Shown here in pieces: positions 1 through 64,000 of a DNA stretch of 64,000 nt. The DNA is from Bacteroidota bacterium (GTDB lineage: Bacteria > Bacteroidota > Bacteroidia > Chitinophagales > Chitinophagaceae), in NCBI GenBank assembly GCA_947451115.1, contig CANFXV010000001.1:1-64000 (forward strand), read 5' to 3'. Each line of letters opens with the position of its first letter. The stretch's first letter is position 1. The position numbers and the translations under genes were made by a program. A model generated the notes under the pieces. It made no database searches. It saw nothing but the letters and a program-made list of their open reading frames with translations, and was not told the DNA's origin.

Positions 1-141
1 AGCTTTGTTCTTACCACGTAGAACAGCTGCGATTTTTGAAGCAATACGTCCTACGGTTTGATTAGTACCATCAACAATGTACCAGCCATGTTTAACGGTA
101 GCCGCGTTGGCGTGCTTCGTGGTGAAATGTAGTTTACTCAT
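1..141 (-). CDS. rplM: 50S ribosomal protein L13, N-terminal part (runs off the window)
   Basis: The first 47 codons are visible on the minus strand, starting from an ATG at 141. The protein reads MSKLHFTTKHANAATVKHGW, then a segment with VDGTNQTVGRIASKIAAVLRG. This matches the L13 core 'D-x-x-x-x-x-(L/V)GR(L/I)AS-x-(I/V)A-x-LLRGK'. L13 is an early assembly protein of the 50S subunit, and rpsI (S9) would be expected downstream, outside the window. The ORF track misses it because the end is cut. The identification is firm even though most of the gene is missing. Confidence 0.9.
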   Translation of the reverse strand, partial: MSKLHFTTKHANAATVKHGWYIVDGTNQTVGRIASKIAAVLRGKNKA

Positions 142-243
142 AATTCTTTTGTTTTAATGAGGCCGCGCTATCCCGACAGCCATAAAAATATCCCTGTTTT
201 ATAAGGGAGGGCGAAGGTACGAGGGGATTTTGGGTTTTCCCAA
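142..243 (-). promoter_or_regulatory. rplM promoter and short structured leader
   Basis: On the minus strand TACCTTCG (219 to 212) is one base from the Bacteroidota -7 box TAnnTTTG. A TTG lies 21 nt upstream (243 to 241), fitting the -33 element. Transcription should start near 205, giving a leader of about 64 nt. The leader contains a 4-bp stem (CCCT/AGGG) and a 6-bp stem with G-U pairs (GGCTGT/GCGGCC) that ends about 30 nt before the ATG. Ribosomal-protein leaders are often autoregulatory; that role is inferred here. Confidence 0.5.
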
Positions 244-453
244 TATTTAGAGGACTGTTTTTGTATTGTATCTTTATAACTAATTGATTATCAATAAATA
301 TTTTGTATCGTAATATTAATCATACTAAATACCTACTGAAAATCAAGTAGTTAGGAATGGGGTAGTTGTATGTTTTTTAATAATTCAAAGCGCTTTTACA
401 TTAAATTCAGCTATTCTGACCTATTTTTAAGGCAATAGCAGCTACTTATATAT

Positions 454-1623
454 ATGTATGAAAAATTCCAAGCCACTCAAATTTTTACTGGCACCGAGCT
501 TTTAGAGGACCAACTGGTTTTAATTACCCAAAAGGATGGGACCATCGAAGCCTTGGTTGGGATAGAAGATGCGGGGGAGGAGGTGCAAAATTTCGAGGGG
601 GTGCTTACCCCTGGATTGATCAATGCACATTGCCATTTGGAATTGTCGCATATGAAAGGAATGATTCCTGCACATACCGGTTTACAAGAATTTGTAAAAC
701 AAATTGTAGCCTTAAGAAGCGTAGATTCAATTATTGTAGAAGAAGCGATTGAAGCAGCAGAAGAAGAAATGTATCAAAATGGAATTGTGGCGGTGGGAGA
801 TATTTGTAATACACTTGACACCCTCGCACAAAAAGAAAAACACAAGATTGCTTATTATAGTTTTGTTGAATTATACGATTTGGATCCCACTCGTTCCTAT
901 GATAAAATGCAAGTCGGTTTAAAAATTCAAGAAACATTTCAAGATAATTGTATACGCGCATCCTTGGTACCCCATGCCCCTTACTCGGTAAGTTTTAATT
1001 TATGGAAATTGCTGTCAAATCATTTTGGTGCACATACCATTACCATGCACAATCAAGAGACTAGTGATGAAAATGAATTCTTTGAAAAAAAATCAGGCTC
1101 CTTTTTAGGAATGTATGAAAGAACAAAGGTATCGCTTGATTTTTTTGAAGCTACTGGACTAAGTAGTTTGCAATCGGTACTACCTTATTTTAAAAAAGCA
1201 GCAAGAAGTATTTTGGTACACAATAGCTTTTCTAGTGCAGCAGATATTAAAGCCGTTCAAAAACAAATGCCCAATACCTTTTGGTGTTTGTGCCCTAATG
1301 CAAATCAGTACATTGAACAAACTATGCCGCCTATTGAATTGTTACGCACTAATGGTGCAAACATTGTTATAGGTACAGACAGTTATGCAAGCAATTGGAG
1401 TTTAAATATTTTAGATGAAATAAAAACCATTCAAAAACATCATCCTTCTATTCCACTGGCTGAAATGCTTGGCTGGGCAACACTTAATGGTGCTAAGGCT
1501 TTACAAATGGATAAAAGCTTGGGTAGTTTTGAAAAAGGAAAAAAACCAGGGGTTGTTTTAATAAAAGGTATAGATGCAGCTGGTCTTGTCACACCATCAA
1601 GCAGCCCTCAACGACTAATATAG
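454..1623 (+). CDS. amidohydrolase-superfamily deaminase (TRZ/ATZ or aminodeoxyfutalosine deaminase-like)
   Basis: This 389-aa protein is probably a cytosolic metal-dependent aminohydrolase. Visible motifs are the metal pair in INAHCHLELSH (H59, H61), a PHAPYSV histidine, MHNQETSDE (catalytic His and Glu of the H-x-(A/Q)-E-T block), LVHNSF, CPNANQYIE and the metal aspartate in GTDSYASNWSLN. The order fits the methylthioadenosine/S-adenosylhomocysteine deaminase, guanine deaminase and aminodeoxyfutalosine deaminase (MqnX) branches. HCHLELSH is often seen in MqnX-type proteins of Bacteroidota, but no futalosine-pathway gene is nearby, so the substrate stays open. It ends 3 bp from the convergent GDPD gene. 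Confidence 0.75.
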   Translation: MYEKFQATQIFTGTELLEDQLVLITQKDGTIEALVGIEDAGEEVQNFEGVLTPGLINAHCHLELSHMKGMIPAHTGLQEFVKQIVALRSVDSIIVEEAIEAAEEEMYQNGIVAVGDICNTLDTLAQKEKHKIAYYSFVELYDLDPTRSYDKMQVGLKIQETFQDNCIRASLVPHAPYSVSFNLWKLLSNHFGAHTITMHNQETSDENEFFEKKSGSFLGMYERTKVSLDFFEATGLSSLQSVLPYFKKAARSILVHNSFSSAADIKAVQKQMPNTFWCLCPNANQYIEQTMPPIELLRTNGANIVIGTDSYASNWSLNILDEIKTIQKHHPSIPLAEMLGWATLNGAKALQMDKSLGSFEKGKKPGVVLIKGIDAAGLVTPSSSPQRLI

Positions 1624-1626
1624 AGA

Positions 1627-2526
1627 TTAATACAAATTCGGATAGTCTGAAATGATTCCATCCACCTTTAATGCGATCAATGCATTTATTTCTGCTTGGT
1701 TATTCACTGTCCAAGGAATAATTTTCATTTGATGTTGATGACAATAGTCCACCATTTGCCTAGTAACATACTTAAACTCAGGGCTATAAATAGTAGGTAC
1801 AAATCCAAGTAAATCAATTTGATTTTGAACATCGGTACTTTGTTTTCCTTCCACTAAAAAAACTGTTTGAATAGTAGGGTATTTTTCATGTAATACACGA
1901 AGTGGTCTTAGATCAAAACTTTGTATGCTTGTTCGTTTAAGCATATTTTTCTTTTGTAAAGTAGCCACCACCAATTCTACAAATTCATCGGGACTTGGAT
2001 GTTCAATGCCATCTTTCCCATCCACCGATTTAATTTCGATATTGTAATTCATTTTTCTTCCAATACTTGCTCCTTTTAATTCCACACTATCCATTAAACT
2101 GGCAAGGGTGGGAATAGCCACCGCTAATTTTTTTTGGCTTGTAAAACCTGGATGTATTTTTAAGCCCACATCATATTTTTCTAGTGTGGCATAATCCATC
2201 TGATAAATAATATTTTTATTGATTTCATCTGCCTTAATATAAGTTCCATCGGGCTTGGTGGTAATCAAAGGATTTAAAATAGGATCATGTGAAACTACTA
2301 CCTGCTTATCCTTAGTAATGGCTAAGTCCATTTCAAGAGTAGTTACCTTTTCATTATCCATCACAGCCAACATGGCGGCAATGGTATTTTCAGGCATCAA
2401 GCCCCTGCCACCGCGGTGTGCTTGATAATCAATTATAGTTTTATTCATTCCAGTTGGTTTGATCATTGAACAACTTGCGCTTATGCCAAGAAATAGAATG
2501 GCTAGAATTTTGATGATGAATTTCAT
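1627..2526 (-). CDS. glycerophosphodiester phosphodiesterase family lipoprotein
   Basis: This 299-aa protein starts with a lipoprotein signal (MKFIIKILAILFLGISASC; the lipobox Cys is about residue 19). The GDPD TIM-barrel motifs follow: AHRGGRG..PENT, EMDLAITKD, SHDP, IEIKSVDG and the C-terminal WTVN..EI..L..DGIISDYP. The family hydrolyses glycerophosphodiesters to glycerol-3-phosphate and an alcohol; here it probably acts in the periplasm or at the outer membrane. His after AHR, the E-x-D metal ligands and the SHD catalytic His are all present, so it looks active. It is convergent with the upstream amidohydrolase and has no obvious operon partner. Confidence 0.88.
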   Translation of the reverse strand: MKFIIKILAILFLGISASCSMIKPTGMNKTIIDYQAHRGGRGLMPENTIAAMLAVMDNEKVTTLEMDLAITKDKQVVVSHDPILNPLITTKPDGTYIKADEINKNIIYQMDYATLEKYDVGLKIHPGFTSQKKLAVAIPTLASLMDSVELKGASIGRKMNYNIEIKSVDGKDGIEHPSPDEFVELVVATLQKKNMLKRTSIQSFDLRPLRVLHEKYPTIQTVFLVEGKQSTDVQNQIDLLGFVPTIYSPEFKYVTRQMVDYCHQHQMKIIPWTVNNQAEINALIALKVDGIISDYPNLY

Positions 2527-2584
2527 AAGCTATATTTCAATAAAGCTATCTAAATTTCGTAGCTTGTGGTATTAAATTTCTATT

Positions 2585-2668
2585 ATGACATTCCCCATAT
2601 TATTTGGAATTTTTGCCATCTTATTAATCATGTGGCGCAGGCACAGAAAAAGCAGAGACAACAATTAA
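2585..2668 (+). CDS. possible 27-aa single-membrane-span microprotein
   Basis: This short ORF is absent from the ORF track. It reads MTFPILFGIFAILLIMW followed by the basic tail RRHRKSRDNN. The shape is one hydrophobic span of about 15 residues, a positively charged C-terminus and a stop that abuts the stop of the convergent gene. TATATTTC and TAAATTTC upstream weakly resemble a -7 box. It lies in a 142-bp gap between the start of the GDPD gene and the end of an unknown gene. Chance cannot be excluded for so short a frame. Confidence 0.22.
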   Translation: MTFPILFGIFAILLIMWRRHRKSRDNN

Positions 2669-3451
2669 TTATTTTGTTGTTTCTAATAACTGAAGCAATT
2701 TTATTCCTTCTTTTTTAAGTCCTATTTGTGATATTAAACTAAGCTCCAGTCGCTCCTCTCTGTGGAACCAAAGTTTTGATAAATCTCTTATTTGATCTAT
2801 GGAAAGTTTGGTATCCTCTAGCTGTTTTCGTAATTCTTTTTCATGAAGATTGAAATTATTATTAAATCCAGGATGAACATCCATTAATACATTTCTTATA
2901 GAGGGATTACCCATTCCTCTCAAAATAAAAAAAGACGGGGGTAGTAATTTTTTTAAACCAGGTCTGAATTGATCAAAGTAATATTGGGTTTCCGTTTCCA
3001 TTGATCTCGTTTCTGCAAGACTAGCATGCTCCTCGTATTGCAAAATAGCTTTTAACGCATCTTTATTTTGAATATATCGTAAAGCTCCCGAGCTTTTCAT
3101 TTGCTCAAATATTGTTTTACGGTTTATAAAACGGTAGATCCAAAAATCCATTGTAAAAGCTAAATCAGATAAATTGATTGTATGATTAACTGTTGCATGA
3201 TTTATACTCAAGGAGTCTAAATAAGTTGAAAGTTGTTGATTTTTAAAAATAATAGAATCTAATTGTTTTTGGTTTTCTTGTACATCAATGATAAAGGCCT
3301 GAATTAATTCCTCCGACCTTTCATTTTCAACATGTTTTTCCCTAAGATTCTCTGCCACAAAACCCATACTTACTGCTAAGAATAGCATTAAGAATTCAGT
3401 AAGATATTCTTTCCATTTTTTTGGATGATGTGAATGATGATGTACTTCCAT
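2669..3451 (-). CDS. MEVHHH-type membrane-anchored protein, copy 1 (unknown function)
   Basis: A 260-aa protein of unknown function. The N-terminus is His-rich (MEVHHHSHHPKKWKEYLTE), followed by one transmembrane helix (FLMLFLAVSMGFVAENLRE) and a long, charged, probably helical domain with no motif I recognise. Proteins with the 'MEVHHH...EFLMLFLAV(T/S)(L/M)GFFAEN' start are widespread in Bacteroidota and uncharacterised. The neighbour at 3458-4213 is a diverged paralogue on the same strand with a 6-bp gap, so the two are almost certainly co-transcribed, this copy second. The His cluster could bind metal; that is speculation. Confidence 0.75.
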   Translation of the reverse strand: MEVHHHSHHPKKWKEYLTEFLMLFLAVSMGFVAENLREKHVENERSEELIQAFIIDVQENQKQLDSIIFKNQQLSTYLDSLSINHATVNHTINLSDLAFTMDFWIYRFINRKTIFEQMKSSGALRYIQNKDALKAILQYEEHASLAETRSMETETQYYFDQFRPGLKKLLPPSFFILRGMGNPSIRNVLMDVHPGFNNNFNLHEKELRKQLEDTKLSIDQIRDLSKLWFHREERLELSLISQIGLKKEGIKLLQLLETTK

Positions 3452-3457
3452 GGAATA

Positions 3458-4213
3458 TTATTTTACGTGGTATTCTTGTTTAAGCGCTGCCATTAAATCT
3501 ATGGCCACTTTTTCAGTGGAATCCAGAAGTACTATAGAAACATTATTAAGCGCATTTTTGATGTGGGTGAGTCGATTCGCAAATTCAATTAAAGTATTTT
3601 TATCGTTGGTCATTAATTTAGACCCTGGTTTTACTTTGTATTTATTATTCCCTCTTTCCTGATTTTGATAAAAATTATTATTAAAAATTGAATAGGACTT
3701 TTCTCTGGCGCGAATTTTTAGTTCTTCGGTAGATTCGCCATAAGCTTGGATATAGGAGGCATAATGCCAATAAACGGCGATTTGATCGCTAATCTTACTG
3801 TTTTCAACAAGCCTCAAACCACCTGCGTTTTTTAATTGCGCTGTCGTTCTTTCAATTAATCTAACCCCTCTGCTTCCTAGGGTGCCTAGGTTCAATTCAT
3901 ATAATTTAGCAATGGATACGGTATCATTCTTCCCTTCAAAAATATAATTTACAGTGGTGTCCAATCTCCCTATCTGCTTGATATAAGTTCTTCTTACTGC
4001 ATTCAATTCTGCTGTATCTCTTTTTAAATCTTCATAAAAACTTTGCATGTATTGATGCTCTCTTTCTCTTTCTACAAAAAATTCTCTTTTATTCTCTGCA
4101 AAGAAACCCAGGGTAACTGCCAGAAACAACATCAGAAACTCAAAAATATATTCTTTAAATTTTTTCTTTAAATGCGCTCCATTGGGGGCATGATGTGGAT
4201 GATGTACTTCCAT
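3458..4213 (-). CDS. MEVHHH-type membrane-anchored protein, copy 2 (unknown function)
   Basis: This 251-aa paralogue of the next gene on the strand has the same plan: His-rich start (MEVHHPHHAPNGAH), basic stretch KKKFKEYIFE, one membrane span (FLMLFLAVTLGFFAENKRE), then a soluble helical domain beginning VEREREHQYMQSFYEDLKRD. The two soluble domains are clearly diverged beyond the membrane segment, suggesting an old duplication. Both have a single predicted span with the long domain on one side. No enzymatic motif is visible and the function is unknown. Confidence 0.75.
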   Translation of the reverse strand: MEVHHPHHAPNGAHLKKKFKEYIFEFLMLFLAVTLGFFAENKREFFVEREREHQYMQSFYEDLKRDTAELNAVRRTYIKQIGRLDTTVNYIFEGKNDTVSIAKLYELNLGTLGSRGVRLIERTTAQLKNAGGLRLVENSKISDQIAVYWHYASYIQAYGESTEELKIRAREKSYSIFNNNFYQNQERGNNKYKVKPGSKLMTNDKNTLIEFANRLTHIKNALNNVSIVLLDSTEKVAIDLMAALKQEYHVK

Positions 4214-4283
4214 AGTTGTTTTTATAAATATAAATAAAAAAAAGCCTATATATAAACTAAACGATGTTATTTTATCAAGATTT

Positions 4284-5018
4284 TTACCTCAACACTTCTT
4301 GTAATATGGGCAGCGATTTAATTTCACTAAATTTTTTATAATGCCAACTTAGCGACAGCTGAAAGAGTTCCAATATTTTTTTTCTTTGCGAACCAGTTAA
4401 AATAATATTGTCTAAGTCATTGTAAAATTGAACTTGTAAAAAAGTGGAAGCCGTTTGTGCTTCGGCCCCTTCTAAAAAATAGGGATGCGTAGGTGTGCTT
4501 GCTACAAATTGTCCTTCACGCACATCTAGTACTGGACTGCTTATGCTGTATTTTCCTTGCAATCCAAAGCCCATGGTTTGACTTAAATGGATTAAAAAAT
4601 AGATAGGCAAATTGCCCACCAAATGAGGGCCCCCTTTATCTAATTGTTTGAACGTATCTTCTATTAAATAAAATAATTCTGGATGAGGTTCTGGTTGCAT
4701 AGTTTGTTGCAGGACCTCTACAATATAGGTGGCTACTGCATTACGTAAGACATCAGCATAAATATTTTGATATACAAAATCCCAGTTCACGTCTTTGATC
4801 ATTTGCAATTGCTTCATGGGCGAATGGTACACTTCCATTTGTAAAATAGCAGCGGGCTGATAAAACACGCCCTTGTTGGCCCCTTTTTTGCTAGTGACTC
4901 TTACCCCTTTGACGATGTATTGTTGCAAACCAAAAAGTTCAGTATACGCAGTTAAGATAATGCTCGTGTCCCCATATTTAGTGACACGTAAAACAATCCC
5001 CTTGGTATTGTGTAACAT
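4284..5018 (-). CDS. recO: DNA repair protein RecO
   Basis: This 244-aa protein opens with the RecO OB-fold signature (HNTKGIVLRVTKYGDTSIILTAYTELFG) and continues into the helical domain. RecO binds single-stranded DNA and, with RecR, loads RecA at gaps in the RecF pathway. Length is normal for the family (about 240 aa). The four-Cys zinc motif of some bacterial RecO proteins is not evident, as is common in Bacteroidota. It follows pheS on the minus strand with a 9-bp gap, so the two may be co-transcribed. Confidence 0.92.
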   Translation of the reverse strand: MLHNTKGIVLRVTKYGDTSIILTAYTELFGLQQYIVKGVRVTSKKGANKGVFYQPAAILQMEVYHSPMKQLQMIKDVNWDFVYQNIYADVLRNAVATYIVEVLQQTMQPEPHPELFYLIEDTFKQLDKGGPHLVGNLPIYFLIHLSQTMGFGLQGKYSISSPVLDVREGQFVASTPTHPYFLEGAEAQTASTFLQVQFYNDLDNIILTGSQRKKILELFQLSLSWHYKKFSEIKSLPILQEVLR

Positions 5019-5027
5019 ATTTATTTT

Positions 5028-6065
5028 CTAGACACGCTTAAACTGTTGCAAAAAGCGCAGGTCGTTTTGAGCGTATAAACGTAAATCGTTTACTTGGTAT
5101 TTTAATTGAGTGATTCTTTCCACGCCCATACCAAAGGCAAAGCCAGTATACTTTTCAGGATCTATGCCAAAGTTTTTTAACACATTGGGATGTACCATAC
5201 CACTACCTAAAATTTCTACCCATCCTGTATGCTTACAAATATTACATCCTTTGCCGCTACATATTTGACAACTAATATCCATCTCCGCACTAGGTTCTGT
5301 AAATGGAAAATAACTTGGACGGAATCTTACTTTCACATCCTTTCCAAACATTTCTTGTACGAAAAAATAAAGGGTTTGTTTTAAATCTGCAAAGCTTACA
5401 TTTTCATCTATATACAATCCTTCTACTTGATGAAAAAAACAATGTGCTCTTGCAGATATAGTTTCATTGCGGTATACGCGGCCAGGACAAATCACTCGAA
5501 TAGGTGGCTTTTGCGTTTCCATCACTCTTGCTTGTACACTTGAAGTATGCGTTCTTAACAACCAAGCTGAATTATTATCTGTGGCTTCTTGCACATAAAA
5601 AGTATCCTGCATATCGCGTGCTGGATGATCGGCTGGTAAATTCATCGCACCGAAATTATGCCAGTCATCTTCTACCTCTGGTCCTTCTGCTACGGCAAAT
5701 CCTAATCTTTTAAAAATAGAAACCATTTGATTGCGCACTAAGTTCAAAGGATGTCTGGTACCTACAGCAACAGGATCTCCTGGTAAACTGGTGTCTATTG
5801 TAGTATTGGCTTCATCCGCATCGCCCAATGCCGCCAATAAATTTTCAAGTTTTTCCTCGGCAAGAATTTTAAAAGCATTCAAAATTTGACCAAAGTCTTT
5901 TTTCTGCGCTACTGGCACATTTTTCATTTCGCCCATGATTTGTTTGACCAAACCTTTGGTTCCCAAGTATTTAATTCGGTAGGCTTCCACGTCGGCCGAG
6001 GTGGTGGCTACCGTGGTGGCGATTTCTTTTTTAATAGATTCGATTTGTGCTAAGAGCTGCTCCAT
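5028..6065 (-). CDS. pheS: phenylalanine-tRNA ligase alpha subunit
   Basis: The alpha subunit of the (alpha-beta)2 PheRS, charging tRNA-Phe in the cytoplasm. The track starts at 6137, but homology begins at MEQLLAQIESIKKEI, so the start is the ATG at 6065 (345 aa). An N-terminal coiled coil is followed by the class II catalytic core: HPARDMQDTFYV, RTHTSSVQ, GRVYRNE (motif 2), FHQVEGLYID and GFAFGMGVERI (motif 3). A four-Cys block CQICSGKGCNICKHTGW is the usual one for this family. It is divergent from the DUF4290 gene with a 53-bp gap that must hold both promoters. pheT is not in the window. Confidence 0.96.
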   Translation of the reverse strand: MEQLLAQIESIKKEIATTVATTSADVEAYRIKYLGTKGLVKQIMGEMKNVPVAQKKDFGQILNAFKILAEEKLENLLAALGDADEANTTIDTSLPGDPVAVGTRHPLNLVRNQMVSIFKRLGFAVAEGPEVEDDWHNFGAMNLPADHPARDMQDTFYVQEATDNNSAWLLRTHTSSVQARVMETQKPPIRVICPGRVYRNETISARAHCFFHQVEGLYIDENVSFADLKQTLYFFVQEMFGKDVKVRFRPSYFPFTEPSAEMDISCQICSGKGCNICKHTGWVEILGSGMVHPNVLKNFGIDPEKYTGFAFGMGVERITQLKYQVNDLRLYAQNDLRFLQQFKRV

Positions 6066-6118
6066 GGTACGAAGATAAAATAAATCCTTACATTTGTTAC
6101 TCGAGAAGTAATAATTAC

Positions 6119-6811
6119 ATGGAATACAATACAGCAAGAAGTATTATGGGGATGAGGGAGTATGGCCGTCACGTTCAAAAGATGGTGGACCATCTTATGA
6201 CCATTGAAGACCGAGACAAAAGAAAGGAACAAGCCCTGGTGGTGATTGAACTCATGGGCTTTTTAAACCCGCAACTCAAAAATATAGAGGATTATAGGCA
6301 TAAATTATGGGACCACCTGTTTTTTATGAGCAATTTTCAATTGGATGTAGATAGCCCTTATCCTATTCCTACCAAAGAAACTTACAAACAGAAGCCTGAT
6401 CCTATTCCTTATCCTAAGCGCAAAATTAAATATGCCCATTTAGGTAAAAACCTAGAATTGGTGATTGATAAAGCCATGGCGGAACAGGACCAAGAGAAAA
6501 AAGCAGGTTTTGCGCATGCCATTGCACATTATATGAAATTGGCTTATAGCAACTGGCATAAAGAATTGGTACAAGATGACACCATTAGAGGAGAGTTAAA
6601 TGCCATTACTGGTGGTCAACTTGAATTTAGCAACACCCCTTATATCAAACACCGCAATCAGAATTTTGAAAGAGACGAATACCGTCCTGCGGGTGGTCGT
6701 TGGCAAAACAACCGCAACAACAATAACCGCGGTGGACGCGGCCCTGGTGGACCAGGCGGCGGAGGCGGCGGACGCAATAACAACAACCGCAATTTTAAGA
6801 AACGTTTTTAA
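6119..6811 (+). CDS. DUF4290 protein with an Arg/Gly/Asn-rich tail
   Basis: The start is the ATG at 6119 (MEYNTARSIMGMREYGRHVQ), not the upstream codon of the track, which would overlap pheS. Residues 1 to about 180 match DUF4290, a Bacteroidota-specific helical domain of unknown function usually found directly upstream of murA, as here. The last 40 or so residues are low-complexity (NNRNNNNRGGRGPGGPG, then a Gly run, RNNNNRNFKKRF). Such RGG-like tails are typical of RNA-binding or phase-separating proteins. The local DNA is distinctly GC-richer than its surroundings. Domain assignment is secure; function is unknown. Confidence 0.85.
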   Translation: MEYNTARSIMGMREYGRHVQKMVDHLMTIEDRDKRKEQALVVIELMGFLNPQLKNIEDYRHKLWDHLFFMSNFQLDVDSPYPIPTKETYKQKPDPIPYPKRKIKYAHLGKNLELVIDKAMAEQDQEKKAGFAHAIAHYMKLAYSNWHKELVQDDTIRGELNAITGGQLEFSNTPYIKHRNQNFERDEYRPAGGRWQNNRNNNNRGGRGPGGPGGGGGGRNNNNRNFKKRF

Positions 6812-6927
6812 TTTAAGTGTTGAAATAATTGAAATCCCATTTGGCCTTAGCGAGATGGGATTTATTGTTTTAGACCGATAGGAAAGTGCAGCGAATCATG
6901 TATTTTCGTAAAGCAAATATTTATACA

Positions 6928-8232
6928 ATGAGTTCATTTGAAGTTATAGGAGGTCATGCACTTAAAGGCAACATTACACCACAGGGTGCAAAAAATGAAG
7001 CCCTTCAAGTATTGTCTGCAGTGGTGCTGAGTGCCGAGCCCATTACAATTTCAAATGTGCCCAATATTGTGGATGTAAATTTGTTGATAGAGCTTTTAGC
7101 CGCGATGGGTGTATCAGTAGAAAAATTAGGCGAAGGGGAATATCGTTTCAAAGCAGACCAAATAGATCCTAGTTATTTAGCCTCAGATGATTTTAAAGCA
7201 AAAAGTGGAAGATTGCGTGGTAGTGTAATGTTGGCTGGACCGATCTTATCAAGATTTAAAATCGCCTACTTGCCCAAACCAGGAGGAGATAAAATTGGAA
7301 GAAGAAGATTGGATACTCATATTATTGGATTTGAAAAATTAGGTGCTAAATATGCTTATGACGAGAAGCTTGCTTGTTTCACCTTAAAAGCAGAAAATTT
7401 AATAGGCACCTATATGTTATTGGATGAGCCTTCTGTTACAGGTACAGCCAATATTTTAATGGCGGCTGTTTTAGCCGAAGGCATCACCACTATTTACAAT
7501 GCAGCTTGTGAACCTTATATACAGCAGCTTTGCTTGATGTTGAATAAGATGGGTGCAAAAATTACTGGCCTTGGAAGTAATCTTTTAAAAATTGAAGGGG
7601 TCAAAAAATTAGGCGGCACGAACCATCGTATTTTACCAGATATGATTGAAATTGGTTCCTTCATTGGTCTAGCAGCGATGACCAAAAGTGAAATCACCAT
7701 TAAAAATGCTGGCATTGAACACTTGGGTATTATTCCTGATAAATTTCGTTTACTAGGCATTGATTTTACCATCAAAGAAGATGACATCTATATTCCTGCA
7801 CAAGATATTTATGAGATACAAACCTTTATGGATGGAGGTATCTTAACCATATACGACAATCCATGGCCAGGTTTTACACCCGATTTATTAAGCATTGTAT
7901 TAGTAACGGCCATTCAAGCCAGAGGTAGTGTATTGATTCATCAAAAAATGTTTGAAAGCCGTTTGTTTTTTACAGATAAGCTAATTGATATGGGTGCACA
8001 AATTATTTTGTGTGATCCGCATCGTGCTACGGTGATTGGTTTGGGCCGTAAATATCCGCTCCGTGGTATTACCATGAGTAGCCCTGATATTCGCGCTGGA
8101 CAAGCCTTGCTGATTGCTGCTTTAAGTGCAGAGGGAAAAAGTACCATTCAAAATATTGAACAAATAGATAGAGGATATCAACACATTGATGCAAGGCTAC
8201 AAGCCTTGGGTGCGCAAATAAAGCGTATTTAA
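6928..8232 (+). CDS. murA: UDP-N-acetylglucosamine 1-carboxyvinyltransferase, Asp-type
   Basis: MurA transfers enolpyruvate from PEP to UDP-GlcNAc, the first committed step of peptidoglycan synthesis. The start is the ATG at 6928 (MSSFEVIGGHALKGNITPQG, 434 aa). The EPSP-synthase-like repeats, GAKNEAL near residue 20, RRLDTHI and the C-terminal DIRAGQALLIAAL are present. The catalytic loop reads PKPGGDKIGRRR, so Asp121 replaces the Cys that fosfomycin alkylates in E. coli MurA. Asp variants are known to be active and fosfomycin-insensitive, so intrinsic resistance is expected. It follows the DUF4290 gene by 116 bp, the usual pairing. Confidence 0.95.
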   Translation: MSSFEVIGGHALKGNITPQGAKNEALQVLSAVVLSAEPITISNVPNIVDVNLLIELLAAMGVSVEKLGEGEYRFKADQIDPSYLASDDFKAKSGRLRGSVMLAGPILSRFKIAYLPKPGGDKIGRRRLDTHIIGFEKLGAKYAYDEKLACFTLKAENLIGTYMLLDEPSVTGTANILMAAVLAEGITTIYNAACEPYIQQLCLMLNKMGAKITGLGSNLLKIEGVKKLGGTNHRILPDMIEIGSFIGLAAMTKSEITIKNAGIEHLGIIPDKFRLLGIDFTIKEDDIYIPAQDIYEIQTFMDGGILTIYDNPWPGFTPDLLSIVLVTAIQARGSVLIHQKMFESRLFFTDKLIDMGAQIILCDPHRATVIGLGRKYPLRGITMSSPDIRAGQALLIAALSAEGKSTIQNIEQIDRGYQHIDARLQALGAQIKRI

Positions 8233-8291
8233 AAATCATGCTTAGGTAAGTAATTGGGTTTTTATAAGTAATCATCTTTAAAATGTTTTTT

Positions 8292-9536
8292 ATGAAAGCA
8301 ACATTAATTCGTTCGTTGAATGATCCAAAACAATTAGAAGAATTATATCGTAAGGATAAGCTAAGCTTTACACAGGCATTTAATGAATTAGATGCAAGCC
8401 AAAAAGACCAACAATATTTTATATTTTGGAATACCAGACTTAATTACAAAGAAAAAAAATCAATTATTATTGATCGAAAAGAAATTCTTTGCATCATTAT
8501 TTTGGCTATAGTTGCTGGTATTGTAGCCAATATATCCAACTTACCTGGAGTAGAGAAAGAATTATTTTTTACTAGAAATACTGCCTTTCTTATTTTTCCT
8601 TTTATCAGCGCTTATTTTATTTGGAAACAAAAACTTTCATTCAAAAAAAAAATAATTATAGGGGGTGCTATTGCAGTTTTGGCTTTGTATTTAAATTGTT
8701 TGCCGAATAATTCAAAAAGTAGCAGCATCCAACTCATCTATATTCACTTGCCAATATTGTTGTGGTCCATACTAGGTTATGCATATTTAGGCAATGATTT
8801 TTTTAACAAAGAAAAAAGAATCAACTACCTTAAATATAATGGCGATTTGTTGATTATGTCTGGGGTGCTACTACTTTCTTGTATTTTATTTACGCTTATC
8901 ACCTTTGGATTATTTGAATTGATTGGCATTAAAATTGAGCAATTTTATATGCAACATATCGCCATTTGGGCCATTGGCGCTATTCCTATTTTGGCTACCT
9001 ATTTGATTTACAACAATCCCAATTTAACCAACTGGATATCGCCATTGATTGCTAAAATTTTTACCCCATTGGTTTTTATGAATTTATTAATTTATTTGAG
9101 CGCATTAATTTATATGGGCAAATATCCTTTTAACGACAGAAACTTGCTATTGATTAATAATTTGCTTTTGGTGGCAGTTTTAGCATTAATATTTTTCTCC
9201 ATAGTTGAAAAAGGAAAAAACAAGAATCAATTTTTTACTTCTATACTTTTATTGGGTCTTTCCTTTTTAACCATTTGCATTAACATCATTGCTTTATCGG
9301 CCATTCTATTTCGTCTTTGGACTTGGGGCATAACCCCTAATAGAGTAGTTGTTCTAGGTAGTAATGTATTAGTTTTTATCAACTTAATTATTGTATTTAT
9401 AGCTTTAATAAAAGTGATTAGAAAAAAAGAAGCCCTTGTAAAAGTGCAAGATTGTATTGCAAGCTATTTGCCTATATATGCAGCCTGGGCGGGATTTGTA
9501 GTGTTGCTTTTACCTTTACTATTTGCTTGGAGATGA
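8292..9536 (+). CDS. DUF4153-type multi-pass membrane protein
   Basis: This protein of about 414 aa has roughly 10-11 hydrophobic segments (first CIIILAIVAGIVANIS, last YAAWAGFVVLLLPLLFAW) and a soluble N-terminal region of about 60 aa. The layout and the FGLFELIGIKI stretch resemble the DUF4153 family, whose function is unknown. The start is uncertain: ATG 8283 and ATG 8292 are both in frame, and the latter is followed by the more natural MKATLIRSL. It lies 59 bp after murA on the same strand and is followed by a strong terminator. Confidence 0.6.
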   Translation: MKATLIRSLNDPKQLEELYRKDKLSFTQAFNELDASQKDQQYFIFWNTRLNYKEKKSIIIDRKEILCIIILAIVAGIVANISNLPGVEKELFFTRNTAFLIFPFISAYFIWKQKLSFKKKIIIGGAIAVLALYLNCLPNNSKSSSIQLIYIHLPILLWSILGYAYLGNDFFNKEKRINYLKYNGDLLIMSGVLLLSCILFTLITFGLFELIGIKIEQFYMQHIAIWAIGAIPILATYLIYNNPNLTNWISPLIAKIFTPLVFMNLLIYLSALIYMGKYPFNDRNLLLINNLLLVAVLALIFFSIVEKGKNKNQFFTSILLLGLSFLTICINIIALSAILFRLWTWGITPNRVVVLGSNVLVFINLIIVFIALIKVIRKKEALVKVQDCIASYLPIYAAWAGFVVLLLPLLFAWR

Positions 9537-9547
9537 GCTAAAATAAA

Positions 9548-9577
9548 GAACCCCGTATTTTTTCAATATCGGGGTTC
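9548..9577. terminator. bidirectional intrinsic terminator between convergent genes
   Basis: GAACCCCG pairs perfectly with CGGGGTTC across a 14-nt AT-rich loop. A T-rich run follows on the plus strand, and the A-rich stretch before it gives a weaker U-run on the minus strand. It sits between the stop of the DUF4153 gene and the stop of the S10 peptidase gene. Confidence 0.8.
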
Positions 9578-9598
9578 TTCTTTTACTAATTTTTATAT

Positions 9599-11134
9599 TT
9601 AAAATTTGGCAGGTGTGCCAAATTTGGGTATACTCTTTTTAATAAAAGTTCTCAAATGATCGGTGCTGGTCGCTAAATCTTCTTTGCGCAAATACATCAT
9701 ATGTCCACTGCGGTAACCTTCCCAAAACATTCTGTCTTGAATTTTTCCAGCAGGATCCATTTGCCACATATTGTATTTAGCATTGAAATAATCGCAGGCA
9801 CCATCATAATAACCAGACTGAACCAATAAATGTAAATAAGGATTTTGCATCATGGCTTGACGCAAATCATCGCCAGTATGGTTATTGGTATTGTCCCAAG
9901 GATGGGTTGGACCAAAAATATAATACTCTAAATCTGTTTTGTAACCCAACTCATCTCTCAAATACATATTGATCGCAGGCGTGAAAGAATGTTCCCAAGA
10001 AGTAAGCTCTGCATTGTAATCAGGACTATCACCTGCATCTAATTTATCCATGCCTATGTAACGAGAATCCAAGCGACCAACTGTTTTTCCTTTGTCTCTT
10101 AACAATTCTTTCCAGAAATAATCAAAAGGAATGGTCAAACTAAGTTGTGCTACTTCTGTTTCACCAATACCTGTATAACGAGCTACTTTTTTTACAATTT
10201 CTTTTTTCTTTTCTGCATTCAATGCACCACCTTGTGCAATGGCTGGAATTAATTCATTGACAGTAAACGCTTCTACCTCTGGTAAATAAGCGGTTAAGTC
10301 TTTGGATTGTAAATCAGCGGCCAATTTTTTATGGTACCAAGCAGTAGCTGCCATATAAGGAACACGCAAAGCAGCACTGGTAGGGCCTTCACGTTTAATA
10401 CCTAAATCGGTAGGGGATACCAATATCACACCATTCAAATACATCCAATGTCTGTTTTGTAATTCTAATGACAAACCAGAAACACGGGTAGTGCCATAAC
10501 TTTCTCCAATTAAAAATTTAGGAGAAGCCCAACGCTTTTGTCTAGCAACAAAAGCATTGATCCAGTCTGCTAAATATTTAATGTCTGCATTGACGCCAAA
10601 AAATTTAGAAACAGGTACTGACTTATCTAAAATTCTAGAGAAGCCTGTATTCACTGGATCTATATACACAATATCTGCTGCATCTAAAATTGAATTAGGG
10701 TTGTCTTCGAATCCATAAGGTTGAATAGGATAACCTTCGTCATCAATTTTTAATTTCTTTGGGCTGGTATAACCTAAGTGCATCCAAACACTGGCGGTAC
10801 CTGGTCCTCCATTAAAAGAAATCACCAAGGGACGCTCGTCTTTATTCGTCACATCCGTACGTTCGTAATAAATATAAAATACACCAGCAATGGCTTTACC
10901 ATCCTCATCCCAAACAGGCATGGTACCAGAAACTACTTTATAGGGCACTTTCTGACCTTTAATAGTGATTTCACCTTTGTTTTCTGTTTTGGCTTCTAAA
11001 GAAAGCTCGCGTTTAAAATTTGGGTTTTTGTCCTCAGATTTTACTTTTGCACTTGACTCCTCTGCTCCTGGCTTTTGGGCTTGTACCACCATGGCCAAAG
11101 CAATCAACAAATAAGTAAATAGTTGTTTTTTCAT
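9599..11134 (-). CDS. secreted S10-family serine carboxypeptidase-like protein
   Basis: This 511-aa protein has a Sec signal peptide (MKKQLFTYLLIALAMVVQAQ). The peptidase S10 alpha/beta-hydrolase fold is shown by SFNGGPGTASVWMHLG (oxyanion loop), GESYGTTR (nucleophile Ser), YYDGACD (Asp444) and SGHMMYL (His478). The family removes C-terminal residues at acidic pH; bacterial members are exported and poorly studied. All three catalytic residues are present. The genes on both sides are on the other strand, so it is probably monocistronic. A role in peptide scavenging is inferred. Confidence 0.88.
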   Translation of the reverse strand: MKKQLFTYLLIALAMVVQAQKPGAEESSAKVKSEDKNPNFKRELSLEAKTENKGEITIKGQKVPYKVVSGTMPVWDEDGKAIAGVFYIYYERTDVTNKDERPLVISFNGGPGTASVWMHLGYTSPKKLKIDDEGYPIQPYGFEDNPNSILDAADIVYIDPVNTGFSRILDKSVPVSKFFGVNADIKYLADWINAFVARQKRWASPKFLIGESYGTTRVSGLSLELQNRHWMYLNGVILVSPTDLGIKREGPTSAALRVPYMAATAWYHKKLAADLQSKDLTAYLPEVEAFTVNELIPAIAQGGALNAEKKKEIVKKVARYTGIGETEVAQLSLTIPFDYFWKELLRDKGKTVGRLDSRYIGMDKLDAGDSPDYNAELTSWEHSFTPAINMYLRDELGYKTDLEYYIFGPTHPWDNTNNHTGDDLRQAMMQNPYLHLLVQSGYYDGACDYFNAKYNMWQMDPAGKIQDRMFWEGYRSGHMMYLRKEDLATSTDHLRTFIKKSIPKFGTPAKF

Positions 11135-11277
11135 AATTCTATTTTTAGGGAATGAATTTTTGTACAGCTAAATATACATCATAATTGTAGGTTTTTTAAA
11201 CCCCTTATATAATTATTTATTTAGGCAGTATTTGTGTAATTTAGAGCGAGGAAAAATTGCCCTATAAATTTGTAAGG

Positions 11278-11850
11278 ATGTCCCAAAACCAACAGAAAGT
11301 AATTATTTTAACCGCTCCATCCGGGGCAGGTAAAACTTCTATTGCTGCTTATTTATTAAAGACAATGCCTTTGTTGTCCTTTTCGGTTTCCGCTACTACG
11401 CGCGCGCCTAGGGGCCTTGAAAAAGATGGAGTAGAATATCATTTTATTTCCTTAGCCCAATTTGAAGGATACATCTACCAAGATGAATTTTTAGAATATG
11501 AGATGGTCTATGAAGGCGTCTATTATGGTACTTTAAAATCAGAATTAACCCGCATCTGGAACCTAGGAAAAATTCCTGTTTTAGACATCGATGTCAAAGG
11601 AGCCATTAAAGTACAAAAGCAATTGGGGACCAACTGTTTGTCCATCTTTATCATGCCTCCCTCTATTGAAGTTTTAAGAGAAAGATTGGAAAATAGAAAA
11701 ACAGAAAGCGCCGAAAGCATTCAAGTTAGATTAGACAAAGCGGCCTATGAAATTAGTTTTAGTAAGGAATTTAAGGTGACTATTAAAAATGAAGTACTAG
11801 CTACTGCATGTACCGAAACTGAAAAAGTAATTTTAGATTTTTTAGTGTAA
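11278..11850 (+). CDS. gmk: guanylate kinase
   Basis: Gmk phosphorylates GMP to GDP with ATP. The start is the ATG at 11278 (MSQNQQKVIILTAPSGAGKTS), 7 codons inside the track ORF, giving 190 aa. Walker A is APSGAGKT; GMP-binding residues appear in SFSVSATTRAPRGLEKDGVEYHF and YGT; the lid region is RLENRKTESAESIQVRL. Length is normal. In many Bacteroidota gmk precedes nadD; here an SDR gene follows after 35 bp. Confidence 0.95.
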   Translation: MSQNQQKVIILTAPSGAGKTSIAAYLLKTMPLLSFSVSATTRAPRGLEKDGVEYHFISLAQFEGYIYQDEFLEYEMVYEGVYYGTLKSELTRIWNLGKIPVLDIDVKGAIKVQKQLGTNCLSIFIMPPSIEVLRERLENRKTESAESIQVRLDKAAYEISFSKEFKVTIKNEVLATACTETEKVILDFLV

Positions 11851-11885
11851 ATAAATGGTGTTCTTAAAATAATAAATTTTTTAAA

Positions 11886-12704
11886 ATGTCTCTACAAGGA
11901 AAAACTGTTTTTATCACAGGTGGTAGCAGGGGAATTGGAAAAGCGATGGCTTTAAAATTAGCAGCGGCTGGTGCCAATATTGTGATTGCAGCAAAATCGG
12001 TACAAGAAGATCCACGTTTAGGAGGCACTATTTTTTCTGCCGCTGCCGAAGTAGAAGCCTTGGGGGTAAAGGCTTTGGCTGTACAAGTGGACATTAGAGA
12101 CGAAGCACAAATTACTGCGGCCATTCAACAAACGGTGGAAAAATTTGGAGGGATTGACATCGTCATTAATAATGCTAGCGCCATTCAATTGACAGATACT
12201 GCCAATACGCCTAGTAAAAGATTTGATTTAATGCACAGCATCAATGTACGTGGTACATTTTTAGTGGTACAACATGCTTTGCCTTATCTAAAAAAATCTA
12301 CCCATGCACATATTTTAACCTTATCTCCTCCCATTAATATGGCCCCCAAATGGTTGGGACCCCATGTGGCTTATACCATTTCAAAATACGATATGAGTAT
12401 GTTAACCTTGGGTTGGGCGGAAGAATTTAAAGAAGATAATATTGCTTGTAATTCCTTGTGGCCCCGCACCACCATTGATACTGCTGCCGTAAGAAATTTA
12501 TTAGGCGGCGAAATGTTGGCCAATATGAGTCGAACACCTGCGATTATCGCCGACGCCGCCTTATTTATTTTAAGTAAAGAAAAATTAGCCTACACTGGTA
12601 AAACCTTTATTGACGAAGAAGTATTGGCAGCAGAGGGTATCAGCGATTTAGCGCATTATTCAGTAGTGCCTGGTGCAAAATTATTTTACGATTTATTTTT
12701 ATAA
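11886..12704 (+). CDS. short-chain dehydrogenase, HSDL2-like
   Basis: This 272-aa Rossmann-fold oxidoreductase has the cofactor motif TGGSRGIGKAMA, a D at VDIRDEAQ, NNAS (the NNAG equivalent), LSPP in place of the usual catalytic-Ser strand, and YTISKYDMSML carrying the Tyr-x3-Lys pair. The AAKSVQEDPRLGGTIFSAAAEVEALG segment is typical of the hydroxysteroid-dehydrogenase-like 2 subgroup of classical SDRs. The substrate is unknown and a lipid or fatty-acid role is only inferred. It follows gmk closely on the same strand. Confidence 0.82.
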   Translation: MSLQGKTVFITGGSRGIGKAMALKLAAAGANIVIAAKSVQEDPRLGGTIFSAAAEVEALGVKALAVQVDIRDEAQITAAIQQTVEKFGGIDIVINNASAIQLTDTANTPSKRFDLMHSINVRGTFLVVQHALPYLKKSTHAHILTLSPPINMAPKWLGPHVAYTISKYDMSMLTLGWAEEFKEDNIACNSLWPRTTIDTAAVRNLLGGEMLANMSRTPAIIADAALFILSKEKLAYTGKTFIDEEVLAAEGISDLAHYSVVPGAKLFYDLFL

Positions 12705-12745
12705 TATTTTATAACCATTTTTTATTTCAATTTAAATAAACAAGT

Positions 12746-14209
12746 ATGAAAAGAATTTTATTAATGGCATTGGTGTTGATGAGCTTACAGGTAGTAGCGC
12801 AGAAGAAAAATAAAGTTGATCCTGCAACACAACAAGTAAATGCGAATAAAGAAGCTGCGTTACTTGCTTTGAATAATGCTTATGAAGCAGATAAAAAAAC
12901 TGCTTTGCAAATATGGGAATATGCAGAAGTGGGCTATAAAGAAAATAAAAGCGCCGCCTTGCATGTACAAAATTTAAAGGCAGCAGGCTTTTCAGTAGAA
13001 ACAGGCGTTGCTGAAATTCCAACAGCCTTTGTGGCTACTTATGGTTCTGGTGCTCCAGTGATTGGCATTTTAGCTGAGTATGATGCCCTTCCAGGTTTAG
13101 CACAAACAGCTAGTCCTGAAAAAAATCCTATCGCTGGTAAAAATGCTGGCCATGGTTGTGGTCATCATTTATTTGGAACCGCATCAGTAGGCGCTGGTAT
13201 TGCGATCAAAGAATTAATTGCTTCAGGAAAATTAAAAGGGACCATCAAGGTGTATGGCTGTCCTGCAGAAGAAGGTGGTAGCGGTAAAGTGTATATGGTG
13301 CGTGCTGGTTTATTTAATGGCGTAGATGCTGTGATACATTGGCATCCAGGCAATGTCAATGAAGTTACTTTAAGAAGTGCCTTAGCCAATAAGTCTGCAA
13401 AATTTAGATTTTATGGAATTTCTGCGCACGCAGCAGCGTCTCCAGAACAAGGTCGCTCTGCCTTAGATGCAGTAGAAGCCATGGACAATATGGTGAATAT
13501 GATGCGCGAACACATTCCTCAAGAAACACGCATTCATTATATTATTACCAATGGTGGTAAGGCACCCAATGTAGTGCCTGATTTTGCAGAAGTATATTAT
13601 TATGTGCGTCATCCTAAACGTGACCAAGCAGTAAGTATTTTTGATAGAGTGGTGAAAGCCGCAGAAGGTGCCGCAGTTGGAACTGGTACTACCATGAAAT
13701 ATGAAATTATTGGTGGCACACATGATTTATTATTGAATAGAACCCTTGCAGAAACCATGCAAGCCAATTTAGAAAAAGTGGGTGGCGTTACTTATTCGGA
13801 TCAAGAAAAAGCATTTGGTGCCAAAGTACAATCCACATTTTTTAGTCAAGCACCTCCTTTAGAAGAAGCTTCCACCATAAAACCTTTGAAAGAAGTAAGT
13901 GATGCCGGCGGTGGATCTACAGATGTAGGTGATGTTAGTTATGTATTGCCTACAGTGGGTATGAGTGCAGCTACTTGGGTACCCGGCACACCAGCACATA
14001 GTTGGCAAGCAGTGGCTTGTGGCGGAACTGAAATTGGGACCAAAGGAATGCTAGTTGCTAGCAAAACAATGGCCATGACTGCTGTAGATTTATTTAGTAG
14101 CCCCGCCTTGATCAAACAAGCATCGGATGAATTTAAAAAAGCAAAAGGAAACTATAATTATAAAGCATTGTTAGGCGATCGTAAACCTGCGTTGAATTAT
14201 AGAGATTAG
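12746..14209 (+). CDS. exported M20-family amidohydrolase (AbgB-like)
   Basis: This 487-aa protein has a signal peptide (MKRILLMALVLMSLQVVAQ). The M20D core shows ILAEYDALPGLAQ (metal Asp), AGHGCGHHLFG (metal His cluster), GCPAEEGGSGK (catalytic Glu-Glu), the dimerisation-domain start RFYGISAHAAASPEQGRSALDAVEAM and the late HSWQAV histidine. Relatives include the p-aminobenzoyl-glutamate hydrolase B subunit and carboxypeptidase/aminoacylase-like amidohydrolases. All metal ligands are present. The exported form with an unknown N-acyl or peptide substrate is typical for Bacteroidota. Several hairpins follow it. Confidence 0.87.
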   Translation: MKRILLMALVLMSLQVVAQKKNKVDPATQQVNANKEAALLALNNAYEADKKTALQIWEYAEVGYKENKSAALHVQNLKAAGFSVETGVAEIPTAFVATYGSGAPVIGILAEYDALPGLAQTASPEKNPIAGKNAGHGCGHHLFGTASVGAGIAIKELIASGKLKGTIKVYGCPAEEGGSGKVYMVRAGLFNGVDAVIHWHPGNVNEVTLRSALANKSAKFRFYGISAHAAASPEQGRSALDAVEAMDNMVNMMREHIPQETRIHYIITNGGKAPNVVPDFAEVYYYVRHPKRDQAVSIFDRVVKAAEGAAVGTGTTMKYEIIGGTHDLLLNRTLAETMQANLEKVGGVTYSDQEKAFGAKVQSTFFSQAPPLEEASTIKPLKEVSDAGGGSTDVGDVSYVLPTVGMSAATWVPGTPAHSWQAVACGGTEIGTKGMLVASKTMAMTAVDLFSSPALIKQASDEFKKAKGNYNYKALLGDRKPALNYRD

Positions 14210-14212
14210 TTA

Positions 14213-14250
14213 GTAAAAGAAGCGTAATAAAAAATTTACGCTTCTTTTAC
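14213..14250. terminator. 15-bp hairpin just after the M20 gene
   Basis: GTAAAAGAAGCGTAA pairs perfectly with TTACGCTTCTTTTAC across an 8-nt A-rich loop, beginning 4 nt after the stop codon. The 3' arm is T-rich and followed by TTT, so it is a plausible intrinsic terminator or 3'-end stabiliser. Confidence 0.6.
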
Positions 14251-14255
14251 TTTAA

Positions 14256-14330
14256 CCTCTTATGATTTCTTCAAGGCAACTAAATAAAAAGGAGAACCCG
14301 AGGGTTCTCCTTTTTTAAAATCATAAGAGG
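14256..14330. terminator. nested hairpin with a central bidirectional terminator
   Basis: The inner element AAAAAGGAGAACCC/GGGTTCTCCTTTTT (14286-14315, 2-nt spacer) is a strong bidirectional terminator. It is enclosed by a second perfect 13-bp inverted repeat, CCTCTTATGATTT (14256-14268) and AAATCATAAGAGG (14318-14330). The whole unit lies between the converging M20 and lysS genes. Confidence 0.75.
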
Positions 14331-14334
14331 GTAA

Positions 14335-14370
14335 CAGATTAAGTGCTATATTTCAAAAGCACTTAATCTG
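14335..14370. repeat. 13-bp inverted repeat overlapping the lysS stop
   Basis: CAGATTAAGTGCT and AGCACTTAATCTG are perfect inverted copies around a 10-nt spacer. The second arm includes the lysS stop codon and its last coding bases. On the minus strand this would form a hairpin directly at the end of the lysS message. There is no clear U-run, so it may protect the 3' end rather than terminate. Confidence 0.6.
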
Positions 14371-15886
14371 TGCCATTCTCCGGGCGCATTTGAGGGAAGA
14401 ACAACACATCTTGAATAGAAGGTTGGTTCAACATCATCATGCATAATCTATCTATACCAATGCCAATACCTGAAGTAGGTGGCATGCCGTATTCTAGTGC
14501 TCTTAAAAAATCATGATCTATAAACATGGCTTCATCATCGCCACGCTCCATTAAGCCTAATTGCTCTTCAAAACGCTTGCGTTGATCTATTGGATCGTTT
14601 AACTCTGTATAAGCGTTCGCTAATTCTTTTCCATTCACCATTAATTCAAAACGCTCTACCAGGCCTTCCTTACTACGATGCTTTTTAGTAAGCGGACTCA
14701 TTTCAATAGGGTAGTCAATAATAAAAGTGGGTTGTATGTATTTGGGTTCGCTGCTGGCTCCAAAAATTTCATCTATTAATTTACCCTTTCCAATCGTAGG
14801 GGCTACTTCGATATGTAATTTTTTACAAACCTCTCTTAAGGCAGCCTCGTCCATGCCCGTAATATCAATACCTGTATTTTCTTGGATGGCTTCAATAATA
14901 CTAATACGTCTGAATGGTGCTTTAAAATTAATGGTTTTATCCCCCACCGTTAATTCGGTTTTTCCGTGTAAGGTGAGCGCAATTTTTTCAAACAATTGCT
15001 CGGTAATTTCCATCATCCATAAATAATCTTTGTACGCTGTATACCATTCTAAAACGGTAAACTCTGGATTATGCGTACGGTCCATTCCTTCATTTCTAAA
15101 ATTTCTACTAAACTCATACACCCATTCAAATCCTCCAACGATTAATCTTTTCAAATACAATTCATTGGCGATACGTAAATAAAAAGGCACATCCAATGCA
15201 TTGTGGTGGGTAGCAAAAGGCCTTGCTGCTGCACCTCCTGGGATGGCTTGTAAAACTGGGGTATCTACTTCTAAGGCACCACGACTATTTAAAAATTCAC
15301 GAATGGTAGACACCAATAAAGTTCTTTTTACAAAAGTTTCTTTCACCGCTGGATTGATGATTAAATCGGCATAGCGTTGACGATACCTGAATTCAGGATC
15401 GGTGACTGCATCAAAGACATTGCCTTCCTCGTCTCTTTTAACTACTGGCAATGGTTTTAAAGATTTGGCCAATAAAGTAACGGTGCTTGAATGAACCGAT
15501 GTTTCTCCAGTCTTGGTAATAAATACATAACCCGTAGATCCAATAATGTCTCCAAGGTCCATCCCGTTTTTTGTAAGGGCCTCCCAATAAGACTTGTCCT
15601 CGCCTGGGCAAATTTCATCTCTCTTTATATATAGTTGTAAAATCCCCTTATCGTCTTGTATTTTAACAAAAAGCACTTTACCCTTATCATTTACACTCAT
15701 AATTCTTCCTGCTACACATACTGCAGCAAATTGCTCTTTATTTTCTTCTGTGTAGTTGGCCTTGATATCATTTGAATAATGGGTCACAGGATACAAAGGA
15801 GCTGGATAGGGGTCGATGCCCGCAGCTTCTAAATGCTGTAATTTTTCACGTCTTATTATTTCCTGTTCTGATAGCGATTGACTCAT
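14363..15886 (-). CDS. lysS: lysine-tRNA ligase, class II
   Basis: LysRS charges tRNA-Lys. The start is set at the ATG at 15886 (MSQSLSEQEIIRREKLQHLE), giving 507 aa; the track adds 14 unsupported residues. An N-terminal OB-fold anticodon-binding domain (VCVAGRIMSVNDKGKVLFVKIQD) is followed by class II motifs: the FLNSRGALEVDTPVLQAIPGG region, motif 2 (FRNEGMDRTHNPEFT) and motif 3 (GIGIGIDRLCMMM). Length is typical. It is preceded on the same strand by rluE with a 42-bp gap and may be co-transcribed with it. Confidence 0.96.
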   Translation of the reverse strand: MSQSLSEQEIIRREKLQHLEAAGIDPYPAPLYPVTHYSNDIKANYTEENKEQFAAVCVAGRIMSVNDKGKVLFVKIQDDKGILQLYIKRDEICPGEDKSYWEALTKNGMDLGDIIGSTGYVFITKTGETSVHSSTVTLLAKSLKPLPVVKRDEEGNVFDAVTDPEFRYRQRYADLIINPAVKETFVKRTLLVSTIREFLNSRGALEVDTPVLQAIPGGAAARPFATHHNALDVPFYLRIANELYLKRLIVGGFEWVYEFSRNFRNEGMDRTHNPEFTVLEWYTAYKDYLWMMEITEQLFEKIALTLHGKTELTVGDKTINFKAPFRRISIIEAIQENTGIDITGMDEAALREVCKKLHIEVAPTIGKGKLIDEIFGASSEPKYIQPTFIIDYPIEMSPLTKKHRSKEGLVERFELMVNGKELANAYTELNDPIDQRKRFEEQLGLMERGDDEAMFIDHDFLRALEYGMPPTSGIGIGIDRLCMMMLNQPSIQDVLFFPQMRPENGTD

Positions 15887-15928
15887 TGATAGTATATTAT
15901 TAGTGCAAAAGTAAAACTTAGCTGTCAA

Positions 15929-16444
15929 TTAACGAAAGAAGCCTTCTTGTACCTCCTCTGGACTTAAACTAATAAGGTCACCTGGCATCATGCCTTGTAT
16001 CGTAAATAGGCCTATTTGCGCTCGAATTAAGCGTAATACGGGAAATTGAACCGATGCAAACATTTTTCGGACCTGTCTATTCTTTCCTTCTATTAATTCA
16101 ATTTCTACCCAAGAAGTAGGAATATTTTTTCTAAATCGAATGGGTGGATTTCTTTCAGGTACCGCTACCGGGGCTTCTAATAGGGCAAGACGCGCGGGCT
16201 TTGTTTTGAACACTACTCCATTAATATTAATAGATACTCCTTGTGTAAGCTTTGCAATGGCTTCATGGGTGATTTCCCCTTCTACTTGAACCCAATATAT
16301 TCTTGCATGTTCAAATTGTGGATGAAGTAATTGATGATTCAATTTGGAATCATTGCTTAAGAACAATAAACCCTCACTGTCATAATCTAATCTACCAATG
16401 GGATATACATCTTTAGGTACCTCTACTATATCCTTCAAGCACAA
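15929..16444 (-). CDS. rluE: 23S rRNA pseudouridine synthase RluE-like; true start lies upstream of this TTG
   Basis: This RsuA/RluB/E/F-family enzyme should isomerise a 23S rRNA uridine. GRLDYDSEGLLFLS carries the catalytic Asp. RNPPIRFRKNIPTSWVEIEL and EGKNRQVRKM closely resemble E. coli RluE. The TTG at 16444 is the only usual start codon, but the same frame stays open to 16525 and encodes YLIYKPFQVLSQFTS, the conserved first strand of the catalytic domain (compare LFNKPYDVLPQF in E. coli). There is no ATG, GTG or TTG in that extension before the in-frame TAA at 16526-16528. A near-cognate start such as ATC at 16510, or a sequence error, is therefore likely. It precedes lysS. Confidence 0.85.
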   Translation of the reverse strand: MCLKDIVEVPKDVYPIGRLDYDSEGLLFLSNDSKLNHQLLHPQFEHARIYWVQVEGEITHEAIAKLTQGVSININGVVFKTKPARLALLEAPVAVPERNPPIRFRKNIPTSWVEIELIEGKNRQVRKMFASVQFPVLRLIRAQIGLFTIQGMMPGDLISLSPEEVQEGFFR

Positions 16445-16527
16445 CTTGCCCTCTGTAGAAGTAAATTGACTTAATACTTGAAAGGGTTTGTATATTAAAT
16501 AATGATTGATAAAATAAAAGTTTCTTT

Positions 16528-16644
16528 AAAAACAAAGTCCCCCTGAATGCTCAAGAGGACCTCGTATATAGATGGGTTAGTAAGTACGGGAATCAGATTC
16601 CCTTCACAATATTAATTATACTTTTTTCTAATTCAAAAAATATT
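16528..16644 (-). ncRNA. candidate ~117-nt structured RNA or attenuator upstream of rluE
   Basis: On the minus strand, downstream of a good Bacteroidota promoter, there is a GGGAA/TTCCC hairpin (16588-16602). After it comes a 10-bp stem with a GCAT loop, arms GTCCTCTTGA and TCAGGGGGAC (16537-16560), followed by TTTGTTTTT, which is the layout of an intrinsic terminator. The 5' segment AAAAAAGT can also pair with ACTTTGTTT at the 3' end, closing the RNA like a 6S-type rod or acting as an anti-terminator. The product would be a stand-alone small RNA or a leader controlling rluE-lysS. The family is not recognised. Confidence 0.45.
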
Positions 16645-16649
16645 TTAAA

Positions 16650-16682
16650 CAAATTTATTGACGTTATCCACAATTGGGCAAA
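16650..16682 (-). promoter_or_regulatory. Bacteroidota-type promoter for the candidate RNA / rluE
   Basis: On the minus strand TAAATTTG (16657 to 16650) is a perfect TAnnTTTG -7 box. TTTG (16682 to 16679) is a matching -33 element with 21 nt between, the same spacing as the rplM promoter. The start site should be near 16644. The rest of the 16530-16946 spacer is AT-rich with no convincing ORF. Confidence 0.55.
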
Positions 16683-16917
16683 ATTGATGATCATTTAAAA
16701 TTTAATTTATGGATGATGAACTCAAGTTATTAAAAATATTTTCATGATTAATTTTTTTTAGAATTAATTGAAACATTGATGAATAAAGCGTTTCAGAAGA
16801 TGCCTTTTTTTAATTTTATTTACTTAACTTATAAATAAAACTGTGGGCACGGTAGCCAAACTGGTCTTTTTTTATACATAAAATGGGTAAAAAGATTTTT
16901 TTACAAAAAACCCTTGT

Positions 16918-16925
16918 TACCTTTG
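16918..16925 (+). promoter_or_regulatory. -7 box of the lpxD-like gene
   Basis: TACCTTTG is a perfect TAnnTTTG, with its last base 22 nt before the ATG at 16947, predicting a leader of about 15 nt. No clear TTG lies at the -33 position. Confidence 0.45.
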
Positions 16926-16946
16926 ATTTAGGCCAAAAACATACTT

Positions 16947-17891
16947 ATGAAGCTCCCAGCACCTATTTCGGTACAATGGTTGTCAAGTTTTACGAACGCT
17001 GAAATTATAGGAAATACGCAATTAGAAATTACTGGTGTGAATGAAATTCATCAAGTAGAAATGGGTGATATTGTTTTTGTAGATCATCCAAAATATTATG
17101 CTACTTGTTTAAATAGTGCTGCTACTTGTATCATCATCAATAATAAAGAAGTAAGCATCCCAGCGGGTAAGGCTTTATTGTTTTGTGCCGATCCATTTGA
17201 AGCCTATACTAAAATTGTGCAACATTTTAAACCTTTCATCGTATCAGATGATGCTATAAGTAAAGAAGCCATTATTGGTACGGGCACTATTGTGATGCCC
17301 CATGTTTTTATTGGTCCGGGCGTAGTGATTGGAAAAAATTGTGTGATTTATCCAAATGTAACCCTACTCCCTGATACCATTATCGGGGATGAAGTAATTA
17401 TACAAGCAGGTACAGTGATTGGTAGCGATGCTTTTTATTACAATACCAAAAAAAATCGTCCTGCCTGGTATAAAAAAATGCCTAGTTGTGGTAGAGTAAT
17501 TATTGAAGACAAAGTAGAAATTGGCGCCAATTGTACTATTGACAAAGGCGTTAGCGGAGACACTATTATAGGTATGGGCACTAAAATGGACAATATGGTG
17601 CATATTGGTCACGACACTCAAATTGAGGCCAATTGTTTGTTTGCTGCACAAGTAGGTGTAGCCGGTGGAGTTAAAATTAAAGCAGGCGTCACCATTTGGG
17701 GCCAAGCCGGGGTGGGTAAAACCTTAACCATTGGTGAGAATGCCACCTTATTGGCAAGAACTGGCGTAGTTGGAGATATCGAAGGCAATAAAGTTTACAT
17801 GGGATTCCCTGCCGAAGAAGCAAGCATCAAAAGAAGAGAATTGGTTTGGATCAAACGTATTCCACAGCTTTGGAAAAAAATGATGGAATAG
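16947..17891 (+). CDS. lpxD: LpxD-type UDP-3-O-acylglucosamine N-acyltransferase
   Basis: This 314-aa protein has an N-terminal LpxD-like domain (residues 1-100; EIIGNTQLEITGVNEIHQVEMGDIVFVDHPKY) and a long left-handed beta-helix of hexapeptide repeats from about residue 105 (TGTIVMPHVFIGPGVVIGKN onward). The catalytic-His region reads NMVHIGHDTQIEANC. LpxD adds the second hydroxyacyl chain to the glucosamine precursor of lipid A. It is shorter than E. coli LpxD (341 aa) and is not next to lpxC, fabZ or lpxA. It may therefore be the second LpxD-like paralogue found in many Bacteroidota rather than the main lipid A enzyme. Confidence 0.78.
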   Translation: MKLPAPISVQWLSSFTNAEIIGNTQLEITGVNEIHQVEMGDIVFVDHPKYYATCLNSAATCIIINNKEVSIPAGKALLFCADPFEAYTKIVQHFKPFIVSDDAISKEAIIGTGTIVMPHVFIGPGVVIGKNCVIYPNVTLLPDTIIGDEVIIQAGTVIGSDAFYYNTKKNRPAWYKKMPSCGRVIIEDKVEIGANCTIDKGVSGDTIIGMGTKMDNMVHIGHDTQIEANCLFAAQVGVAGGVKIKAGVTIWGQAGVGKTLTIGENATLLARTGVVGDIEGNKVYMGFPAEEASIKRRELVWIKRIPQLWKKMME

Positions 17892-17892
17892 C

Positions 17893-18870
17893 CTAGGCTA
17901 GATGATGGAGTTTCTTTAGCTCAGCACAAACTCTGTTGATGGTCGTATCCATCGAACGATATTTAAAATTAGGAAAGGCCTTTAAGAATTTCTCATTATT
18001 AAAATGAACTACAGCCTGAGCAGTAGCCGCTGTTTCTTTGGTCAGCAAAGGTGTTTTGCCCGTAAGCATTCCTTTTAATGCTTCTAATCTCCAAACTATG
18101 GCTGCCAATAGTGGTGTTACTTTTCTATGAGGTGGTCTTTTATTAAATGCTTGCGCAATTTTAGTAAATACAGTTTGATAGCTTAAATTTTCTGCACTAA
18201 TTACATAGCGTTGTCCAGTAATGGGACTGTCCATTAACAATTGCATCGAATCAATCACATCCAATACATCTACAAATCCACTCACCCCCTTTGTATACCA
18301 AGGAAATTGATCATAAGCAGATTTGAAAATTTCAGAAGATCCCTTGGTCCAATCACCAGCGCCAAAAATAATCACTGGATTCACAATGGCTACATTCAAA
18401 CCTTCGCCCATGCCACGCCATACTTCCATTTCTGCTAAATATTTAGATTGTCCATACACGCTATTACTGGTAGCGGCTGTCCAATTCATACTTTCATCAA
18501 TCGCAACATCTTCTCGGATTCGACCCAAGGCAGCTACAGAACTTACGAAGACCAATTTATCAATTTGTTTTTCGATGCAAAGATTCACCACATTGGCCGT
18601 GCCTTCTTGATTGGCCTTGATCATACGTGCCGCCTGGCTGGGCACAAAAGAGACAATGGCAGCACAGTGATACACTTGACGCACCCCTTCCATGGCTTGC
18701 GCTAAAGAAACAATATCTAATAAATCTCCTGCCACCCATTTTACTTTTTCTGCACCTTCAAATGCAGGTATTTCTTTTCTGTACAAGGCAGTGACTACTT
18801 TGTTCTTAGCAATTAATGATTGAATTAAATTCGATCCCACTAAACCACTCGCGCCTGTAACAAATATCAT
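17893..18870 (-). CDS. NAD-dependent epimerase/dehydratase-family protein
   Basis: This 325-aa extended SDR has the dinucleotide motif TGASGLVGSNLI at the N-terminus, HCAAIVSF, VFVSSVAALG and VYGQSKYLAE carrying the catalytic Tyr-x3-Lys. NPVIIFGAGDW and the substrate-binding half follow. It resembles dihydroflavonol-4-reductase-like and 3-beta-HSD-like bacterial proteins; the substrate is unknown. It converges on the lpxD-like gene (1-bp gap) and lies 7 bp after the SCO gene on the same strand, so those two are probably co-transcribed. Confidence 0.83.
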   Translation of the reverse strand: MIFVTGASGLVGSNLIQSLIAKNKVVTALYRKEIPAFEGAEKVKWVAGDLLDIVSLAQAMEGVRQVYHCAAIVSFVPSQAARMIKANQEGTANVVNLCIEKQIDKLVFVSSVAALGRIREDVAIDESMNWTAATSNSVYGQSKYLAEMEVWRGMGEGLNVAIVNPVIIFGAGDWTKGSSEIFKSAYDQFPWYTKGVSGFVDVLDVIDSMQLLMDSPITGQRYVISAENLSYQTVFTKIAQAFNKRPPHRKVTPLLAAIVWRLEALKGMLTGKTPLLTKETAATAQAVVHFNNEKFLKAFPNFKYRSMDTTINRVCAELKKLHHLA

Positions 18871-18877
18871 GGAGTTT

Positions 18878-19489
18878 TTATTTATCTTTTAACAATTTAG
18901 CAATGTCTTGTTTTAATTGCTCAATTTCTAATGCTTTCAACCCGTCATAAATTTTCCCTCTCACTTTTCCTTTTCTATCTATCAATGCAAAAAATTGGGT
19001 ATGAATAAATTGATCCTCTATTTTTTCTACATTATTTTTTGGATCATCTAACAAATAGGAGCCTCTGGCCATTTGGTACAAACTATCTTTTCTACCGGTT
19101 AAAAAAACCCATTTTTTAGTGTCCACGCCTAATGAATCGGCATATCTTTTTAATACGGGAACCGAGTCTGTGCCCGGATTACATGTATGTGATACAATTT
19201 GAAAATCGGCTTGGTCTTTATAAATAGCGTAGATATCCTTCATGTTGGTATTCAACTTTGGGCAAATACCTTTACAAGTAGTAAAAAAATATTCTACCAC
19301 AGTTATCTTATTTAAAAGTTCATTATCGGTAAATTTATTCCCATCTTGATTGGTAAAGCTAAAGGGCTGCACATAACTTAAAACGGGCAATTGCACTTTC
19401 CAATTATCTGTCCCTTTAAACAAAAAATAATAGAAAGCGGCCAGCAATAGGGCAAAAAACAATACATAGGCCCCTAGTTTTTTTGACAT
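18878..19489 (-). CDS. SCO1/SenC-family membrane-anchored copper chaperone
   Basis: This 203-aa protein has an N-terminal membrane anchor (KLGAYVLFFALLLAAFYYFLF) followed by a thioredoxin-like SCO domain. The copper ligands are visible: TTCKGICPKLN (C-x3-C-P) and a conserved His in IVSHTCNPGTDSVP. SCO proteins deliver copper to cytochrome c oxidase CuA or act as thiol reductases outside the membrane. No oxidase gene is adjacent. Its promoter region is shared with the divergent MerC-like gene through a perfect inverted repeat. Confidence 0.9.
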   Translation of the reverse strand: MSKKLGAYVLFFALLLAAFYYFLFKGTDNWKVQLPVLSYVQPFSFTNQDGNKFTDNELLNKITVVEYFFTTCKGICPKLNTNMKDIYAIYKDQADFQIVSHTCNPGTDSVPVLKRYADSLGVDTKKWVFLTGRKDSLYQMARGSYLLDDPKNNVEKIEDQFIHTQFFALIDRKGKVRGKIYDGLKALEIEQLKQDIAKLLKDK

Positions 19490-19522
19490 AAATAGAAAAA
19501 TTTAATAGACTTATTAAGATGC

Positions 19523-19568
19523 CCTAAAGGTAATATTAATTTTTGCTCGTATTTGAATTACCTTTAGG
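19523..19568. promoter_or_regulatory. 12-bp inverted repeat between divergent SCO and MerC-like genes
   Basis: CCTAAAGGTAAT (19523-19534) and ATTACCTTTAGG (19557-19568) are perfect inverted copies with a 22-bp spacer. Each arm reads TACCTTTA outward, one base from TAnnTTTG, so the arms may be paired -7 boxes or an operator for a dimeric regulator. The right arm ends 2 bp before the MerC-like ATG, which implies a nearly leaderless transcript if it is a promoter. Confidence 0.5.
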
Positions 19569-19570
19569 CT

Positions 19571-19966
19571 ATGTTTAAAAAATGGAATTGGGATGCAATT
19601 GGTATTGGGGCTTCTTTGGCCTGCGCCATTCACTGCGCTTTATTGCCACTATTTTTTAGTAGCCTGCCTTTATTGGGTATTAATATATTACACAATACTA
19701 GGTTTGAGCTTGGGATGATTCTTGTTTCTTTTGCCATTGGGACTTATTCCTTATATCATGGTTATAAAAAACATCACCATTCTTATAAACCCATGATATT
19801 TTTTACCATTGGCATTGCCATCATGTTAAGTCGTATGGTATTTAGATCCATTGAAATTTGGTTGCTATTTCCAGCTGCCTTTTTAATCATCTTTGCACAT
19901 GTAAACAATCATATGCGCTGTCGCTTACACAATCATGCGCACGAAGACGATTGTGATCATCAATAA
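19571..19966 (+). CDS. MerC-domain membrane protein
   Basis: This 131-aa protein has four hydrophobic segments and the MerC-type motif SLACAIHCALLP in the first. The C-terminal tail is His/Asp/Cys-rich (HMRCRLHNHAHEDDCDHQ), and a HHHSYK patch sits in a loop, which suggests metal binding. MerC proteins carry Hg(II) inward in mer operons, but there is no merA, merR or merP here. Small MerC-like proteins in Bacteroidota are often not mercury genes. Its divergence from a copper chaperone makes a copper or other metal role plausible; this is inference. Confidence 0.83.
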   Translation: MFKKWNWDAIGIGASLACAIHCALLPLFFSSLPLLGINILHNTRFELGMILVSFAIGTYSLYHGYKKHHHSYKPMIFFTIGIAIMLSRMVFRSIEIWLLFPAAFLIIFAHVNNHMRCRLHNHAHEDDCDHQ

Positions 19967-19986
19967 TATTTTATACTTAGCGTGGT

Positions 19987-21492
19987 TTAAGCAAAAGTAA
20001 AACTTACTTCTCCATCTTTTTCATCCTTGATTTGAATACCCATTTCCATTAATTGATTGCGTATTTTATCACTGGTCGCAAAATCTTTTTTGGCTTTGGC
20101 TTCTTTGCGTATTTCAACTAATAAATGAATGACCCCATTCAATTGTTGTCTATTGGCACCTGATTCTACACGTAGCCCCAATACTTTTTCTATATAAATA
20201 ATCAACTGGGCTTGTACCCATTGCCAGGTACTGCCTGCTATTGCATCTGCGGCAATGTGTTTATCTTTCAATGAATTAATCACAGGCACCATTTCAAATA
20301 AATTAGCCACTACTTTGGCAGTATTTAAATCATCTTCCATAAACTCAGGCAATTCATCCACCCAGGTTTTTAATTGCGCATCCAATTGGACATCTTTAGC
20401 CATTGTGTCGGCAACAAATGATTGTGCTTTTAACCATTCAAAAGCATCCATTAAACGGCGCAATGCTTTCTCAGAAGCTTGTAAGGCTTCATTACTAAAA
20501 TCTAAGGTGCCGCGGTATTGACTTTGTAAAATAAAAAATCTTACCGTCATAGGACTATAGGCCTGTGTTAAAATTGGATGACTGCCATCAAATAGTTCGC
20601 TTAGCTTCACTACATTATTATAGCTCTTGCCCATTTTGCGACCATTGATGGTAATCATATTATTATGTACCCAATAACGTGCTGGCATTTCATGATTGCA
20701 TACGGTACTTTGTGCAATCTCACATTCATGATGTGGAAATTGCAGGTCCATACCGCCTCCATGTATGTCAAATTTTTTGCCTAAATACTTTGTCGCCATA
20801 GCAGAGCATTCAATATGCCAACCCGGAAAGCCTTCCCCCCAGGGACTTTGCCAACGCATGATATGTTCTACGGGCGCTTTTTTCCACAATGCAAAATCTA
20901 CTTTATTTTTTTTCTCGTCCTGATTTTCTAATTCACGGGTAGTATCTAATTGATCTTCTAAATTGCGTCCACTTAATATACCATAGGGCTGGTTTTTTTT
21001 AGCATAGACCTCATTGTATTTGATCACATCAAAATAAACCGACCCGTTGGCCTCATAGGCATATCCATCAGCGATTATTTTTTTGATCATTTCAATTTGC
21101 TCAATAATATGTCCTGTGGCAGTGGGTTCAATGCTAGGAGGTAAATTATTGAACTGATCCATGGCCCAGTGGTACAAATGCGTATACTTTTGCACTAGTT
21201 CCATGGGTTCCAATTTTTCTAAAATGGCCTTGCTGGTAATCTTATCTTCGGCTGCTTTTCCTTCTTCCTCAAAATGGCCTGCATCCGTAATATTTCTAAC
21301 ATACCTTACTTTATAGCCTGCATGTAATAGATAGCGATACAAAACATCAAAAGTGATAAAGGGTCTAGCATGACCCAAATGACTTTCTCCACTAACTGTT
21401 GGACCACATACATACATCCCTACATAAGGTGCATTTAAAGGTTCGAAAACTTCTTTTTGTCTAGTAAGTGAATTGTATAGCTTGAGTGGCAT
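19987..21492 (-). CDS. cysS: cysteine-tRNA ligase
   Basis: This 501-aa class I synthetase charges tRNA-Cys. [17 protein letters not shown] contains the zinc-ligand Cys and the HIGH-like [12 protein letters not shown] and HHECEIAQS hold further zinc ligands. [10 protein letters not shown] is the KMSKS equivalent. Domain order and length are normal, with the helical anticodon-binding domain after about residue 350. The 3' end is 20 bp from the convergent MerC-like gene, with no clear terminator between. Confidence 0.96.
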
Positions 21493-21535
21493 AATAGGTA
21501 TTGGCTCAAAGATATTTTATTTTAAATAAACTTGC

Positions 21536-22654
21536 TTAATTCTTCTTTAAAACTAAGTCAGCCATAATCATATGGTGGTCGCTTAAATTTTCATCGATCG
21601 ACTCCCAAGCCTTGACTTCCCAAGATGCATTGGCTAATATATAATCAATTCTTAAAGTGGGTGAAATACCCATAAATGTGGCGCCAATGCCAAAGCCTTT
21701 GGCTAAAAAAGCATCCTGCCAATCTCCCTTAATTAAATGATAGGTATAGGAACTCGGAACATCATTAAAATCACCCGTAATGATGCTTGGGTAGGGACTT
21801 TTTGATAAATAGTTGCGCACCGTTTGGGCTTGTACTGCCCTTTCTATAAAGGAATGGTGCAATTTTCTAATAACACCACGCTTGGCATTGATGTCCATTT
21901 TGTTGGTAATCCCTGGTTCATCAATCGCATTAAAATCATCCTGCAAAAACCTATAAGAAGCCAAGTGGGTAGTATACACCTGAATCGTATCATCCCCTTT
22001 TAAAATAGTAGCGGCTATTAAACTTTCTTGATTCAAAAAACCAATGCGCTCCGCATGTATGATTTTATATTTTGAAAAAATAATACAGCCTGCATAATAT
22101 TCTTTTTCGATCGTCTGAAAATCTTTTGAAAAAAAATAGTACGGTAATTTTTTTGTGAAATATAAACTATGATTGGCAATGTCATTGGGCCTTTCATTGG
22201 TATTGTATTCTTGCAAGCAAACAATGTCTGGTTCCCATTTTTGAATGGAATAGGCTATCTCTTGGGTGCGCAATTTTAAATTGGTAGCAGGGACATTGCC
22301 ATTGAACCCTTTGACATTCCAGCTAATCACTCTTAAAGTATTGTCTTTCTTTTTCTTACTAAATGGAACGCCTGGATGCCAAGCAAATAAAACTAAAATG
22401 ATTTTCCACCCAATAGCTAAACTTAAAAATGGAAATAAAGAAAGGATTGGTTTAGCAATCAGCCATAGCATCAATAAAAGAATTTCAATCGCTACCAAAT
22501 AGGGGGCCATCAATCCTAAAAAACCATTGATCCATATAAAAGAGATGGGCGAGAAAAATAAAGGATACAAAAATAAAATACTGACCAATAGATTCAATAA
22601 GAATAAGGCACGCTTCCCAAAGTTTCTTATGCTAGATTTTTTTGGCATGGTCAC
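21536..22654 (-). CDS. membrane-anchored endonuclease/exonuclease/phosphatase-family protein
   Basis: This 372-aa protein has three hydrophobic segments in the first 100 residues, then an EEP (DNase I-like) domain starting at LRVISWNVKGFNG. The catalytic motifs are present: CLQEYNT (metal Glu), TGDFNDVPSS and SDHHMIMADL (catalytic His). Substrates in this superfamily range from DNA to phosphoinositides and sphingomyelin; the one here is unknown. Such membrane-anchored EEP proteins commonly follow rhomboid genes in Bacteroidota, as here (6-bp gap), so a common transcript with the two rhomboids is likely. Confidence 0.85.
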   Translation of the reverse strand: MTMPKKSSIRNFGKRALFLLNLLVSILFLYPLFFSPISFIWINGFLGLMAPYLVAIEILLLMLWLIAKPILSLFPFLSLAIGWKIILVLFAWHPGVPFSKKKKDNTLRVISWNVKGFNGNVPATNLKLRTQEIAYSIQKWEPDIVCLQEYNTNERPNDIANHSLYFTKKLPYYFFSKDFQTIEKEYYAGCIIFSKYKIIHAERIGFLNQESLIAATILKGDDTIQVYTTHLASYRFLQDDFNAIDEPGITNKMDINAKRGVIRKLHHSFIERAVQAQTVRNYLSKSPYPSIITGDFNDVPSSYTYHLIKGDWQDAFLAKGFGIGATFMGISPTLRIDYILANASWEVKAWESIDENLSDHHMIMADLVLKKN

Positions 22655-22660
22655 AAGGAA

Positions 22661-23359
22661 TTATTTTTTAGGGGCTAAGCTATTGTTCATCAAATGTAGT
22701 AGTTGATGCATCCATTTTCCTAAATCAAGTCCTTTGTTTAATAACAAAATATAGAAATAGCCTGAAGCTGCCCCCATAAGATGCGCCATTACAATAGCCA
22801 GTTCAACATGCTTGAAAGAAAAAGCTTGAAGCACTAAATAGCCTAAAACCAATACCCATAAAGGAATACCGCCACCGATATTTTTTAACAATCGATACTG
22901 TGGGCGAAGCGTCATGGCGGCAATAGCAATGGCCATTACACTGATACCTGCACCCATTAAGGGAACTTTGCCACCTAAGCAACAAAATACAATGCCCCCT
23001 AAAAGGCCGCTATAAAAATAAATAGGGAATAAATGTTTATTCGCACTTGACGCTTGCAATACAATGCCAAAGGCAGTCAACCAAATCATATGGGTCAGTA
23101 AAGTCCAAAAACCATCCTGTGCCCAATTGTAAGTAAGCAAGGTCCAGGGTTGATGAACTAAGGTTTGAATATCTGAAAACAAAATACTCGGGTGCACGAC
23201 TTGCGCATAAAACTGTTCTATTGGATAACTATTTAAATAATACACCACTCTTAAAAATCCAATGAAGGCATACACTACTAAGTTGATAGAAAGCAGGGCA
23301 ATTAAACTATTGTTATCAGCGCCAATCAATGGCTTTTCGGAAGAGCTTGTTTCTTGCAT
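22661..23359 (-). CDS. rhomboid-like protein lacking the catalytic serine
   Basis: This 232-aa protein has about six membrane spans and clear rhomboid character: a WTLLTYNW segment in the family's usual first loop, LLTHMIWL, and MAHLMGAASGY retaining the last-helix His. The active-site segment reads LMGAGISVMAIA, where active relatives have GASGAVFG or GASAGVMAI. The nucleophile position (third residue) is Gly, and a Ser appears two residues later. It is probably an inactive rhomboid acting as a binding or scaffold protein. It lies 17 bp after the active rhomboid gene. Confidence 0.8.
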   Translation of the reverse strand: MQETSSSEKPLIGADNNSLIALLSINLVVYAFIGFLRVVYYLNSYPIEQFYAQVVHPSILFSDIQTLVHQPWTLLTYNWAQDGFWTLLTHMIWLTAFGIVLQASSANKHLFPIYFYSGLLGGIVFCCLGGKVPLMGAGISVMAIAIAAMTLRPQYRLLKNIGGGIPLWVLVLGYLVLQAFSFKHVELAIVMAHLMGAASGYFYILLLNKGLDLGKWMHQLLHLMNNSLAPKK

Positions 23360-23376
23360 TTGTAATAATTAATGAA

Positions 23377-24210
23377 TTAGGCAAATGGATGGCGGTTACG
23401 CTTATTCCAAATATACACGAGTACAAAGCCTACCACTGCGCCTCCGACATGGGCCCATCTTGCTACATTGTCTCCGGCTGAATTTTGAATGGCCTTGTAC
23501 AATTCAAAAGCAAAATACAATATCCCCAACCATTTTGCTTTGATCGGAAAAAGAAAATAAATATAGATATAGGTATTGGGAAATAAATACACAAAGGCAA
23601 TCAAAATGCCAAAGACAGCACCACTGGCACCTAAGGTAGCGGTACTAAGCATTTTGTTGTAATAAGAACTAATCAAATCCATCAATTGTGGCGCCAAACC
23701 AGGGGTATCCAAACTTACTTTATTGTCTGATAAAATTCTAGCCAAAGGAATATCATGTGCTTTTGAAAATGCATAGACTGCATCTGTAAAACCAGGTGCG
23801 TTACTCTTGCTCAAGCTTAATAGTTGTGCATATTCAGTGGATAGCGGAATCAATTGATAAGATAGAATCAATAAATGAATCACAGCAGCGCCTACGCCGC
23901 ATAAAAAATAAAATAATAAAAATCTTTTAGGACCCCATACATTTTCTAATATTGAACCAAACATCCATAAAGCAAACATATTGCCCAATATATGTCCAAA
24001 ATCTCCATGTAAAAACATATGGGTAATTAATTGCCAGGGCTTATACAAACTACTTTGCCATGCATGCAAAGCAAAATAATCTTCAAAAGAAAAGGTACTT
24101 GTAGGGCCTGCAAAGGTGTTTTGCGCTAAAAAAACCAACCCATTGATGATTAATAAATTTTTTATTATAGTGGGTAAAACTTCAAATCGTGTAGGCCTAA
24201 ACTGAGTCAT
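23377..24210 (-). CDS. rhomboid family intramembrane serine protease
   Basis: This 277-aa protein cleaves substrates within the membrane. It shows the rhomboid core HMFLHGDFGHILGNMFALWMFG, catalytic GASGAVFGILIAF (Ser) and RWAHVGGAVVGF (His) in a six-span layout. A loop of about 65 residues between the second and fourth spans is larger than in E. coli GlpG. It lies just after the RlmD-type gene (6-bp gap) and before the inactive rhomboid and EEP genes, so it is part of a four-gene minus-strand run. No substrate can be inferred. Confidence 0.92.
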   Translation of the reverse strand: MTQFRPTRFEVLPTIIKNLLIINGLVFLAQNTFAGPTSTFSFEDYFALHAWQSSLYKPWQLITHMFLHGDFGHILGNMFALWMFGSILENVWGPKRFLLFYFLCGVGAAVIHLLILSYQLIPLSTEYAQLLSLSKSNAPGFTDAVYAFSKAHDIPLARILSDNKVSLDTPGLAPQLMDLISSYYNKMLSTATLGASGAVFGILIAFVYLFPNTYIYIYFLFPIKAKWLGILYFAFELYKAIQNSAGDNVARWAHVGGAVVGFVLVYIWNKRNRHPFA

Positions 24211-24216
24211 TCTTTT

Positions 24217-25677
24217 TTAATTTTCTATTGAAAGTAAATCTGTTCTTTTTAATTGTACCACATTTTCAATATGTAGGGTATGCGGAAACATGTCTACTGG
24301 TTGTATTTTTGTGACGGTATACTTTTCGTTCAATAAAGATAGGTCTCTTGCTTGAGTGGCGGGGTTACAACTTACATACACAATAATCGGCGCTTCCATA
24401 GCCAATAGTTTATGTACTAATTTTTCATGCATGCCTGCTCTTGGTGGATCGGTGATGATCACATCGGGTTTGCCATGGGCTTCAAAAAATTGATCATCAC
24501 ATATTTTAATAACATCTCCTGCAAAAAAAGCAGTGTCTGTTAAATTATTTAGACTTGCATTTATTTTAGCATCTTCTATCGCCTCTTCAACTACTTCTAC
24601 CCCAATAATTTTTTTGGCATTTTTACTGCAAAAAATGCCTATGCTACCAGTTCCACAATATAAATCATACACAATTTCTTTGCCTGTTAATTCTGCGAAG
24701 TCTCTTGTGACTTGATATAATTTTTCTGCTTGCTTTGAATTGGTTTGAAAAAAAGATTTCGGACTTATCTTAAATTGGAAATTTTCTAAAAACTCTGTGA
24801 TGTAGCCGCTACCTGAATACACCTGAGGCACTAAGTCCTGCATGCTATCATTGCGCTTGGCATTGATCGTATACAATAAGGTAGTGATTTGCGGAAAGCG
24901 GGCAAGCAATAATTCAAACAATGCTTTTCTTTCTTTTTCTGCTTCATAACCCAAAATTAAATTCACCATCCACTCGCCTTTGGTGGTATTACGAATAAAC
25001 ATATTGCGCACCCAACCTGTATGCAATTTAATATTGTAAAAAGGCATGTTATTATCTATGGCAAAATCTACGACCGCTTTTCTTAAATCATTGGTAGGTT
25101 CAGCTTGTAAATAACATCGATCAATTTCTACCACTTTTTCAAAAAATCCTCTTGCATGAAAACCAGCTACCCCGGGTATTTTAGCAGGTAGTGCTACATT
25201 GGGATTTTCTTCTGCAGCTATTTTCATCGCCTTAAATTCTCCAAAAGGAATAAATTTTTCTGTCGCAAAAGTGTATTCTACTTTATTACGATAGCCCTGT
25301 GTTTGCTCAGCACCAAGAATTTCTGGAATTGGAGGTAAGGCCACTTTGGCAATACGCGTTAAATTGTCAACGACTTGTTTGCGTTTGTATATCAATTGTT
25401 GTTCATAGGGCAACATCTGCCATTGACAACCCCCACAAACACCAAAATGACTACAAAAAGGAGTCACCCTAATTTCCGAATAACTATGAAAGTGTTTGAC
25501 AAATCCCTCGCCCCAATCGGCTTTGTTTTTTTGTAATTGTATGTCCACCACATCACCAGGCACCGCCCCTTCCACAAAAATCACTTTTCCATTTACTCGA
25601 GCAAGGGCCTTTCCTTCGGCGGCATAATCCTCAATCAATACTTTTTCTAATAAAGGGGCTTGTTTAAATTTTCTCAC
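24217..25677 (-). CDS. rlmD: 23S rRNA (uracil-5-)-methyltransferase, RlmD/TrmA family
   Basis: This 486-aa SAM-dependent RNA m5U methyltransferase has an N-terminal TRAM domain (EDYAAEGKALARVNGKVIFVEG), then the iron-sulfur cluster motif (CSHFGVCGGCQWQML with a later Cys near CYLQ). The Rossmann methyltransferase domain shows LYCGTGSIG (SAM loop), ITDPPRAGM and the catalytic YVSCNPATQARDL. RlmD modifies 23S U1939 in E. coli. In Bacteroidota one such enzyme may target other uridines, so the exact site is uncertain. Confidence 0.9.
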   Translation of the reverse strand: MRKFKQAPLLEKVLIEDYAAEGKALARVNGKVIFVEGAVPGDVVDIQLQKNKADWGEGFVKHFHSYSEIRVTPFCSHFGVCGGCQWQMLPYEQQLIYKRKQVVDNLTRIAKVALPPIPEILGAEQTQGYRNKVEYTFATEKFIPFGEFKAMKIAAEENPNVALPAKIPGVAGFHARGFFEKVVEIDRCYLQAEPTNDLRKAVVDFAIDNNMPFYNIKLHTGWVRNMFIRNTTKGEWMVNLILGYEAEKERKALFELLLARFPQITTLLYTINAKRNDSMQDLVPQVYSGSGYITEFLENFQFKISPKSFFQTNSKQAEKLYQVTRDFAELTGKEIVYDLYCGTGSIGIFCSKNAKKIIGVEVVEEAIEDAKINASLNNLTDTAFFAGDVIKICDDQFFEAHGKPDVIITDPPRAGMHEKLVHKLLAMEAPIIVYVSCNPATQARDLSLLNEKYTVTKIQPVDMFPHTLHIENVVQLKRTDLLSIEN

Positions 25678-25801
25678 TGCCTCAAAGGTACTATGCTAAG
25701 CGTAAAATTCTAATAAAAGGGGGCACTAATTGTACACTAGATTGTTATTTATATTGTTATTTTTACCCTATCAATTGAAAGATTAAAGAAACCTGAGTTT
25801 T

Positions 25802-27262
25802 ATGAGAAAATTTTTATGGCTGGCATTGTTGATTCCTTTTTGGGGTTGGGCACAAATCAAAAAAACAAGCCCTACAGCAACAGGCAATAAATTGGGGCAT
25901 AGTATTCAAATTACTATGAAACCATATCAAAACATAAAGTTATACATAGGCACCAATTATGGTAAAAACAAAGTGCTAGCCGACTCTTGTGTATTGAATG
26001 AAAAAAGCGAAGGCGTGTTTGAATCGAAACAAAAATTAACCCCCGGCATTTATTTTGTGGTGTCTCCAAAATATTCCATCCTATTTGATTTTTTAATGGA
26101 TGAAGAGCAGCACTTTAAAATGGTCGCAGACACCAATGCTTTAGACAAAGTAGTAATTACTGGTTCTGTAGACAATACTTTATTTCAAAATTATTCCAAA
26201 GAGGTGAATACACTATTTGCTCAAATGAATAATTTACAGAATCGATTTAAAGAAGCAAAAAATGCAGCAGATTCGGCACTTTTTAAAAGTGCTTATTTAG
26301 GCAAAGACAAAGAAATCAAAGACAAAAGAGAGGCCTTCATGCTTGCACATCCTAAATCCATGATGAGCTATTTATTGAATGTCATGCAAAGACCAGAAGC
26401 GCCTGCCATACCCATCGTCAATGGCAAAGCGGATTCACTGTATCCCTACTATTATGTAAAAAATCATTTTTGGGACAAGGTCATTTTTAATGACAACCGT
26501 TTAATTCGCACTCCTTTTTTCGAAGACAAATTAGATGAGTATTTTAAAAACTATGTTTCACGCGAACCTGATTCAATTATAGAAGAAGTGCAATACATGC
26601 TGACTGTTGCCAAAACAGGAAAAGAGATTTATCCTTTCCTACTTTTTAAATTTACCAACAAGTACATTGCACCAGAATTTATGGGTCAGGACAAAGTGTT
26701 TTTACATTTGTATCAAAACTTTTTTGCCAAAGGAGATACGGTACTTTTAAATCAAGAGTCTAAAAAATCAATTACTGAAAGAGCTTACAGCATGATGGCC
26801 AACCAATTGGGCTTAGCCGCACCTAGCTTGATAGTGAATACAGTTGATGATAAAAAACTTTCATTGTATGATGTAAAATCTGCTTACACTTTTGTCGCTT
26901 TCTGGGATCCTACCTGCGGTCATTGCAAAGAAGAAATTCCTAAATTAGATTCTTTGTACAAGGCGAGTTGGAAAAATTTACAAGTAAAAGTTTTTTCTGT
27001 AAATATTAATTTTAAAGAATTGGCGGCTTGGAAAAATTTTATCACTGACCATCATTTAGAAGATTGGTTCAATGTGTATCAAACCGAAGAAGATTTAAAC
27101 AAAGAAATTAAAGCCGGATTGCCCACCACTATTCGTCAACAATATGATGTTTTTAAAACACCTACTTTTTATTTATTAGATAGTAAAAAGAAAATTATTG
27201 CCAAAAATTTAAGCTTAGAGCAATTCAATGATTTCTTAGTGAATACCAATAAAAAGAAATAA
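25802..27262 (+). CDS. exported thioredoxin-like protein with DUF4369/DUF5106-type regions
   Basis: This 486-aa protein has a signal peptide (MRKFLWLALLIPFWGWAQ). The N-terminal half resembles the DUF4369 and DUF5106 regions common in Bacteroidota thiol-disulfide proteins. From about residue 340 a thioredoxin fold contains FVAFWDPTCGHCKEEIP with a CGHC active site, and a cis-Pro in FKTPTFYLLD. It probably acts as a periplasmic disulfide oxidoreductase, perhaps in cytochrome c maturation or oxidative defence; this is inferred. Its 3' end is 8 bp from the convergent metF. Confidence 0.86.
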   Translation: MRKFLWLALLIPFWGWAQIKKTSPTATGNKLGHSIQITMKPYQNIKLYIGTNYGKNKVLADSCVLNEKSEGVFESKQKLTPGIYFVVSPKYSILFDFLMDEEQHFKMVADTNALDKVVITGSVDNTLFQNYSKEVNTLFAQMNNLQNRFKEAKNAADSALFKSAYLGKDKEIKDKREAFMLAHPKSMMSYLLNVMQRPEAPAIPIVNGKADSLYPYYYVKNHFWDKVIFNDNRLIRTPFFEDKLDEYFKNYVSREPDSIIEEVQYMLTVAKTGKEIYPFLLFKFTNKYIAPEFMGQDKVFLHLYQNFFAKGDTVLLNQESKKSITERAYSMMANQLGLAAPSLIVNTVDDKKLSLYDVKSAYTFVAFWDPTCGHCKEEIPKLDSLYKASWKNLQVKVFSVNINFKELAAWKNFITDHHLEDWFNVYQTEEDLNKEIKAGLPTTIRQQYDVFKTPTFYLLDSKKKIIAKNLSLEQFNDFLVNTNKKK

Positions 27263-27270
27263 ATAGGGTT

Positions 27271-28230
27271 CTAAAATACGGCAGCCACTACATTTTTAAC
27301 TACCTGCGGTTTACCTAAAGTATAATAATGTAAAACCGGTACACCAGCGGCTTTCAGCTCCTTACTCTGTTGAATTAACCATTCTGTTCCAACTTGCTCA
27401 CAGGCTTCATCTGTAGTGGCGGCTAACATGGCGTTTTTTAAATCTGCAGGAATATCTACATAAAATATATTCGGTAAAATAGTTAATTGCTTTTTATTGG
27501 TAATAGGTTTGAGCCCTGGGATAATTGGCACTGTTATACCAATGCTTCTACAAGCGTCTACATAATCGAAATATTTTTTGTTGTCAAAAAACATTTGTGT
27601 CATAATGTACTCAGCACCTGCATCTACTTTTGCTTTGGCTCTTTGTAAATCTAATTCCATACTAGGTGCTTCAAAATGTTTCTCCGGATAACCTGCCACC
27701 CCCATACAAAAATTTGTTTTGCTACCATTGATGATGTCCTTGTCTAAATATTCGCCCTTATTCAATCCTACTACTTGTTCTAAGAGTTCAATGGCTTGCT
27801 TATTTCCATTGGGTTCCGGAATAAAAGTTTTTTGGTTTTTTTCTGCATCTCCTCTTAAAACCAATAAATTATCAATGCCTAAAAATTGTAAATCAATTAA
27901 AGCGTCTTCTGTTTCTCTTTTTGAAAATCCACCACAAATAATATGTGGTACTGCATCTACATTGTAGTGGTTCATGATGGCCGCACAAATACCTACTGTT
28001 CCTGGGCGCTTGCGCACATCCACTTTTTCCTCCGTACCATCTTCTTTTTTTCTTAAGATGGTCTCACTACGATGATAGGTTACATTAATCCAAGAAGGCT
28101 TAAATTCCATCAAAGGATCTAAGTGCTCATAGATATAAGCAATGGTTTTTCCTTTCAATGGGGGTAATACTTCAAATGATACCAATGTATCTTTGGCCTT
28201 GGCCAAATGTTCAATAACCTTCATATGCAC
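27271..28230 (-). CDS. metF: methylenetetrahydrofolate reductase
   Basis: This 319-aa flavoenzyme reduces 5,10-methylene-THF to 5-methyl-THF for methionine synthesis. Family motifs include LVSFEVLPP near the start (catalytic Glu), NVTYHR, PHIICGG, LVLRGDAEK (folate/FAD), GVAGYPEKHFEAPS, ITQMFFD (as IMTQMFFDN) and IPIIPGLKPI. ATG codons at 28230 and 28224 are both possible, the second giving the more usual MKVIEHL. An upstream -7 box predicts a leader of about 54 nt. Confidence 0.95.
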   Translation of the reverse strand: MHMKVIEHLAKAKDTLVSFEVLPPLKGKTIAYIYEHLDPLMEFKPSWINVTYHRSETILRKKEDGTEEKVDVRKRPGTVGICAAIMNHYNVDAVPHIICGGFSKRETEDALIDLQFLGIDNLLVLRGDAEKNQKTFIPEPNGNKQAIELLEQVVGLNKGEYLDKDIINGSKTNFCMGVAGYPEKHFEAPSMELDLQRAKAKVDAGAEYIMTQMFFDNKKYFDYVDACRSIGITVPIIPGLKPITNKKQLTILPNIFYVDIPADLKNAMLAATTDEACEQVGTEWLIQQSKELKAAGVPVLHYYTLGKPQVVKNVVAAVF

Positions 28231-28298
28231 TTTGCTTTAATAGGGCCTGGGTTGTCTCTATATAGAAACCTAACGCAATCCGCTATAGCGCAAAAATA
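28231..28298 (-). promoter_or_regulatory. metF promoter and hairpin leader
   Basis: On the minus strand TATTTTTG (28298 to 28291) matches TAnnTTTG. The perfect palindrome CGCTATAGCG (28281-28290) covers the predicted start site. The short leader can form a GTTTCT/AGAGAC hairpin. No known SAM-riboswitch core is recognised, so this could be an operator site instead. Confidence 0.4.
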
Positions 28299-28341
28299 TA
28301 TAATATTATTAAGCTATAGGACGAAAAGCCTTATTTACCCT

Positions 28342-28349
28342 TATTTTTG
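28342..28349 (+). promoter_or_regulatory. -7 box of lptB
   Basis: TATTTTTG fits TAnnTTTG and predicts transcription from about 28356. This excludes the track's start at 28347, which lies inside the box, and favours the TTG at 28365. Confidence 0.45.
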
Positions 28350-28364
28350 TATAAAATAGATAGA

Positions 28365-29132
28365 TTGATACTTGCCATACATACAGATAAATTAATAAAG
28401 CAATACAAGGGCCGCAAAGTAGTGGATCAAGTAAGCATTTCAGTAAAGCAAGGAGAAATTGTTGGTTTGCTTGGACCCAATGGAGCAGGTAAAACCACTA
28501 CCTTCTATATGGTCGTTGGATTAATTGCGCCTGATGAAGGACGTGTATTTTTAAATGAGGAAGACATTACCAAACTTCCAATGTACAAGCGCGCCCAAAT
28601 GGGCTTGGGTTATTTACCACAGGAAGCCAGTGTATTTAGAAAGTTATCTGTAGAAGACAATATTATGGCTGTTTTAGAAATGACCAAATTGACTAAAGCA
28701 GAAAGAGATTACAAATTAGAAAGTTTATTGGATGAATTTAATTTGCATCAAGTACGTGGCAACAATGGAGATAGTTTAAGTGGTGGAGAAAGACGTCGTA
28801 CAGAAATTGCACGTGCCTTAGCCGTAGATCCAAAATTTATATTATTAGACGAACCCTTTGCAGGCGTGGATCCCATTGCAGTGGAAGATATACAGTCTGT
28901 AGTGTCTCGTTTAAAATTAAAAGACATAGGTATTTTAATTACCGATCATAATGTGAATGAAACCCTTTCTATTTGTGATAGAGCTTATTTATTGATTGAA
29001 GGGAAGATTTTCAAACATGGTACTGCCGAAGAATTGGCCGAAGACGATCAAGTACGTCGCTTATACTTGGGTACCAACTTTGAATTAAAGCGTAAAGATT
29101 GGATCATTGAGCTAGGTCAAAAAGCAAAATAA
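28365..29132 (+). CDS. lptB: LPS export ABC transporter ATP-binding protein (TTG start)
   Basis: LptB is the cytoplasmic ATPase of the LptB2FGC complex that moves lipopolysaccharide to the outer membrane. Motifs are [19 protein letters not shown] (Walker A), the Q-loop [33 protein letters not shown] (signature), [13 protein letters not shown] (Walker B) and [10 protein letters not shown] (H-loop). These are highly typical of LptB. No ATG lies near the expected N-terminus. The TTG at 28365 gives [20 protein letters not shown], matching the usual start, and sits just after a -7 box. Residues 1-255 give normal length. lptF, lptG and lptC are not in the window. Confidence 0.93.
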
Positions 29133-29198
29133 GTCCCCTTAATTTCTGCATTGATTACTTAATTTATACAAGCGTAAAGCTTATATTGTGAGGAGGAT

Positions 29199-30716
29199 AT
29201 GAAAATTTTTAGCCCCGCACTCTCAAGATTGGCCCGATTGCGTTATTGGCGCATTGAAAATTGGGTGAAGGACCCCATCGCGGCTCAGCGTGAAGTATTG
29301 CAAGATTTAATCACGCATGGCCAGTATACACAATTTGGTTTAAAGTATCAGTTTGCCGAAACCTTTACTATCCGAAGTTTTAAAGCCACAGTGCCTATTC
29401 ATGAATATGAAGACCTCAAACCCTATATTGAACAAATCATGAATGGGGAAGAGGCAGTATTGTGGAATACACCAGTTCAATGGTTGGCAAAAAGTAGTGG
29501 GACAACCAGCGATAAAAGCAAATTTATACCGCTGACGAAAGAAAGCATCGAAGACAATCATTTTCAAGCAGCAAAAGATGTTTTAACAAGTTATTATCAT
29601 GCCATGCCTGATAGTGATTTATTAACGGGTAAGGGTTTGGTGATTGGGGGCAGTCATCAAGTGCATCCTATTAGAGAAGACATTCAGTATGGCGACCTAA
29701 GTGCCGTCTTATTACAAAATTCTCCTTTTTGGTCTGGCTTTATTAGAACACCAGAATTATCTATTGCACTAATGGATGAATGGGAAAATAAAATTGAAAG
29801 CTTGGCACAAAGCACCATTGAAGAAGATGTTACTTCCATTGCAGGCGTACCCACTTGGACCTTGGTTTTATTAAAAAGAATTTTAGAAATTACTGGCAAG
29901 CAAAACATCAAAGAAGTATGGCCAAATTTTGAATTGTATATTCACGGAGGCGTTTCTTTCACACCTTATAAAGAACAATTTAATAAAGTCATTGGTCCTA
30001 ATTGTAATTATTTAGAAATATACAATGCCAGTGAAGGATTTTTTGCTGCACAAGATAGAGTAGGTGAAGAAGGCATGCTTTTATATTTAGAGCATGGCAT
30101 TTTTTATGAATTTATGCCCATTGAAGAATATGGAAAAGAAAAGCCAATAACTTACGGTTTAAATAAAGTAGTCATTGGAAAAAATTATGCCATAGTGATT
30201 AGTACCAATGGTGGTCTTTGGCGCTACTTGGTAGGAGATACCATTCAATTTGTAAGTCTTTCACCTTTTAGAATTAAAGTAAGTGGCCGATTAAAACAGT
30301 TCATCAATGCCTTTGGTGAAGAACTCATTGCCGATAATAGTGATAAAGCCATTAGTGAGACTTGTACTACATTAGGTTTGTCTATTAAAGAATATACGGC
30401 CGCGCCAATTTATATGTCAGATGAAAATACAGGTGCTCATGAATGGCTGATTGAATTTGATGAAAACCCAAAAGACCTAGAAGCCTTTACCCTTTTATTA
30501 GATAAAAATTTACAAGCTGCGAATAGTGACTATGAAGCCAAGAGACATAAAAATATTGCCCTGGGCCTTCCGCAAATAACAGCAGTCAAAGCTGGCTGTT
30601 TTCATGAATGGCTCAAGCAAAAAGGGAAATTAGGTGGTCAACATAAAGTACCAAGACTGTCCAATGAGCGGATTTATATAGATGAAATAAAAAAAATTCA
30701 TCAAAGCTTGAAATAA
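29199..30716 (+). CDS. GH3-family protein A (acyl-adenylate-forming-like)
   Basis: This 505-aa protein is related to plant GH3 auxin-amido synthetases of the ANL superfamily, whose bacterial members have no known function. ATP-binding motifs are visible: WLAKSSGTTSDKSKFIPLT (P-loop-like), YNASEGFFAAQ, WRYLVGDTIQF and the hinge SGRLKQFINAFGEEL. A paralogue of equal length lies at 51.2 kb. An AGGAGG sits 2 nt before the ATG, unusual for this phylum and very close for a functional ribosome site. It is 66 bp after lptB and 33 bp before fabG. Confidence 0.86.
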   Translation: MKIFSPALSRLARLRYWRIENWVKDPIAAQREVLQDLITHGQYTQFGLKYQFAETFTIRSFKATVPIHEYEDLKPYIEQIMNGEEAVLWNTPVQWLAKSSGTTSDKSKFIPLTKESIEDNHFQAAKDVLTSYYHAMPDSDLLTGKGLVIGGSHQVHPIREDIQYGDLSAVLLQNSPFWSGFIRTPELSIALMDEWENKIESLAQSTIEEDVTSIAGVPTWTLVLLKRILEITGKQNIKEVWPNFELYIHGGVSFTPYKEQFNKVIGPNCNYLEIYNASEGFFAAQDRVGEEGMLLYLEHGIFYEFMPIEEYGKEKPITYGLNKVVIGKNYAIVISTNGGLWRYLVGDTIQFVSLSPFRIKVSGRLKQFINAFGEELIADNSDKAISETCTTLGLSIKEYTAAPIYMSDENTGAHEWLIEFDENPKDLEAFTLLLDKNLQAANSDYEAKRHKNIALGLPQITAVKAGCFHEWLKQKGKLGGQHKVPRLSNERIYIDEIKKIHQSLK

Positions 30717-30726
30717 ACAAACTCGT

Positions 30727-30734
30727 TATCTTTG
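30727..30734 (+). promoter_or_regulatory. -7 box of fabG
   Basis: TATCTTTG is a perfect TAnnTTTG, 15 nt before the fabG ATG. A TTG lies 16 nt upstream (30708-30710), within the end of the GH3-like gene. fabG may thus have its own promoter. Confidence 0.45.
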
Positions 30735-30749
30735 TATAAATAAATAATC

Positions 30750-31505
30750 ATGAAACTACTTACTGGGAAAGTATCTATTGTAACTGGCGCTGCGCGTGGG
30801 ATTGGAGCAGCTATTGCACTAAAATTAGCAGAACAAGGAAGTCATATAGCCTTTACCTATGTAAGTGATAGTAGTGCTGCTAAAGCCAAGGACTTGGTGA
30901 CTGAAATAGAAAAATTTGGCGTGAAAGCAAAAGCTTATCAAGCCAATGCAGCCGATTTCGCAGCCTGTGAAAGTTTTGTGAATGAGGTGGTAGCACATTT
31001 TGGTACTGTAGATATTTGTGTGAACAATGCAGGCATTTCAAAAGATAATTTATTGTTACGCATGACCCCAGAACAATGGGATGATGTCATGGATACCAAT
31101 TTGAAAAGCGTATACAATATGACCAAGCAAGTAATACGTCCTATGATGAAAGCAAAGAGCGGAAGTATAATTAATATGAGTTCTATTATTGGTATCCGCG
31201 GCAATGCGGGACAAAGTAGTTATGCGGCAAGTAAGGCAGGCATTATTGGTTTTACAAAATCTATCGCATTAGAAATAGGCAGTCGCAATATAAGATGCAA
31301 TGCCATTGCGCCTGGTTTTGTAGAAACCGATATGACACATTATTTAAATGAAGGCGATGCAGGAAAAGCTTTTTTAGCTAAAATTCCCTTAGGCCGTTTT
31401 GGTAAAGCAGAAGAAATTGCCAACACCACATTATTTTTAGCAAGTGATTTAAGTAGTTATATCACCGGACAAGTCATCAGCGCTTGTGGTGGTTTGAATA
31501 TTTAA
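30750..31505 (+). CDS. fabG: 3-oxoacyl-ACP reductase-type SDR
   Basis: This 251-aa classical SDR has TGAARGIGAAIALKLAEQG (NADP loop), NNAGISKDNLLLRMTPEQW, INMSSIIGIRGNAGQSSYAASKAG (Ser, Tyr, Lys triad), NAIAPGFVETDMT and a C-terminal YITGQVISACGGLNI. This combination, especially NNAGISKDNLLLRM and the ending, is the FabG signature. FabG reduces the beta-keto group in fatty-acid elongation. No other fab gene is adjacent. It converges on adk with a 9-bp gap. Confidence 0.92.
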   Translation: MKLLTGKVSIVTGAARGIGAAIALKLAEQGSHIAFTYVSDSSAAKAKDLVTEIEKFGVKAKAYQANAADFAACESFVNEVVAHFGTVDICVNNAGISKDNLLLRMTPEQWDDVMDTNLKSVYNMTKQVIRPMMKAKSGSIINMSSIIGIRGNAGQSSYAASKAGIIGFTKSIALEIGSRNIRCNAIAPGFVETDMTHYLNEGDAGKAFLAKIPLGRFGKAEEIANTTLFLASDLSSYITGQVISACGGLNI

Positions 31506-31514
31506 TTAATCTTT

Positions 31515-32090
31515 CTAGATTCTTGCGTCAATTTCTTTTTTCAAATCGGCATAAATACTTTCTACTGTTCCTTCTCCCGTAATGCCTACTACTTTATTAA
31601 ACTGTGCATAATAAGTAGCTACCGCAGTAGTTTTATCATGGTACTCTTTAATTCTAGCGCGTATAATGGTTTCATTGGTATCATCACTTCTTCCTGAGGT
31701 TAAACCACGACCTAATAATCTTTTCACTAATTCTTCTTCACTCACTTCTAAAGCCAATACTACATTGATCTCGTTATTTTTTTCTTTCAATAAAGCATCC
31801 AAGGCAACGCACTGTGCAGTGGTGCGCGGAAAGCCATCAAATAAAAATCCTTTCGCATCAGGTCTTGCATCCATAAAATTGCCCACCATCCCAATCACTA
31901 CGGCATCAGGTACCAATTGACCAGCGTCCATTAAACGCTTTGCTTCCATGCCTAATTCAGTTTGATTGGCAATTTCTGTTCTTAATAAATTTCCCGTACT
32001 CAGATGTTGTAGTCCAAAAGATTCAATGATATGTTCACTTTGAGTTCCCTTGCCGCTGCCCGGAGGGCCAAATAAGATTAAATTAAACAT
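31515..32090 (-). CDS. adk: adenylate kinase
   Basis: Adk interconverts 2 ADP with ATP and AMP. This 191-aa protein has NLILFGPPGSGKGTQSEHII (Walker A), QHLSTGNLLRTEI (AMP site), LFDGFPRTTAQ and RLLGRGLTSGRSDDT at the lid. The short lid without Zn-Cys residues marks the short form, as usual in Bacteroidota. It is transcribed towards fabG and is probably monocistronic. Confidence 0.96.
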   Translation of the reverse strand: MFNLILFGPPGSGKGTQSEHIIESFGLQHLSTGNLLRTEIANQTELGMEAKRLMDAGQLVPDAVVIGMVGNFMDARPDAKGFLFDGFPRTTAQCVALDALLKEKNNEINVVLALEVSEEELVKRLLGRGLTSGRSDDTNETIIRARIKEYHDKTTAVATYYAQFNKVVGITGEGTVESIYADLKKEIDARI

Positions 32091-32203
32091 GCTGTAGAGT
32101 TGAGCTCAAAGATACTGAACTCACTTAGATTTATAAAAATTCTCCATTTTTAAATAAAAACTAAACAAAAAAGATGAATAGTTGTTAGTATTTTTACAAT
32201 CGC

Positions 32204-32728
32204 ATGAAAATGATGAATAAATTAATTGGTTCTTTACTCTTACTTAGTTTAGGGGCTTGCGCGCAAGGACCTAGCAATACCATTTTAAATAAAGCCAGTA
32301 TGTCAGCAAATAAAAATCAGTACTATTCAACTACTAATAAGGAAAAATTGGTCTTACCAGATAGTACTTGGAAACAGGTCTTATCACCGGAAGTTTACCA
32401 AATTGCAAGAGAAAAAGGCACCGAAAGGCCTTTTAGTAGTGCCTTTGAAAACAGTAAGGAAGTAGGTACTTTTCATTGTGCAGCCTGTGGCAACCCCTTG
32501 TTTAAAAGTACTGCTAAATTTGAAAGCGGTTGTGGCTGGCCTAGTTTTTTTGAACCCATCACCAAAAGTTCCATTATCTATATTCCTGACCATAGTCATG
32601 GCATGACACGTACCGAAGTAGAATGCGGAAAATGCAAAGCCCATTTAGGACATGTTTTTGAAGATGGCCCTCCTCCCACAGGATTACGTTATTGTATCAA
32701 CGGGGTGATTCTTAGTTTAGAAAAATAA
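32204..32728 (+). CDS. msrB: peptide methionine sulfoxide reductase B, lipoprotein form
   Basis: This 174-aa protein has a lipoprotein signal ([18 protein letters not shown]; lipobox LGAC), so it acts outside the cytoplasm. The MsrB domain contains two zinc CxxC pairs ([10 protein letters not shown] and [12 protein letters not shown]), [10 protein letters not shown] and the catalytic RYCINGV. MsrB reduces the R-sulfoxide of protein methionine. It has no MsrA partner here. Two start codons (32204, 32210) are possible without changing the signal. Confidence 0.94.
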
Positions 32729-32791
32729 TAGGTAGGCTTTTTTCGGTAGATCAATAAGCTGCTGCTACAATATTGACTAAATTTATGGTTT

Positions 32792-33898
32792 ATGAAAAAG
32801 CCCTCTATTTGTATTTCACCCATTGATTGGGGTTTGGGACATGCCACTCGTTGCATTACCCTAATTCAAGCTTTACAAACATTGGGCTATGAAGTATACA
32901 TTGCCACCGAAGGCTATCACGAAACTATTTTAAAAGAAGCAATACCTAATGCACATTTTTTAAAGTTAAGGGGTTATCGAATTAGGTATGCTCAATGGGG
33001 TTACACACTTCCTATCTTACTTCTATTTCAGCTGCCTCAAATTATCTATAGTATCCTCTATGAATACAGGTGGCTGAAAAAAGCAGAAGCCCAATATCAA
33101 TTTGACATTATTATTTCTGATAATCGTTTTGGATTTTATCATAAATCAGTGCCCTCTGTATTTATTACCCATCAATTAAATTTACAAATGCATTTTGAAG
33201 TAGCTACGCGTTTATTTCAAAAAATACAATATGCATGGTTAAAACGTTTTACGGCTTGTTGGATTCCAGATATGGAAGGCAGCAATAATTTATCGGGCAT
33301 TTTAGCCAATCCAAACCATAAACCTAGTATTCCCTTATGGTATATGGGTTGCTTGTCTAGACTGATTCATACGCCTAGCCGTATTGCGGATCTAAATAAT
33401 GCAAGGCCAACTGTATTTTTAGGTATTGTTTCTGGACCAGAGCCACAAAGAACCTTGTTTGAAAATTTATTATGGAAAGTGGGAAATAAATTAACTATTC
33501 CATTTGTAGTGATTGCTGGTAGGCCTTCTAAAGACGAACCTAATAAAATAATTGAGGAAAATATAAGTGCAACACTATATGCACATTTAGCAGCGCCTGA
33601 ATTAGTTAAGGAAATTAAACGTGCAGAATTTATTATTTGTAGAGGGGGTTATACTACTTTGATGGAATTAATTCCATTTGGTAAAAAACTAATTTTTATT
33701 CCTACGCCCGGACAAACAGAGCAATTATATCTAGGAAAATTATGGCAAGAAAAAAAATGGGCGCTTTGTTATGCACAAGAATATTTTAATTTAAGTGTTG
33801 CTTTAAAAGAAGCAAGTACTTTTAATTTTCAAGCCCCTCCCTTTATTGATTTTTCAACAGAAGATCTTAAAACTGCCCTAAAGCAACTAACTTTATAA
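32792..33898 (+). CDS. glycosyltransferase family 28/MurG-like protein
   Basis: This 368-aa GT-B-like protein opens with SPIDWGLGHATRCITLIQAL, a typical nucleotide-sugar transferase N-domain loop. The second half has GPEPQRTLFENLL and a sugar-nucleotide site EFIICRGGYTTLMELIPFGKKLIFIPTPGQTEQ resembling MurG (GGxxTxxE..xxGxPxxxIP..xQ). Donor and acceptor are unknown. Its stop is 2 bp from the mnmH start, so the two are co-transcribed, though a functional link is not obvious. Confidence 0.82.
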   Translation: MKKPSICISPIDWGLGHATRCITLIQALQTLGYEVYIATEGYHETILKEAIPNAHFLKLRGYRIRYAQWGYTLPILLLFQLPQIIYSILYEYRWLKKAEAQYQFDIIISDNRFGFYHKSVPSVFITHQLNLQMHFEVATRLFQKIQYAWLKRFTACWIPDMEGSNNLSGILANPNHKPSIPLWYMGCLSRLIHTPSRIADLNNARPTVFLGIVSGPEPQRTLFENLLWKVGNKLTIPFVVIAGRPSKDEPNKIIEENISATLYAHLAAPELVKEIKRAEFIICRGGYTTLMELIPFGKKLIFIPTPGQTEQLYLGKLWQEKKWALCYAQEYFNLSVALKEASTFNFQAPPFIDFSTEDLKTALKQLTL

Positions 33899-33900
33899 AT

Positions 33901-34956
33901 ATGGCAGTTCAAAAAATTAACATCGATGCATTTATAGATGATCCGTCTACAGCACTTATCATTGATGTAAGAAGTCCTGCAGAATTTGAACATGCACATA
34001 TTCCGACTGCATTGAACCTACCTTTATTCAACAATGAAGAACGTGCCCTTATTGGGACCACTTATAAAAAACAAAGTAGAGAAGACGCTATCAAAGCAGG
34101 TTTGCCCCTTTTTGGAAACAAGATGCTGGGTATGATTGAAACAGTAGAAAATTGGATGAAAGAAAATCAGCAAAAGAACACTAGTCACAAACCTTCTATT
34201 TATGTGCATTGCTGGAGAGGTGGTATGCGCAGTGCCGCGGTGGCTTGGTTATTGGATTTATATGGATATAAAGTAATTCAATTGACAGGCGGATACAAGG
34301 CTTACCGTAATTGGGTATTGGCTCAATTTGATTTGTCTTATCATTTGAAAGTAATAGGTGGTTATACAGGTTCCGGAAAAACAGAAATTTTACATGCGCT
34401 AGAAAATAGAAAGCATCGTGTAATTGATTTGGAAGGATTGGCGCATCATAAAGGATCGGCATTTGGTGCCATTGGACAACCCGACCAGCCCTCACAAGAA
34501 ATGTTTGAAAATTTATTAGCTCAATCATTACATGAACAAGCCAAACACAAGGAGCCTATTTGGATAGAAGATGAAAGTCAAAGAATTGGCACTGTTATGA
34601 TTCCAGCCAATTTGTTTCATTTATTAAGAAATAGTACCTGTTATTTTTTAACTATTCCATTTGAAGAAAGGCTTAATTTTATTTTGGAGGGCTATGGAAA
34701 ATTTGATAAGGAAAGTTTAATGAATGCCACTTTAAGAATTCAAAAAAGATTGGGTGGCCTGGAAACAAAAAACGCCATCAATTTTATTATTGAAGGTGCC
34801 TACAAAGAAGCCTTTGCTATTTTATTAAAATACTATGACAAATGGTATGAAAAAAATGCGAAAAATCAAACCTTACCTAAAGTAGCACTAATACCTATCA
34901 TCAGTGAAAAAGTAGATCCGCTGTTGAATGCCGCTTTAATTGAAAAAATTAAATAG
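33901..34956 (+). CDS. mnmH: tRNA 2-selenouridine synthase
   Basis: MnmH (SelU/YbbB) replaces sulfur with selenium at the tRNA wobble 2-thiouridine, through a geranylated intermediate. This 351-aa protein has an N-terminal rhodanese domain (IIDVRSPAEFEHAHIPTALNLPLF) with the catalytic Cys in YVHCWRGGMRSAA, then a P-loop domain (IGGYTGSGKTEILHAL). Both halves and the length match the family. It needs selenophosphate, so selD should exist elsewhere in the genome. None is visible here; the AIR-synthase-fold gene at 49.3 kb is thiL. Confidence 0.95.
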   Translation: MAVQKINIDAFIDDPSTALIIDVRSPAEFEHAHIPTALNLPLFNNEERALIGTTYKKQSREDAIKAGLPLFGNKMLGMIETVENWMKENQQKNTSHKPSIYVHCWRGGMRSAAVAWLLDLYGYKVIQLTGGYKAYRNWVLAQFDLSYHLKVIGGYTGSGKTEILHALENRKHRVIDLEGLAHHKGSAFGAIGQPDQPSQEMFENLLAQSLHEQAKHKEPIWIEDESQRIGTVMIPANLFHLLRNSTCYFLTIPFEERLNFILEGYGKFDKESLMNATLRIQKRLGGLETKNAINFIIEGAYKEAFAILLKYYDKWYEKNAKNQTLPKVALIPIISEKVDPLLNAALIEKIK

Positions 34957-35014
34957 CTGATGTGGATCATTGACAAAAATGTATCAGTTTTGATTAACTT
35001 TAGTTTTTAATACT

Positions 35015-35578
35015 ATGCAACAATTATTGGCTTGGTGGTTATTTACTGTTCGAGGTTGGAAAATTGAAGGCAAATTTCATTTTGAATTGCCTAAGTCCAT
35101 CATTATTGTAGCACCTCATACCCATAGTGTTGATTTTTTCGTGGGCCTAGGCATTCGTAAAAGGATGCATTTTGAATTTGTACACTTTTTAGGCAAGCGT
35201 GAATTATTTTGGCCTCCCTTGGGTTGGTTTTTGCGTTCCTTAGGCGCCTATCCTGTGGATAGACACCAACAGCATAATATGGTAGACCAAGTGGTAGCCA
35301 TTTTTAATAAAAAAGAGCGCTTTCATCTTGCCTTGTCGCCAGAAGGTACCCGCAAAAAGGTGACTAAACTTAGATCGGGCTTTTATCATATTGCTAAAAA
35401 AGCCAATGTCCCCATTGTCATGGTAGGACTGGATTTTGGGTCCAGAAGGGTAGTTTTTGCAGAACCCTTTTTCCTCTCTGAAGACGAAAAAGCCGATAAG
35501 CATAAAATTGTGCAATTTTTTAAGGGTTTTAAGGGATATATTCCTAATTTGGGCATTACGGAAGACTTACTAGACTAG
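35015..35578 (+). CDS. lysophospholipid acyltransferase family protein (short form)
   Basis: This 187-aa PlsC-like protein has an H-x4-D catalytic motif in VAPHTHSVDFFVG, LGKRELFWPPLGWFLRSLGAYPVDR (motif II region), and SPEGTRKKVTKLRSGFYHIA (motif III, EGTR), then VPIVMVGLDFGSR (motif IV). It likely acylates a lysolipid at the inner membrane. It is shorter than typical PlsC (about 240 aa) and has no strong N-terminal span. The acyl acceptor is unknown. Another acyltransferase is at 60.8 kb. Confidence 0.85.
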   Translation: MQQLLAWWLFTVRGWKIEGKFHFELPKSIIIVAPHTHSVDFFVGLGIRKRMHFEFVHFLGKRELFWPPLGWFLRSLGAYPVDRHQQHNMVDQVVAIFNKKERFHLALSPEGTRKKVTKLRSGFYHIAKKANVPIVMVGLDFGSRRVVFAEPFFLSEDEKADKHKIVQFFKGFKGYIPNLGITEDLLD

Positions 35579-35604
35579 GGGGCTTGCTTTAACAAAATAT
35601 TGTT

Positions 35605-35633
35605 TTGCCTTATAAACTATATTAGTATTTTTG
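35605..35633 (+). promoter_or_regulatory. promoter of the OmpA-family gene
   Basis: TTG (35605-35607, within TTTTG) and TATTTTTG (35626-35633) form a near-ideal Bacteroidota -33/-7 pair with 18 nt between. They predict transcription from about 35640 and a leader near 38 nt, consistent with a highly expressed envelope protein. Confidence 0.6.
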
Positions 35634-35677
35634 CCCTAGCCTAGTGCTATTGAAAATTAATTAAAAACAATTACAGT

Positions 35678-36568
35678 ATGAAAAGTAGAATTTATTTAGC
35701 CCTTGCCATTGTATGCTTAGGTGCTTATTCTTGTGTAAGTCCTAAAAAGCTAGAAGAAGCAGAAGCAAAATATGGTCAATTAAATGGCGCTTATGCAGAA
35801 TTACAAGGTAAATACCGTGATGCACAAGATGCCATCACTAAAAGTAAGACAGACGCTGAAAGAGCTGCTGACAAAACCAAATCATTACAAAGCACGATTG
35901 ATGATTTAAACAAACAAGTTGATTTCTTAAAATCAAATAACAATGTTGTTTTAAGTCAATTAAAAGATATGTCTGTGGTAACAGGTGCACAAGCAGAAAG
36001 CATTAAAAAATCATTGGATAATATCGGCGCTAAAGATTTATACATTCAAGGTTTACAAAGTACGATGGCACGTAAAGATTCTATCAACATGAACTTGGTG
36101 ATGAATTTGAAGGGTGCCATTGGAGATTTAAACGATGGCGACATCAATGTGAAAGTGGACAAAGGAGTAGTTTATGTAGACATTTCTGATAAATTATTGT
36201 TTAAAAGCGGCAGCTTCAACATTACTGATAAAGCTAAAGTGGTCTTAGGTAAAGTTGCTAAAGTATTGGCTGCTCAACCAGGCATTGAATTCATGGTGGA
36301 AGGACATACCGATACCAAACAATTGATTAGCGGTGGTAATTTAATGGAAGACAACTGGGATTTAAGTGTGAAAAGAGCCACTACCATTGTTCGTGTATTA
36401 CAAGAAACTTATGGTATCGATCCTAAGCGTATGACTGCAGCAGGAAGAAGTGAATATGTTCCTGTTACTGAAAACGATACACCAGAGCATAGAGCTGCAA
36501 ATCGCAGAACAAGAATTGTGATCCTTCCTCAGTTAGATCAATTCTTTAAATTATTAGAGAAGAAATAG
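35678..36568 (+). CDS. OmpA-family outer-membrane lipoprotein
   Basis: This 296-aa protein has a lipoprotein signal (LALAIVCLGAYSC) and then a long coiled-coil region (residues 25-110; LEEAEAKYGQLNGAYAELQG, SKTDAERAADKTKSLQSTID). The C-terminal OmpA peptidoglycan-binding domain shows LLFKSGSFNITDKAKVVL, VEGHTDTKQL, DLSVKRATTIVRVL, AAGRSEYVPV and NRRTRIVILPQ. It should tether the outer membrane to peptidoglycan. It has its own promoter and a strong terminator, so it is a single-gene transcript. Confidence 0.93.
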   Translation: MKSRIYLALAIVCLGAYSCVSPKKLEEAEAKYGQLNGAYAELQGKYRDAQDAITKSKTDAERAADKTKSLQSTIDDLNKQVDFLKSNNNVVLSQLKDMSVVTGAQAESIKKSLDNIGAKDLYIQGLQSTMARKDSINMNLVMNLKGAIGDLNDGDINVKVDKGVVYVDISDKLLFKSGSFNITDKAKVVLGKVAKVLAAQPGIEFMVEGHTDTKQLISGGNLMEDNWDLSVKRATTIVRVLQETYGIDPKRMTAAGRSEYVPVTENDTPEHRAANRRTRIVILPQLDQFFKLLEKK

Positions 36569-36595
36569 TTTCTTTTCCTCTACTTTAAATTATTA

Positions 36596-36631
36596 AAAAC
36601 CCTTCCCGTTAATTCGGGAGGGGTTTTTTTA
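36596..36631 (+). terminator. intrinsic terminator after the OmpA-family gene
   Basis: CCCTTCCCG pairs with CGGGAGGGG (one G-T wobble) around a TTAATT loop. It is flanked by AAAAA and a run of seven T, the classic rho-independent form. Confidence 0.88.
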
Positions 36632-36697
36632 TAAAATTTTCTTTTTTAGTTTTCCACCTCTTAGTAGAATGAAAATTCTTGCCCGTATCTTCGTTCC

Positions 36698-39034
36698 ATG
36701 CAAGAAGCGTATTTGAATGGATTAAATGAAAAGCAAAAAGAAGCCGTTTTACATCTAAAAGGGCCGCTAATGATTATAGCTGGTGCTGGTAGTGGTAAAA
36801 CAAAGGTATTGACTACGCGGATTGCTCATTTAATGCATAGTGGTGTAGATGCTTTCAATATATTGGCACTCACCTTTACCAATAAGGCCGCTGCTGAAAT
36901 GAAAGAGCGTGTCGAAAAGGCCTTGGGCAATACCGATGCACGTAATTTATACATAGGCACTTTTCATAGTGTTTTTTCAAGAATTTTAAGAGCAGAAGCA
37001 GACAAGCTTGGCTATCCTAAAAGCTTTACCATTTATGATACAGACGATTCGCGATCAGTTATTAAAGCTGTGGTGAATGATATGGGCTTAGATGATAAAT
37101 TGTACAAGCCCAATATTGTGCATAATCGTATCTCGAGTGCAAAGAATGCCTTAGTAGGTCCTGCTGAATATTCCATGGATACTTTTTTAAAGCAAGAGGA
37201 TGCAAGATCAAACCGTCCTGCCATTGCTGAAATTTATGCAAGTTATGCGGCACGCTGTTTTAAAAACGGCGCTATGGATTTTGATGATTTACTTTTTAAA
37301 ATGCACGAGCTCTTACAAAACTTTCCAGAAGTATTGCATAAATACCAACATAAGTTTAAATATATTTTAATTGATGAGTACCAGGATACCAATCCAGTTC
37401 AATACCAGATTGCTAAATTATTAGCTGCGGTTCATGAAAACTTATGTGTGGTGGGTGATGATGCACAAAGTATTTATAGTTTCCGCGGTGCTACGATTGA
37501 AAATATTTTACAGTTTCAGAAAGACTATGATGATGTAAAGCTAGTGAAGTTGGAACAAAATTACAGAAGCAGCCAGTCCATCATTGGCGTAGCCAATCAT
37601 GTCATCAAAAATAATATTGGACAGATTCCTAAAGAATTGTGGACCGAAAATGAAGCCGGCGATAAATTAAAATTAGTCCGCACCATGACGGACAATGATG
37701 AAGGAAAATTTGTTGCCGATGCCATTCAAGAAAATAAATTAAGAAATCATTTTTACAATAAAGATTTTGCCATTTTATACCGAACCAATGCACAAAGTAG
37801 ATCCTTTGAGGAAAGCCTAAGAAGAACAGGCATTGCTTATAAGATCTATGGTGGGCTTAGCTTCTATCAAAGAAAAGAAATTAAAGATTACATCGCTTAT
37901 TTACGCATCATTGTCAATACCAAGGACGAAGAGGGTCTGAAAAGAATCATTAATTATCCTGCAAGAGGCATTGGAAAAACAACGATGGAAAAATGTTTAG
38001 TGATCGCAGGGGAACAAAATATTACTTTTTTTGAAGTACTAGAAAAAGCAAAGGCCTTTGGATTTAAAGCAGGCACCCTTACTGCTATTGAGGAGTTTGT
38101 GACGATGATTAAATATTTTCAAAATCAACTCACCAAGCACAATGCCTATGATGTAGCAGTGCAGGTGGGTAAGCACACCAATATTGTTAAAGAATTATTT
38201 ACAGACAAATCCACAGAAGGATTGGCACGTTATGAAAACATTCAAGAATTATTGAACTCTATTAAAGAATGGACCGAAAGCCCAAGCAATGAAGATGGAG
38301 AATTGGGGGACATCAGTTTAGGCGCCTACTTACAACAAATTACACTCATCACCGATGCAGACAATGATACAGGCAATGAAGACACGGTAAAATTAATGAC
38401 GGTGCATGCCGCTAAAGGTTTGGAATTTGCTTGTGTATTTTTAGTAGGCTTGGAAGAATCTTTATTTCCCAGCGGCATGAGCGTAAACACACGTGAAGAA
38501 TTAGAAGAAGAAAGAAGATTATTTTATGTAGCAGTTACTAGAGCCAAAAAACATTTATGGTTGACCTATGCCAACACGCGTTATAGATATGGACAATTGG
38601 TTCAAAACGATCCAAGCCGTTTTATCGATGAAATGCCCGAAGACCAAATTGATAAAACAAGTTCGGGTGGTGGCGCAAGAAATCAAAGTAGTGGTTGGGG
38701 ATCCACTTACGATAGAATGCATGGAGGGAACAATAGAAGCTGGAACGATCCTGATAAAACAACTGCTAAAAAAACGGAGGGCAGCAAACCCAGTTATTTG
38801 CCTGTAGTGGCCCCGCATACCTTGAACAAAAATCATATCCCTTCAGATAATTTTACCCCCTGTGATCCAACAGTCTTAGAGGCTGGCTTTAAAATTGAAC
38901 ATCAAAAATTTGGATTTGGGGTAATTAAAGAAATTGAAGGGTCGGCGCACAATCCCATTGCCATTATTCTTTTTGATAAAAATGGGGAGAAAAAGATCAT
39001 GCTGAACTACGCTAAGCTGAGTATTGTACCCTAA
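36698..39034 (+). CDS. UvrD/PcrA-type ATP-dependent DNA helicase
   Basis: This 778-aa superfamily 1A helicase is involved in repair and replication-fork maintenance. Motifs in order: Q motif LNEKQKEAV, GAGSGKTKVLTTRI (I), LTFTNKAAAEMKERV (Ia), GTFHSVFSRILR, YILIDEYQDTNPVQY (II), VVGDDAQSIYSFRGA (III), LEQNYRSSQSI (IV), VKLMTVHAAKGLEF (V) and EERRLFYVAVTRAKKHL (VI). The C-terminus carries a tudor-like segment (HQKFGFGVIKEIEG) as in PcrA, which contacts RNA polymerase. PcrA versus UvrD naming is not decidable here. Confidence 0.94.
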   Translation: MQEAYLNGLNEKQKEAVLHLKGPLMIIAGAGSGKTKVLTTRIAHLMHSGVDAFNILALTFTNKAAAEMKERVEKALGNTDARNLYIGTFHSVFSRILRAEADKLGYPKSFTIYDTDDSRSVIKAVVNDMGLDDKLYKPNIVHNRISSAKNALVGPAEYSMDTFLKQEDARSNRPAIAEIYASYAARCFKNGAMDFDDLLFKMHELLQNFPEVLHKYQHKFKYILIDEYQDTNPVQYQIAKLLAAVHENLCVVGDDAQSIYSFRGATIENILQFQKDYDDVKLVKLEQNYRSSQSIIGVANHVIKNNIGQIPKELWTENEAGDKLKLVRTMTDNDEGKFVADAIQENKLRNHFYNKDFAILYRTNAQSRSFEESLRRTGIAYKIYGGLSFYQRKEIKDYIAYLRIIVNTKDEEGLKRIINYPARGIGKTTMEKCLVIAGEQNITFFEVLEKAKAFGFKAGTLTAIEEFVTMIKYFQNQLTKHNAYDVAVQVGKHTNIVKELFTDKSTEGLARYENIQELLNSIKEWTESPSNEDGELGDISLGAYLQQITLITDADNDTGNEDTVKLMTVHAAKGLEFACVFLVGLEESLFPSGMSVNTREELEEERRLFYVAVTRAKKHLWLTYANTRYRYGQLVQNDPSRFIDEMPEDQIDKTSSGGGARNQSSGWGSTYDRMHGGNNRSWNDPDKTTAKKTEGSKPSYLPVVAPHTLNKNHIPSDNFTPCDPTVLEAGFKIEHQKFGFGVIKEIEGSAHNPIAIILFDKNGEKKIMLNYAKLSIVP

Positions 39035-39102
39035 AGTCTTTCGATATCGGAAAAATAAAGGGTCAATTCAACTAAAGCAGTTCTCCTGCTGCCCTTTTTG
39101 AT

Positions 39103-39110
39103 TATTTTTG
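39103..39110 (+). promoter_or_regulatory. -7 box of the nfu gene
   Basis: TATTTTTG fits TAnnTTTG, 28 nt before the ATG. It lies just after a GCAG/CTGC hairpin and a CCCTTTTT run that may end the helicase transcript. Confidence 0.4.
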
Positions 39111-39138
39111 TAGGGCATTTGCACTAAAATTTGAAATT

Positions 39139-39738
39139 ATGATTACTACAGGCAATACCATCGTGAGTATTTATACCGAAATGACCCCAAATCCAGAAAC
39201 CATGAAGTTTGTGGCCAATAAGCTTTTGTACCCTGGAAAGAGCATCGATATTGCGGATGAAAGTTTAGCCATTGCTTCTCCTTTAGCCAAAGAGTTATTT
39301 AGTTTCCCTTTTATTAAAAGCGTTTTTATAGCAAGTAATTTTATTACCCTTACCAAGACCACTGAAAATGAAGATTGGCAGGATGTAATTCCAACCATTA
39401 AAACCTTTTTAAAAGAATTTTTAGAAGCGGGGGGCGTGGTCGTGAACGAAGAAGAAATTGCAAAAATTAAACAAGAGGCCACTAATACCGTGCACGCGGA
39501 TGATGATGATGTAGTAAAGCGTGTAAAAGAATTACTAGAAAATTATGTGAAGCCCGCAGTAGAAATGGATGGTGGTGCCATCCAATTTAAAAGTTATAAC
39601 GACGGCATTGTAAATTTAATGTTGCAAGGCTCTTGCAGCGGATGCCCTTCTAGTATGGTTACTTTAAAAGCAGGTATTGAAGGCATGATGAAGCGCATGA
39701 TACCTGAAGTCAAAGAAGTAGTAGCCGAGGCCGAGTAA
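39139..39738 (+). CDS. NifU/Nfu-family iron-sulfur cluster carrier
   Basis: This 199-aa protein has an N-terminal Nfu domain (residues 8-95; IYTEMTPNPETMKFVANKLL) and a C-terminal NifU-like domain with the cluster-binding CSGC motif in LMLQGSCSGCPSSMVTLKAG. It carries 4Fe-4S clusters to target proteins. Two-domain Nfu of this length is normal in Bacteroidota and mitochondria. It is a single gene, followed by an AT-rich inverted repeat and a strong terminator. Confidence 0.93.
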   Translation: MITTGNTIVSIYTEMTPNPETMKFVANKLLYPGKSIDIADESLAIASPLAKELFSFPFIKSVFIASNFITLTKTTENEDWQDVIPTIKTFLKEFLEAGGVVVNEEEIAKIKQEATNTVHADDDDVVKRVKELLENYVKPAVEMDGGAIQFKSYNDGIVNLMLQGSCSGCPSSMVTLKAGIEGMMKRMIPEVKEVVAEAE

Positions 39739-39739
39739 G

Positions 39740-39780
39740 TTTTTATATTTTCTTTTATTAAATTAAAGAAAATATAAAAA
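39740..39780. repeat. 16-bp perfect AT-rich inverted repeat
   Basis: TTTTTATATTTTCTTT and AAAGAAAATATAAAAA are perfect inverted copies with a 9-nt spacer, starting 2 nt after the nfu stop. With almost no GC pairs and no following T-run it is a weak terminator candidate; it may serve as a 3'-end hairpin. The remaining 115 bp to 39895 hold nothing recognisable. Confidence 0.55.
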
Positions 39781-39895
39781 TCCCTCTAATGATTTATTCA
39801 AAAATTATAAATTTTTGAAATACTTATATCTTTCTTTTTTAAAATGAAAAAAGAATTTGCCTTCTAATGATTTTGTTCGAAAATGAATTATGCAT

Positions 39896-39935
39896 AAATA
39901 AAAAGGACGCAATAAATGTTGCGTCCTTTTTATTT
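39896..39935. terminator. bidirectional terminator between nfu and the KdnB-like gene
   Basis: AAATAAAAAGGACGCAA pairs with TTGCGTCCTTTTTATTT (17 bp) around a 6-nt TAAATG loop, with T-runs in both directions. The right arm touches the stop of the convergent gene. Confidence 0.88.
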
Positions 39936-41007
39936 ACAACTTTCCGTAAAGATCTCTCAATTTTTCTCTCGTAATCTTAGTTTCCCAATTAGGGCCTAAA
40001 GCGTTTTCCCATAAGGGTTTCATGCCTAATGATACATTGATCATGGTATCAAATTGTTCCTCAGTTAAGCCAGCACAAATACCAGTGGGGATTTCAATTT
40101 TATTTTTTTCTACCATGTATTTAAATTCTTCCACCCCAGCTGGATAGTATTCGGCTAAATGATTCATCACAATACAATTACCAATACCATGCTTAGTGCC
40201 TAACAAATAACTAAGGCCATAGCTTACTGCATGCGCTACACCTACTTGGCTATAGGCAATGCTCATACCGCCTGCAAAAGAAGCCATCATCAATTGATCA
40301 TCACATTCTTCATCCCATTTGTCTTTATGTACAAATATTTTTTGACATAGATCCAATGCTTTTTCTCCGTAGCTTTTACTAAACTCATTTAAAAAAGTAC
40401 CTTCCAAGCTTTCGATACAATGTATATAACAATCCATGCCGGTATAAAAACGCTGATTCACCGGAACGTTCTTTGTTAATTCAGGATCCAATACAATTTG
40501 ATTGAAGGGAGTAAAATCAGAGTTCATACCTAGTTTACGTGTAGGTCCCGTAAGCACCGTTGTACGACTTACTTCGGCACCTGTTCCACTTAAGGTAGGA
40601 ATACCTACTTTATATACCCCTGGTAATTTTACTAAGTCCCAACCTTGATAATCTGCTGAAGACCCTGGATTGGTCATCATTAAAGAAACCGCTTTAGCCA
40701 AATCTAAAGTAGAGCCGCCCCCAATACCTATAATACCACTCACTTCTCCAAACTCCTCTTTTAATTCAGCAGCCAAGGCATCTACTTGTTTGGTTTTAGG
40801 CTCCTGTGTTACATCCACATAAACTATTTTATCTTTTCCTTTTAAGGGAATTCTTCCAGCCAAGGGCTTGCCAACAAAAAAATGATCCAAGAAAAATATC
40901 ATTGGGAAATTGCCCTTACGATGAGGCGCAATAATTTCATCTAACTGATTAAAGGAGCCGCGACCATAAACCACATAGTCGACCATTTTAAAATTACGAA
41001 ACTGCAT
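39934..41007 (-). CDS. kdnB: iron-containing alcohol dehydrogenase, KdnB-like (Kdo 8-oxidase family)
   Basis: This 357-aa group III metal-dependent dehydrogenase has the cofactor loop GIGGGSTLDLAKAVSLM, GIPTLSGTGAEVSRT and metal-binding histidines in MDCYIHCIESLEG and VGVAHAVSYGL plus GTKHGIGN. The NPGSSADYQGWDLVK and SGTGAEVSRTTVLTGP segments recall Shewanella KdnB, which oxidises C8 of Kdo so KdnA can aminate it to Kdo8N. kdsB, encoding the CMP-Kdo(8N) activating enzyme, is 3 kb away on the same strand. No KdnA-like aminotransferase is in the window. The specific function is inferred from memory of the family. Confidence 0.65.
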   Translation of the reverse strand: MQFRNFKMVDYVVYGRGSFNQLDEIIAPHRKGNFPMIFFLDHFFVGKPLAGRIPLKGKDKIVYVDVTQEPKTKQVDALAAELKEEFGEVSGIIGIGGGSTLDLAKAVSLMMTNPGSSADYQGWDLVKLPGVYKVGIPTLSGTGAEVSRTTVLTGPTRKLGMNSDFTPFNQIVLDPELTKNVPVNQRFYTGMDCYIHCIESLEGTFLNEFSKSYGEKALDLCQKIFVHKDKWDEECDDQLMMASFAGGMSIAYSQVGVAHAVSYGLSYLLGTKHGIGNCIVMNHLAEYYPAGVEEFKYMVEKNKIEIPTGICAGLTEEQFDTMINVSLGMKPLWENALGPNWETKITREKLRDLYGKL

Positions 41008-41059
41008 ATGCTTACAATTAATGATAAAAACTTAAGTGAACACCCTACAAAGTTAGTTA

Positions 41060-42568
41060 TTACCAAATAGATTGTAGTGGATAAATCTGTAAATTTTTAA
41101 CCGATCCAGGACTGCTTGTATTTAAGATTTTTATGTTTTTATCGCTATGCACCGGAAAGGCCTGTACAGTAAATACAGATTCCCCATCATTGACAAACAC
41201 TTCAACAATACTGTTGTCAACAAATACCCTGAATTTAATTTTATCACTATTCGTATTTAAGGGTGCGGTGAAATAACGAATGTCAGAAAAAGAAGGATCA
41301 AAAGAAGCATTGGTTTTGGATCTATTGATAAATATTTTTTTCAATTGAGGTTCATAACCTATTTCTACCCCTCTAAAATCATCATTCAACACACTGATGC
41401 CTGTTTTTTCTGTACTAGTACTAGTTATTTCAAAATCACATTCATAGACGTCGGAGAGAATGCCAATAGCAGATAGCGCAATTGTTTGGTCTTTTAATTC
41501 AACAGCTGCTTTTTGGAAGGCTATTTTTTTTCTTAAAGAATTTAAACTAGCCATTGGCTTTTGTATCAATTGCCACTGGCCATTAATATTTTGAGCCCAG
41601 CTATTTCTTGGCAAAGACATGGCACCCTTCCAAGGGCTCGTTGGAATTTTTCTTGCATAACTCCAATTGTTGGCCCAGGCAATGGTCACTGGCAAATGAT
41701 TGGCGGGCAATTGGTTATAACTAATTCCTGCATAGTAATCAGGACCTGCATCTGGCCTTAGAATGCTGTTTTGATGTGGGTCTAGCATAAATTTTTCTCC
41801 ATCAAACTCCCCCATAAAATATTGCATTTTTTCACTCATAGAAACCTGCAATAACCATTTTTTTTCTTTTGAATTCAAAACAGGAATTTGAACTAAATCG
41901 GGACATTCCCATACACCCGTGGTATCTCCCAATGGACCAAAATCACTTAAAAATTTCCATTCCAATAAATTCTTACTTGAATAAAATTGTACTTGATGTT
42001 CTAGGGGAAGATTCACACACATGACCCAGTATTTTTTTGGTGCAAACCAAAATACTTTTGGATCTCTAAAATCTTTTTTACCTAAATCTAAGATTGGGTT
42101 CTTATTGTACTTGGTCCATGTTTTTCCATCGTCTACACTATAAGCAAGATGTTGTGCTTGTTTTACATTTTCGATATGGCCAGTATAAATAGCCACCATG
42201 GGCGGTTTTTGTTTGGTACCTAGGCCAGTGCTGTTGTTTTGATCATAGATACAGGTGCCTGAAAAAATCATGGTGTCTTTTAATTCAGGAATAGCTATTG
42301 GCTGATGTTGCCAATGAATTAAATCCTTGCTTGTGGCATGGCCCCAGGTCATATGGCCCCAGGTATTTTCAAATGGATTGAATTGATAAAATAAATGGTA
42401 GACACCTTTGACATAAACCAATCCATTGGGATCATTGGTCCAATTTATTTTTGGACTAAAATGATACTGAGGCCGATATTTTTCTTGATATAGTTTTTCC
42501 TGAGCCTTTACTTGGCTATGGTTTAAACAAATAGAAATAAATAAAATAGAAAATATTTTTTTATACAT
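41060..42568 (-). CDS. secreted GH32 fructanase (levanase/inulinase/invertase family)
   Basis: This 502-aa protein has a signal peptide (KIFSILFISICLNHSQVKAQ). The five-bladed GH32 catalytic domain shows NWTNDPNGLVY (nucleophile Asp), FSGTCIYD, FRDPKVFW (RDP stabiliser) and WECPDLVQI (acid/base Glu). The C-terminal beta-sandwich starts near residue 360 and ends with the FVDNSIVEVFVNDGE segment typical of the family. It hydrolyses beta-fructosides such as levan, inulin or sucrose. It lies 18 bp after the sugar transporter gene, forming a small fructose-utilisation operon without a SusC/D pair. Confidence 0.93.
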   Translation of the reverse strand: MYKKIFSILFISICLNHSQVKAQEKLYQEKYRPQYHFSPKINWTNDPNGLVYVKGVYHLFYQFNPFENTWGHMTWGHATSKDLIHWQHQPIAIPELKDTMIFSGTCIYDQNNSTGLGTKQKPPMVAIYTGHIENVKQAQHLAYSVDDGKTWTKYNKNPILDLGKKDFRDPKVFWFAPKKYWVMCVNLPLEHQVQFYSSKNLLEWKFLSDFGPLGDTTGVWECPDLVQIPVLNSKEKKWLLQVSMSEKMQYFMGEFDGEKFMLDPHQNSILRPDAGPDYYAGISYNQLPANHLPVTIAWANNWSYARKIPTSPWKGAMSLPRNSWAQNINGQWQLIQKPMASLNSLRKKIAFQKAAVELKDQTIALSAIGILSDVYECDFEITSTSTEKTGISVLNDDFRGVEIGYEPQLKKIFINRSKTNASFDPSFSDIRYFTAPLNTNSDKIKFRVFVDNSIVEVFVNDGESVFTVQAFPVHSDKNIKILNTSSPGSVKNLQIYPLQSIW

Positions 42569-42586
42569 TATCTTAATTTGATAAAA

Positions 42587-43933
42587 TTATTGAACTAATT
42601 TTTTTTGTAGTTCTTCTAAAGATACCCCTTTGGTTTCTGGTACTTTTAATAATATCCATACCAATTGCAAAGCCATCATGACACAAAAGAAAGCAAAGAT
42701 GGGCCAAGGATTGTCTTTGAAAATACCATGCGCACTGTCTAAAAATACAGGCGTAACCAAGGTAATCAAGGCGGCAAAAATCCAATGGATACTTGCTCCA
42801 AATGCTTGTCCCTTAGCACGAATTTGTGTAGGAAAGATTTCTGAAATCAATACCCAGATGACTGCCCCTTGTCCTATAGCATGTGCCGCTATAAATAACA
42901 ATAAGAAGCTCAACATAAATTCAGGTGCACTGTGGTGAATAAAGCCATAGGCCACCATCGCTAAACTAATGATGTAACCAAAAGAGCCAATAATTAACAA
43001 TGTTTTTCGACCAATACGGTCAATCAACCAAAGACCTACAAAAGTAAATACCAAATTCATTAAGCCTAGGGAGATAGAACTTAATAAAGAATTATTTTTT
43101 GCAAAACCCGCTTCTTCTAAAATTCTTGGTGCATAATATAAAAGAAAATTAATGCCAGATGCCTGATTAAAAAAAGCGACAAAAAAAGCAATGGATATAA
43201 TTTTGGTATGATGTTTGGTAAATAATTGAATCGCGCCTTGGGCTTTTTCTTGATCATAGGCCGTTTTAATTTCCTGAATGGTTTCATCAATATTTTCCAC
43301 ACCTACAATGGCTAAAGTTTGTCTTGCACCCGCTTCGTCGTTTTTAACAGAGAATAACCATCTTGGACTTTCAGGTAAGCCCAAGGTCATGATGGTATAA
43401 ATTCCAGAAGGAATTAACAATACGGCCAACATCCAACGCCAATCATTGGCTCCACCAAAACCTGCTAAAAAATAATTTGATAAATAAGCAATTAGAATAC
43501 CAAAGACAATATTGAACTGATACATACCTACTAGTTTGCCTCTATTATTTTTATTGGAGATTTCAGAAATATACGTTGGGGCTGCTACCGATGAAATACC
43601 TATGGCAATGCCTCCTATTAATCTAAAGAAAGAAAAGGTATATGGATCTTGTGCTAAAGCAGAACCAATGGCCGATGCAATAAACATGATCCCTAACCAG
43701 ATCAATACTTTTTTACGGCCATATTTTTCTGTAGGGGCACCTGCAAATACAGAGCCTATCACCGTTCCCCACAAGGCCATGGACATAATAAAAAATCCAT
43801 GAAACAAAGGGGTGGTATGCCAAAGCGCTTGTATAGGTTTATCGGCACCAGAAATAACTACCATGTCAAAACCAAAAATGAAACCGGCCAAGGCGGCTAC
43901 AACGGTAGATTGAAATAATTTTCCTTTGTTCAT
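42587..43933 (-). CDS. sugar porter family MFS transporter
   Basis: This 448-aa, 12-span major facilitator of the sugar porter family has FGFDMVVISGADKPIQ in the first span, APTEKYGRKKVLIWLG (loop 2-3), PESPRWLFSVK (family signature), QASGINFLLYYAPRI and the C-terminal VPETKGVSLEEL. It probably imports fructose or another hexose by proton symport, given the GH32 gene directly downstream. Its start is 40 bp downstream of the kdsB stop on the same strand. Confidence 0.92.
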   Translation of the reverse strand: MNKGKLFQSTVVAALAGFIFGFDMVVISGADKPIQALWHTTPLFHGFFIMSMALWGTVIGSVFAGAPTEKYGRKKVLIWLGIMFIASAIGSALAQDPYTFSFFRLIGGIAIGISSVAAPTYISEISNKNNRGKLVGMYQFNIVFGILIAYLSNYFLAGFGGANDWRWMLAVLLIPSGIYTIMTLGLPESPRWLFSVKNDEAGARQTLAIVGVENIDETIQEIKTAYDQEKAQGAIQLFTKHHTKIISIAFFVAFFNQASGINFLLYYAPRILEEAGFAKNNSLLSSISLGLMNLVFTFVGLWLIDRIGRKTLLIIGSFGYIISLAMVAYGFIHHSAPEFMLSFLLLFIAAHAIGQGAVIWVLISEIFPTQIRAKGQAFGASIHWIFAALITLVTPVFLDSAHGIFKDNPWPIFAFFCVMMALQLVWILLKVPETKGVSLEELQKKLVQ

Positions 43934-43973
43934 AGTTAAATATTAATATTATAAAGAAGGTTTCAGTAAATAA

Positions 43974-44696
43974 TTATTGTAAAAGTTTCGCTGCTTTTAT
44001 TAAATCTTCGGGTGTATCTATCTCTACGCCCATATAACTTGTAACCACCATTTTCATAGGAACGCCATTTTCTAAATAACGAAGGCATTCTATTTTTTCC
44101 GCAGCCTCTAGGGGTGACATAGGCCAATGGGTAAAATCAAGTAGGGCTTGTTTTTTAAAGGCATACACCCCAATATGTTCATAATAATTGATAGCAAGTT
44201 CTGTATTTCTTGCATAAGGAATAACGCTGCGTGAAAAAAACAAGGCGTTGCTATTTTTATCCACGGCTACTTTTACATAATTAGGATCAGCAATTAATTC
44301 AGTATTGGTTAATGCTTGCATAAGTGATGCTACTTGCACTATATCATCTTTAAAAACAGCAATGAGTTTTTCAAGAGGTTCTTTTTTTACAAAGGGTTCG
44401 TCTCCTTGTACATTCACCACAATATCTATAGCTAAATGTTCTATGGCTTCAGCTATTCTATCTGATCCACTTTCGTGTTCTTTTTTACTCATGATGGCCT
44501 TGCCGCCATTAGTGGTTATTTCATTAAAAATAATTTCACTATCAGTTACCACATATACTTCATCGAAGAGTCCTGTTGCCACTGTATTATCGTAGGTATG
44601 TCTAATTACTGTTTTATCACCTAAGGCCTGCATTAATTTTGCTGGAAAGCGTGTGGCCGCATAGCGGGCAGGAATAAAGGCTCCAATTTTAGTCAT
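43974..44696 (-). CDS. kdsB: 3-deoxy-manno-octulosonate cytidylyltransferase
   Basis: KdsB activates Kdo (or Kdo8N) to CMP-Kdo for the LPS inner core. This 240-aa protein has [16 protein letters not shown] (CTP loop), [25 protein letters not shown], the [12 protein letters not shown] region and [10 protein letters not shown]. Length and motifs are standard. The KdnB-like dehydrogenase nearby raises the possibility that its natural substrate is Kdo8N. It is 34 bp downstream of the sterol desaturase gene. Confidence 0.95.
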
Positions 44697-44730
44697 TGCT
44701 TTTTATCTAATTTTTCTTTTAAAGACAGAA

Positions 44731-45552
44731 TTAATAATCTGATTTTATCGATTTATCAAAAGGTGCTTTTAATTGATAGGCCAAGGATTGATCTTTTGAA
44801 TTATCCATTACATCTAAGCCATAAATGATTTCATTCATGGGTGTATAATTATAAGTGCCTAAAAGACGGTCCCAGAAAGAAAAAATATTTCCATAATTAC
44901 TATCGGTTTGAGGTCGCTTTATATGATGATGAATTCTATGCATATTGGGAGAGACAATGATATAGCCAAAACTTTGATCAAACCATTTAGGAATTTTGAT
45001 ATTGGCATGATTGAATTGGGTAAGCACTACACTCAAGCTTTGATAAACCATGACCATCCACATGGGGCTGCCTAAAATTAATACTGCAAGAATTGCAAAA
45101 ACTGCTCTTACCACGGACTCTCCTGGATGATGTCTATTACCAGTAGTAGTGTCCACCTGTGTATCGGCGTGGTGCACCATATGAAATTTCCATAAAAATT
45201 TTACTTTATGTTCTATCATATGCACTAAATAAGCACCTATAAAATCTAATAATAATAAACCTGTAATGGCTTCTACCCATGGGCTGAGTTGAATGATATG
45301 AAGTAATCCAAAATTTTCTGCTACCGTCCAATCACTTACTTTAACCATGACCAAGGCAAATAAAAAATTAATGACAATGGTCGTGAAGGTAAAAAATAAA
45401 TTCAGGCCAGCATGTTTGAACTTATTGTACTTAAAATTAAATAAGGGTACAGCAATTTCCACCAACCAAAAAAAGGTGATACCGCCTGCTAATAATAAAG
45501 CCCTGTGTGCACTTGGTATATGTTCAAAATAGTTTTTGATGAGGTCAAGCAT
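44731..45552 (-). CDS. sterol desaturase/fatty acid hydroxylase family membrane protein
   Basis: This 273-aa integral membrane di-iron protein has about four spans and the three His clusters HMIEHKVKFLWKFHMVHHAD, NRHHPGE and MHRIHHHIKRP. The superfamily hydroxylates or desaturates sterols, carotenoids, sphingolipids or alkylglycerols. The specific substrate is unknown. The spacing of the His boxes is as in bacterial 'sterol desaturase family' proteins. It follows the dnaN terminator and heads a possible operon with kdsB, the transporter and GH32. Confidence 0.88.
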   Translation of the reverse strand: MLDLIKNYFEHIPSAHRALLLAGGITFFWLVEIAVPLFNFKYNKFKHAGLNLFFTFTTIVINFLFALVMVKVSDWTVAENFGLLHIIQLSPWVEAITGLLLLDFIGAYLVHMIEHKVKFLWKFHMVHHADTQVDTTTGNRHHPGESVVRAVFAILAVLILGSPMWMVMVYQSLSVVLTQFNHANIKIPKWFDQSFGYIIVSPNMHRIHHHIKRPQTDSNYGNIFSFWDRLLGTYNYTPMNEIIYGLDVMDNSKDQSLAYQLKAPFDKSIKSDY

Positions 45553-45581
45553 TAGATTCGTTTTATACTATAAATGTAAAT

Positions 45582-45620
45582 AAAAAAACCCGATGTTCCA
45601 TTGATTAGGGCATCGGGTTT
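45582..45620 (-). terminator. intrinsic terminator of dnaN
   Basis: AAACCCGATG (45586-45595) pairs with CATCGGGTTT (45611-45620). The seven A on the plus side give a U-run for the minus-strand dnaN transcript, which ends 46 bp before. Confidence 0.8.
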
Positions 45621-45665
45621 CCTTGAAATCAAAGCGAATTTTATTTCACTTGTATAGGATAGGGA

Positions 45666-46781
45666 TTAACTATTTAACATTAAAGGCATCACCAACATTA
45701 ATAAGTCTTCGCCTGGCACTTGTTCAGATGGTTTAATCAAGCCTGCCTTACTTGGTGTAGAGAGTTCTAAAAATACATCATCTGTATCGGCAGCACTTAA
45801 CATCTCAATTAAAAATTTTGCATTAAAGGCAATTTGAATGTCTTCACCTTTGTATTCGCAACTCATGCGCTCATTTCCTTCAAAACTAAAATCAATGTCT
45901 TGTGCAGCCATTTGCAACTCATTACCTGTGATATTTAATGCCACTTGATTGGTGCTTTTATTACTAAATACATTCACTCTACGCAATGCATTTTGAAAGT
46001 CATGCTTGTTCACTGTTAAGCGGTAAGGATTGTCGGCAGGAATAACTACTTTATAATCTGGGAATCGCGCATCTATCAAACGACAAATCAATTGCGTTGA
46101 TCCATGATCCACAAACAAATGATTGCTGTTAAAGCTGATGGTAATTGGATCTTCATTATCTGGCAAAGCATTTTTTAATAAGTTCAGTGGTTTTTTGGGC
46201 ACTATGAAAGAAGCATTTTGTTTGGCCTTGGTATCCGTTCTTTTATAACGTACCAAACGATGTGCATCGGTGGCTACAAATTGAACTGAGTCTTTGGTTA
46301 ATTCAAAAAACACGCCAGTCATTGCAGGTCTTAGATCATCTCCACTTACCGCAAATAAAGTTTTATTGATGGCGGTTAACAAACCACTGCTGGTCATGTT
46401 AAATCCTGTGGTATCATCAGCCGTAGGTTCTTTTGGAAAATTATCTGGATTCTCCCCCATCACTTTATACTTACCATTATCGCTGGTAATTTCTACCGCA
46501 TAATTTTTATCAATATTAAAAGTAAGAGGTTGGTCTGCAATATTTTTTAAAGAGTCGATCAAGATTTTTGCTGGAATACATACACGACCATTGGCCTTGC
46601 TTTCTACATCCATTTGCACACGCATTACCGTTTCCAAATCGGTGGCTACAATGTTTAATTTTTTATCTTCTATCTCGAATAAAAAATCTTCTAAAATAGG
46701 CAATACAGTATTGGTATTGATAACACCTGATATTTGTTGAAGGTGTTTTAAAAGTGAAGAAGAAGAAACGATAAATTTCAT
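45666..46781 (-). CDS. dnaN: DNA polymerase III sliding clamp, beta subunit
   Basis: This 371-aa beta clamp starts MKFIVSSSSLLKHLQQISGVI and contains the three-fold repeat with LEDFLFEIEDKKLNIVATDLE, FVATDAHRLVRYKR and the C-terminal LVMPLML ending that forms part of the peptide-binding pocket. It encircles DNA and holds polymerases. It is not next to dnaA, recF or gyrB, so this is not the classical oriC gene order. It is divergent from recX across a 128-bp gap. Confidence 0.97.
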   Translation of the reverse strand: MKFIVSSSSLLKHLQQISGVINTNTVLPILEDFLFEIEDKKLNIVATDLETVMRVQMDVESKANGRVCIPAKILIDSLKNIADQPLTFNIDKNYAVEITSDNGKYKVMGENPDNFPKEPTADDTTGFNMTSSGLLTAINKTLFAVSGDDLRPAMTGVFFELTKDSVQFVATDAHRLVRYKRTDTKAKQNASFIVPKKPLNLLKNALPDNEDPITISFNSNHLFVDHGSTQLICRLIDARFPDYKVVIPADNPYRLTVNKHDFQNALRRVNVFSNKSTNQVALNITGNELQMAAQDIDFSFEGNERMSCEYKGEDIQIAFNAKFLIEMLSAADTDDVFLELSTPSKAGLIKPSEQVPGEDLLMLVMPLMLNS

Positions 46782-46909
46782 AATTCGCTGTAGTTTTATT
46801 GGTTGTTGGGGTCAAAATTTTAACCTGAATAACACTAACGAAACTAATGCAAAATCTTAAGATTAAAAAGCTATTTTAGCATTTCTTATTGACATTCTTA
46901 TCGACAAAA

Positions 46910-47383
46910 ATGCAAAAAATTAGAATAGGTAAAGAGCAGGCTATACAAAGGATTAGGCATTTTTGCGCTTATCAAGAAAGGGCGCAACAAGAAGTCCGAG
47001 ACAAGTTGTATGCATTGGGGATGACCAAGGATGAAGTAGAGGAAATCATCTCCGATTTAATCACAGATAATTTTTTAAACGAAGCACGTTTTGCCGAAAG
47101 TTTTGCCGGCGGTCATTTTAGAATTAAGGCTTGGGGTAAACAAAAGATAAAATATGCTTTGCAACAAAAAAGAGTGAGCCCTGTAAACATTAAAAAAGCG
47201 CTCCAAAGCATTGATGAGCAAGATTATGAAAAAACCTTATTGACCTTAGCCACTAAAAAATGGAATTCATTGAAAGGAGAAAGAGGCATGAGTCGAATGG
47301 CCAAAACCAATTCTTTTTTAAATCAACGAGGCTTTGAATCTACGCTGATCCAGCCCATTTTGCAAGCGCTAAACAAGAAATAA
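46910..47383 (+). CDS. recX: RecX-family regulatory protein
   Basis: This roughly 157-aa helical protein likely inhibits or modulates RecA filaments. The track start (TTG 46889) is replaced by ATG 46910 (MQKIRIGKEQAIQRIRHFCAYQERAQQEVRDKL), which matches the family's N-terminus. Three RecX helical repeats are visible, including ITDNFLNEARFAESFAGGHFRIKAWGKQKIKYAL. recA is 15 kb away, not adjacent as in many bacteria. Confidence 0.9.
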   Translation: MQKIRIGKEQAIQRIRHFCAYQERAQQEVRDKLYALGMTKDEVEEIISDLITDNFLNEARFAESFAGGHFRIKAWGKQKIKYALQQKRVSPVNIKKALQSIDEQDYEKTLLTLATKKWNSLKGERGMSRMAKTNSFLNQRGFESTLIQPILQALNKK

Positions 47384-47427
47384 GTTTTTTATTTGAATAT
47401 TGTATCTTTAGTTCATAAGATTAAAGA

Positions 47428-48210
47428 ATGCCAGTAACTACCCTTAGTTTTTCACTTATACAAACAGCTTTATTTTGGGAAGATAAAGCCGCCAACTTAG
47501 CCATGTTGGCTGAAAAAATCAGGCGTATAGAGGAATATACAGAAGTGATTGTACTTCCAGAAATGTTTAGCACTGGTTTTAGCATGCAGCCAGAAAAATT
47601 TGCTGAAACGATGGATGGGCCTACCGTTGCGTGGATGCGCAGTTTATCGGCAGAGAAAAAAGCGATCCTCACAGGTTCCATAATTATTAAAGAAGATGAA
47701 AAATATTACAACAGATTAATATGGATGTTACCTAATGGCGAATTAGGCTATTATGATAAAAGACACTTGTTTGCTTTTGCAGGAGAAGATCAACATTATA
47801 GTGCAGGCAATAAAAGATTAATTGCCAGTGTAAAAGGCTGGAAAATTAATTTACAGATTTGTTATGATTTGCGTTTTCCTGTTTGGGCCCGTCAACAAGG
47901 AGAAGAATATGATGTATTACTTTATGTAGCTAACTGGCCAGAAAAAAGAAACCATGCTTGGAAAACCTTACTCACTGCAAGAGCCATAGAAAATCAATGT
48001 ATTAGCGTTGGCTTGAACCGTGTAGGTATAGATGGAAACAATATTGCCCACAGCGGTGATTCATTAATTGTTGGACCCCTTGGAGAAGTGCTCTACTACT
48101 GTGCTTACGAAGAAGATGTTTTTACCATTAGTTTACAAAAAGAAGAAATTACGAATGCGCGCGCGCTGTTTCCATTTTGGAAAGATGCCGATTTTTTCCA
48201 TATTCAATAA
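47428..48210 (+). CDS. nitrilase-family omega-amidase (YafV/NIT2-like)
   Basis: This 260-aa carbon-nitrogen hydrolase has the Glu-Lys-Cys triad in VLPEMFSTGFSM, YYDKRHLFAFAGED and LQICYDLRFPVW. YDKRHLF, CYDLRFPVWARQ and NRVGIDGNNIAHSGDS place it near E. coli YafV and mammalian NIT2. These hydrolyse alpha-ketoglutaramate in methionine salvage and glutamine transamination. It is cytosolic, directly after recX and 22 bp before nagA. Confidence 0.87.
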   Translation: MPVTTLSFSLIQTALFWEDKAANLAMLAEKIRRIEEYTEVIVLPEMFSTGFSMQPEKFAETMDGPTVAWMRSLSAEKKAILTGSIIIKEDEKYYNRLIWMLPNGELGYYDKRHLFAFAGEDQHYSAGNKRLIASVKGWKINLQICYDLRFPVWARQQGEEYDVLLYVANWPEKRNHAWKTLLTARAIENQCISVGLNRVGIDGNNIAHSGDSLIVGPLGEVLYYCAYEEDVFTISLQKEEITNARALFPFWKDADFFHIQ

Positions 48211-48232
48211 TGATAACTAAGTAGCAAAATTT

Positions 48233-49315
48233 ATGATCACTAGCATATCGGCAACAAAATTATTTACAGGTAGGGATTGGTTGAAGGAAGTGGTGATTGC
48301 ATTTGAAAATGGAAAAATTATAAGCATCGACAAAGAAGGATATGATCCTAATAATGCCATGCCTCTTGTTATTCCTACATTGATTGATCTTCAAATTTAT
48401 GGCGCAGAAAATAAATTATTGTCTGAATTTCCTAAAGCGGATACCATTGAAAAAATATATCAATATTCTGTGGCAGGAGGTGCTGCTTATTTTCAACCTA
48501 CCATTGCTTCACAAAGTCATGAAATTATTCTAAAGGCTATTGATGCAGTGAAGGCATACAAAGCCAGTGGTGGCAAGGGTTGTATGGGATTACACATTGA
48601 AGGCCCATGGATTAATGTAGTCAAAAAAGGAGCACATCAGGCCGATATTATTCATTCACCTACTTATCAAGAAGTGGAAGAAATTATACAATACGGTGAT
48701 GGAAATATTGGGATGATTACGATTGCGCCTGAAGTAGTAGATCAAAATATTATTAATTTAATTCAAGAAAATAATATAGTTATTTCTGCTGGACACACGA
48801 ATGCAACCTATTCCTTAGCTAACTCTTTTTTAGACAATGGAATTAATGTGGCCACCCATTTATACAATGCCATGAGTGGATTGCAACACCGTGCACCCGG
48901 CATGGTGGGCGCTTTGTTTAATCATCCAACGGCCAGCTGTAGTTTAGTGGCAGATGGATATCATGTAGATTTTGCTGCAATTAAAATTGCTAAAAAAATA
49001 ATGGGTGATCGTTTATTCTGTATTACCGATGCGGTGACCACCACTAATACCGGACTGTATCAACATGCACTGGTGGGTGATAAATATGAAAGCAAAGGCG
49101 TCTTAAGCGGTTCTGCTTTAACACAATTAAAATCGGTAAAGAACCTAGTAGAGAATGTAGGCATTGAATTAGGAGAAGCCATTAAAATGTGTAGCTTATA
49201 TCCCGCTAAGATAATGCAGCAAAATGAAATTTTAGGTACCATTGAAATGGGCGGAAAGGCAGATCTACTTTGCTTAAGCGCCGATTTGTCCATCATTAAA
49301 ATGATCTTAGCTTAA
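48233..49315 (+). CDS. nagA: N-acetylglucosamine-6-phosphate deacetylase
   Basis: This 360-aa amidohydrolase removes acetyl from GlcNAc-6-P during amino-sugar recycling. Motifs: GLHIEGPWINVVKKGAHQ (metal Glu), ISAGHTNATY (His), THLYNAMSGLQHRAPG (His and substrate loop), LVADGYHVDFAAI and FCITDAVTTTNTG (catalytic Asp). The usual HxH at the start of the barrel is absent (TLIDLQIYG instead of D-x-H-x-HG), as in one-metal NagA enzymes. The C-terminus MGGKADLLCLS is typical. No nagB is adjacent. Confidence 0.9.
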   Translation: MITSISATKLFTGRDWLKEVVIAFENGKIISIDKEGYDPNNAMPLVIPTLIDLQIYGAENKLLSEFPKADTIEKIYQYSVAGGAAYFQPTIASQSHEIILKAIDAVKAYKASGGKGCMGLHIEGPWINVVKKGAHQADIIHSPTYQEVEEIIQYGDGNIGMITIAPEVVDQNIINLIQENNIVISAGHTNATYSLANSFLDNGINVATHLYNAMSGLQHRAPGMVGALFNHPTASCSLVADGYHVDFAAIKIAKKIMGDRLFCITDAVTTTNTGLYQHALVGDKYESKGVLSGSALTQLKSVKNLVENVGIELGEAIKMCSLYPAKIMQQNEILGTIEMGGKADLLCLSADLSIIKMILA

Positions 49316-49344
49316 GTAAAAAAACAAGTTATATTTTACCAATT

Positions 49345-50379
49345 TTATTGACCAAAAGCATTCCAACCTTGCGCCGTAATGTCAAATAAATTTTTACCCT
49401 TGGTAATTAATTTAGCGCCTTCTTCCTTATCACACATATAACCAATCACACTTATTTCTTCTTGTAAAGTAATTTTATCATAGTCGGATTGCTTCATGGT
49501 AAAAATCAATTCATAATCTTCGCCACCATTCAATGCGCAGACCGTAGGGTCTAAACCAAATTTAAAAGCTGCAGCACGGCTAGATTCGTGAATGGGAATT
49601 TTTTCTTCATAAATTCTACAACCCAAATTACTTTGTTTGCACAAATGCAATACCTCACTACTTAAACCATCACTGATGTCCATCATGGAAGTGGGAAGAA
49701 TATTTTGCTTTTCTAATATTTCTAGAATGTCTTTTCTCGCTTCTGGTTTTAACAATCTTCCAACGATATAATCTTCGTTTTCTAAATTGGGTTGAATTTG
49801 TGGATTCTCTACAAATATTTTTTTCTCTCTTTCCATGAGTGTTAATCCTAAAAAAGCTGCACCTAAATCGCCTGAAACGCAGATCAGGTCTCCAGTTTCA
49901 GCGGTACTACGTTGGATGTATTTATCTGGTGCTACTTCTCCTATTGCGGTCACGGAAATGATTAATCCTTTTTGTGAAGTTGACGTGTCGCCGCCAATTA
50001 AATCCACCTCATATTTTTCACAAGCAATATTCACGCCTTCATAAAATTCTTCTAAAGCTTCTAAGCTAAAACGATTGCTAAAGGCGATGCTCATAGTAAT
50101 TTGCGTAGGCTGCGCATTCATGGCATAGATATCGCTAAGATTCACTACCACAGATTTATAACCCAAATGTTTTAAGGGCGTATACATTAAATCAAAATGC
50201 ACCCCTTCAATTAATAAATCGGTGGTGATCACTGTTTGTTTTCCAAAATGATCAATCACGGCTGCATCATCTCCTATTGATAAAATAGTAGAGGCATTAT
50301 GTGTTTCAAAATTTTCTGTGAGATGATCTATCAAACCAAACTCACCCAATTTATCAATTTCAGTTCTTTCTGTTGACAT
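49345..50379 (-). CDS. thiL: thiamine-monophosphate kinase
   Basis: ThiL phosphorylates thiamine monophosphate to the active diphosphate. This 344-aa AIR-synthase-fold protein has LGEFGLIDHL, SIGDDAAVI (ATP/Mg loop), TTDLLIEGVHFDL, NLSDIYAMNAQPT, LIGGDTSTSQKG, VSGDLGAA, MMDISDGLSSE and LNGGEDYELIFT. These patterns distinguish it from SelD, which has an N-terminal Cys/Sec and a different loop. It is followed on the other strand by nagA (convergent) and preceded by the inositol monophosphatase gene with an 8-bp gap. Confidence 0.94.
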   Translation of the reverse strand: MSTERTEIDKLGEFGLIDHLTENFETHNASTILSIGDDAAVIDHFGKQTVITTDLLIEGVHFDLMYTPLKHLGYKSVVVNLSDIYAMNAQPTQITMSIAFSNRFSLEALEEFYEGVNIACEKYEVDLIGGDTSTSQKGLIISVTAIGEVAPDKYIQRSTAETGDLICVSGDLGAAFLGLTLMEREKKIFVENPQIQPNLENEDYIVGRLLKPEARKDILEILEKQNILPTSMMDISDGLSSEVLHLCKQSNLGCRIYEEKIPIHESSRAAAFKFGLDPTVCALNGGEDYELIFTMKQSDYDKITLQEEISVIGYMCDKEEGAKLITKGKNLFDITAQGWNAFGQ

Positions 50380-50387
50380 AAAATAAT

Positions 50388-51164
50388 TTATAAAGTTCCA
50401 CCTTTAATGACTTGTAATAATTGATCATGAATTTTTCCATTAGTCGCTATAATACCCGGCTGGTAAGGACTATAGGGATGACCACTTAAGTCCGTTACTT
50501 TTCCCCCTGCTTCTTCTACCATTAAAAATCCCGCCGCACTGTCCCAGGCTTGCAGTTTATGTTCATAAAATCCATCAAACCTTCCAGCGGCTGTCCAACA
50601 TAAATCAATGGCTGCACTTCCTAATCTACGCACCGGAATGGCCTTGCGAATTAATTTTTCAAAAATTTGTAGGGGTCCATTTTCTGAATCTAAATATTGA
50701 TAAGGAAATCCGGTCACCAAACAGCTACTCAATAAATTTTCTTTTTCACTTACTTTTAATTTATGGCCATTTAAGGTGGCGCCTTTTCCGCGTTCTGCGA
50801 TAAACAATTCGTTCATCATGGGATTATAAACTGCCCCTAAAATCATTTTGCCATTTTCTTCTACCCCAATACTTACACAACAAATAGGAATACCGTTGGC
50901 GAAATTAATGGTGCCATCAATGGGATCAATGATCCATTTTATATTGGAATCTTGCTTAATTTCTCCTGTTTCTTCGCTTAAAATGAAATGACTTGGAAAG
51001 GCGTCTTGAATTACTTTGAAAATCGCCTTTTCTGAAGCGTGGTCCGCCTCTGTCACTAGATCATTCAGAGAACCCTTGCTAGCTATTGTAAAAGAACCGT
51101 TAAAAAACTGCTTCAACACTTGGCCACCCGCTTCAACAGCGGTTAATAATGTATTTTTAATCAT
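50388..51164 (-). CDS. inositol monophosphatase family protein (SuhB-like)
   Basis: This 258-aa metal-dependent phosphatase has VTEADHASEKAIFKV, ILSEETGEI (metal Glu), WIIDPIDGTINFANGIP (metal Asp motif) and WDSAAGFLMVEEAGG (second metal site). It may act on inositol-1-phosphate, on 3'-phosphoadenosine phosphate or as a SuhB-type ribosome factor; sequence alone does not decide. A perfect -7 box (TACTTTTG) ends 4 nt before its ATG, so the message may be leaderless. It heads a two-gene unit with thiL. Confidence 0.88.
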   Translation of the reverse strand: MIKNTLLTAVEAGGQVLKQFFNGSFTIASKGSLNDLVTEADHASEKAIFKVIQDAFPSHFILSEETGEIKQDSNIKWIIDPIDGTINFANGIPICCVSIGVEENGKMILGAVYNPMMNELFIAERGKGATLNGHKLKVSEKENLLSSCLVTGFPYQYLDSENGPLQIFEKLIRKAIPVRRLGSAAIDLCWTAAGRFDGFYEHKLQAWDSAAGFLMVEEAGGKVTDLSGHPYSPYQPGIIATNGKIHDQLLQVIKGGTL

Positions 51165-51168
51165 AAAG

Positions 51169-51209
51169 CAAAAGTAGGGTCGTTTGCTCGAATAACATTC
51201 CTATTTTTG
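51169..51209. promoter_or_regulatory. divergent -7 boxes of the IMP-family and GH3-like B genes
   Basis: Minus strand: TACTTTTG (51176 to 51169), 4 nt before the IMP-family ATG, implying a leaderless transcript. Plus strand: TATTTTTG (51202-51209) with TTTG at 51183-51186, serving GH3-like B at 51244. Both match TAnnTTTG. Confidence 0.5.
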
Positions 51210-51243
51210 TATATAATCTTTAAAATTAAACCCGATTCTGTAG

Positions 51244-52764
51244 ATGCCCCTTTTTGAGATTAACTTGCCCAAAAACATCAATAAAGCACTAGGCATTCCC
51301 CCAAGAAGTCCTAAAAGAGCTCAATTACGCGTACTTAAGAAATTATTGCGTCGGGCAAGGTATACTTCCTTTGGTCAAGCTTTTCATTTTAATGATATTT
51401 TATTAAGCAAACATCCAGCCAAAGCATTTCAAAAAAATGTACCAACCTACAATTACAATAAAATTTATAAAGACTGGTGGCATTTGACCCTTGAAGGCAA
51501 ATCCGATATTTGCTGGCCTGGTAAAATAAAATATTTTGCTTTGAGTAGCGGTACCAGTGAAGCGGCAAGTAAATACATTCCTGTAACTAATGACTTATTA
51601 AGCGGCAATAAGATCATCATGATTAAACAATTAATTAGTTTGTTTAATTATCAAGATGTGCCGCTGGCTTCTATCGGAAAAGGATGGTTAACCCTTGGGG
51701 GTAGTACCGATTTACAAAAAGGGCCTGGCTATTATGCTGGTGATTTAAGCGGAATTACTGCAAAAAAAGCCCCTTTTTGGTTTCAGCCTTTTTATAAACC
51801 AGGTAGAAAAATTGCTAAAGAAAGAGACTGGAATAAAAAATTAATTGAGATTGTAGAAAAAGCACCCGACTGGGATATTGGATTTATTGTCGGCGTACCT
51901 GCTTGGATTCAAATGTGTATAGAAATGGTGATCGAGAAATACCAATTAAATAACATACATGAAATCTGGCCCAACCTTGCTTTTTTTGTGCATGGGGGTG
52001 TAAGTTTTGAACCTTACAAACATGGTTTTGAAAAATTATTAGGAAAGCCCATCACCTATGTGGAAACATATTTAGCAAGTGAGGGTTTCTTGGCTTGGCA
52101 GGATAAGCAGGGCGCTAAAGGAATGAAGCTTTCTTTTAGTCAACATATATTTTTTGAATTTGTCCCCTTTGACGATGTCAATTTTGATGCTAATGGCGAA
52201 ATGATTGAAAACCCTGAAACCCTTTTGATTCATGAAGTGGAAGAGGGCAAAGACTATGCTGTATTGATAAGCACGCCAGCTGGGGCCTGGCGTTATTTAA
52301 TTGGAGATACCATTAAATTTATAGACAAAGCCAATGCAGAAATAATTATTACCGGCCGTACAAAACATTTTTTAAGTTTGGTGGGGGAACATTTGAGTGT
52401 AGACAATATGAATAAGGCCATTCAATTAGCAAGTGAAGAATTAAATTTATCAATTCCAGAATATTGTGTAACAGGTGAGCCTGCTGGCAGTTTTTTTGCC
52501 CATCATTGGTATGTGGCCTGTGATCAAAAGATCGATGAAAAATTATTAGCCAGTAAAATTGATGAAAAATTAATAGAATTAAATGATGATTACGCCATTG
52601 AAAGAAAATCTGCATTGAAGGATATAAGAATTACTGTTTTAAAAGAAGAAGCCTTTATGACTTTTCTTCAAAGCAAGGGGAAAATTGGTGGTCAACATAA
52701 ATTTCCAAGGGTATTGAAAGGTTCCATGTTGGAAGATTGGAAATTATTTATCTCAAAGCATTAA
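51244..52764 (+). CDS. GH3-family protein B (acyl-adenylate-forming-like)
   Basis: This 506-aa paralogue of the 29.2-kb protein has the same motifs in diverged form: FALSSGTSEAASKYIPVT, YLASEGFLAWQ, WRYLIGDTIKF and TGRTKHFLSLVGEHL. Both end with a K-x-GGQHK-x-PR segment (SKGKIGGQHKFPRV here). The two are clearly homologous over the full length but well diverged, so they probably have distinct substrates. It is co-transcribed with the LysE-family exporter, whose start follows after 1 bp, hinting that its product or substrate could be exported. Confidence 0.86.
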   Translation: MPLFEINLPKNINKALGIPPRSPKRAQLRVLKKLLRRARYTSFGQAFHFNDILLSKHPAKAFQKNVPTYNYNKIYKDWWHLTLEGKSDICWPGKIKYFALSSGTSEAASKYIPVTNDLLSGNKIIMIKQLISLFNYQDVPLASIGKGWLTLGGSTDLQKGPGYYAGDLSGITAKKAPFWFQPFYKPGRKIAKERDWNKKLIEIVEKAPDWDIGFIVGVPAWIQMCIEMVIEKYQLNNIHEIWPNLAFFVHGGVSFEPYKHGFEKLLGKPITYVETYLASEGFLAWQDKQGAKGMKLSFSQHIFFEFVPFDDVNFDANGEMIENPETLLIHEVEEGKDYAVLISTPAGAWRYLIGDTIKFIDKANAEIIITGRTKHFLSLVGEHLSVDNMNKAIQLASEELNLSIPEYCVTGEPAGSFFAHHWYVACDQKIDEKLLASKIDEKLIELNDDYAIERKSALKDIRITVLKEEAFMTFLQSKGKIGGQHKFPRVLKGSMLEDWKLFISKH

Positions 52765-52765
52765 G

Positions 52766-53410
52766 ATGATTGCTCCATTACTTAAAGGTTTATTGCTTGG
52801 GTTTATATTAAGCATCTCTATAGGGCCTGTAATTTTTGCTATTCTAAAACAAAGCTTAACCAATGGGCGAAAAGCAGGATATATTTTTGTAGCAGGCGTA
52901 TCTGCTAGTGACATTGTTCTTTTAACGATTTGCAATTTATTCACTGGCTTCTTTGCCATGGCCTTAAGCCATAAAGCTTTAATTGCTATTGTGGGTGCTG
53001 GATTTTTATTATTGATGGGTTTGTATACCCTTTTTTTAAAAAAAATAACCTTTGAACCAGGAGATCAGGACAAAGATAAAACCATGCGTAAAAGAGACCT
53101 GCTTGGGATTTTTGCTTCCGGTTTTTTTATGAATACTTTGAATCCTAATGTATTTTTATTTTGGTTTGCATGGACGGCAGCGATCAGCGCTACTGCCAAT
53201 GAATCCAACGATGCGCTTCATTATAAACTAATTGTTTTTGGTACCTGTTTATTGTTTGTATTAATTTCTGATTTGGTCAAAGTGTTACTAGCAGACAAGG
53301 TTAGATCTCGCCTTACACTAAGAAACATGGTGGTCATCAATCGACTATCGGGGGTTATTATATTAGTTTTTAGTGCTGCGCTGTTTTATGCTGCCCTAAA
53401 TTATCGTTAA
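52766..53410 (+). CDS. LysE-family translocator
   Basis: This 214-aa membrane protein with six predicted spans opens KGLLLGFILSISIGPVIFAIL, the typical LysE/RhtB start, with GFFMNTLNPNVFLFWFAW as the second conserved block. Family members export amino acids or related small molecules. A charged linker (EPGDQDKDKTMRKRD) lies between spans 3 and 4. The start lies 1 bp after the stop of GH3-like B, so the two are translated from one message and may work together; this link is inferred. Confidence 0.87.
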   Translation: MIAPLLKGLLLGFILSISIGPVIFAILKQSLTNGRKAGYIFVAGVSASDIVLLTICNLFTGFFAMALSHKALIAIVGAGFLLLMGLYTLFLKKITFEPGDQDKDKTMRKRDLLGIFASGFFMNTLNPNVFLFWFAWTAAISATANESNDALHYKLIVFGTCLLFVLISDLVKVLLADKVRSRLTLRNMVVINRLSGVIILVFSAALFYAALNYR

Positions 53411-53481
53411 AGTGCTTTATGCTGATTGGTTGGTTTAAAATGAACACCTATTATATTAAGTTTAAATCGTAAATTGCTTAA

Positions 53482-54048
53482 GTGAATAAAAAACTACGTT
53501 TTACCTTTTTATTATTGATTTGCTTTGCAAGTTCAAGCTTTGCTCAAGTTGATGCAAAAGCAGGTCAACTCTTATTGTTAAAAGACAAGGGGGTAGTGGT
53601 GTATTCTTATACTGCAGGTAATTATATCAATTTTCAATTTAGTAACCAACAGTGGTTGACGGGCTATATTGATTGGATAAGGAATGACTCTATTCAAATC
53701 GATCAATTTGCATTGCAATCTATTGTTTCTGTTTATGGAACCTATGGACAGGATACTTTGAAATTAGGAAAGCTTGCGGTACAGATTAAAGAGATCATTG
53801 CCTTTCCCATTGAAAGAGGGCATTACAATAGTGTATTTACCAATGGCGCTTTTTTAATGGCTGGTGGAATTGGTTATTTGGGATTGAATACCATTAATTC
53901 TTTGACTAATAAAGATCCCTTGTTTGCGGGTAACAATATTCCAAAGCTAGTGGGTGGTACTTTGGCTTGGGCTAGCGGTGTTTTATTACACAGAACACAT
54001 CCCAATTACAGACCTATTGGAAAAAGATTTACAGTAGAAACTTTATAA
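53482..54048 (+). CDS. exported protein of unknown function (GTG start)
   Basis: This 188-aa protein begins at a GTG with a Sec signal peptide (KLRFTFLLLICFASSSFAQ). The mature part is rich in beta-type residues (GNYINFQFSNQQWLTGYIDW), followed by a hydrophobic stretch (AFLMAGGIGYLGLNTI) and a short Gly-rich segment. I do not recognise the family. It lies between lysE and mtgA on the same strand, 4 bp before mtgA, so it is part of that transcript and a cell-envelope role is plausible. Confidence 0.72.
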   Translation: MNKKLRFTFLLLICFASSSFAQVDAKAGQLLLLKDKGVVVYSYTAGNYINFQFSNQQWLTGYIDWIRNDSIQIDQFALQSIVSVYGTYGQDTLKLGKLAVQIKEIIAFPIERGHYNSVFTNGAFLMAGGIGYLGLNTINSLTNKDPLFAGNNIPKLVGGTLAWASGVLLHRTHPNYRPIGKRFTVETL

Positions 54049-54052
54049 ATTT

Positions 54053-54751
54053 TTGTTTGTGCTAAAAAAAATACGACGAGTAATTTTATATTTGTTTTTT
54101 AGCTCCTTGGCCTATGTTTTAATTACTAAATTTCTGGAACCTCCCATTACCATTACACAAATGACCAATGCCTTTGGCTTGGGTTTAAATAGAGATTATG
54201 TGGCATGGAAAGACTTGTCCTACAATATTAAATTAGCGGCCATCGCCAGTGAAGATCAAACTTTTACAGACCACATGGGTTTTGATTGGGATGCCATTGA
54301 AAAAAGTTTACACCCCAAAAAGAAAAATAAAAAATCTAGGATTCCCTTAGGTGGAGGCGCTAGTACCATCACTCAACAAGCAGCTAAAAATGTTTTTTTG
54401 TGGCAGGGGGGGCATTATGACAAATACATTAGAAAGCTGCCTGAAATATATTTTACATTTTTAATCGAATGGATTTGGGGCAAGCAAAGGATTTTGGAAG
54501 TGTATTTAAACGTGATTGAAACTGGACCGGGTTGCTTTGGTATGGAAGCTGCAGCACAACATTATTTTCATAAATCTGCTAAAAAATTATCTAGGCAAGA
54601 AGCTGCCATGATTGTGGCTGGTTTACCGAATCCAAAAAAATTCACTGCCAACCCATTGACCAAAAGGGTAGCTTGGCGCTATCCACAAATTCTACGCGAG
54701 ATGAATAATATTGAAACCGATGAAGATGTGATGGCCCTCTTAAAAAAATAA
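54053..54751 (+). CDS. mtgA: monofunctional biosynthetic peptidoglycan transglycosylase
   Basis: This roughly 230-aa GT51 enzyme polymerises lipid II glycan strands at the outer face of the inner membrane. It has an N-terminal membrane anchor (RRVILYLFFSSLAYVLI), AIASEDQTFTDHMGFDW (catalytic Glu), GGASTITQQAAKNVFLW, RKLPEIYFTFLIEWIWGKQRILEVYLN and AAAQHYFHKSAKKLSRQEAAMI. There is no transpeptidase domain. The start is TTG 54053 or, more likely, GTG 54059; no ATG is available. Confidence 0.94.
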   Translation: MFVLKKIRRVILYLFFSSLAYVLITKFLEPPITITQMTNAFGLGLNRDYVAWKDLSYNIKLAAIASEDQTFTDHMGFDWDAIEKSLHPKKKNKKSRIPLGGGASTITQQAAKNVFLWQGGHYDKYIRKLPEIYFTFLIEWIWGKQRILEVYLNVIETGPGCFGMEAAAQHYFHKSAKKLSRQEAAMIVAGLPNPKKFTANPLTKRVAWRYPQILREMNNIETDEDVMALLKK

Positions 54752-54761
54752 TAGCTAATTT

Positions 54762-55340
54762 TTACTTAAAAAACTGATCAATCAACTGGATCGCGTTTTT
54801 AGTTCTTTCTTCGCTTTGACCACTAACGATGCCCCAGGGCGTAGACTGATTAATTAAAATATCTTTATAGATGGCAAATAACTCTTGTCTTGGTTTTTCA
54901 TCAGGATATTCACGCATTTCATCTGAGGTCCAAGGTAGGTCTATATTACAGAGTAAATAAAAATCATATTTCCTGTTATTGATTTGATCTAATATATAAG
55001 GATGGCAATTGTTAAAAACATATTCAGACCAAACCTTCATCACATACATGTCGGTGTCAATAAATAGTTTATTTATATCTTCTTCTTCTAACTGTTGTTT
55101 GGCTTTTTGAATGGCCTGATCTTCTAAGTTTAATTGGCCCTTGGCAATTGTTAATAGATTGTCGAAATTGTATTTTATACCATTTTGATGCAAATATTCC
55201 CTGGCATATTCTTTACAATCCACTGCTTGATAATGTTTTGCCAAAGCCTCACAGAGCGTTGATTTTCCTGTAGATTCTGGGCCTAGGACTACAATTTTTT
55301 GAAGGCTTTTTTCTTGCCTATCTATTTTTTCTTTAAGCAT
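54762..55340 (-). CDS. NadR-type nicotinamide riboside kinase
   Basis: This roughly 192-aa P-loop kinase has VVLGPESTGKSTLCEAL, CKEYAREYL and FIDTDMYVMKVW, as in the C-terminal kinase domain of NadR. It phosphorylates nicotinamide riboside to NMN. The NMN-adenylyltransferase and DNA-binding domains of enterobacterial NadR are absent. The start is set at ATG 55340, whose first 8 nt overlap the end of pnuC (ATGCTTAA), instead of the track's 55385. The overlap shows translational coupling with the transporter. Confidence 0.87.
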   Translation of the reverse strand: MLKEKIDRQEKSLQKIVVLGPESTGKSTLCEALAKHYQAVDCKEYAREYLHQNGIKYNFDNLLTIAKGQLNLEDQAIQKAKQQLEEEDINKLFIDTDMYVMKVWSEYVFNNCHPYILDQINNRKYDFYLLCNIDLPWTSDEMREYPDEKPRQELFAIYKDILINQSTPWGIVSGQSEERTKNAIQLIDQFFK

Positions 55341-55962
55341 TTTGCCTTTGTTTAATTTTATCATTCCAAGATTTCCATCCAGCAATGGCTAATATTAATA
55401 AAATAATAAATTGAACACTTGTAAACGCATAGCCTTTTATAAAATACAAAGGAATAGAAGCTATATTGGTCACTATCCACCAAAGCCAGCTCTCCAATTT
55501 TTTCTTGGCCATTAACCACATGCCCGTATAAGCAGCCGCGCTTGCTAATGCATCTGCCCATGGTATGGCTTCAGGTGCAAAATCTTTTTTTAACAAAACC
55601 AAAGAAAAATATATCGCCAAATAAAAGCCTAAAAAAAACAAGCATTGATTGCGCCAATCCTTTAAGGTACTTTTAGTTATTTTTAAAATAGGCTTTTGTT
55701 GTTGAGGATCTATTCTTGTCCACAAATACCAACCATATAAACTCATGATGGTATAATAAATATTTACACTGGCCTCGCCTAATAAATGTCCCTTAGTACT
55801 TAGATAAATGTAGATGGTGGTGTTTAAAAGCCCTGTTGGATAAACCAAAATGTTTTCTTTTCTACTGTACCATACCGAAACAATACCAGATATTACCGCA
55901 ATGGCTTCTAACCAAGTGGTTTGAACTAAGCCTGTATAGATAGATTCGATGAGGGTTGACAT
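55333..55962 (-). CDS. pnuC: nicotinamide riboside transporter PnuC
   Basis: This 209-aa membrane protein with about seven spans has the PnuC blocks WLEAIAVISGIVSVWYSRKENILVYPTGLLNT, NIYYTIMSLYGWYLW and ESWLWWIVTNIASIPLYFIKG (the WxxW/N ligand-binding region). It facilitates diffusion of nicotinamide riboside, which is trapped by the kinase encoded directly downstream. Bacteroidota also have thiamine-specific PnuT relatives, but the NadR-type kinase partner supports nicotinamide riboside. Confidence 0.92.
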   Translation of the reverse strand: MSTLIESIYTGLVQTTWLEAIAVISGIVSVWYSRKENILVYPTGLLNTTIYIYLSTKGHLLGEASVNIYYTIMSLYGWYLWTRIDPQQQKPILKITKSTLKDWRNQCLFFLGFYLAIYFSLVLLKKDFAPEAIPWADALASAAAYTGMWLMAKKKLESWLWWIVTNIASIPLYFIKGYAFTSVQFIILLILAIAGWKSWNDKIKQRQNA

Positions 55963-55990
55963 TATTGGTATTAAATTAATTGAGTTCGAT

Positions 55991-58033
55991 TTAGGCGTTT
56001 TTCATTTTTTCAAGCTGTGTTTCTAATCTAAACATTTCGTCTCTTAGTTTGGCAGCTTCCATAAAATCTAGTGCTTTTGCAAATTTATCCATTTGTTTTT
56101 TAGTTTGCGTAATGGCTTTTTCTATTTGCGGGATGGTGGTATACGTATTTTCGCTATCCGCCACCATCAACATATTGTCTGTGGTTTTAATGTTGATATT
56201 ATTAAGTGTATAGCCCTTGATCTCTAATACCGCAGACTGCGCCATCACCTGTTGAATACTTTTAATAATGGTGGTGGGGGTAATCTGGTGTTCTGTGTTG
56301 TATTTAATTTGTTTGTCTCTTCTTCTGTTGGTCTCATCAATGGTGCGCTGCATACTTTGAGTCATCTTATCTGCATAAAATATGACACGTCCATTTACAT
56401 TTCTTGCGGCCCTACCGGAAGTTTGTGTTAAAGATTTTTCATTTCTTAAAAAGCCTTCTTTGTCTGCATCCAAGACCACCACCAAGGAAACTTCTGGCAA
56501 ATCAAGCCCCTCTCTTAATAGGTTGACGCCCACCAATACATCAATGATGCCCAATCGTAATTCTCTTAATATTTCTACTCTTTCCAATGCGTCTATATCG
56601 CTATGGATGTATTTTGATTTGATTTGAATGCGGCTCAAATATCGATCCATTTCTTCGGCCATTTTTTTAGTAAGGGTAGTCACAAGTACGCGATCTCCTT
56701 TTTCTACTTGCATCGCAATCTCTTCCAATAAGTCATCAATTTGATTTTTTGTTGGTCGTACTTCAATAGGCGGATCTAGCAGTCCTGTTGGTCTTACGAC
56801 TTGTTCTACAATTAAGCCACCTGTTTTTTCTAATTCATATTCTCCGGGCGTGGCACTTACAAAAATGGATTGCCCGATGATGTTTTCAAATTCATTAAAG
56901 TTTAATGGACGATTGTCCATTGCGCTGGGTAACCTAAATCCATATTCTACCAAATTCATTTTTCTACTTCTGTCGCCCCCATACATTCCGGAAATTTGTG
57001 GAATGGTGACATGGCTTTCGTCTACCACACAAATAAAATCTTTAGGGAAGTAGTCTAATAAACAAAAGGGTCTCGTGCCAGGTATGCGCCTATCAAAAAA
57101 ACGAGAATAGTTTTCAATACCAGTGCAATAGCCCAATTCGCGAATCATTTCAATATCGTATTCTACTCTTTCTTTTAATCTTTGTGCCTCTAGTTGTTTG
57201 CCCGTGCTTTTAAAGTACTCCACTTGTGCACGCATTTCATCTTGAATTTCTGCAATAATTTCTTGTACCAATTCTTTGGGCGCTAAATATAAATTTGCGG
57301 GGAAGATTGCCGCGTTTTCCATTTCCTCTATTCTTTTGCCACTTTCAATTTCTAAGCTTTCTATAGATTCTATTTCATCGCCAAAAAAAGTAATGCGGTA
57401 TCCATAATCAACATAAGGCAGTCGAATGTCCACCGTGTCCCCATTGACTCTAAAAGATCCCCTATCAAACTCTGTAACGGTTCGGCGGTACAAACTATTT
57501 ACTAGCGCATGTAAAAATGCTTGTCTGGCAACGACCATGCCTTTATGTATTCTAATAATTCCTTTTTCGTATTCAGTAGGGTTTCCCATTCCATAAATAC
57601 AACTCACACTGGCAACAATAATGATGTCTCTGCGACCGCTTAATAATTGTGCGGTAGCTTGTAGTCTTAATTTATCCAACTCTTCGTTGATACTTAAATC
57701 CTTTTCGATGTAGACTCCAGAAGTAGGTAAATAAGCTTCGGGTTGATAATAATCGTAATAAGATACAAAATAGCCCACTGCATTGTTGGGGAAGAATGAT
57801 TTAAACTCTCCATACAATTGGGCCACCAGTGTTTTATTGTGGGTTAGCACCAGGGTGGGTCGCTGAATATTTTGAATGAGGTTGGCAATGGTAAATGTTT
57901 TACCACTACCTGTAACCCCCAATAAGGTTTGAAAACGATCACCTGCTAAAACCCCTTCGGTGAGTTGTTCTATGGCCGATGGTTGATCGCCCGACGGGGT
58001 ATAGGTGGATTGTAATTGAAAAGGCATGTACAA
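55991..58033 (-). CDS. uvrB: excinuclease ABC subunit B
   Basis: UvrB verifies damage and loads UvrC in nucleotide excision repair. This 680-aa protein has GVTGSGKTFTIANLI (Walker A), the beta-hairpin region YYDYYQPEAYLPTSGVYIEKD, VVDESHVTIPQ (DEAD-like), the helicase motif VSLVVVLDADKEGFLR..SLTQTSGRAARN and the C-terminal UVR motif (AKALDFMEAAKLRDEMFRLE) that binds UvrC. The start may be ATG 58027 (MPFQLQSTY), two codons inside the track. Length is normal. Confidence 0.97.
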   Translation of the reverse strand: MYMPFQLQSTYTPSGDQPSAIEQLTEGVLAGDRFQTLLGVTGSGKTFTIANLIQNIQRPTLVLTHNKTLVAQLYGEFKSFFPNNAVGYFVSYYDYYQPEAYLPTSGVYIEKDLSINEELDKLRLQATAQLLSGRRDIIIVASVSCIYGMGNPTEYEKGIIRIHKGMVVARQAFLHALVNSLYRRTVTEFDRGSFRVNGDTVDIRLPYVDYGYRITFFGDEIESIESLEIESGKRIEEMENAAIFPANLYLAPKELVQEIIAEIQDEMRAQVEYFKSTGKQLEAQRLKERVEYDIEMIRELGYCTGIENYSRFFDRRIPGTRPFCLLDYFPKDFICVVDESHVTIPQISGMYGGDRSRKMNLVEYGFRLPSAMDNRPLNFNEFENIIGQSIFVSATPGEYELEKTGGLIVEQVVRPTGLLDPPIEVRPTKNQIDDLLEEIAMQVEKGDRVLVTTLTKKMAEEMDRYLSRIQIKSKYIHSDIDALERVEILRELRLGIIDVLVGVNLLREGLDLPEVSLVVVLDADKEGFLRNEKSLTQTSGRAARNVNGRVIFYADKMTQSMQRTIDETNRRRDKQIKYNTEHQITPTTIIKSIQQVMAQSAVLEIKGYTLNNINIKTTDNMLMVADSENTYTTIPQIEKAITQTKKQMDKFAKALDFMEAAKLRDEMFRLETQLEKMKNA

Positions 58034-58042
58034 ATTTACATG

Positions 58043-60259
58043 CTATAAAGCATCTAAGTAACTAGAAAGTTTTTCAATAGCGTTGGCCACTTGATTTATT
58101 TGTTCTTTGGCTTCTGCCCAATTTTTTTGTTCTATCGCTTCTCTCACACCCGGAACCGTCTTTACTCCATAACCTGTATAAAAACCTGGCGCATAAATAG
58201 TGTGCTTAAACCATGGTCGGCGAGGAAGGCCTGTACTGCTTAAAAGCTGTTGTTCCGCAGCAAATATTTTAGCGTTTAAATTATTTATTTTATTTACATC
58301 CGCACTTGCTTTTGCTTGTTCTACATGTGCTGCAGCTTTTTCAAGATTTGATAGCGCATTTAAGATGATTGAAAAATCAATATAGGGTACCTCTTTTTCT
58401 GCAGTAGGTATTTTTAAACCCTCGGTTGGATCTGCAGCGATAAGGTAGGCCTTCTTGCTGATTAGGTCGTTTTCTACTTTTACTTTTTCTCGCATTTGAT
58501 CCACGTTTGAAATTAACTCAGTCATGTAGCCTTTGATGGTAGCGTGTAAATTTCTAAAATCAAAAGGTAAAACATCTGCCTCTGCCAAACGCAAAGCCAC
58601 ACGACCAGTGGTTTTTGCAAGTGCTACGCCATATTCAAAACCAGGATCTTTAAATCTAATATAGTTATCATAGGAATCATAAATAGAATGATATTCACCA
58701 CCACTATTTTCTCCTCCATAGCCAATATTTAATGAAGGCACGCCTAGGTGTTGAATAAATGTAGAATAGTCTGATCCTGCACCAAGGGCACCAAGTGGGT
58801 ATGCATTAGACTCAAAGGCTTCTTTTTTTGATTTAATAGTAGCTGCACTAGTGGCTCTTCTTGCTTTTGATCTTTCAAAAACAGAAACCCCTGTTTGTGG
58901 ATCAATCACGTCTTTACTAATTTCAGAAATCAAGGGTGCGAAAGCATGAGAACCCTCTGCGCCCATAAACCCACGTCCATTTCCATCTGAATTAATATAA
59001 GCCACCGCTTTTAATTGTAATTCGGCCGCATGATCTTCGGCCCACTCTGTTGAACCCAATAAGCCCGGCTCTTCACCATCCCAGGCACAATAAACCAAGG
59101 TTCTTTTTGGACGCCAGCCTTGTTTTAATAGACCCCCTATGGCAATAGCTTCTTCTAATTCGGAAGCCATACCGCTAATTGGATCTGAAGCGCCATTTAC
59201 CCATCCATCATGGTGGTTGCCTCTAATGATCCACTGATCGGGATATTCTGAGCCCTTAATGGTTGCGATAACATTTAAAGCTGGTCGAATTTTCCAATCA
59301 AAAAGAACCTTCAAGTGTACACTTGATTTACTTGGGCCAATATGATAAGTAAAGGGTAGGGAACCGGCCCATTCTTTAGGGGCCACAGGACCAGCCATAT
59401 CTTTTAACATAGGTGCTGCATCTCCATAACTTATTGGTAGTACTGGTATTTTTAATAAGTTGATTGCTTCTGTATGGTCTAGGCGTTTTACACCTTCCAC
59501 TGAACCAACGTTAGGGGTAGTAGGATCTCCAGGATAAACCACCATATCCATGATTGAACCCCTTTGTACAGTTTGGTCATTTTTATACGCCCCAAGAGGA
59601 TAAACATCTCCAGCGGTATAACCATCGTCCATTGGATCTGAATAAATCAAACAACCAATGGCGCCATGTTCTTGTGCTACTTTTGGTTTGATCCCTCTCC
59701 AACTGCGACCATATTTTGCAATCACAATTTTTCCTTTTACATCAATTCCATATTTCGCTAATGTTTCATAATCTTCTGGTAAACCATAATTTACAAAAAC
59801 CAATGGTGCATTTACATCTCCATCTGCACTCCAACAATTATAGGTAGGAAGCTGGTCTGCTTGATTAGAGGTAGCATCTTCTTTTACAGCATATTCTTTT
59901 AATTGTGCTTTGTAATTAGTGCTGCCCCTCATTTCTAAAACTCTAGTAATGGGTGTTGGAAATAAAACTTGATAGGTTTCAATTTTTGTATCCCATCCAT
60001 TTTCTCTAAAAGTCTTAGCAATTTGTTCTGCCACAAACTTGCCACCCACGGAGCTTATATGGTGTGGAACAGAAGATAAGAGCTTAATATTTTCACCCAC
60101 CCGTTTCGCACTAAGCTGCGCATCAAAATCTTTTTCAATTTTATTTTCTTTAGTTGCATTTTTAAAGCCCAGTAAACTGTTTTGTGCATTGCTTGTATTG
60201 CTTATGGCCACAATAAACAAGGCAAATGTTGTACAAAATAAAATGGATTGCTTTTTCAT
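58043..60259 (-). CDS. exported M28 peptidase, glutamate carboxypeptidase II-like
   Basis: This 738-aa protein has a signal peptide (SILFCTTFALFIVAISNTSNAQ), a PA domain (GKIVIAKYGRSWRGIKPKVA) and an M28B catalytic domain: IRGNHHDGWVNGASDPISG (zinc His and Asp), YCAWDGEEPGLLGSTEW (Glu pair), INSDG and GGEYHSIYDSYDNY (zinc His). The C-terminal transferrin-receptor-like dimerisation domain completes the PSMA-like layout. It probably removes acidic C-terminal residues from peptides outside the cell. It follows uvrB's start by 9 bp on the same strand but has no obvious link with it. Confidence 0.9.
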   Translation of the reverse strand: MKKQSILFCTTFALFIVAISNTSNAQNSLLGFKNATKENKIEKDFDAQLSAKRVGENIKLLSSVPHHISSVGGKFVAEQIAKTFRENGWDTKIETYQVLFPTPITRVLEMRGSTNYKAQLKEYAVKEDATSNQADQLPTYNCWSADGDVNAPLVFVNYGLPEDYETLAKYGIDVKGKIVIAKYGRSWRGIKPKVAQEHGAIGCLIYSDPMDDGYTAGDVYPLGAYKNDQTVQRGSIMDMVVYPGDPTTPNVGSVEGVKRLDHTEAINLLKIPVLPISYGDAAPMLKDMAGPVAPKEWAGSLPFTYHIGPSKSSVHLKVLFDWKIRPALNVIATIKGSEYPDQWIIRGNHHDGWVNGASDPISGMASELEEAIAIGGLLKQGWRPKRTLVYCAWDGEEPGLLGSTEWAEDHAAELQLKAVAYINSDGNGRGFMGAEGSHAFAPLISEISKDVIDPQTGVSVFERSKARRATSAATIKSKKEAFESNAYPLGALGAGSDYSTFIQHLGVPSLNIGYGGENSGGEYHSIYDSYDNYIRFKDPGFEYGVALAKTTGRVALRLAEADVLPFDFRNLHATIKGYMTELISNVDQMREKVKVENDLISKKAYLIAADPTEGLKIPTAEKEVPYIDFSIILNALSNLEKAAAHVEQAKASADVNKINNLNAKIFAAEQQLLSSTGLPRRPWFKHTIYAPGFYTGYGVKTVPGVREAIEQKNWAEAKEQINQVANAIEKLSSYLDAL

Positions 60260-60281
60260 ACTATTATAGTTTTAAATGATA

Positions 60282-60737
60282 TTAAATATTTCTTTTGAGG
60301 TAGTCTGTGTAGTCGGGAAGCTTGTATTCATAAACCTCTTGCATGAAACGCGAGGTCATTAAAAAATCTGCGGTGGTTCTATCACAGGCCATGGGTAAAT
60401 TCCAAGCAACCGCCAGTCTTAATAAAGCCTTCACATCACTATCATGCGGTTGTGCTTCCATGGGATCAAAAAAGAAAAAGATGACATCAATATCCCCTGT
60501 GGCAATCATAGCACCAATTTGCTGGTCTCCACCTAGCGGGCCACTTAATAATTTTTTTACGGGTTGATCAAGGGCTTCTTCTATTAATCGCCCCGTGGTG
60601 CCGGTGGCCACTAAGCTATGTTTAGAAAGCGCGGTTTTATTGTAGATGGCCCACTCTATCAAGTCCTTTTTTTTATTATCGTGCGCAATCAATGCTATTT
60701 TTTTTCTTTTTTCTAGCTTTCTCATATTGTTTGGCAT
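60282..60737 (-). CDS. mgsA: methylglyoxal synthase
   Basis: This roughly 150-aa enzyme converts dihydroxyacetone phosphate to methylglyoxal and phosphate, a bypass under phosphate limitation. The motifs IALIAHDNKKKDLIEWA, LVATGTTGRLI, LLSGPLGGDQQIGAMIA (phosphate site), VIFFFFDPMEAQPHDSDVKALLRLA and NLPMACDRTTADFL match the family closely, including the catalytic Asp of the IDVIFFF..DP block. ATG 60725 (MRKLEKRKKI) is an alternative start. Confidence 0.94.
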   Translation of the reverse strand: MPNNMRKLEKRKKIALIAHDNKKKDLIEWAIYNKTALSKHSLVATGTTGRLIEEALDQPVKKLLSGPLGGDQQIGAMIATGDIDVIFFFFDPMEAQPHDSDVKALLRLAVAWNLPMACDRTTADFLMTSRFMQEVYEYKLPDYTDYLKRNI

Positions 60738-60750
60738 AATAAAAATTTAA

Positions 60751-61632
60751 CTATTCGTTAGCGTCTAGTGTTTGATTTCTGAATAAAAACAGTAGCCCCA
60801 AGGTACCAAAAATTATTGGTTGTGGAATACTTATGATTTGTAAAATGACAATTATTATGAATAAATATATAGGGTATAAGAAAAACAATACGCCAAACAA
60901 AACTGAGTCAAAAAAGACAGTGCCCTTGGTTTTATTTTGAACAAACTGGTACACCAAGTAATAAAAGGGGCGGTGAAAATAATAGAGGGCTGTTTTTTTA
61001 ATTATAGTCGTTTTGGTGTTTGGTATAATTAAATTTGAAAGCTGTTTAAAAACATGCTGATTAAACTCAACGCGGTCTTTGGCGTTAAGTATGGCTGTTT
61101 TTTGAATAAAGATAGAAAGACAAAGATTTACTTTTTTTCCTATTCCTTTAAAGTTATTATAAGCAATGCCCGCTAGGTGTATTTGTGGAAAGCTATTTTC
61201 CGCATGACAAGCTTCTAATATTCTTGCGGTTCCTTTTTTAAAGGGTTGTAGTTGGTTGGTGTTTAAACAAGTACCCTCTATAAAAATTAAAACGGCTTCC
61301 TTTTTATTCAAAAGTCTTACCGATTCTTTAAAGGCATATTCATTAAGGTGTAAAAATTCTTTTCCCTCTCTTAGTCTATAAACAGGAATCATATTTAAAA
61401 GGCTAAGTAAAAAACGATGGTGTTTTTTTGTGAACACATCACCCCTGGCTAAAAAATGGATTCTTCTATTGTATCTAGATCCAATAATAATAGCGTCTAA
61501 AAAAGAGTTGGGGTGGTTGGCAATGATTAATAAGGGGCCGTTGGTGTTTAATAAATATTTATTCTTCGTATTAATTTCTGCGCAAAAAAGCCAGAGCGCA
61601 GCTCTAATAAAAAGTTTTAAAATTCTGATCAC
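60751..61632 (-). CDS. lysophospholipid acyltransferase family membrane protein
   Basis: This 293-aa PlsC-like protein has IIANHPNSFLDAIIIG (NHxxxxD), FIEGTCLNTNQLQPFKKGTARIL (EGT motif) and PQIHLAGIAYNNF. The C-terminus has two or three hydrophobic segments (VLFGVLFFLYPIYLFIIIVILQII). It differs from the short acyltransferase at 35.0 kb by the membrane tail. Acyl donor and acceptor are unknown. It lies between recA and mgsA and is separated from recA by a terminator. Confidence 0.85.
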   Translation of the reverse strand: MIRILKLFIRAALWLFCAEINTKNKYLLNTNGPLLIIANHPNSFLDAIIIGSRYNRRIHFLARGDVFTKKHHRFLLSLLNMIPVYRLREGKEFLHLNEYAFKESVRLLNKKEAVLIFIEGTCLNTNQLQPFKKGTARILEACHAENSFPQIHLAGIAYNNFKGIGKKVNLCLSIFIQKTAILNAKDRVEFNQHVFKQLSNLIIPNTKTTIIKKTALYYFHRPFYYLVYQFVQNKTKGTVFFDSVLFGVLFFLYPIYLFIIIVILQIISIPQPIIFGTLGLLFLFRNQTLDANE

Positions 61633-61650
61633 TCTTTTTTTTATAAATAT

Positions 61651-61680
61651 AAAAAAACCGCACCATAATTGATGCGGTTT
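61651..61680 (-). terminator. intrinsic terminator of recA
   Basis: AAACCGCA (61655-61662) pairs with TGCGGTTT (61673-61680). The A-run on the plus side gives a U-run for the minus-strand recA message. Confidence 0.8.
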
Positions 61681-61721
61681 ATACTAACTAACCCTAAAAA
61701 ACAAAATCTTTATGGAAACAA

Positions 61722-62738
61722 TTATTTAGCGGCCTCTTCGGCTTTTATTGCCAGCTTTGCCCTGATTTTTGCTTCAATTTCATTGGCCATTTCTGGATTA
61801 TCATGCAATATTGTTTTTACAGAATCGCGTCCCTGGCCTAGCTTATTGCTGTCATAGCTAAACCAGCTTCCGCTTTTTTGTATAATTTCTAATTCAACAC
61901 CCATATCAATAATTTCTCCAATTTTACTAATTCCTTCGCCGAATATAATTTCAAATTCTGCGGCTCTAAATGGTGGTGCTACTTTATTTTTTACCACTTT
62001 TACCTTTACTCTATTTCCTATTGCCTCATCACCATCTTTTATTTGTGCCATTCTTCTAATATCTAATCTAACAGAAGCATAAAATTTTAAAGCATTTCCT
62101 CCTGTGGTGGTTTCTGGGTTTCCAAAAACAATACCTATTTTTTCTCTTAATTGATTAATAAAAATACAGATGGTGTTTGTTTTATTAATAGTAGCGGTTA
62201 ATTTTCTTAATGCTTGACTCATTAATCTTGCATGTAATCCCATTTTACTATCGCCCATTTCTCCTTCTAACTCGCTTTTTGGAACGAGCGCTGCTACTGA
62301 GTCTATCACTACTACATCAATAGCACCAGATAAAATTAAACGATCTGCTATTTCTAAAGCTTGTTCACCATAATCTGGTTGAGAGACTAATAAACTATCT
62401 ACATCAACGCCTAATTTTTTAGCATAAGCACTATCAAAAGCGTGTTCAGCATCTATAATTGCACACATGCCACCTTTTTTTTGTGCTTCTGCAATTACAT
62501 GAATTGCTACGGTTGTTTTTCCTGAAGATTCTGGTCCGTATATTTCAATAATTCTACCTTTTGGTAAACCGCCAATTCCTAATGCGGTATCTAATCCTAT
62601 TGATCCTGTGGAAATTACTTCTTGTGGTTCTTGACTTCTTTCATTCATCATCATCACACTACCCTTGCCATAATCTTTGTCAATTTTGTCAATCGTTAAT
62701 TTTAATGCTTTTAGTTTTTCTACATTTGGGTTACTCAT
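61722..62738 (-). CDS. recA: recombinase RecA
   Basis: RecA forms filaments on single-stranded DNA and drives recombination and SOS signalling. This 338-aa protein has [21 protein letters not shown] (Walker A), [50 protein letters not shown] (Walker B), [21 protein letters not shown] (loop L2) and [12 protein letters not shown]. All standard RecA segments are present. The upstream region shows no clear LexA-type palindrome. Confidence 0.98.
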
Positions 62739-63490
62739 AGTTAGTCGTTTTATATTTTCTTTAATATTTAAGTGAAGATATGGATAATTTGTTAATAAAC
62801 TAAAATATTTAGTATTATTTTACTAATTTGATTAGTTTTTAAATATATATTGGTACAAATTCCTTTTAATTAATTGATTATCATTGTTTTATTAATTTAG
62901 TAATAAATTTAGTATTTTTTTTTATTTCTTTTTAAAGTATTTATTAATGCGATTATAGGGGTTTTTTGAGGTCTTTTTTAGCTGGTTGATCAGGCGAATT
63001 TACTTTGGTTCTTTGTTCTTGTTAAAAGTAGTTGATTTTAAAATAGTAGTTAAAATACCTAATGTGGATTTCTATTGTAGTATTAAGTATTAATACATTT
63101 ATATAAATAAACTAATACTATTATCCCTGTGTATATCTTAATATCTTATTTATACACTATTTCATTTTTTATTCTATAAGTATTAAAATACAATACAGTC
63201 AAGACTTACAGCGATTTTAATTTTAATAATTGTTTTATTTTTTAGGTAATACACAAGTTTAGCACTGTGAATTAACGGGTATAAATTGAGTTCTTTTTAT
63301 ACTACACAGCACTTTTTGAATAAATAAAACTTGTTTATTCTTTTCTTATGCAGGTTTATACACCCCAAAACCATAGATATCCCCGAAAATTTTATTTATC
63401 CACCCCACCTTTGTGTATTTTTTATTTGCTTTTTCGTCATTTTATGCTTGTTTTTCATGGTTTTAGAGCTGTTTAGTACCAAGAAAACAT
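62739..63490. other. long AT-rich spacer without recognisable genes
   Basis: About 750 bp of very AT-rich DNA between the divergent recA and PpiD-like genes, by far the longest non-coding stretch here. It contains short inverted repeats (GTATTAATAC; TAGTATTA and TAATACTA near 63081-63120) but no ORF with family resemblance, no tRNA, and no clear terminator or CRISPR pattern. The 60-aa frame at 63331 is hydrophobic low-complexity. It should hold the recA promoter, which I could not locate with confidence. Confidence 0.7.
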
Positions 63491-63498
63491 TATTTTTG
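63491..63498 (+). promoter_or_regulatory. -7 box of the PpiD-like gene
   Basis: TATTTTTG matches TAnnTTTG and predicts transcription from about 63505, 15 nt before the ATG. The -33 region is only weakly TTG-like. Confidence 0.45.
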
Positions 63499-63519
63499 CT
63501 CTCCCATAATTAATTATAT

Positions 63520-64000
63520 ATGTCAATTATTCAGAACATTAGAGAAAGAGGTGCTTGGATCATCTTTGGTATTATCGCCTTAGCCTTAATCGCTTTTATT
63601 TTACAAGACGGTGTTGGTAGAAAAGGGGGCTCAACGGATACTACTACCCTAGGTAAGGTAAACGGCGAAGTAATTAATAAATTAGAGTTTGAAGAAAAAC
63701 TTGAAGCACAAGTACAAAACTATGCTTCACAAGGAGTAAAAAGAGAGCAGCTGATAGGTTATTTGTGGAGTCAAGAAGTAGATCGTCTTTTGTTTAAATC
63801 AGAAGAAAAGAAATTAGGTATTACTGTTGGAACGAAAGAGCTTTCTGATGTTTTATTTGGTAATGAATCACCATTTAAACAAGAGTTTACAGATAAAACT
63901 ACAGGAGAATTTAAAGTGAATGATGCTAAACAAGCTATTGCACAAATAAAAAAATCTAAAAATAAAGACCAGGTTAAACAAATTGAAAAATTTTATATAG
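63520..64000 (+). CDS. PpiD/SurA-type periplasmic peptidyl-prolyl isomerase, N-terminal part
   Basis: The first 160 codons of a membrane-anchored foldase; the gene runs off the window and is missing from the ORF track. It starts MSIIQNIRERGAWIIFGIIA with one span (IIFGIIALALIAFILQ), then LGKVNGEVINKLEFEEKLEAQ and QLIGYLWSQEVDRLLFKSEEKKLGI, the SurA/PpiD N-terminal chaperone pattern. The C-terminal PPIase domain should follow outside the window. PpiD-like proteins assist folding of outer-membrane and secreted proteins. Confidence 0.87.
   Translation, partial: MSIIQNIRERGAWIIFGIIALALIAFILQDGVGRKGGSTDTTTLGKVNGEVINKLEFEEKLEAQVQNYASQGVKREQLIGYLWSQEVDRLLFKSEEKKLGITVGTKELSDVLFGNESPFKQEFTDKTTGEFKVNDAKQAIAQIKKSKNKDQVKQIEKFYI

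Follow-up and report, generated by a model that had tools for sequence, protein, structure and literature searches.

Organization of the locus

The window, i.e. the whole stretch of 64,000 nucleotides analysed here, belongs to an assembly of 59 contigs and 2.12 Mb with a completeness of about 89%. Its minus strand carries a run of four genes in the order kdsB, MFS, GH32 and kdnB, which according to a check of the open reading frames are separated by intergenic gaps of 40, 18 and 52 bp. The first, kdsB (43974..44696, minus strand), was annotated as a synthetase of 240 aa for CMP-Kdo or CMP-Kdo8N (TIGR00466, 174 bits at a cut-off of 155), where Kdo8N stands for 8-amino-3,8-dideoxy-D-manno-octulosonate. 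It is followed by the genes of a sugar-porter MFS transporter (42587..43933, minus strand; TIGR00879, 327 bits), of a GH32 beta-fructosidase with a signal peptide (41060..42568, minus strand; Pfam PF00251/PF08244) and of a predicted orthologue of the Kdo 8-dehydrogenase/oxidase KdnB with 357 aa (39934..41007, minus strand; PF00465). The family identities of the GH32, MFS and KdsB proteins are backed by Pfam/NCBIfam profile matches. A sequence-only reading of this DNA had described a kdnB-like gene and kdsB on one strand with a GH32-transporter pair between them and no visible KdnA; the open reading frames agree with this description, and no kdnA was found around kdnB within the 64-kb window.

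Directly upstream of kdsB lies the gene of a fatty-acid hydroxylase family protein (44731..45552, minus strand; PF04116). This gene adjoins kdsB in many Chitinophagaceae loci, and a link to lipid modification is possible. The window further contains a PlsC-like acyltransferase (35015-35578); look-alikes, judged by eye, occur near and downstream of kdnB in other families (L185:9541-10089, L186:9956-10492 and L206:7088-7642).

KdnB and KdnA

In a search of all PDB chains the dehydrogenase of the window matched KdnB of Shewanella oneidensis (PDB 5k8c) over the full length with 461 bits, 57% identity and an E-value of 3e-137, and a second KdnB-like entry (3rf7) with 438 bits, while the best Fe-ADH other than KdnB reached 92 bits. 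In a tree with FucO and YiaY of E. coli as outgroup the protein groups with Shewanella KdnB and apart from these two enzymes. The resemblance to KdnB that had been noted from the letters is thereby confirmed, and a closer placement with other Fe-ADHs, which had been considered at the same time, was not found. The alignment shows the Asp/His/His/His metal site to be complete, with Asp192 (40432..40434), which corresponds to FucO Asp195 and is kept in 5k8c, 3rf7 and E. coli FucO, and with His196 (40420..40422), His259 (40231..40233) and His273 (40189..40191), all encoded on the minus strand. Judged by its sequence the iron-type dehydrogenase is a KdnB orthologue, and it is the sole Fe-ADH (PF00465) of the assembly. 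No NCBIfam model for KdnA or KdnB reached its cut-off in the NCBIfam profile search, and a search of a plasmid collection yielded no KdnB orthologue, the best match listed being at 31%.

PMC5125639 names KdnB as the characterised member of the family FeADH3 (cd08184) and as the enzyme that starts the synthesis of Kdo8N in Shewanella. The window protein shares the sequence class and the expected function of this family; the review gives the function for Shewanella only.

With regard to KdnA, the sequence-only reading had left two options, namely that the partner is encoded elsewhere or that the dehydrogenase has another role. A genome-wide search for the DegT family returned two full candidates. 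The strongest DegT/PF01041 match (L002 on contig C3) was rejected as KdnA because it scored 257-331 bits against WbpE/QdtB-type enzymes and 131 bits against KdnA. A KdnA-type aminotransferase was found on contig C2 (70578-71777): it matches S. oneidensis KdnA (5k8b) with 472 bits and 53.5% identity, the next enzyme reaching 176 bits, and it keeps the PLP lysine (Lys186), so that the assignment is based on orthology to 5k8b together with this residue. As the match to 5k8b lies far above the next enzyme, the KdnA partner exists in the genome, unlinked to kdnB. Of the two options the first one held, and the orthology of KdnB speaks against the second.

The profile search placed KdsA and KdsC above the cut-off in the same assembly, the window kdsB turned out to be its sole KdsB in the genome search, and a KdtA homologue on contig C3 was found only below the NCBIfam cut-off. 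Both kdnA and kdnB are present in the host genome, alongside genes for the synthesis, activation and transfer of Kdo.

KdnA and KdnB of S. oneidensis (PDB 5k8b and 5k8c) are reportedly the subject of Gattis et al. 2013 and Zachman-Brockmeyer et al. 2016. The host enzymes resemble them over the full length with 53.5-57% identity, keep the metal ligands as well as the PLP lysine, and are of a known kind. Unlike the system of S. oneidensis, the one described here belongs to a freshwater Bacteroidota host, its kdnA is unlinked, and a GH32-MFS pair lies between kdsB and kdnB.

Co-occurrence and gene clusters in relatives

In a sample of 346 genomes from across Bacteroidota, KdnA of at least 45% identity and KdnB of at least 48% identity occur in the identical 21 genomes (Fisher p about 5e-34), where one must keep in mind that both cut-offs were placed in gaps of the score lists after these gaps had been seen (45% vs 43% for KdnA, 48% vs 45% for KdnB). 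Under the cut-offs lie KdnA-like proteins at 40-43%, most of which come from the outlying family f37, and, in four genomes, KdnB-like proteins at 43-45%. In the order sample (n = 150 genomes) 12 possess both proteins and 1 possesses KdnB alone (47%). KdnB was found in about 88-89 of the 134-135 sampled high-quality Chitinophagaceae genomes. The loci whose kdnB is most similar belong to Chitinophagaceae, Sediminibacterium-like bacteria among them, and many are known from metagenome-assembled genomes of environmental samples. Cultured KdnAB-positive strains also exist, namely Sediminibacterium soli, Hydrotalea sandarakina and Niastella vici (kdnB at L056, L070 and L071).

One genome, G260, is a natural control for the association between KdnAB and KdsB. 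It has no kdnA match, two of the four metal ligands of its KdnB are replaced (His by Gln and His by Arg), and its KdsB carries Gly225. The KdnB homologue of this genome (L206:7643-10175) is decayed or repurposed.

The genes of the pair are found next to Kdo genes in several arrangements. At locus L183 kdnA, kdsB and kdnB follow each other with overlapping ends, at L192 the order is kdtA-kdnA-kdsB-kdnB, and at L184 it is kdnA-kdsB-HAD-kdnB. The more distant KdnAB pairs, here called type 2, are encoded as kdnA-kdnB-kdsA-kdsC-kdsB (L194, L197, L374 and L375), and L374 carries kdtA as well. The conservation of such clusters of kdnA, kdnB, kdsB, kdsA, kdsC and kdtA in relatives is an argument that the KdnAB pair is tied to Kdo. 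Among the 77 Chitinophagaceae genomes with a pair of the window's type (type 1) in which both genes could be placed, kdnB and kdsB share a contig in 61, and the start of kdnB lies at most 15 kb from kdsB in 49. Locus L043 shows the order of the window (dnaN-hydroxylase-kdsB-MFS-GH32-kdnB) with kdnA directly after kdnB, so that the simplest reading is that kdnA moved away in the lineage of the window.

The GH32 and MFS genes were rejected as part of the core pathway because at L017, L018, L020, L022 and L026, and also at L181 (genome G082), kdsB adjoins kdnB with neither of them in between. The GH32-MFS pair probably represents variable neighbours unrelated to Kdo8N. In many genera a GH32 gene immediately precedes kdnB, also when kdsB is located on the opposite flank. 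In Flavobacteriaceae-like genomes we further observed a HAD-family hydrolase between kdsB and kdnB (L184:8807-9499, L185, L186 and L206).

Residue 225 of KdsB

KdsB of the window carries Glu at position 225 (codon 44022..44024, minus strand), two residues ahead of the Mg-binding Asp227 (44016..44018, minus strand), which is invariant in the alignment and whose counterpart in Aquifex, Asp219, binds the catalytic Mg-A (PMC3149649). The window protein has the family and the invariant metal residues Asp99 and Asp227 in common with KdsB of E. coli and Aquifex (2y6p), while E. coli KdsB possesses Gly and Gln at the sites of Glu225 and Cys204. In an AF2 model residue 225 is located in a loop, for which reason we gave up the notion of Glu225 and Asp227 pointing to one side of a strand.

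Among the KdsB sequences at least 45% identical to that of the window, Glu225 is present in 23 out of 23 from genomes with the pair and in 0 out of 15 from genomes without it; column 225 is the best of 240. For a follow-up the Glu225 prediction was recorded first, and KdsB was then taken from about 110 further Chitinophagaceae genomes. Glu225 occurred in all 68 primary KdsB proteins of type-1 genomes, in 3 of the 37 without KdnB and in none of the nine from type-2 genomes, eight of which have Cys; the three KdsB proteins without Glu that type-1 genomes also encode are second copies. Overall, Glu225 was found in 91 of 91 genomes with type-1 KdnB, in 4 of 79 without KdnAB and in 0 of 13 of type 2. 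The four without KdnB are three Chitinophagaceae genomes (G517, G505 and G493) and one distant genome (G223). In type-2 genomes position 225 is Cys in 11 out of 13 and Cys or Ser overall, so Glu is not needed everywhere. In G545, the one of these nine type-2 genomes that lacks Cys, the cluster kdnA-kdnB-kdsA-kdsC extends to the end of the contig, and its own kdsB is therefore probably missing from the assembly.

The correlation (phi) with the KdnAB label is 0.96 for column 225, 0.84 for column 173 and 0.81 for column 127; column 202 correlates too. As columns 173 and 127 also correlate, part of the Glu225 signal is shared ancestry. Mapped on the joint tree, the KdnAB label shows 10 changes and the Glu state 12, and the two combined require only 13 steps, which indicates that changes of label and residue mostly coincide. 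We propose that Glu225 could make KdsB of the window favour the aminated sugar, and hypothesize that residue 225 might contact C8 of the sugar. KdsB of S. oneidensis favours Kdo8N, and presumably it has Glu at position 225, too.

Proposed pathway and alternative explanations

In the proposed pathway KdsA and KdsC would make Kdo, the C8 alcohol of which would be turned into an aldehyde by KdnB of the window using a metal and NAD(P). KdnA (contig C2) would then, with PLP, move an amino group onto C8, KdsB of the window would join Kdo8N to CMP, and KdtA (contig C3) would add the activated sugar to lipid A. Glu225, situated in the loop with Mg-binding Asp227, may tune KdsB to Kdo8N. The roles given to KdnA and KdnB are drawn from the work on Shewanella (cited in PMC5125639; reference 24 of PMC5036845). 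We consider it very probable that the host makes Kdo8N and that the base of its LPS carries this sugar instead of Kdo. Kdo8N in Bacteroidota is a strong and testable prediction from sequence comparison, and the interpretation given in the sequence-only reading largely holds.

The dehydrogenase could instead act on some other alcohol, e.g. in fructan or sugar catabolism together with the GH32 protein and the transporter, with the KdnA homologue being a separate aminotransferase. The unlinked kdnA of the host and the place of GH32 as the immediate upstream neighbour of kdnB in many relatives, with kdsB on the other side in L061, L063 and L066, would fit such a role, but the identical genome sets of KdnA and KdnB, the Kdo operons that exist without GH32 or MFS, the 57% identity to a characterised KdnB and the tracking of the pair by KdsB residue 225 make it extremely improbable. 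Synthesis of Kdo8N or a related amino-ulosonate by the pair exclusively for a capsule or another glycan, or just as a minor part beside Kdo, appears very improbable to us: the assembly has one KdsB and this bears Glu225, and the clusters L192 and L374 of relatives contain the homologue of the lipid A Kdo transferase, kdtA. This explanation draws on the KdnB-like and DegT genes beside cytidylyltransferases at L207 and L209, the latter apparently a polysaccharide export locus, and on the fact that the predicted preference of KdsB for Kdo8N is deduced from covariation.

The association of Glu225 with KdnAB could reflect shared KdsB ancestry only, with no change of specificity, as the type-1 KdsB sequences mostly cluster and columns 173, 127 and 202 correlate as well. 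We regard this as unlikely in view of the first rank of residue 225 among 240 columns with a perfect separation (23 vs 15) among sequences at least 45% identical, the mostly joint changes on the tree, Gly225 in the KdnA-less genome G260, and the Cys that the type-2 lineage has at position 225. Tentatively, and with slightly less than even confidence, we suggest that Kdo8N LPS may be widespread in Bacteroidota with two types of KdnAB, and that KdsB may have been retuned each time at position 225, where Gly/Ala/Ser would have given way to Glu in type 1 and to Cys in type 2, and residue 225 alone would tell Kdo from Kdo8N activation. Residue 225 offers a concrete site for a one-residue test of specificity.

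To our knowledge, lipid A and core are joined by Kdo in nearly all cases. The C8 carbon of Kdo8N gives an NMR signal near 44-45 ppm. With Kdo8N the inner core would gain an amino group, by which its charge and hence the binding of cations and cationic peptides should change. If lake and soil Bacteroidota use Kdo8N, a common LPS type has been overlooked so far. PMC6357163 calls Kdo8N a hallmark of Shewanella, and a review of 2011 treats it as a Shewanella feature (PMC3210612); automated annotation applies the name kdnB elsewhere, e.g. in Leptospira (PMC8510873). In the searchable literature, which covers few subscription journals, Kdo8N and Bacteroidetes are found together only in PMC3210612, and there for Shewanella; the spread of KdnAB in Bacteroidota and the covariation with KdsB appear to be new to this literature.

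Related loci

In family f37, an outlying family of Bacteroidota to which more than 50 of the 346 sampled genomes belong, the KdnA-like aminotransferase (40-43%) adjoins a divergent Fe-ADH with about 20% overall identity to KdnB (L207:7613-10502, L208:7258-9339 and L210), and at L207 a PseF-type cytidylyltransferase lies near this pair. The f37 loci look like a parallel module that oxidises, aminates and activates another amino-ulosonate. A further locus (L209:4072-12810) combines a KdnB-like enzyme (46%) with a different DegT aminotransferase and a protein of 539 aa with a cytidylyltransferase domain, in a setting that looks like a polysaccharide export locus.
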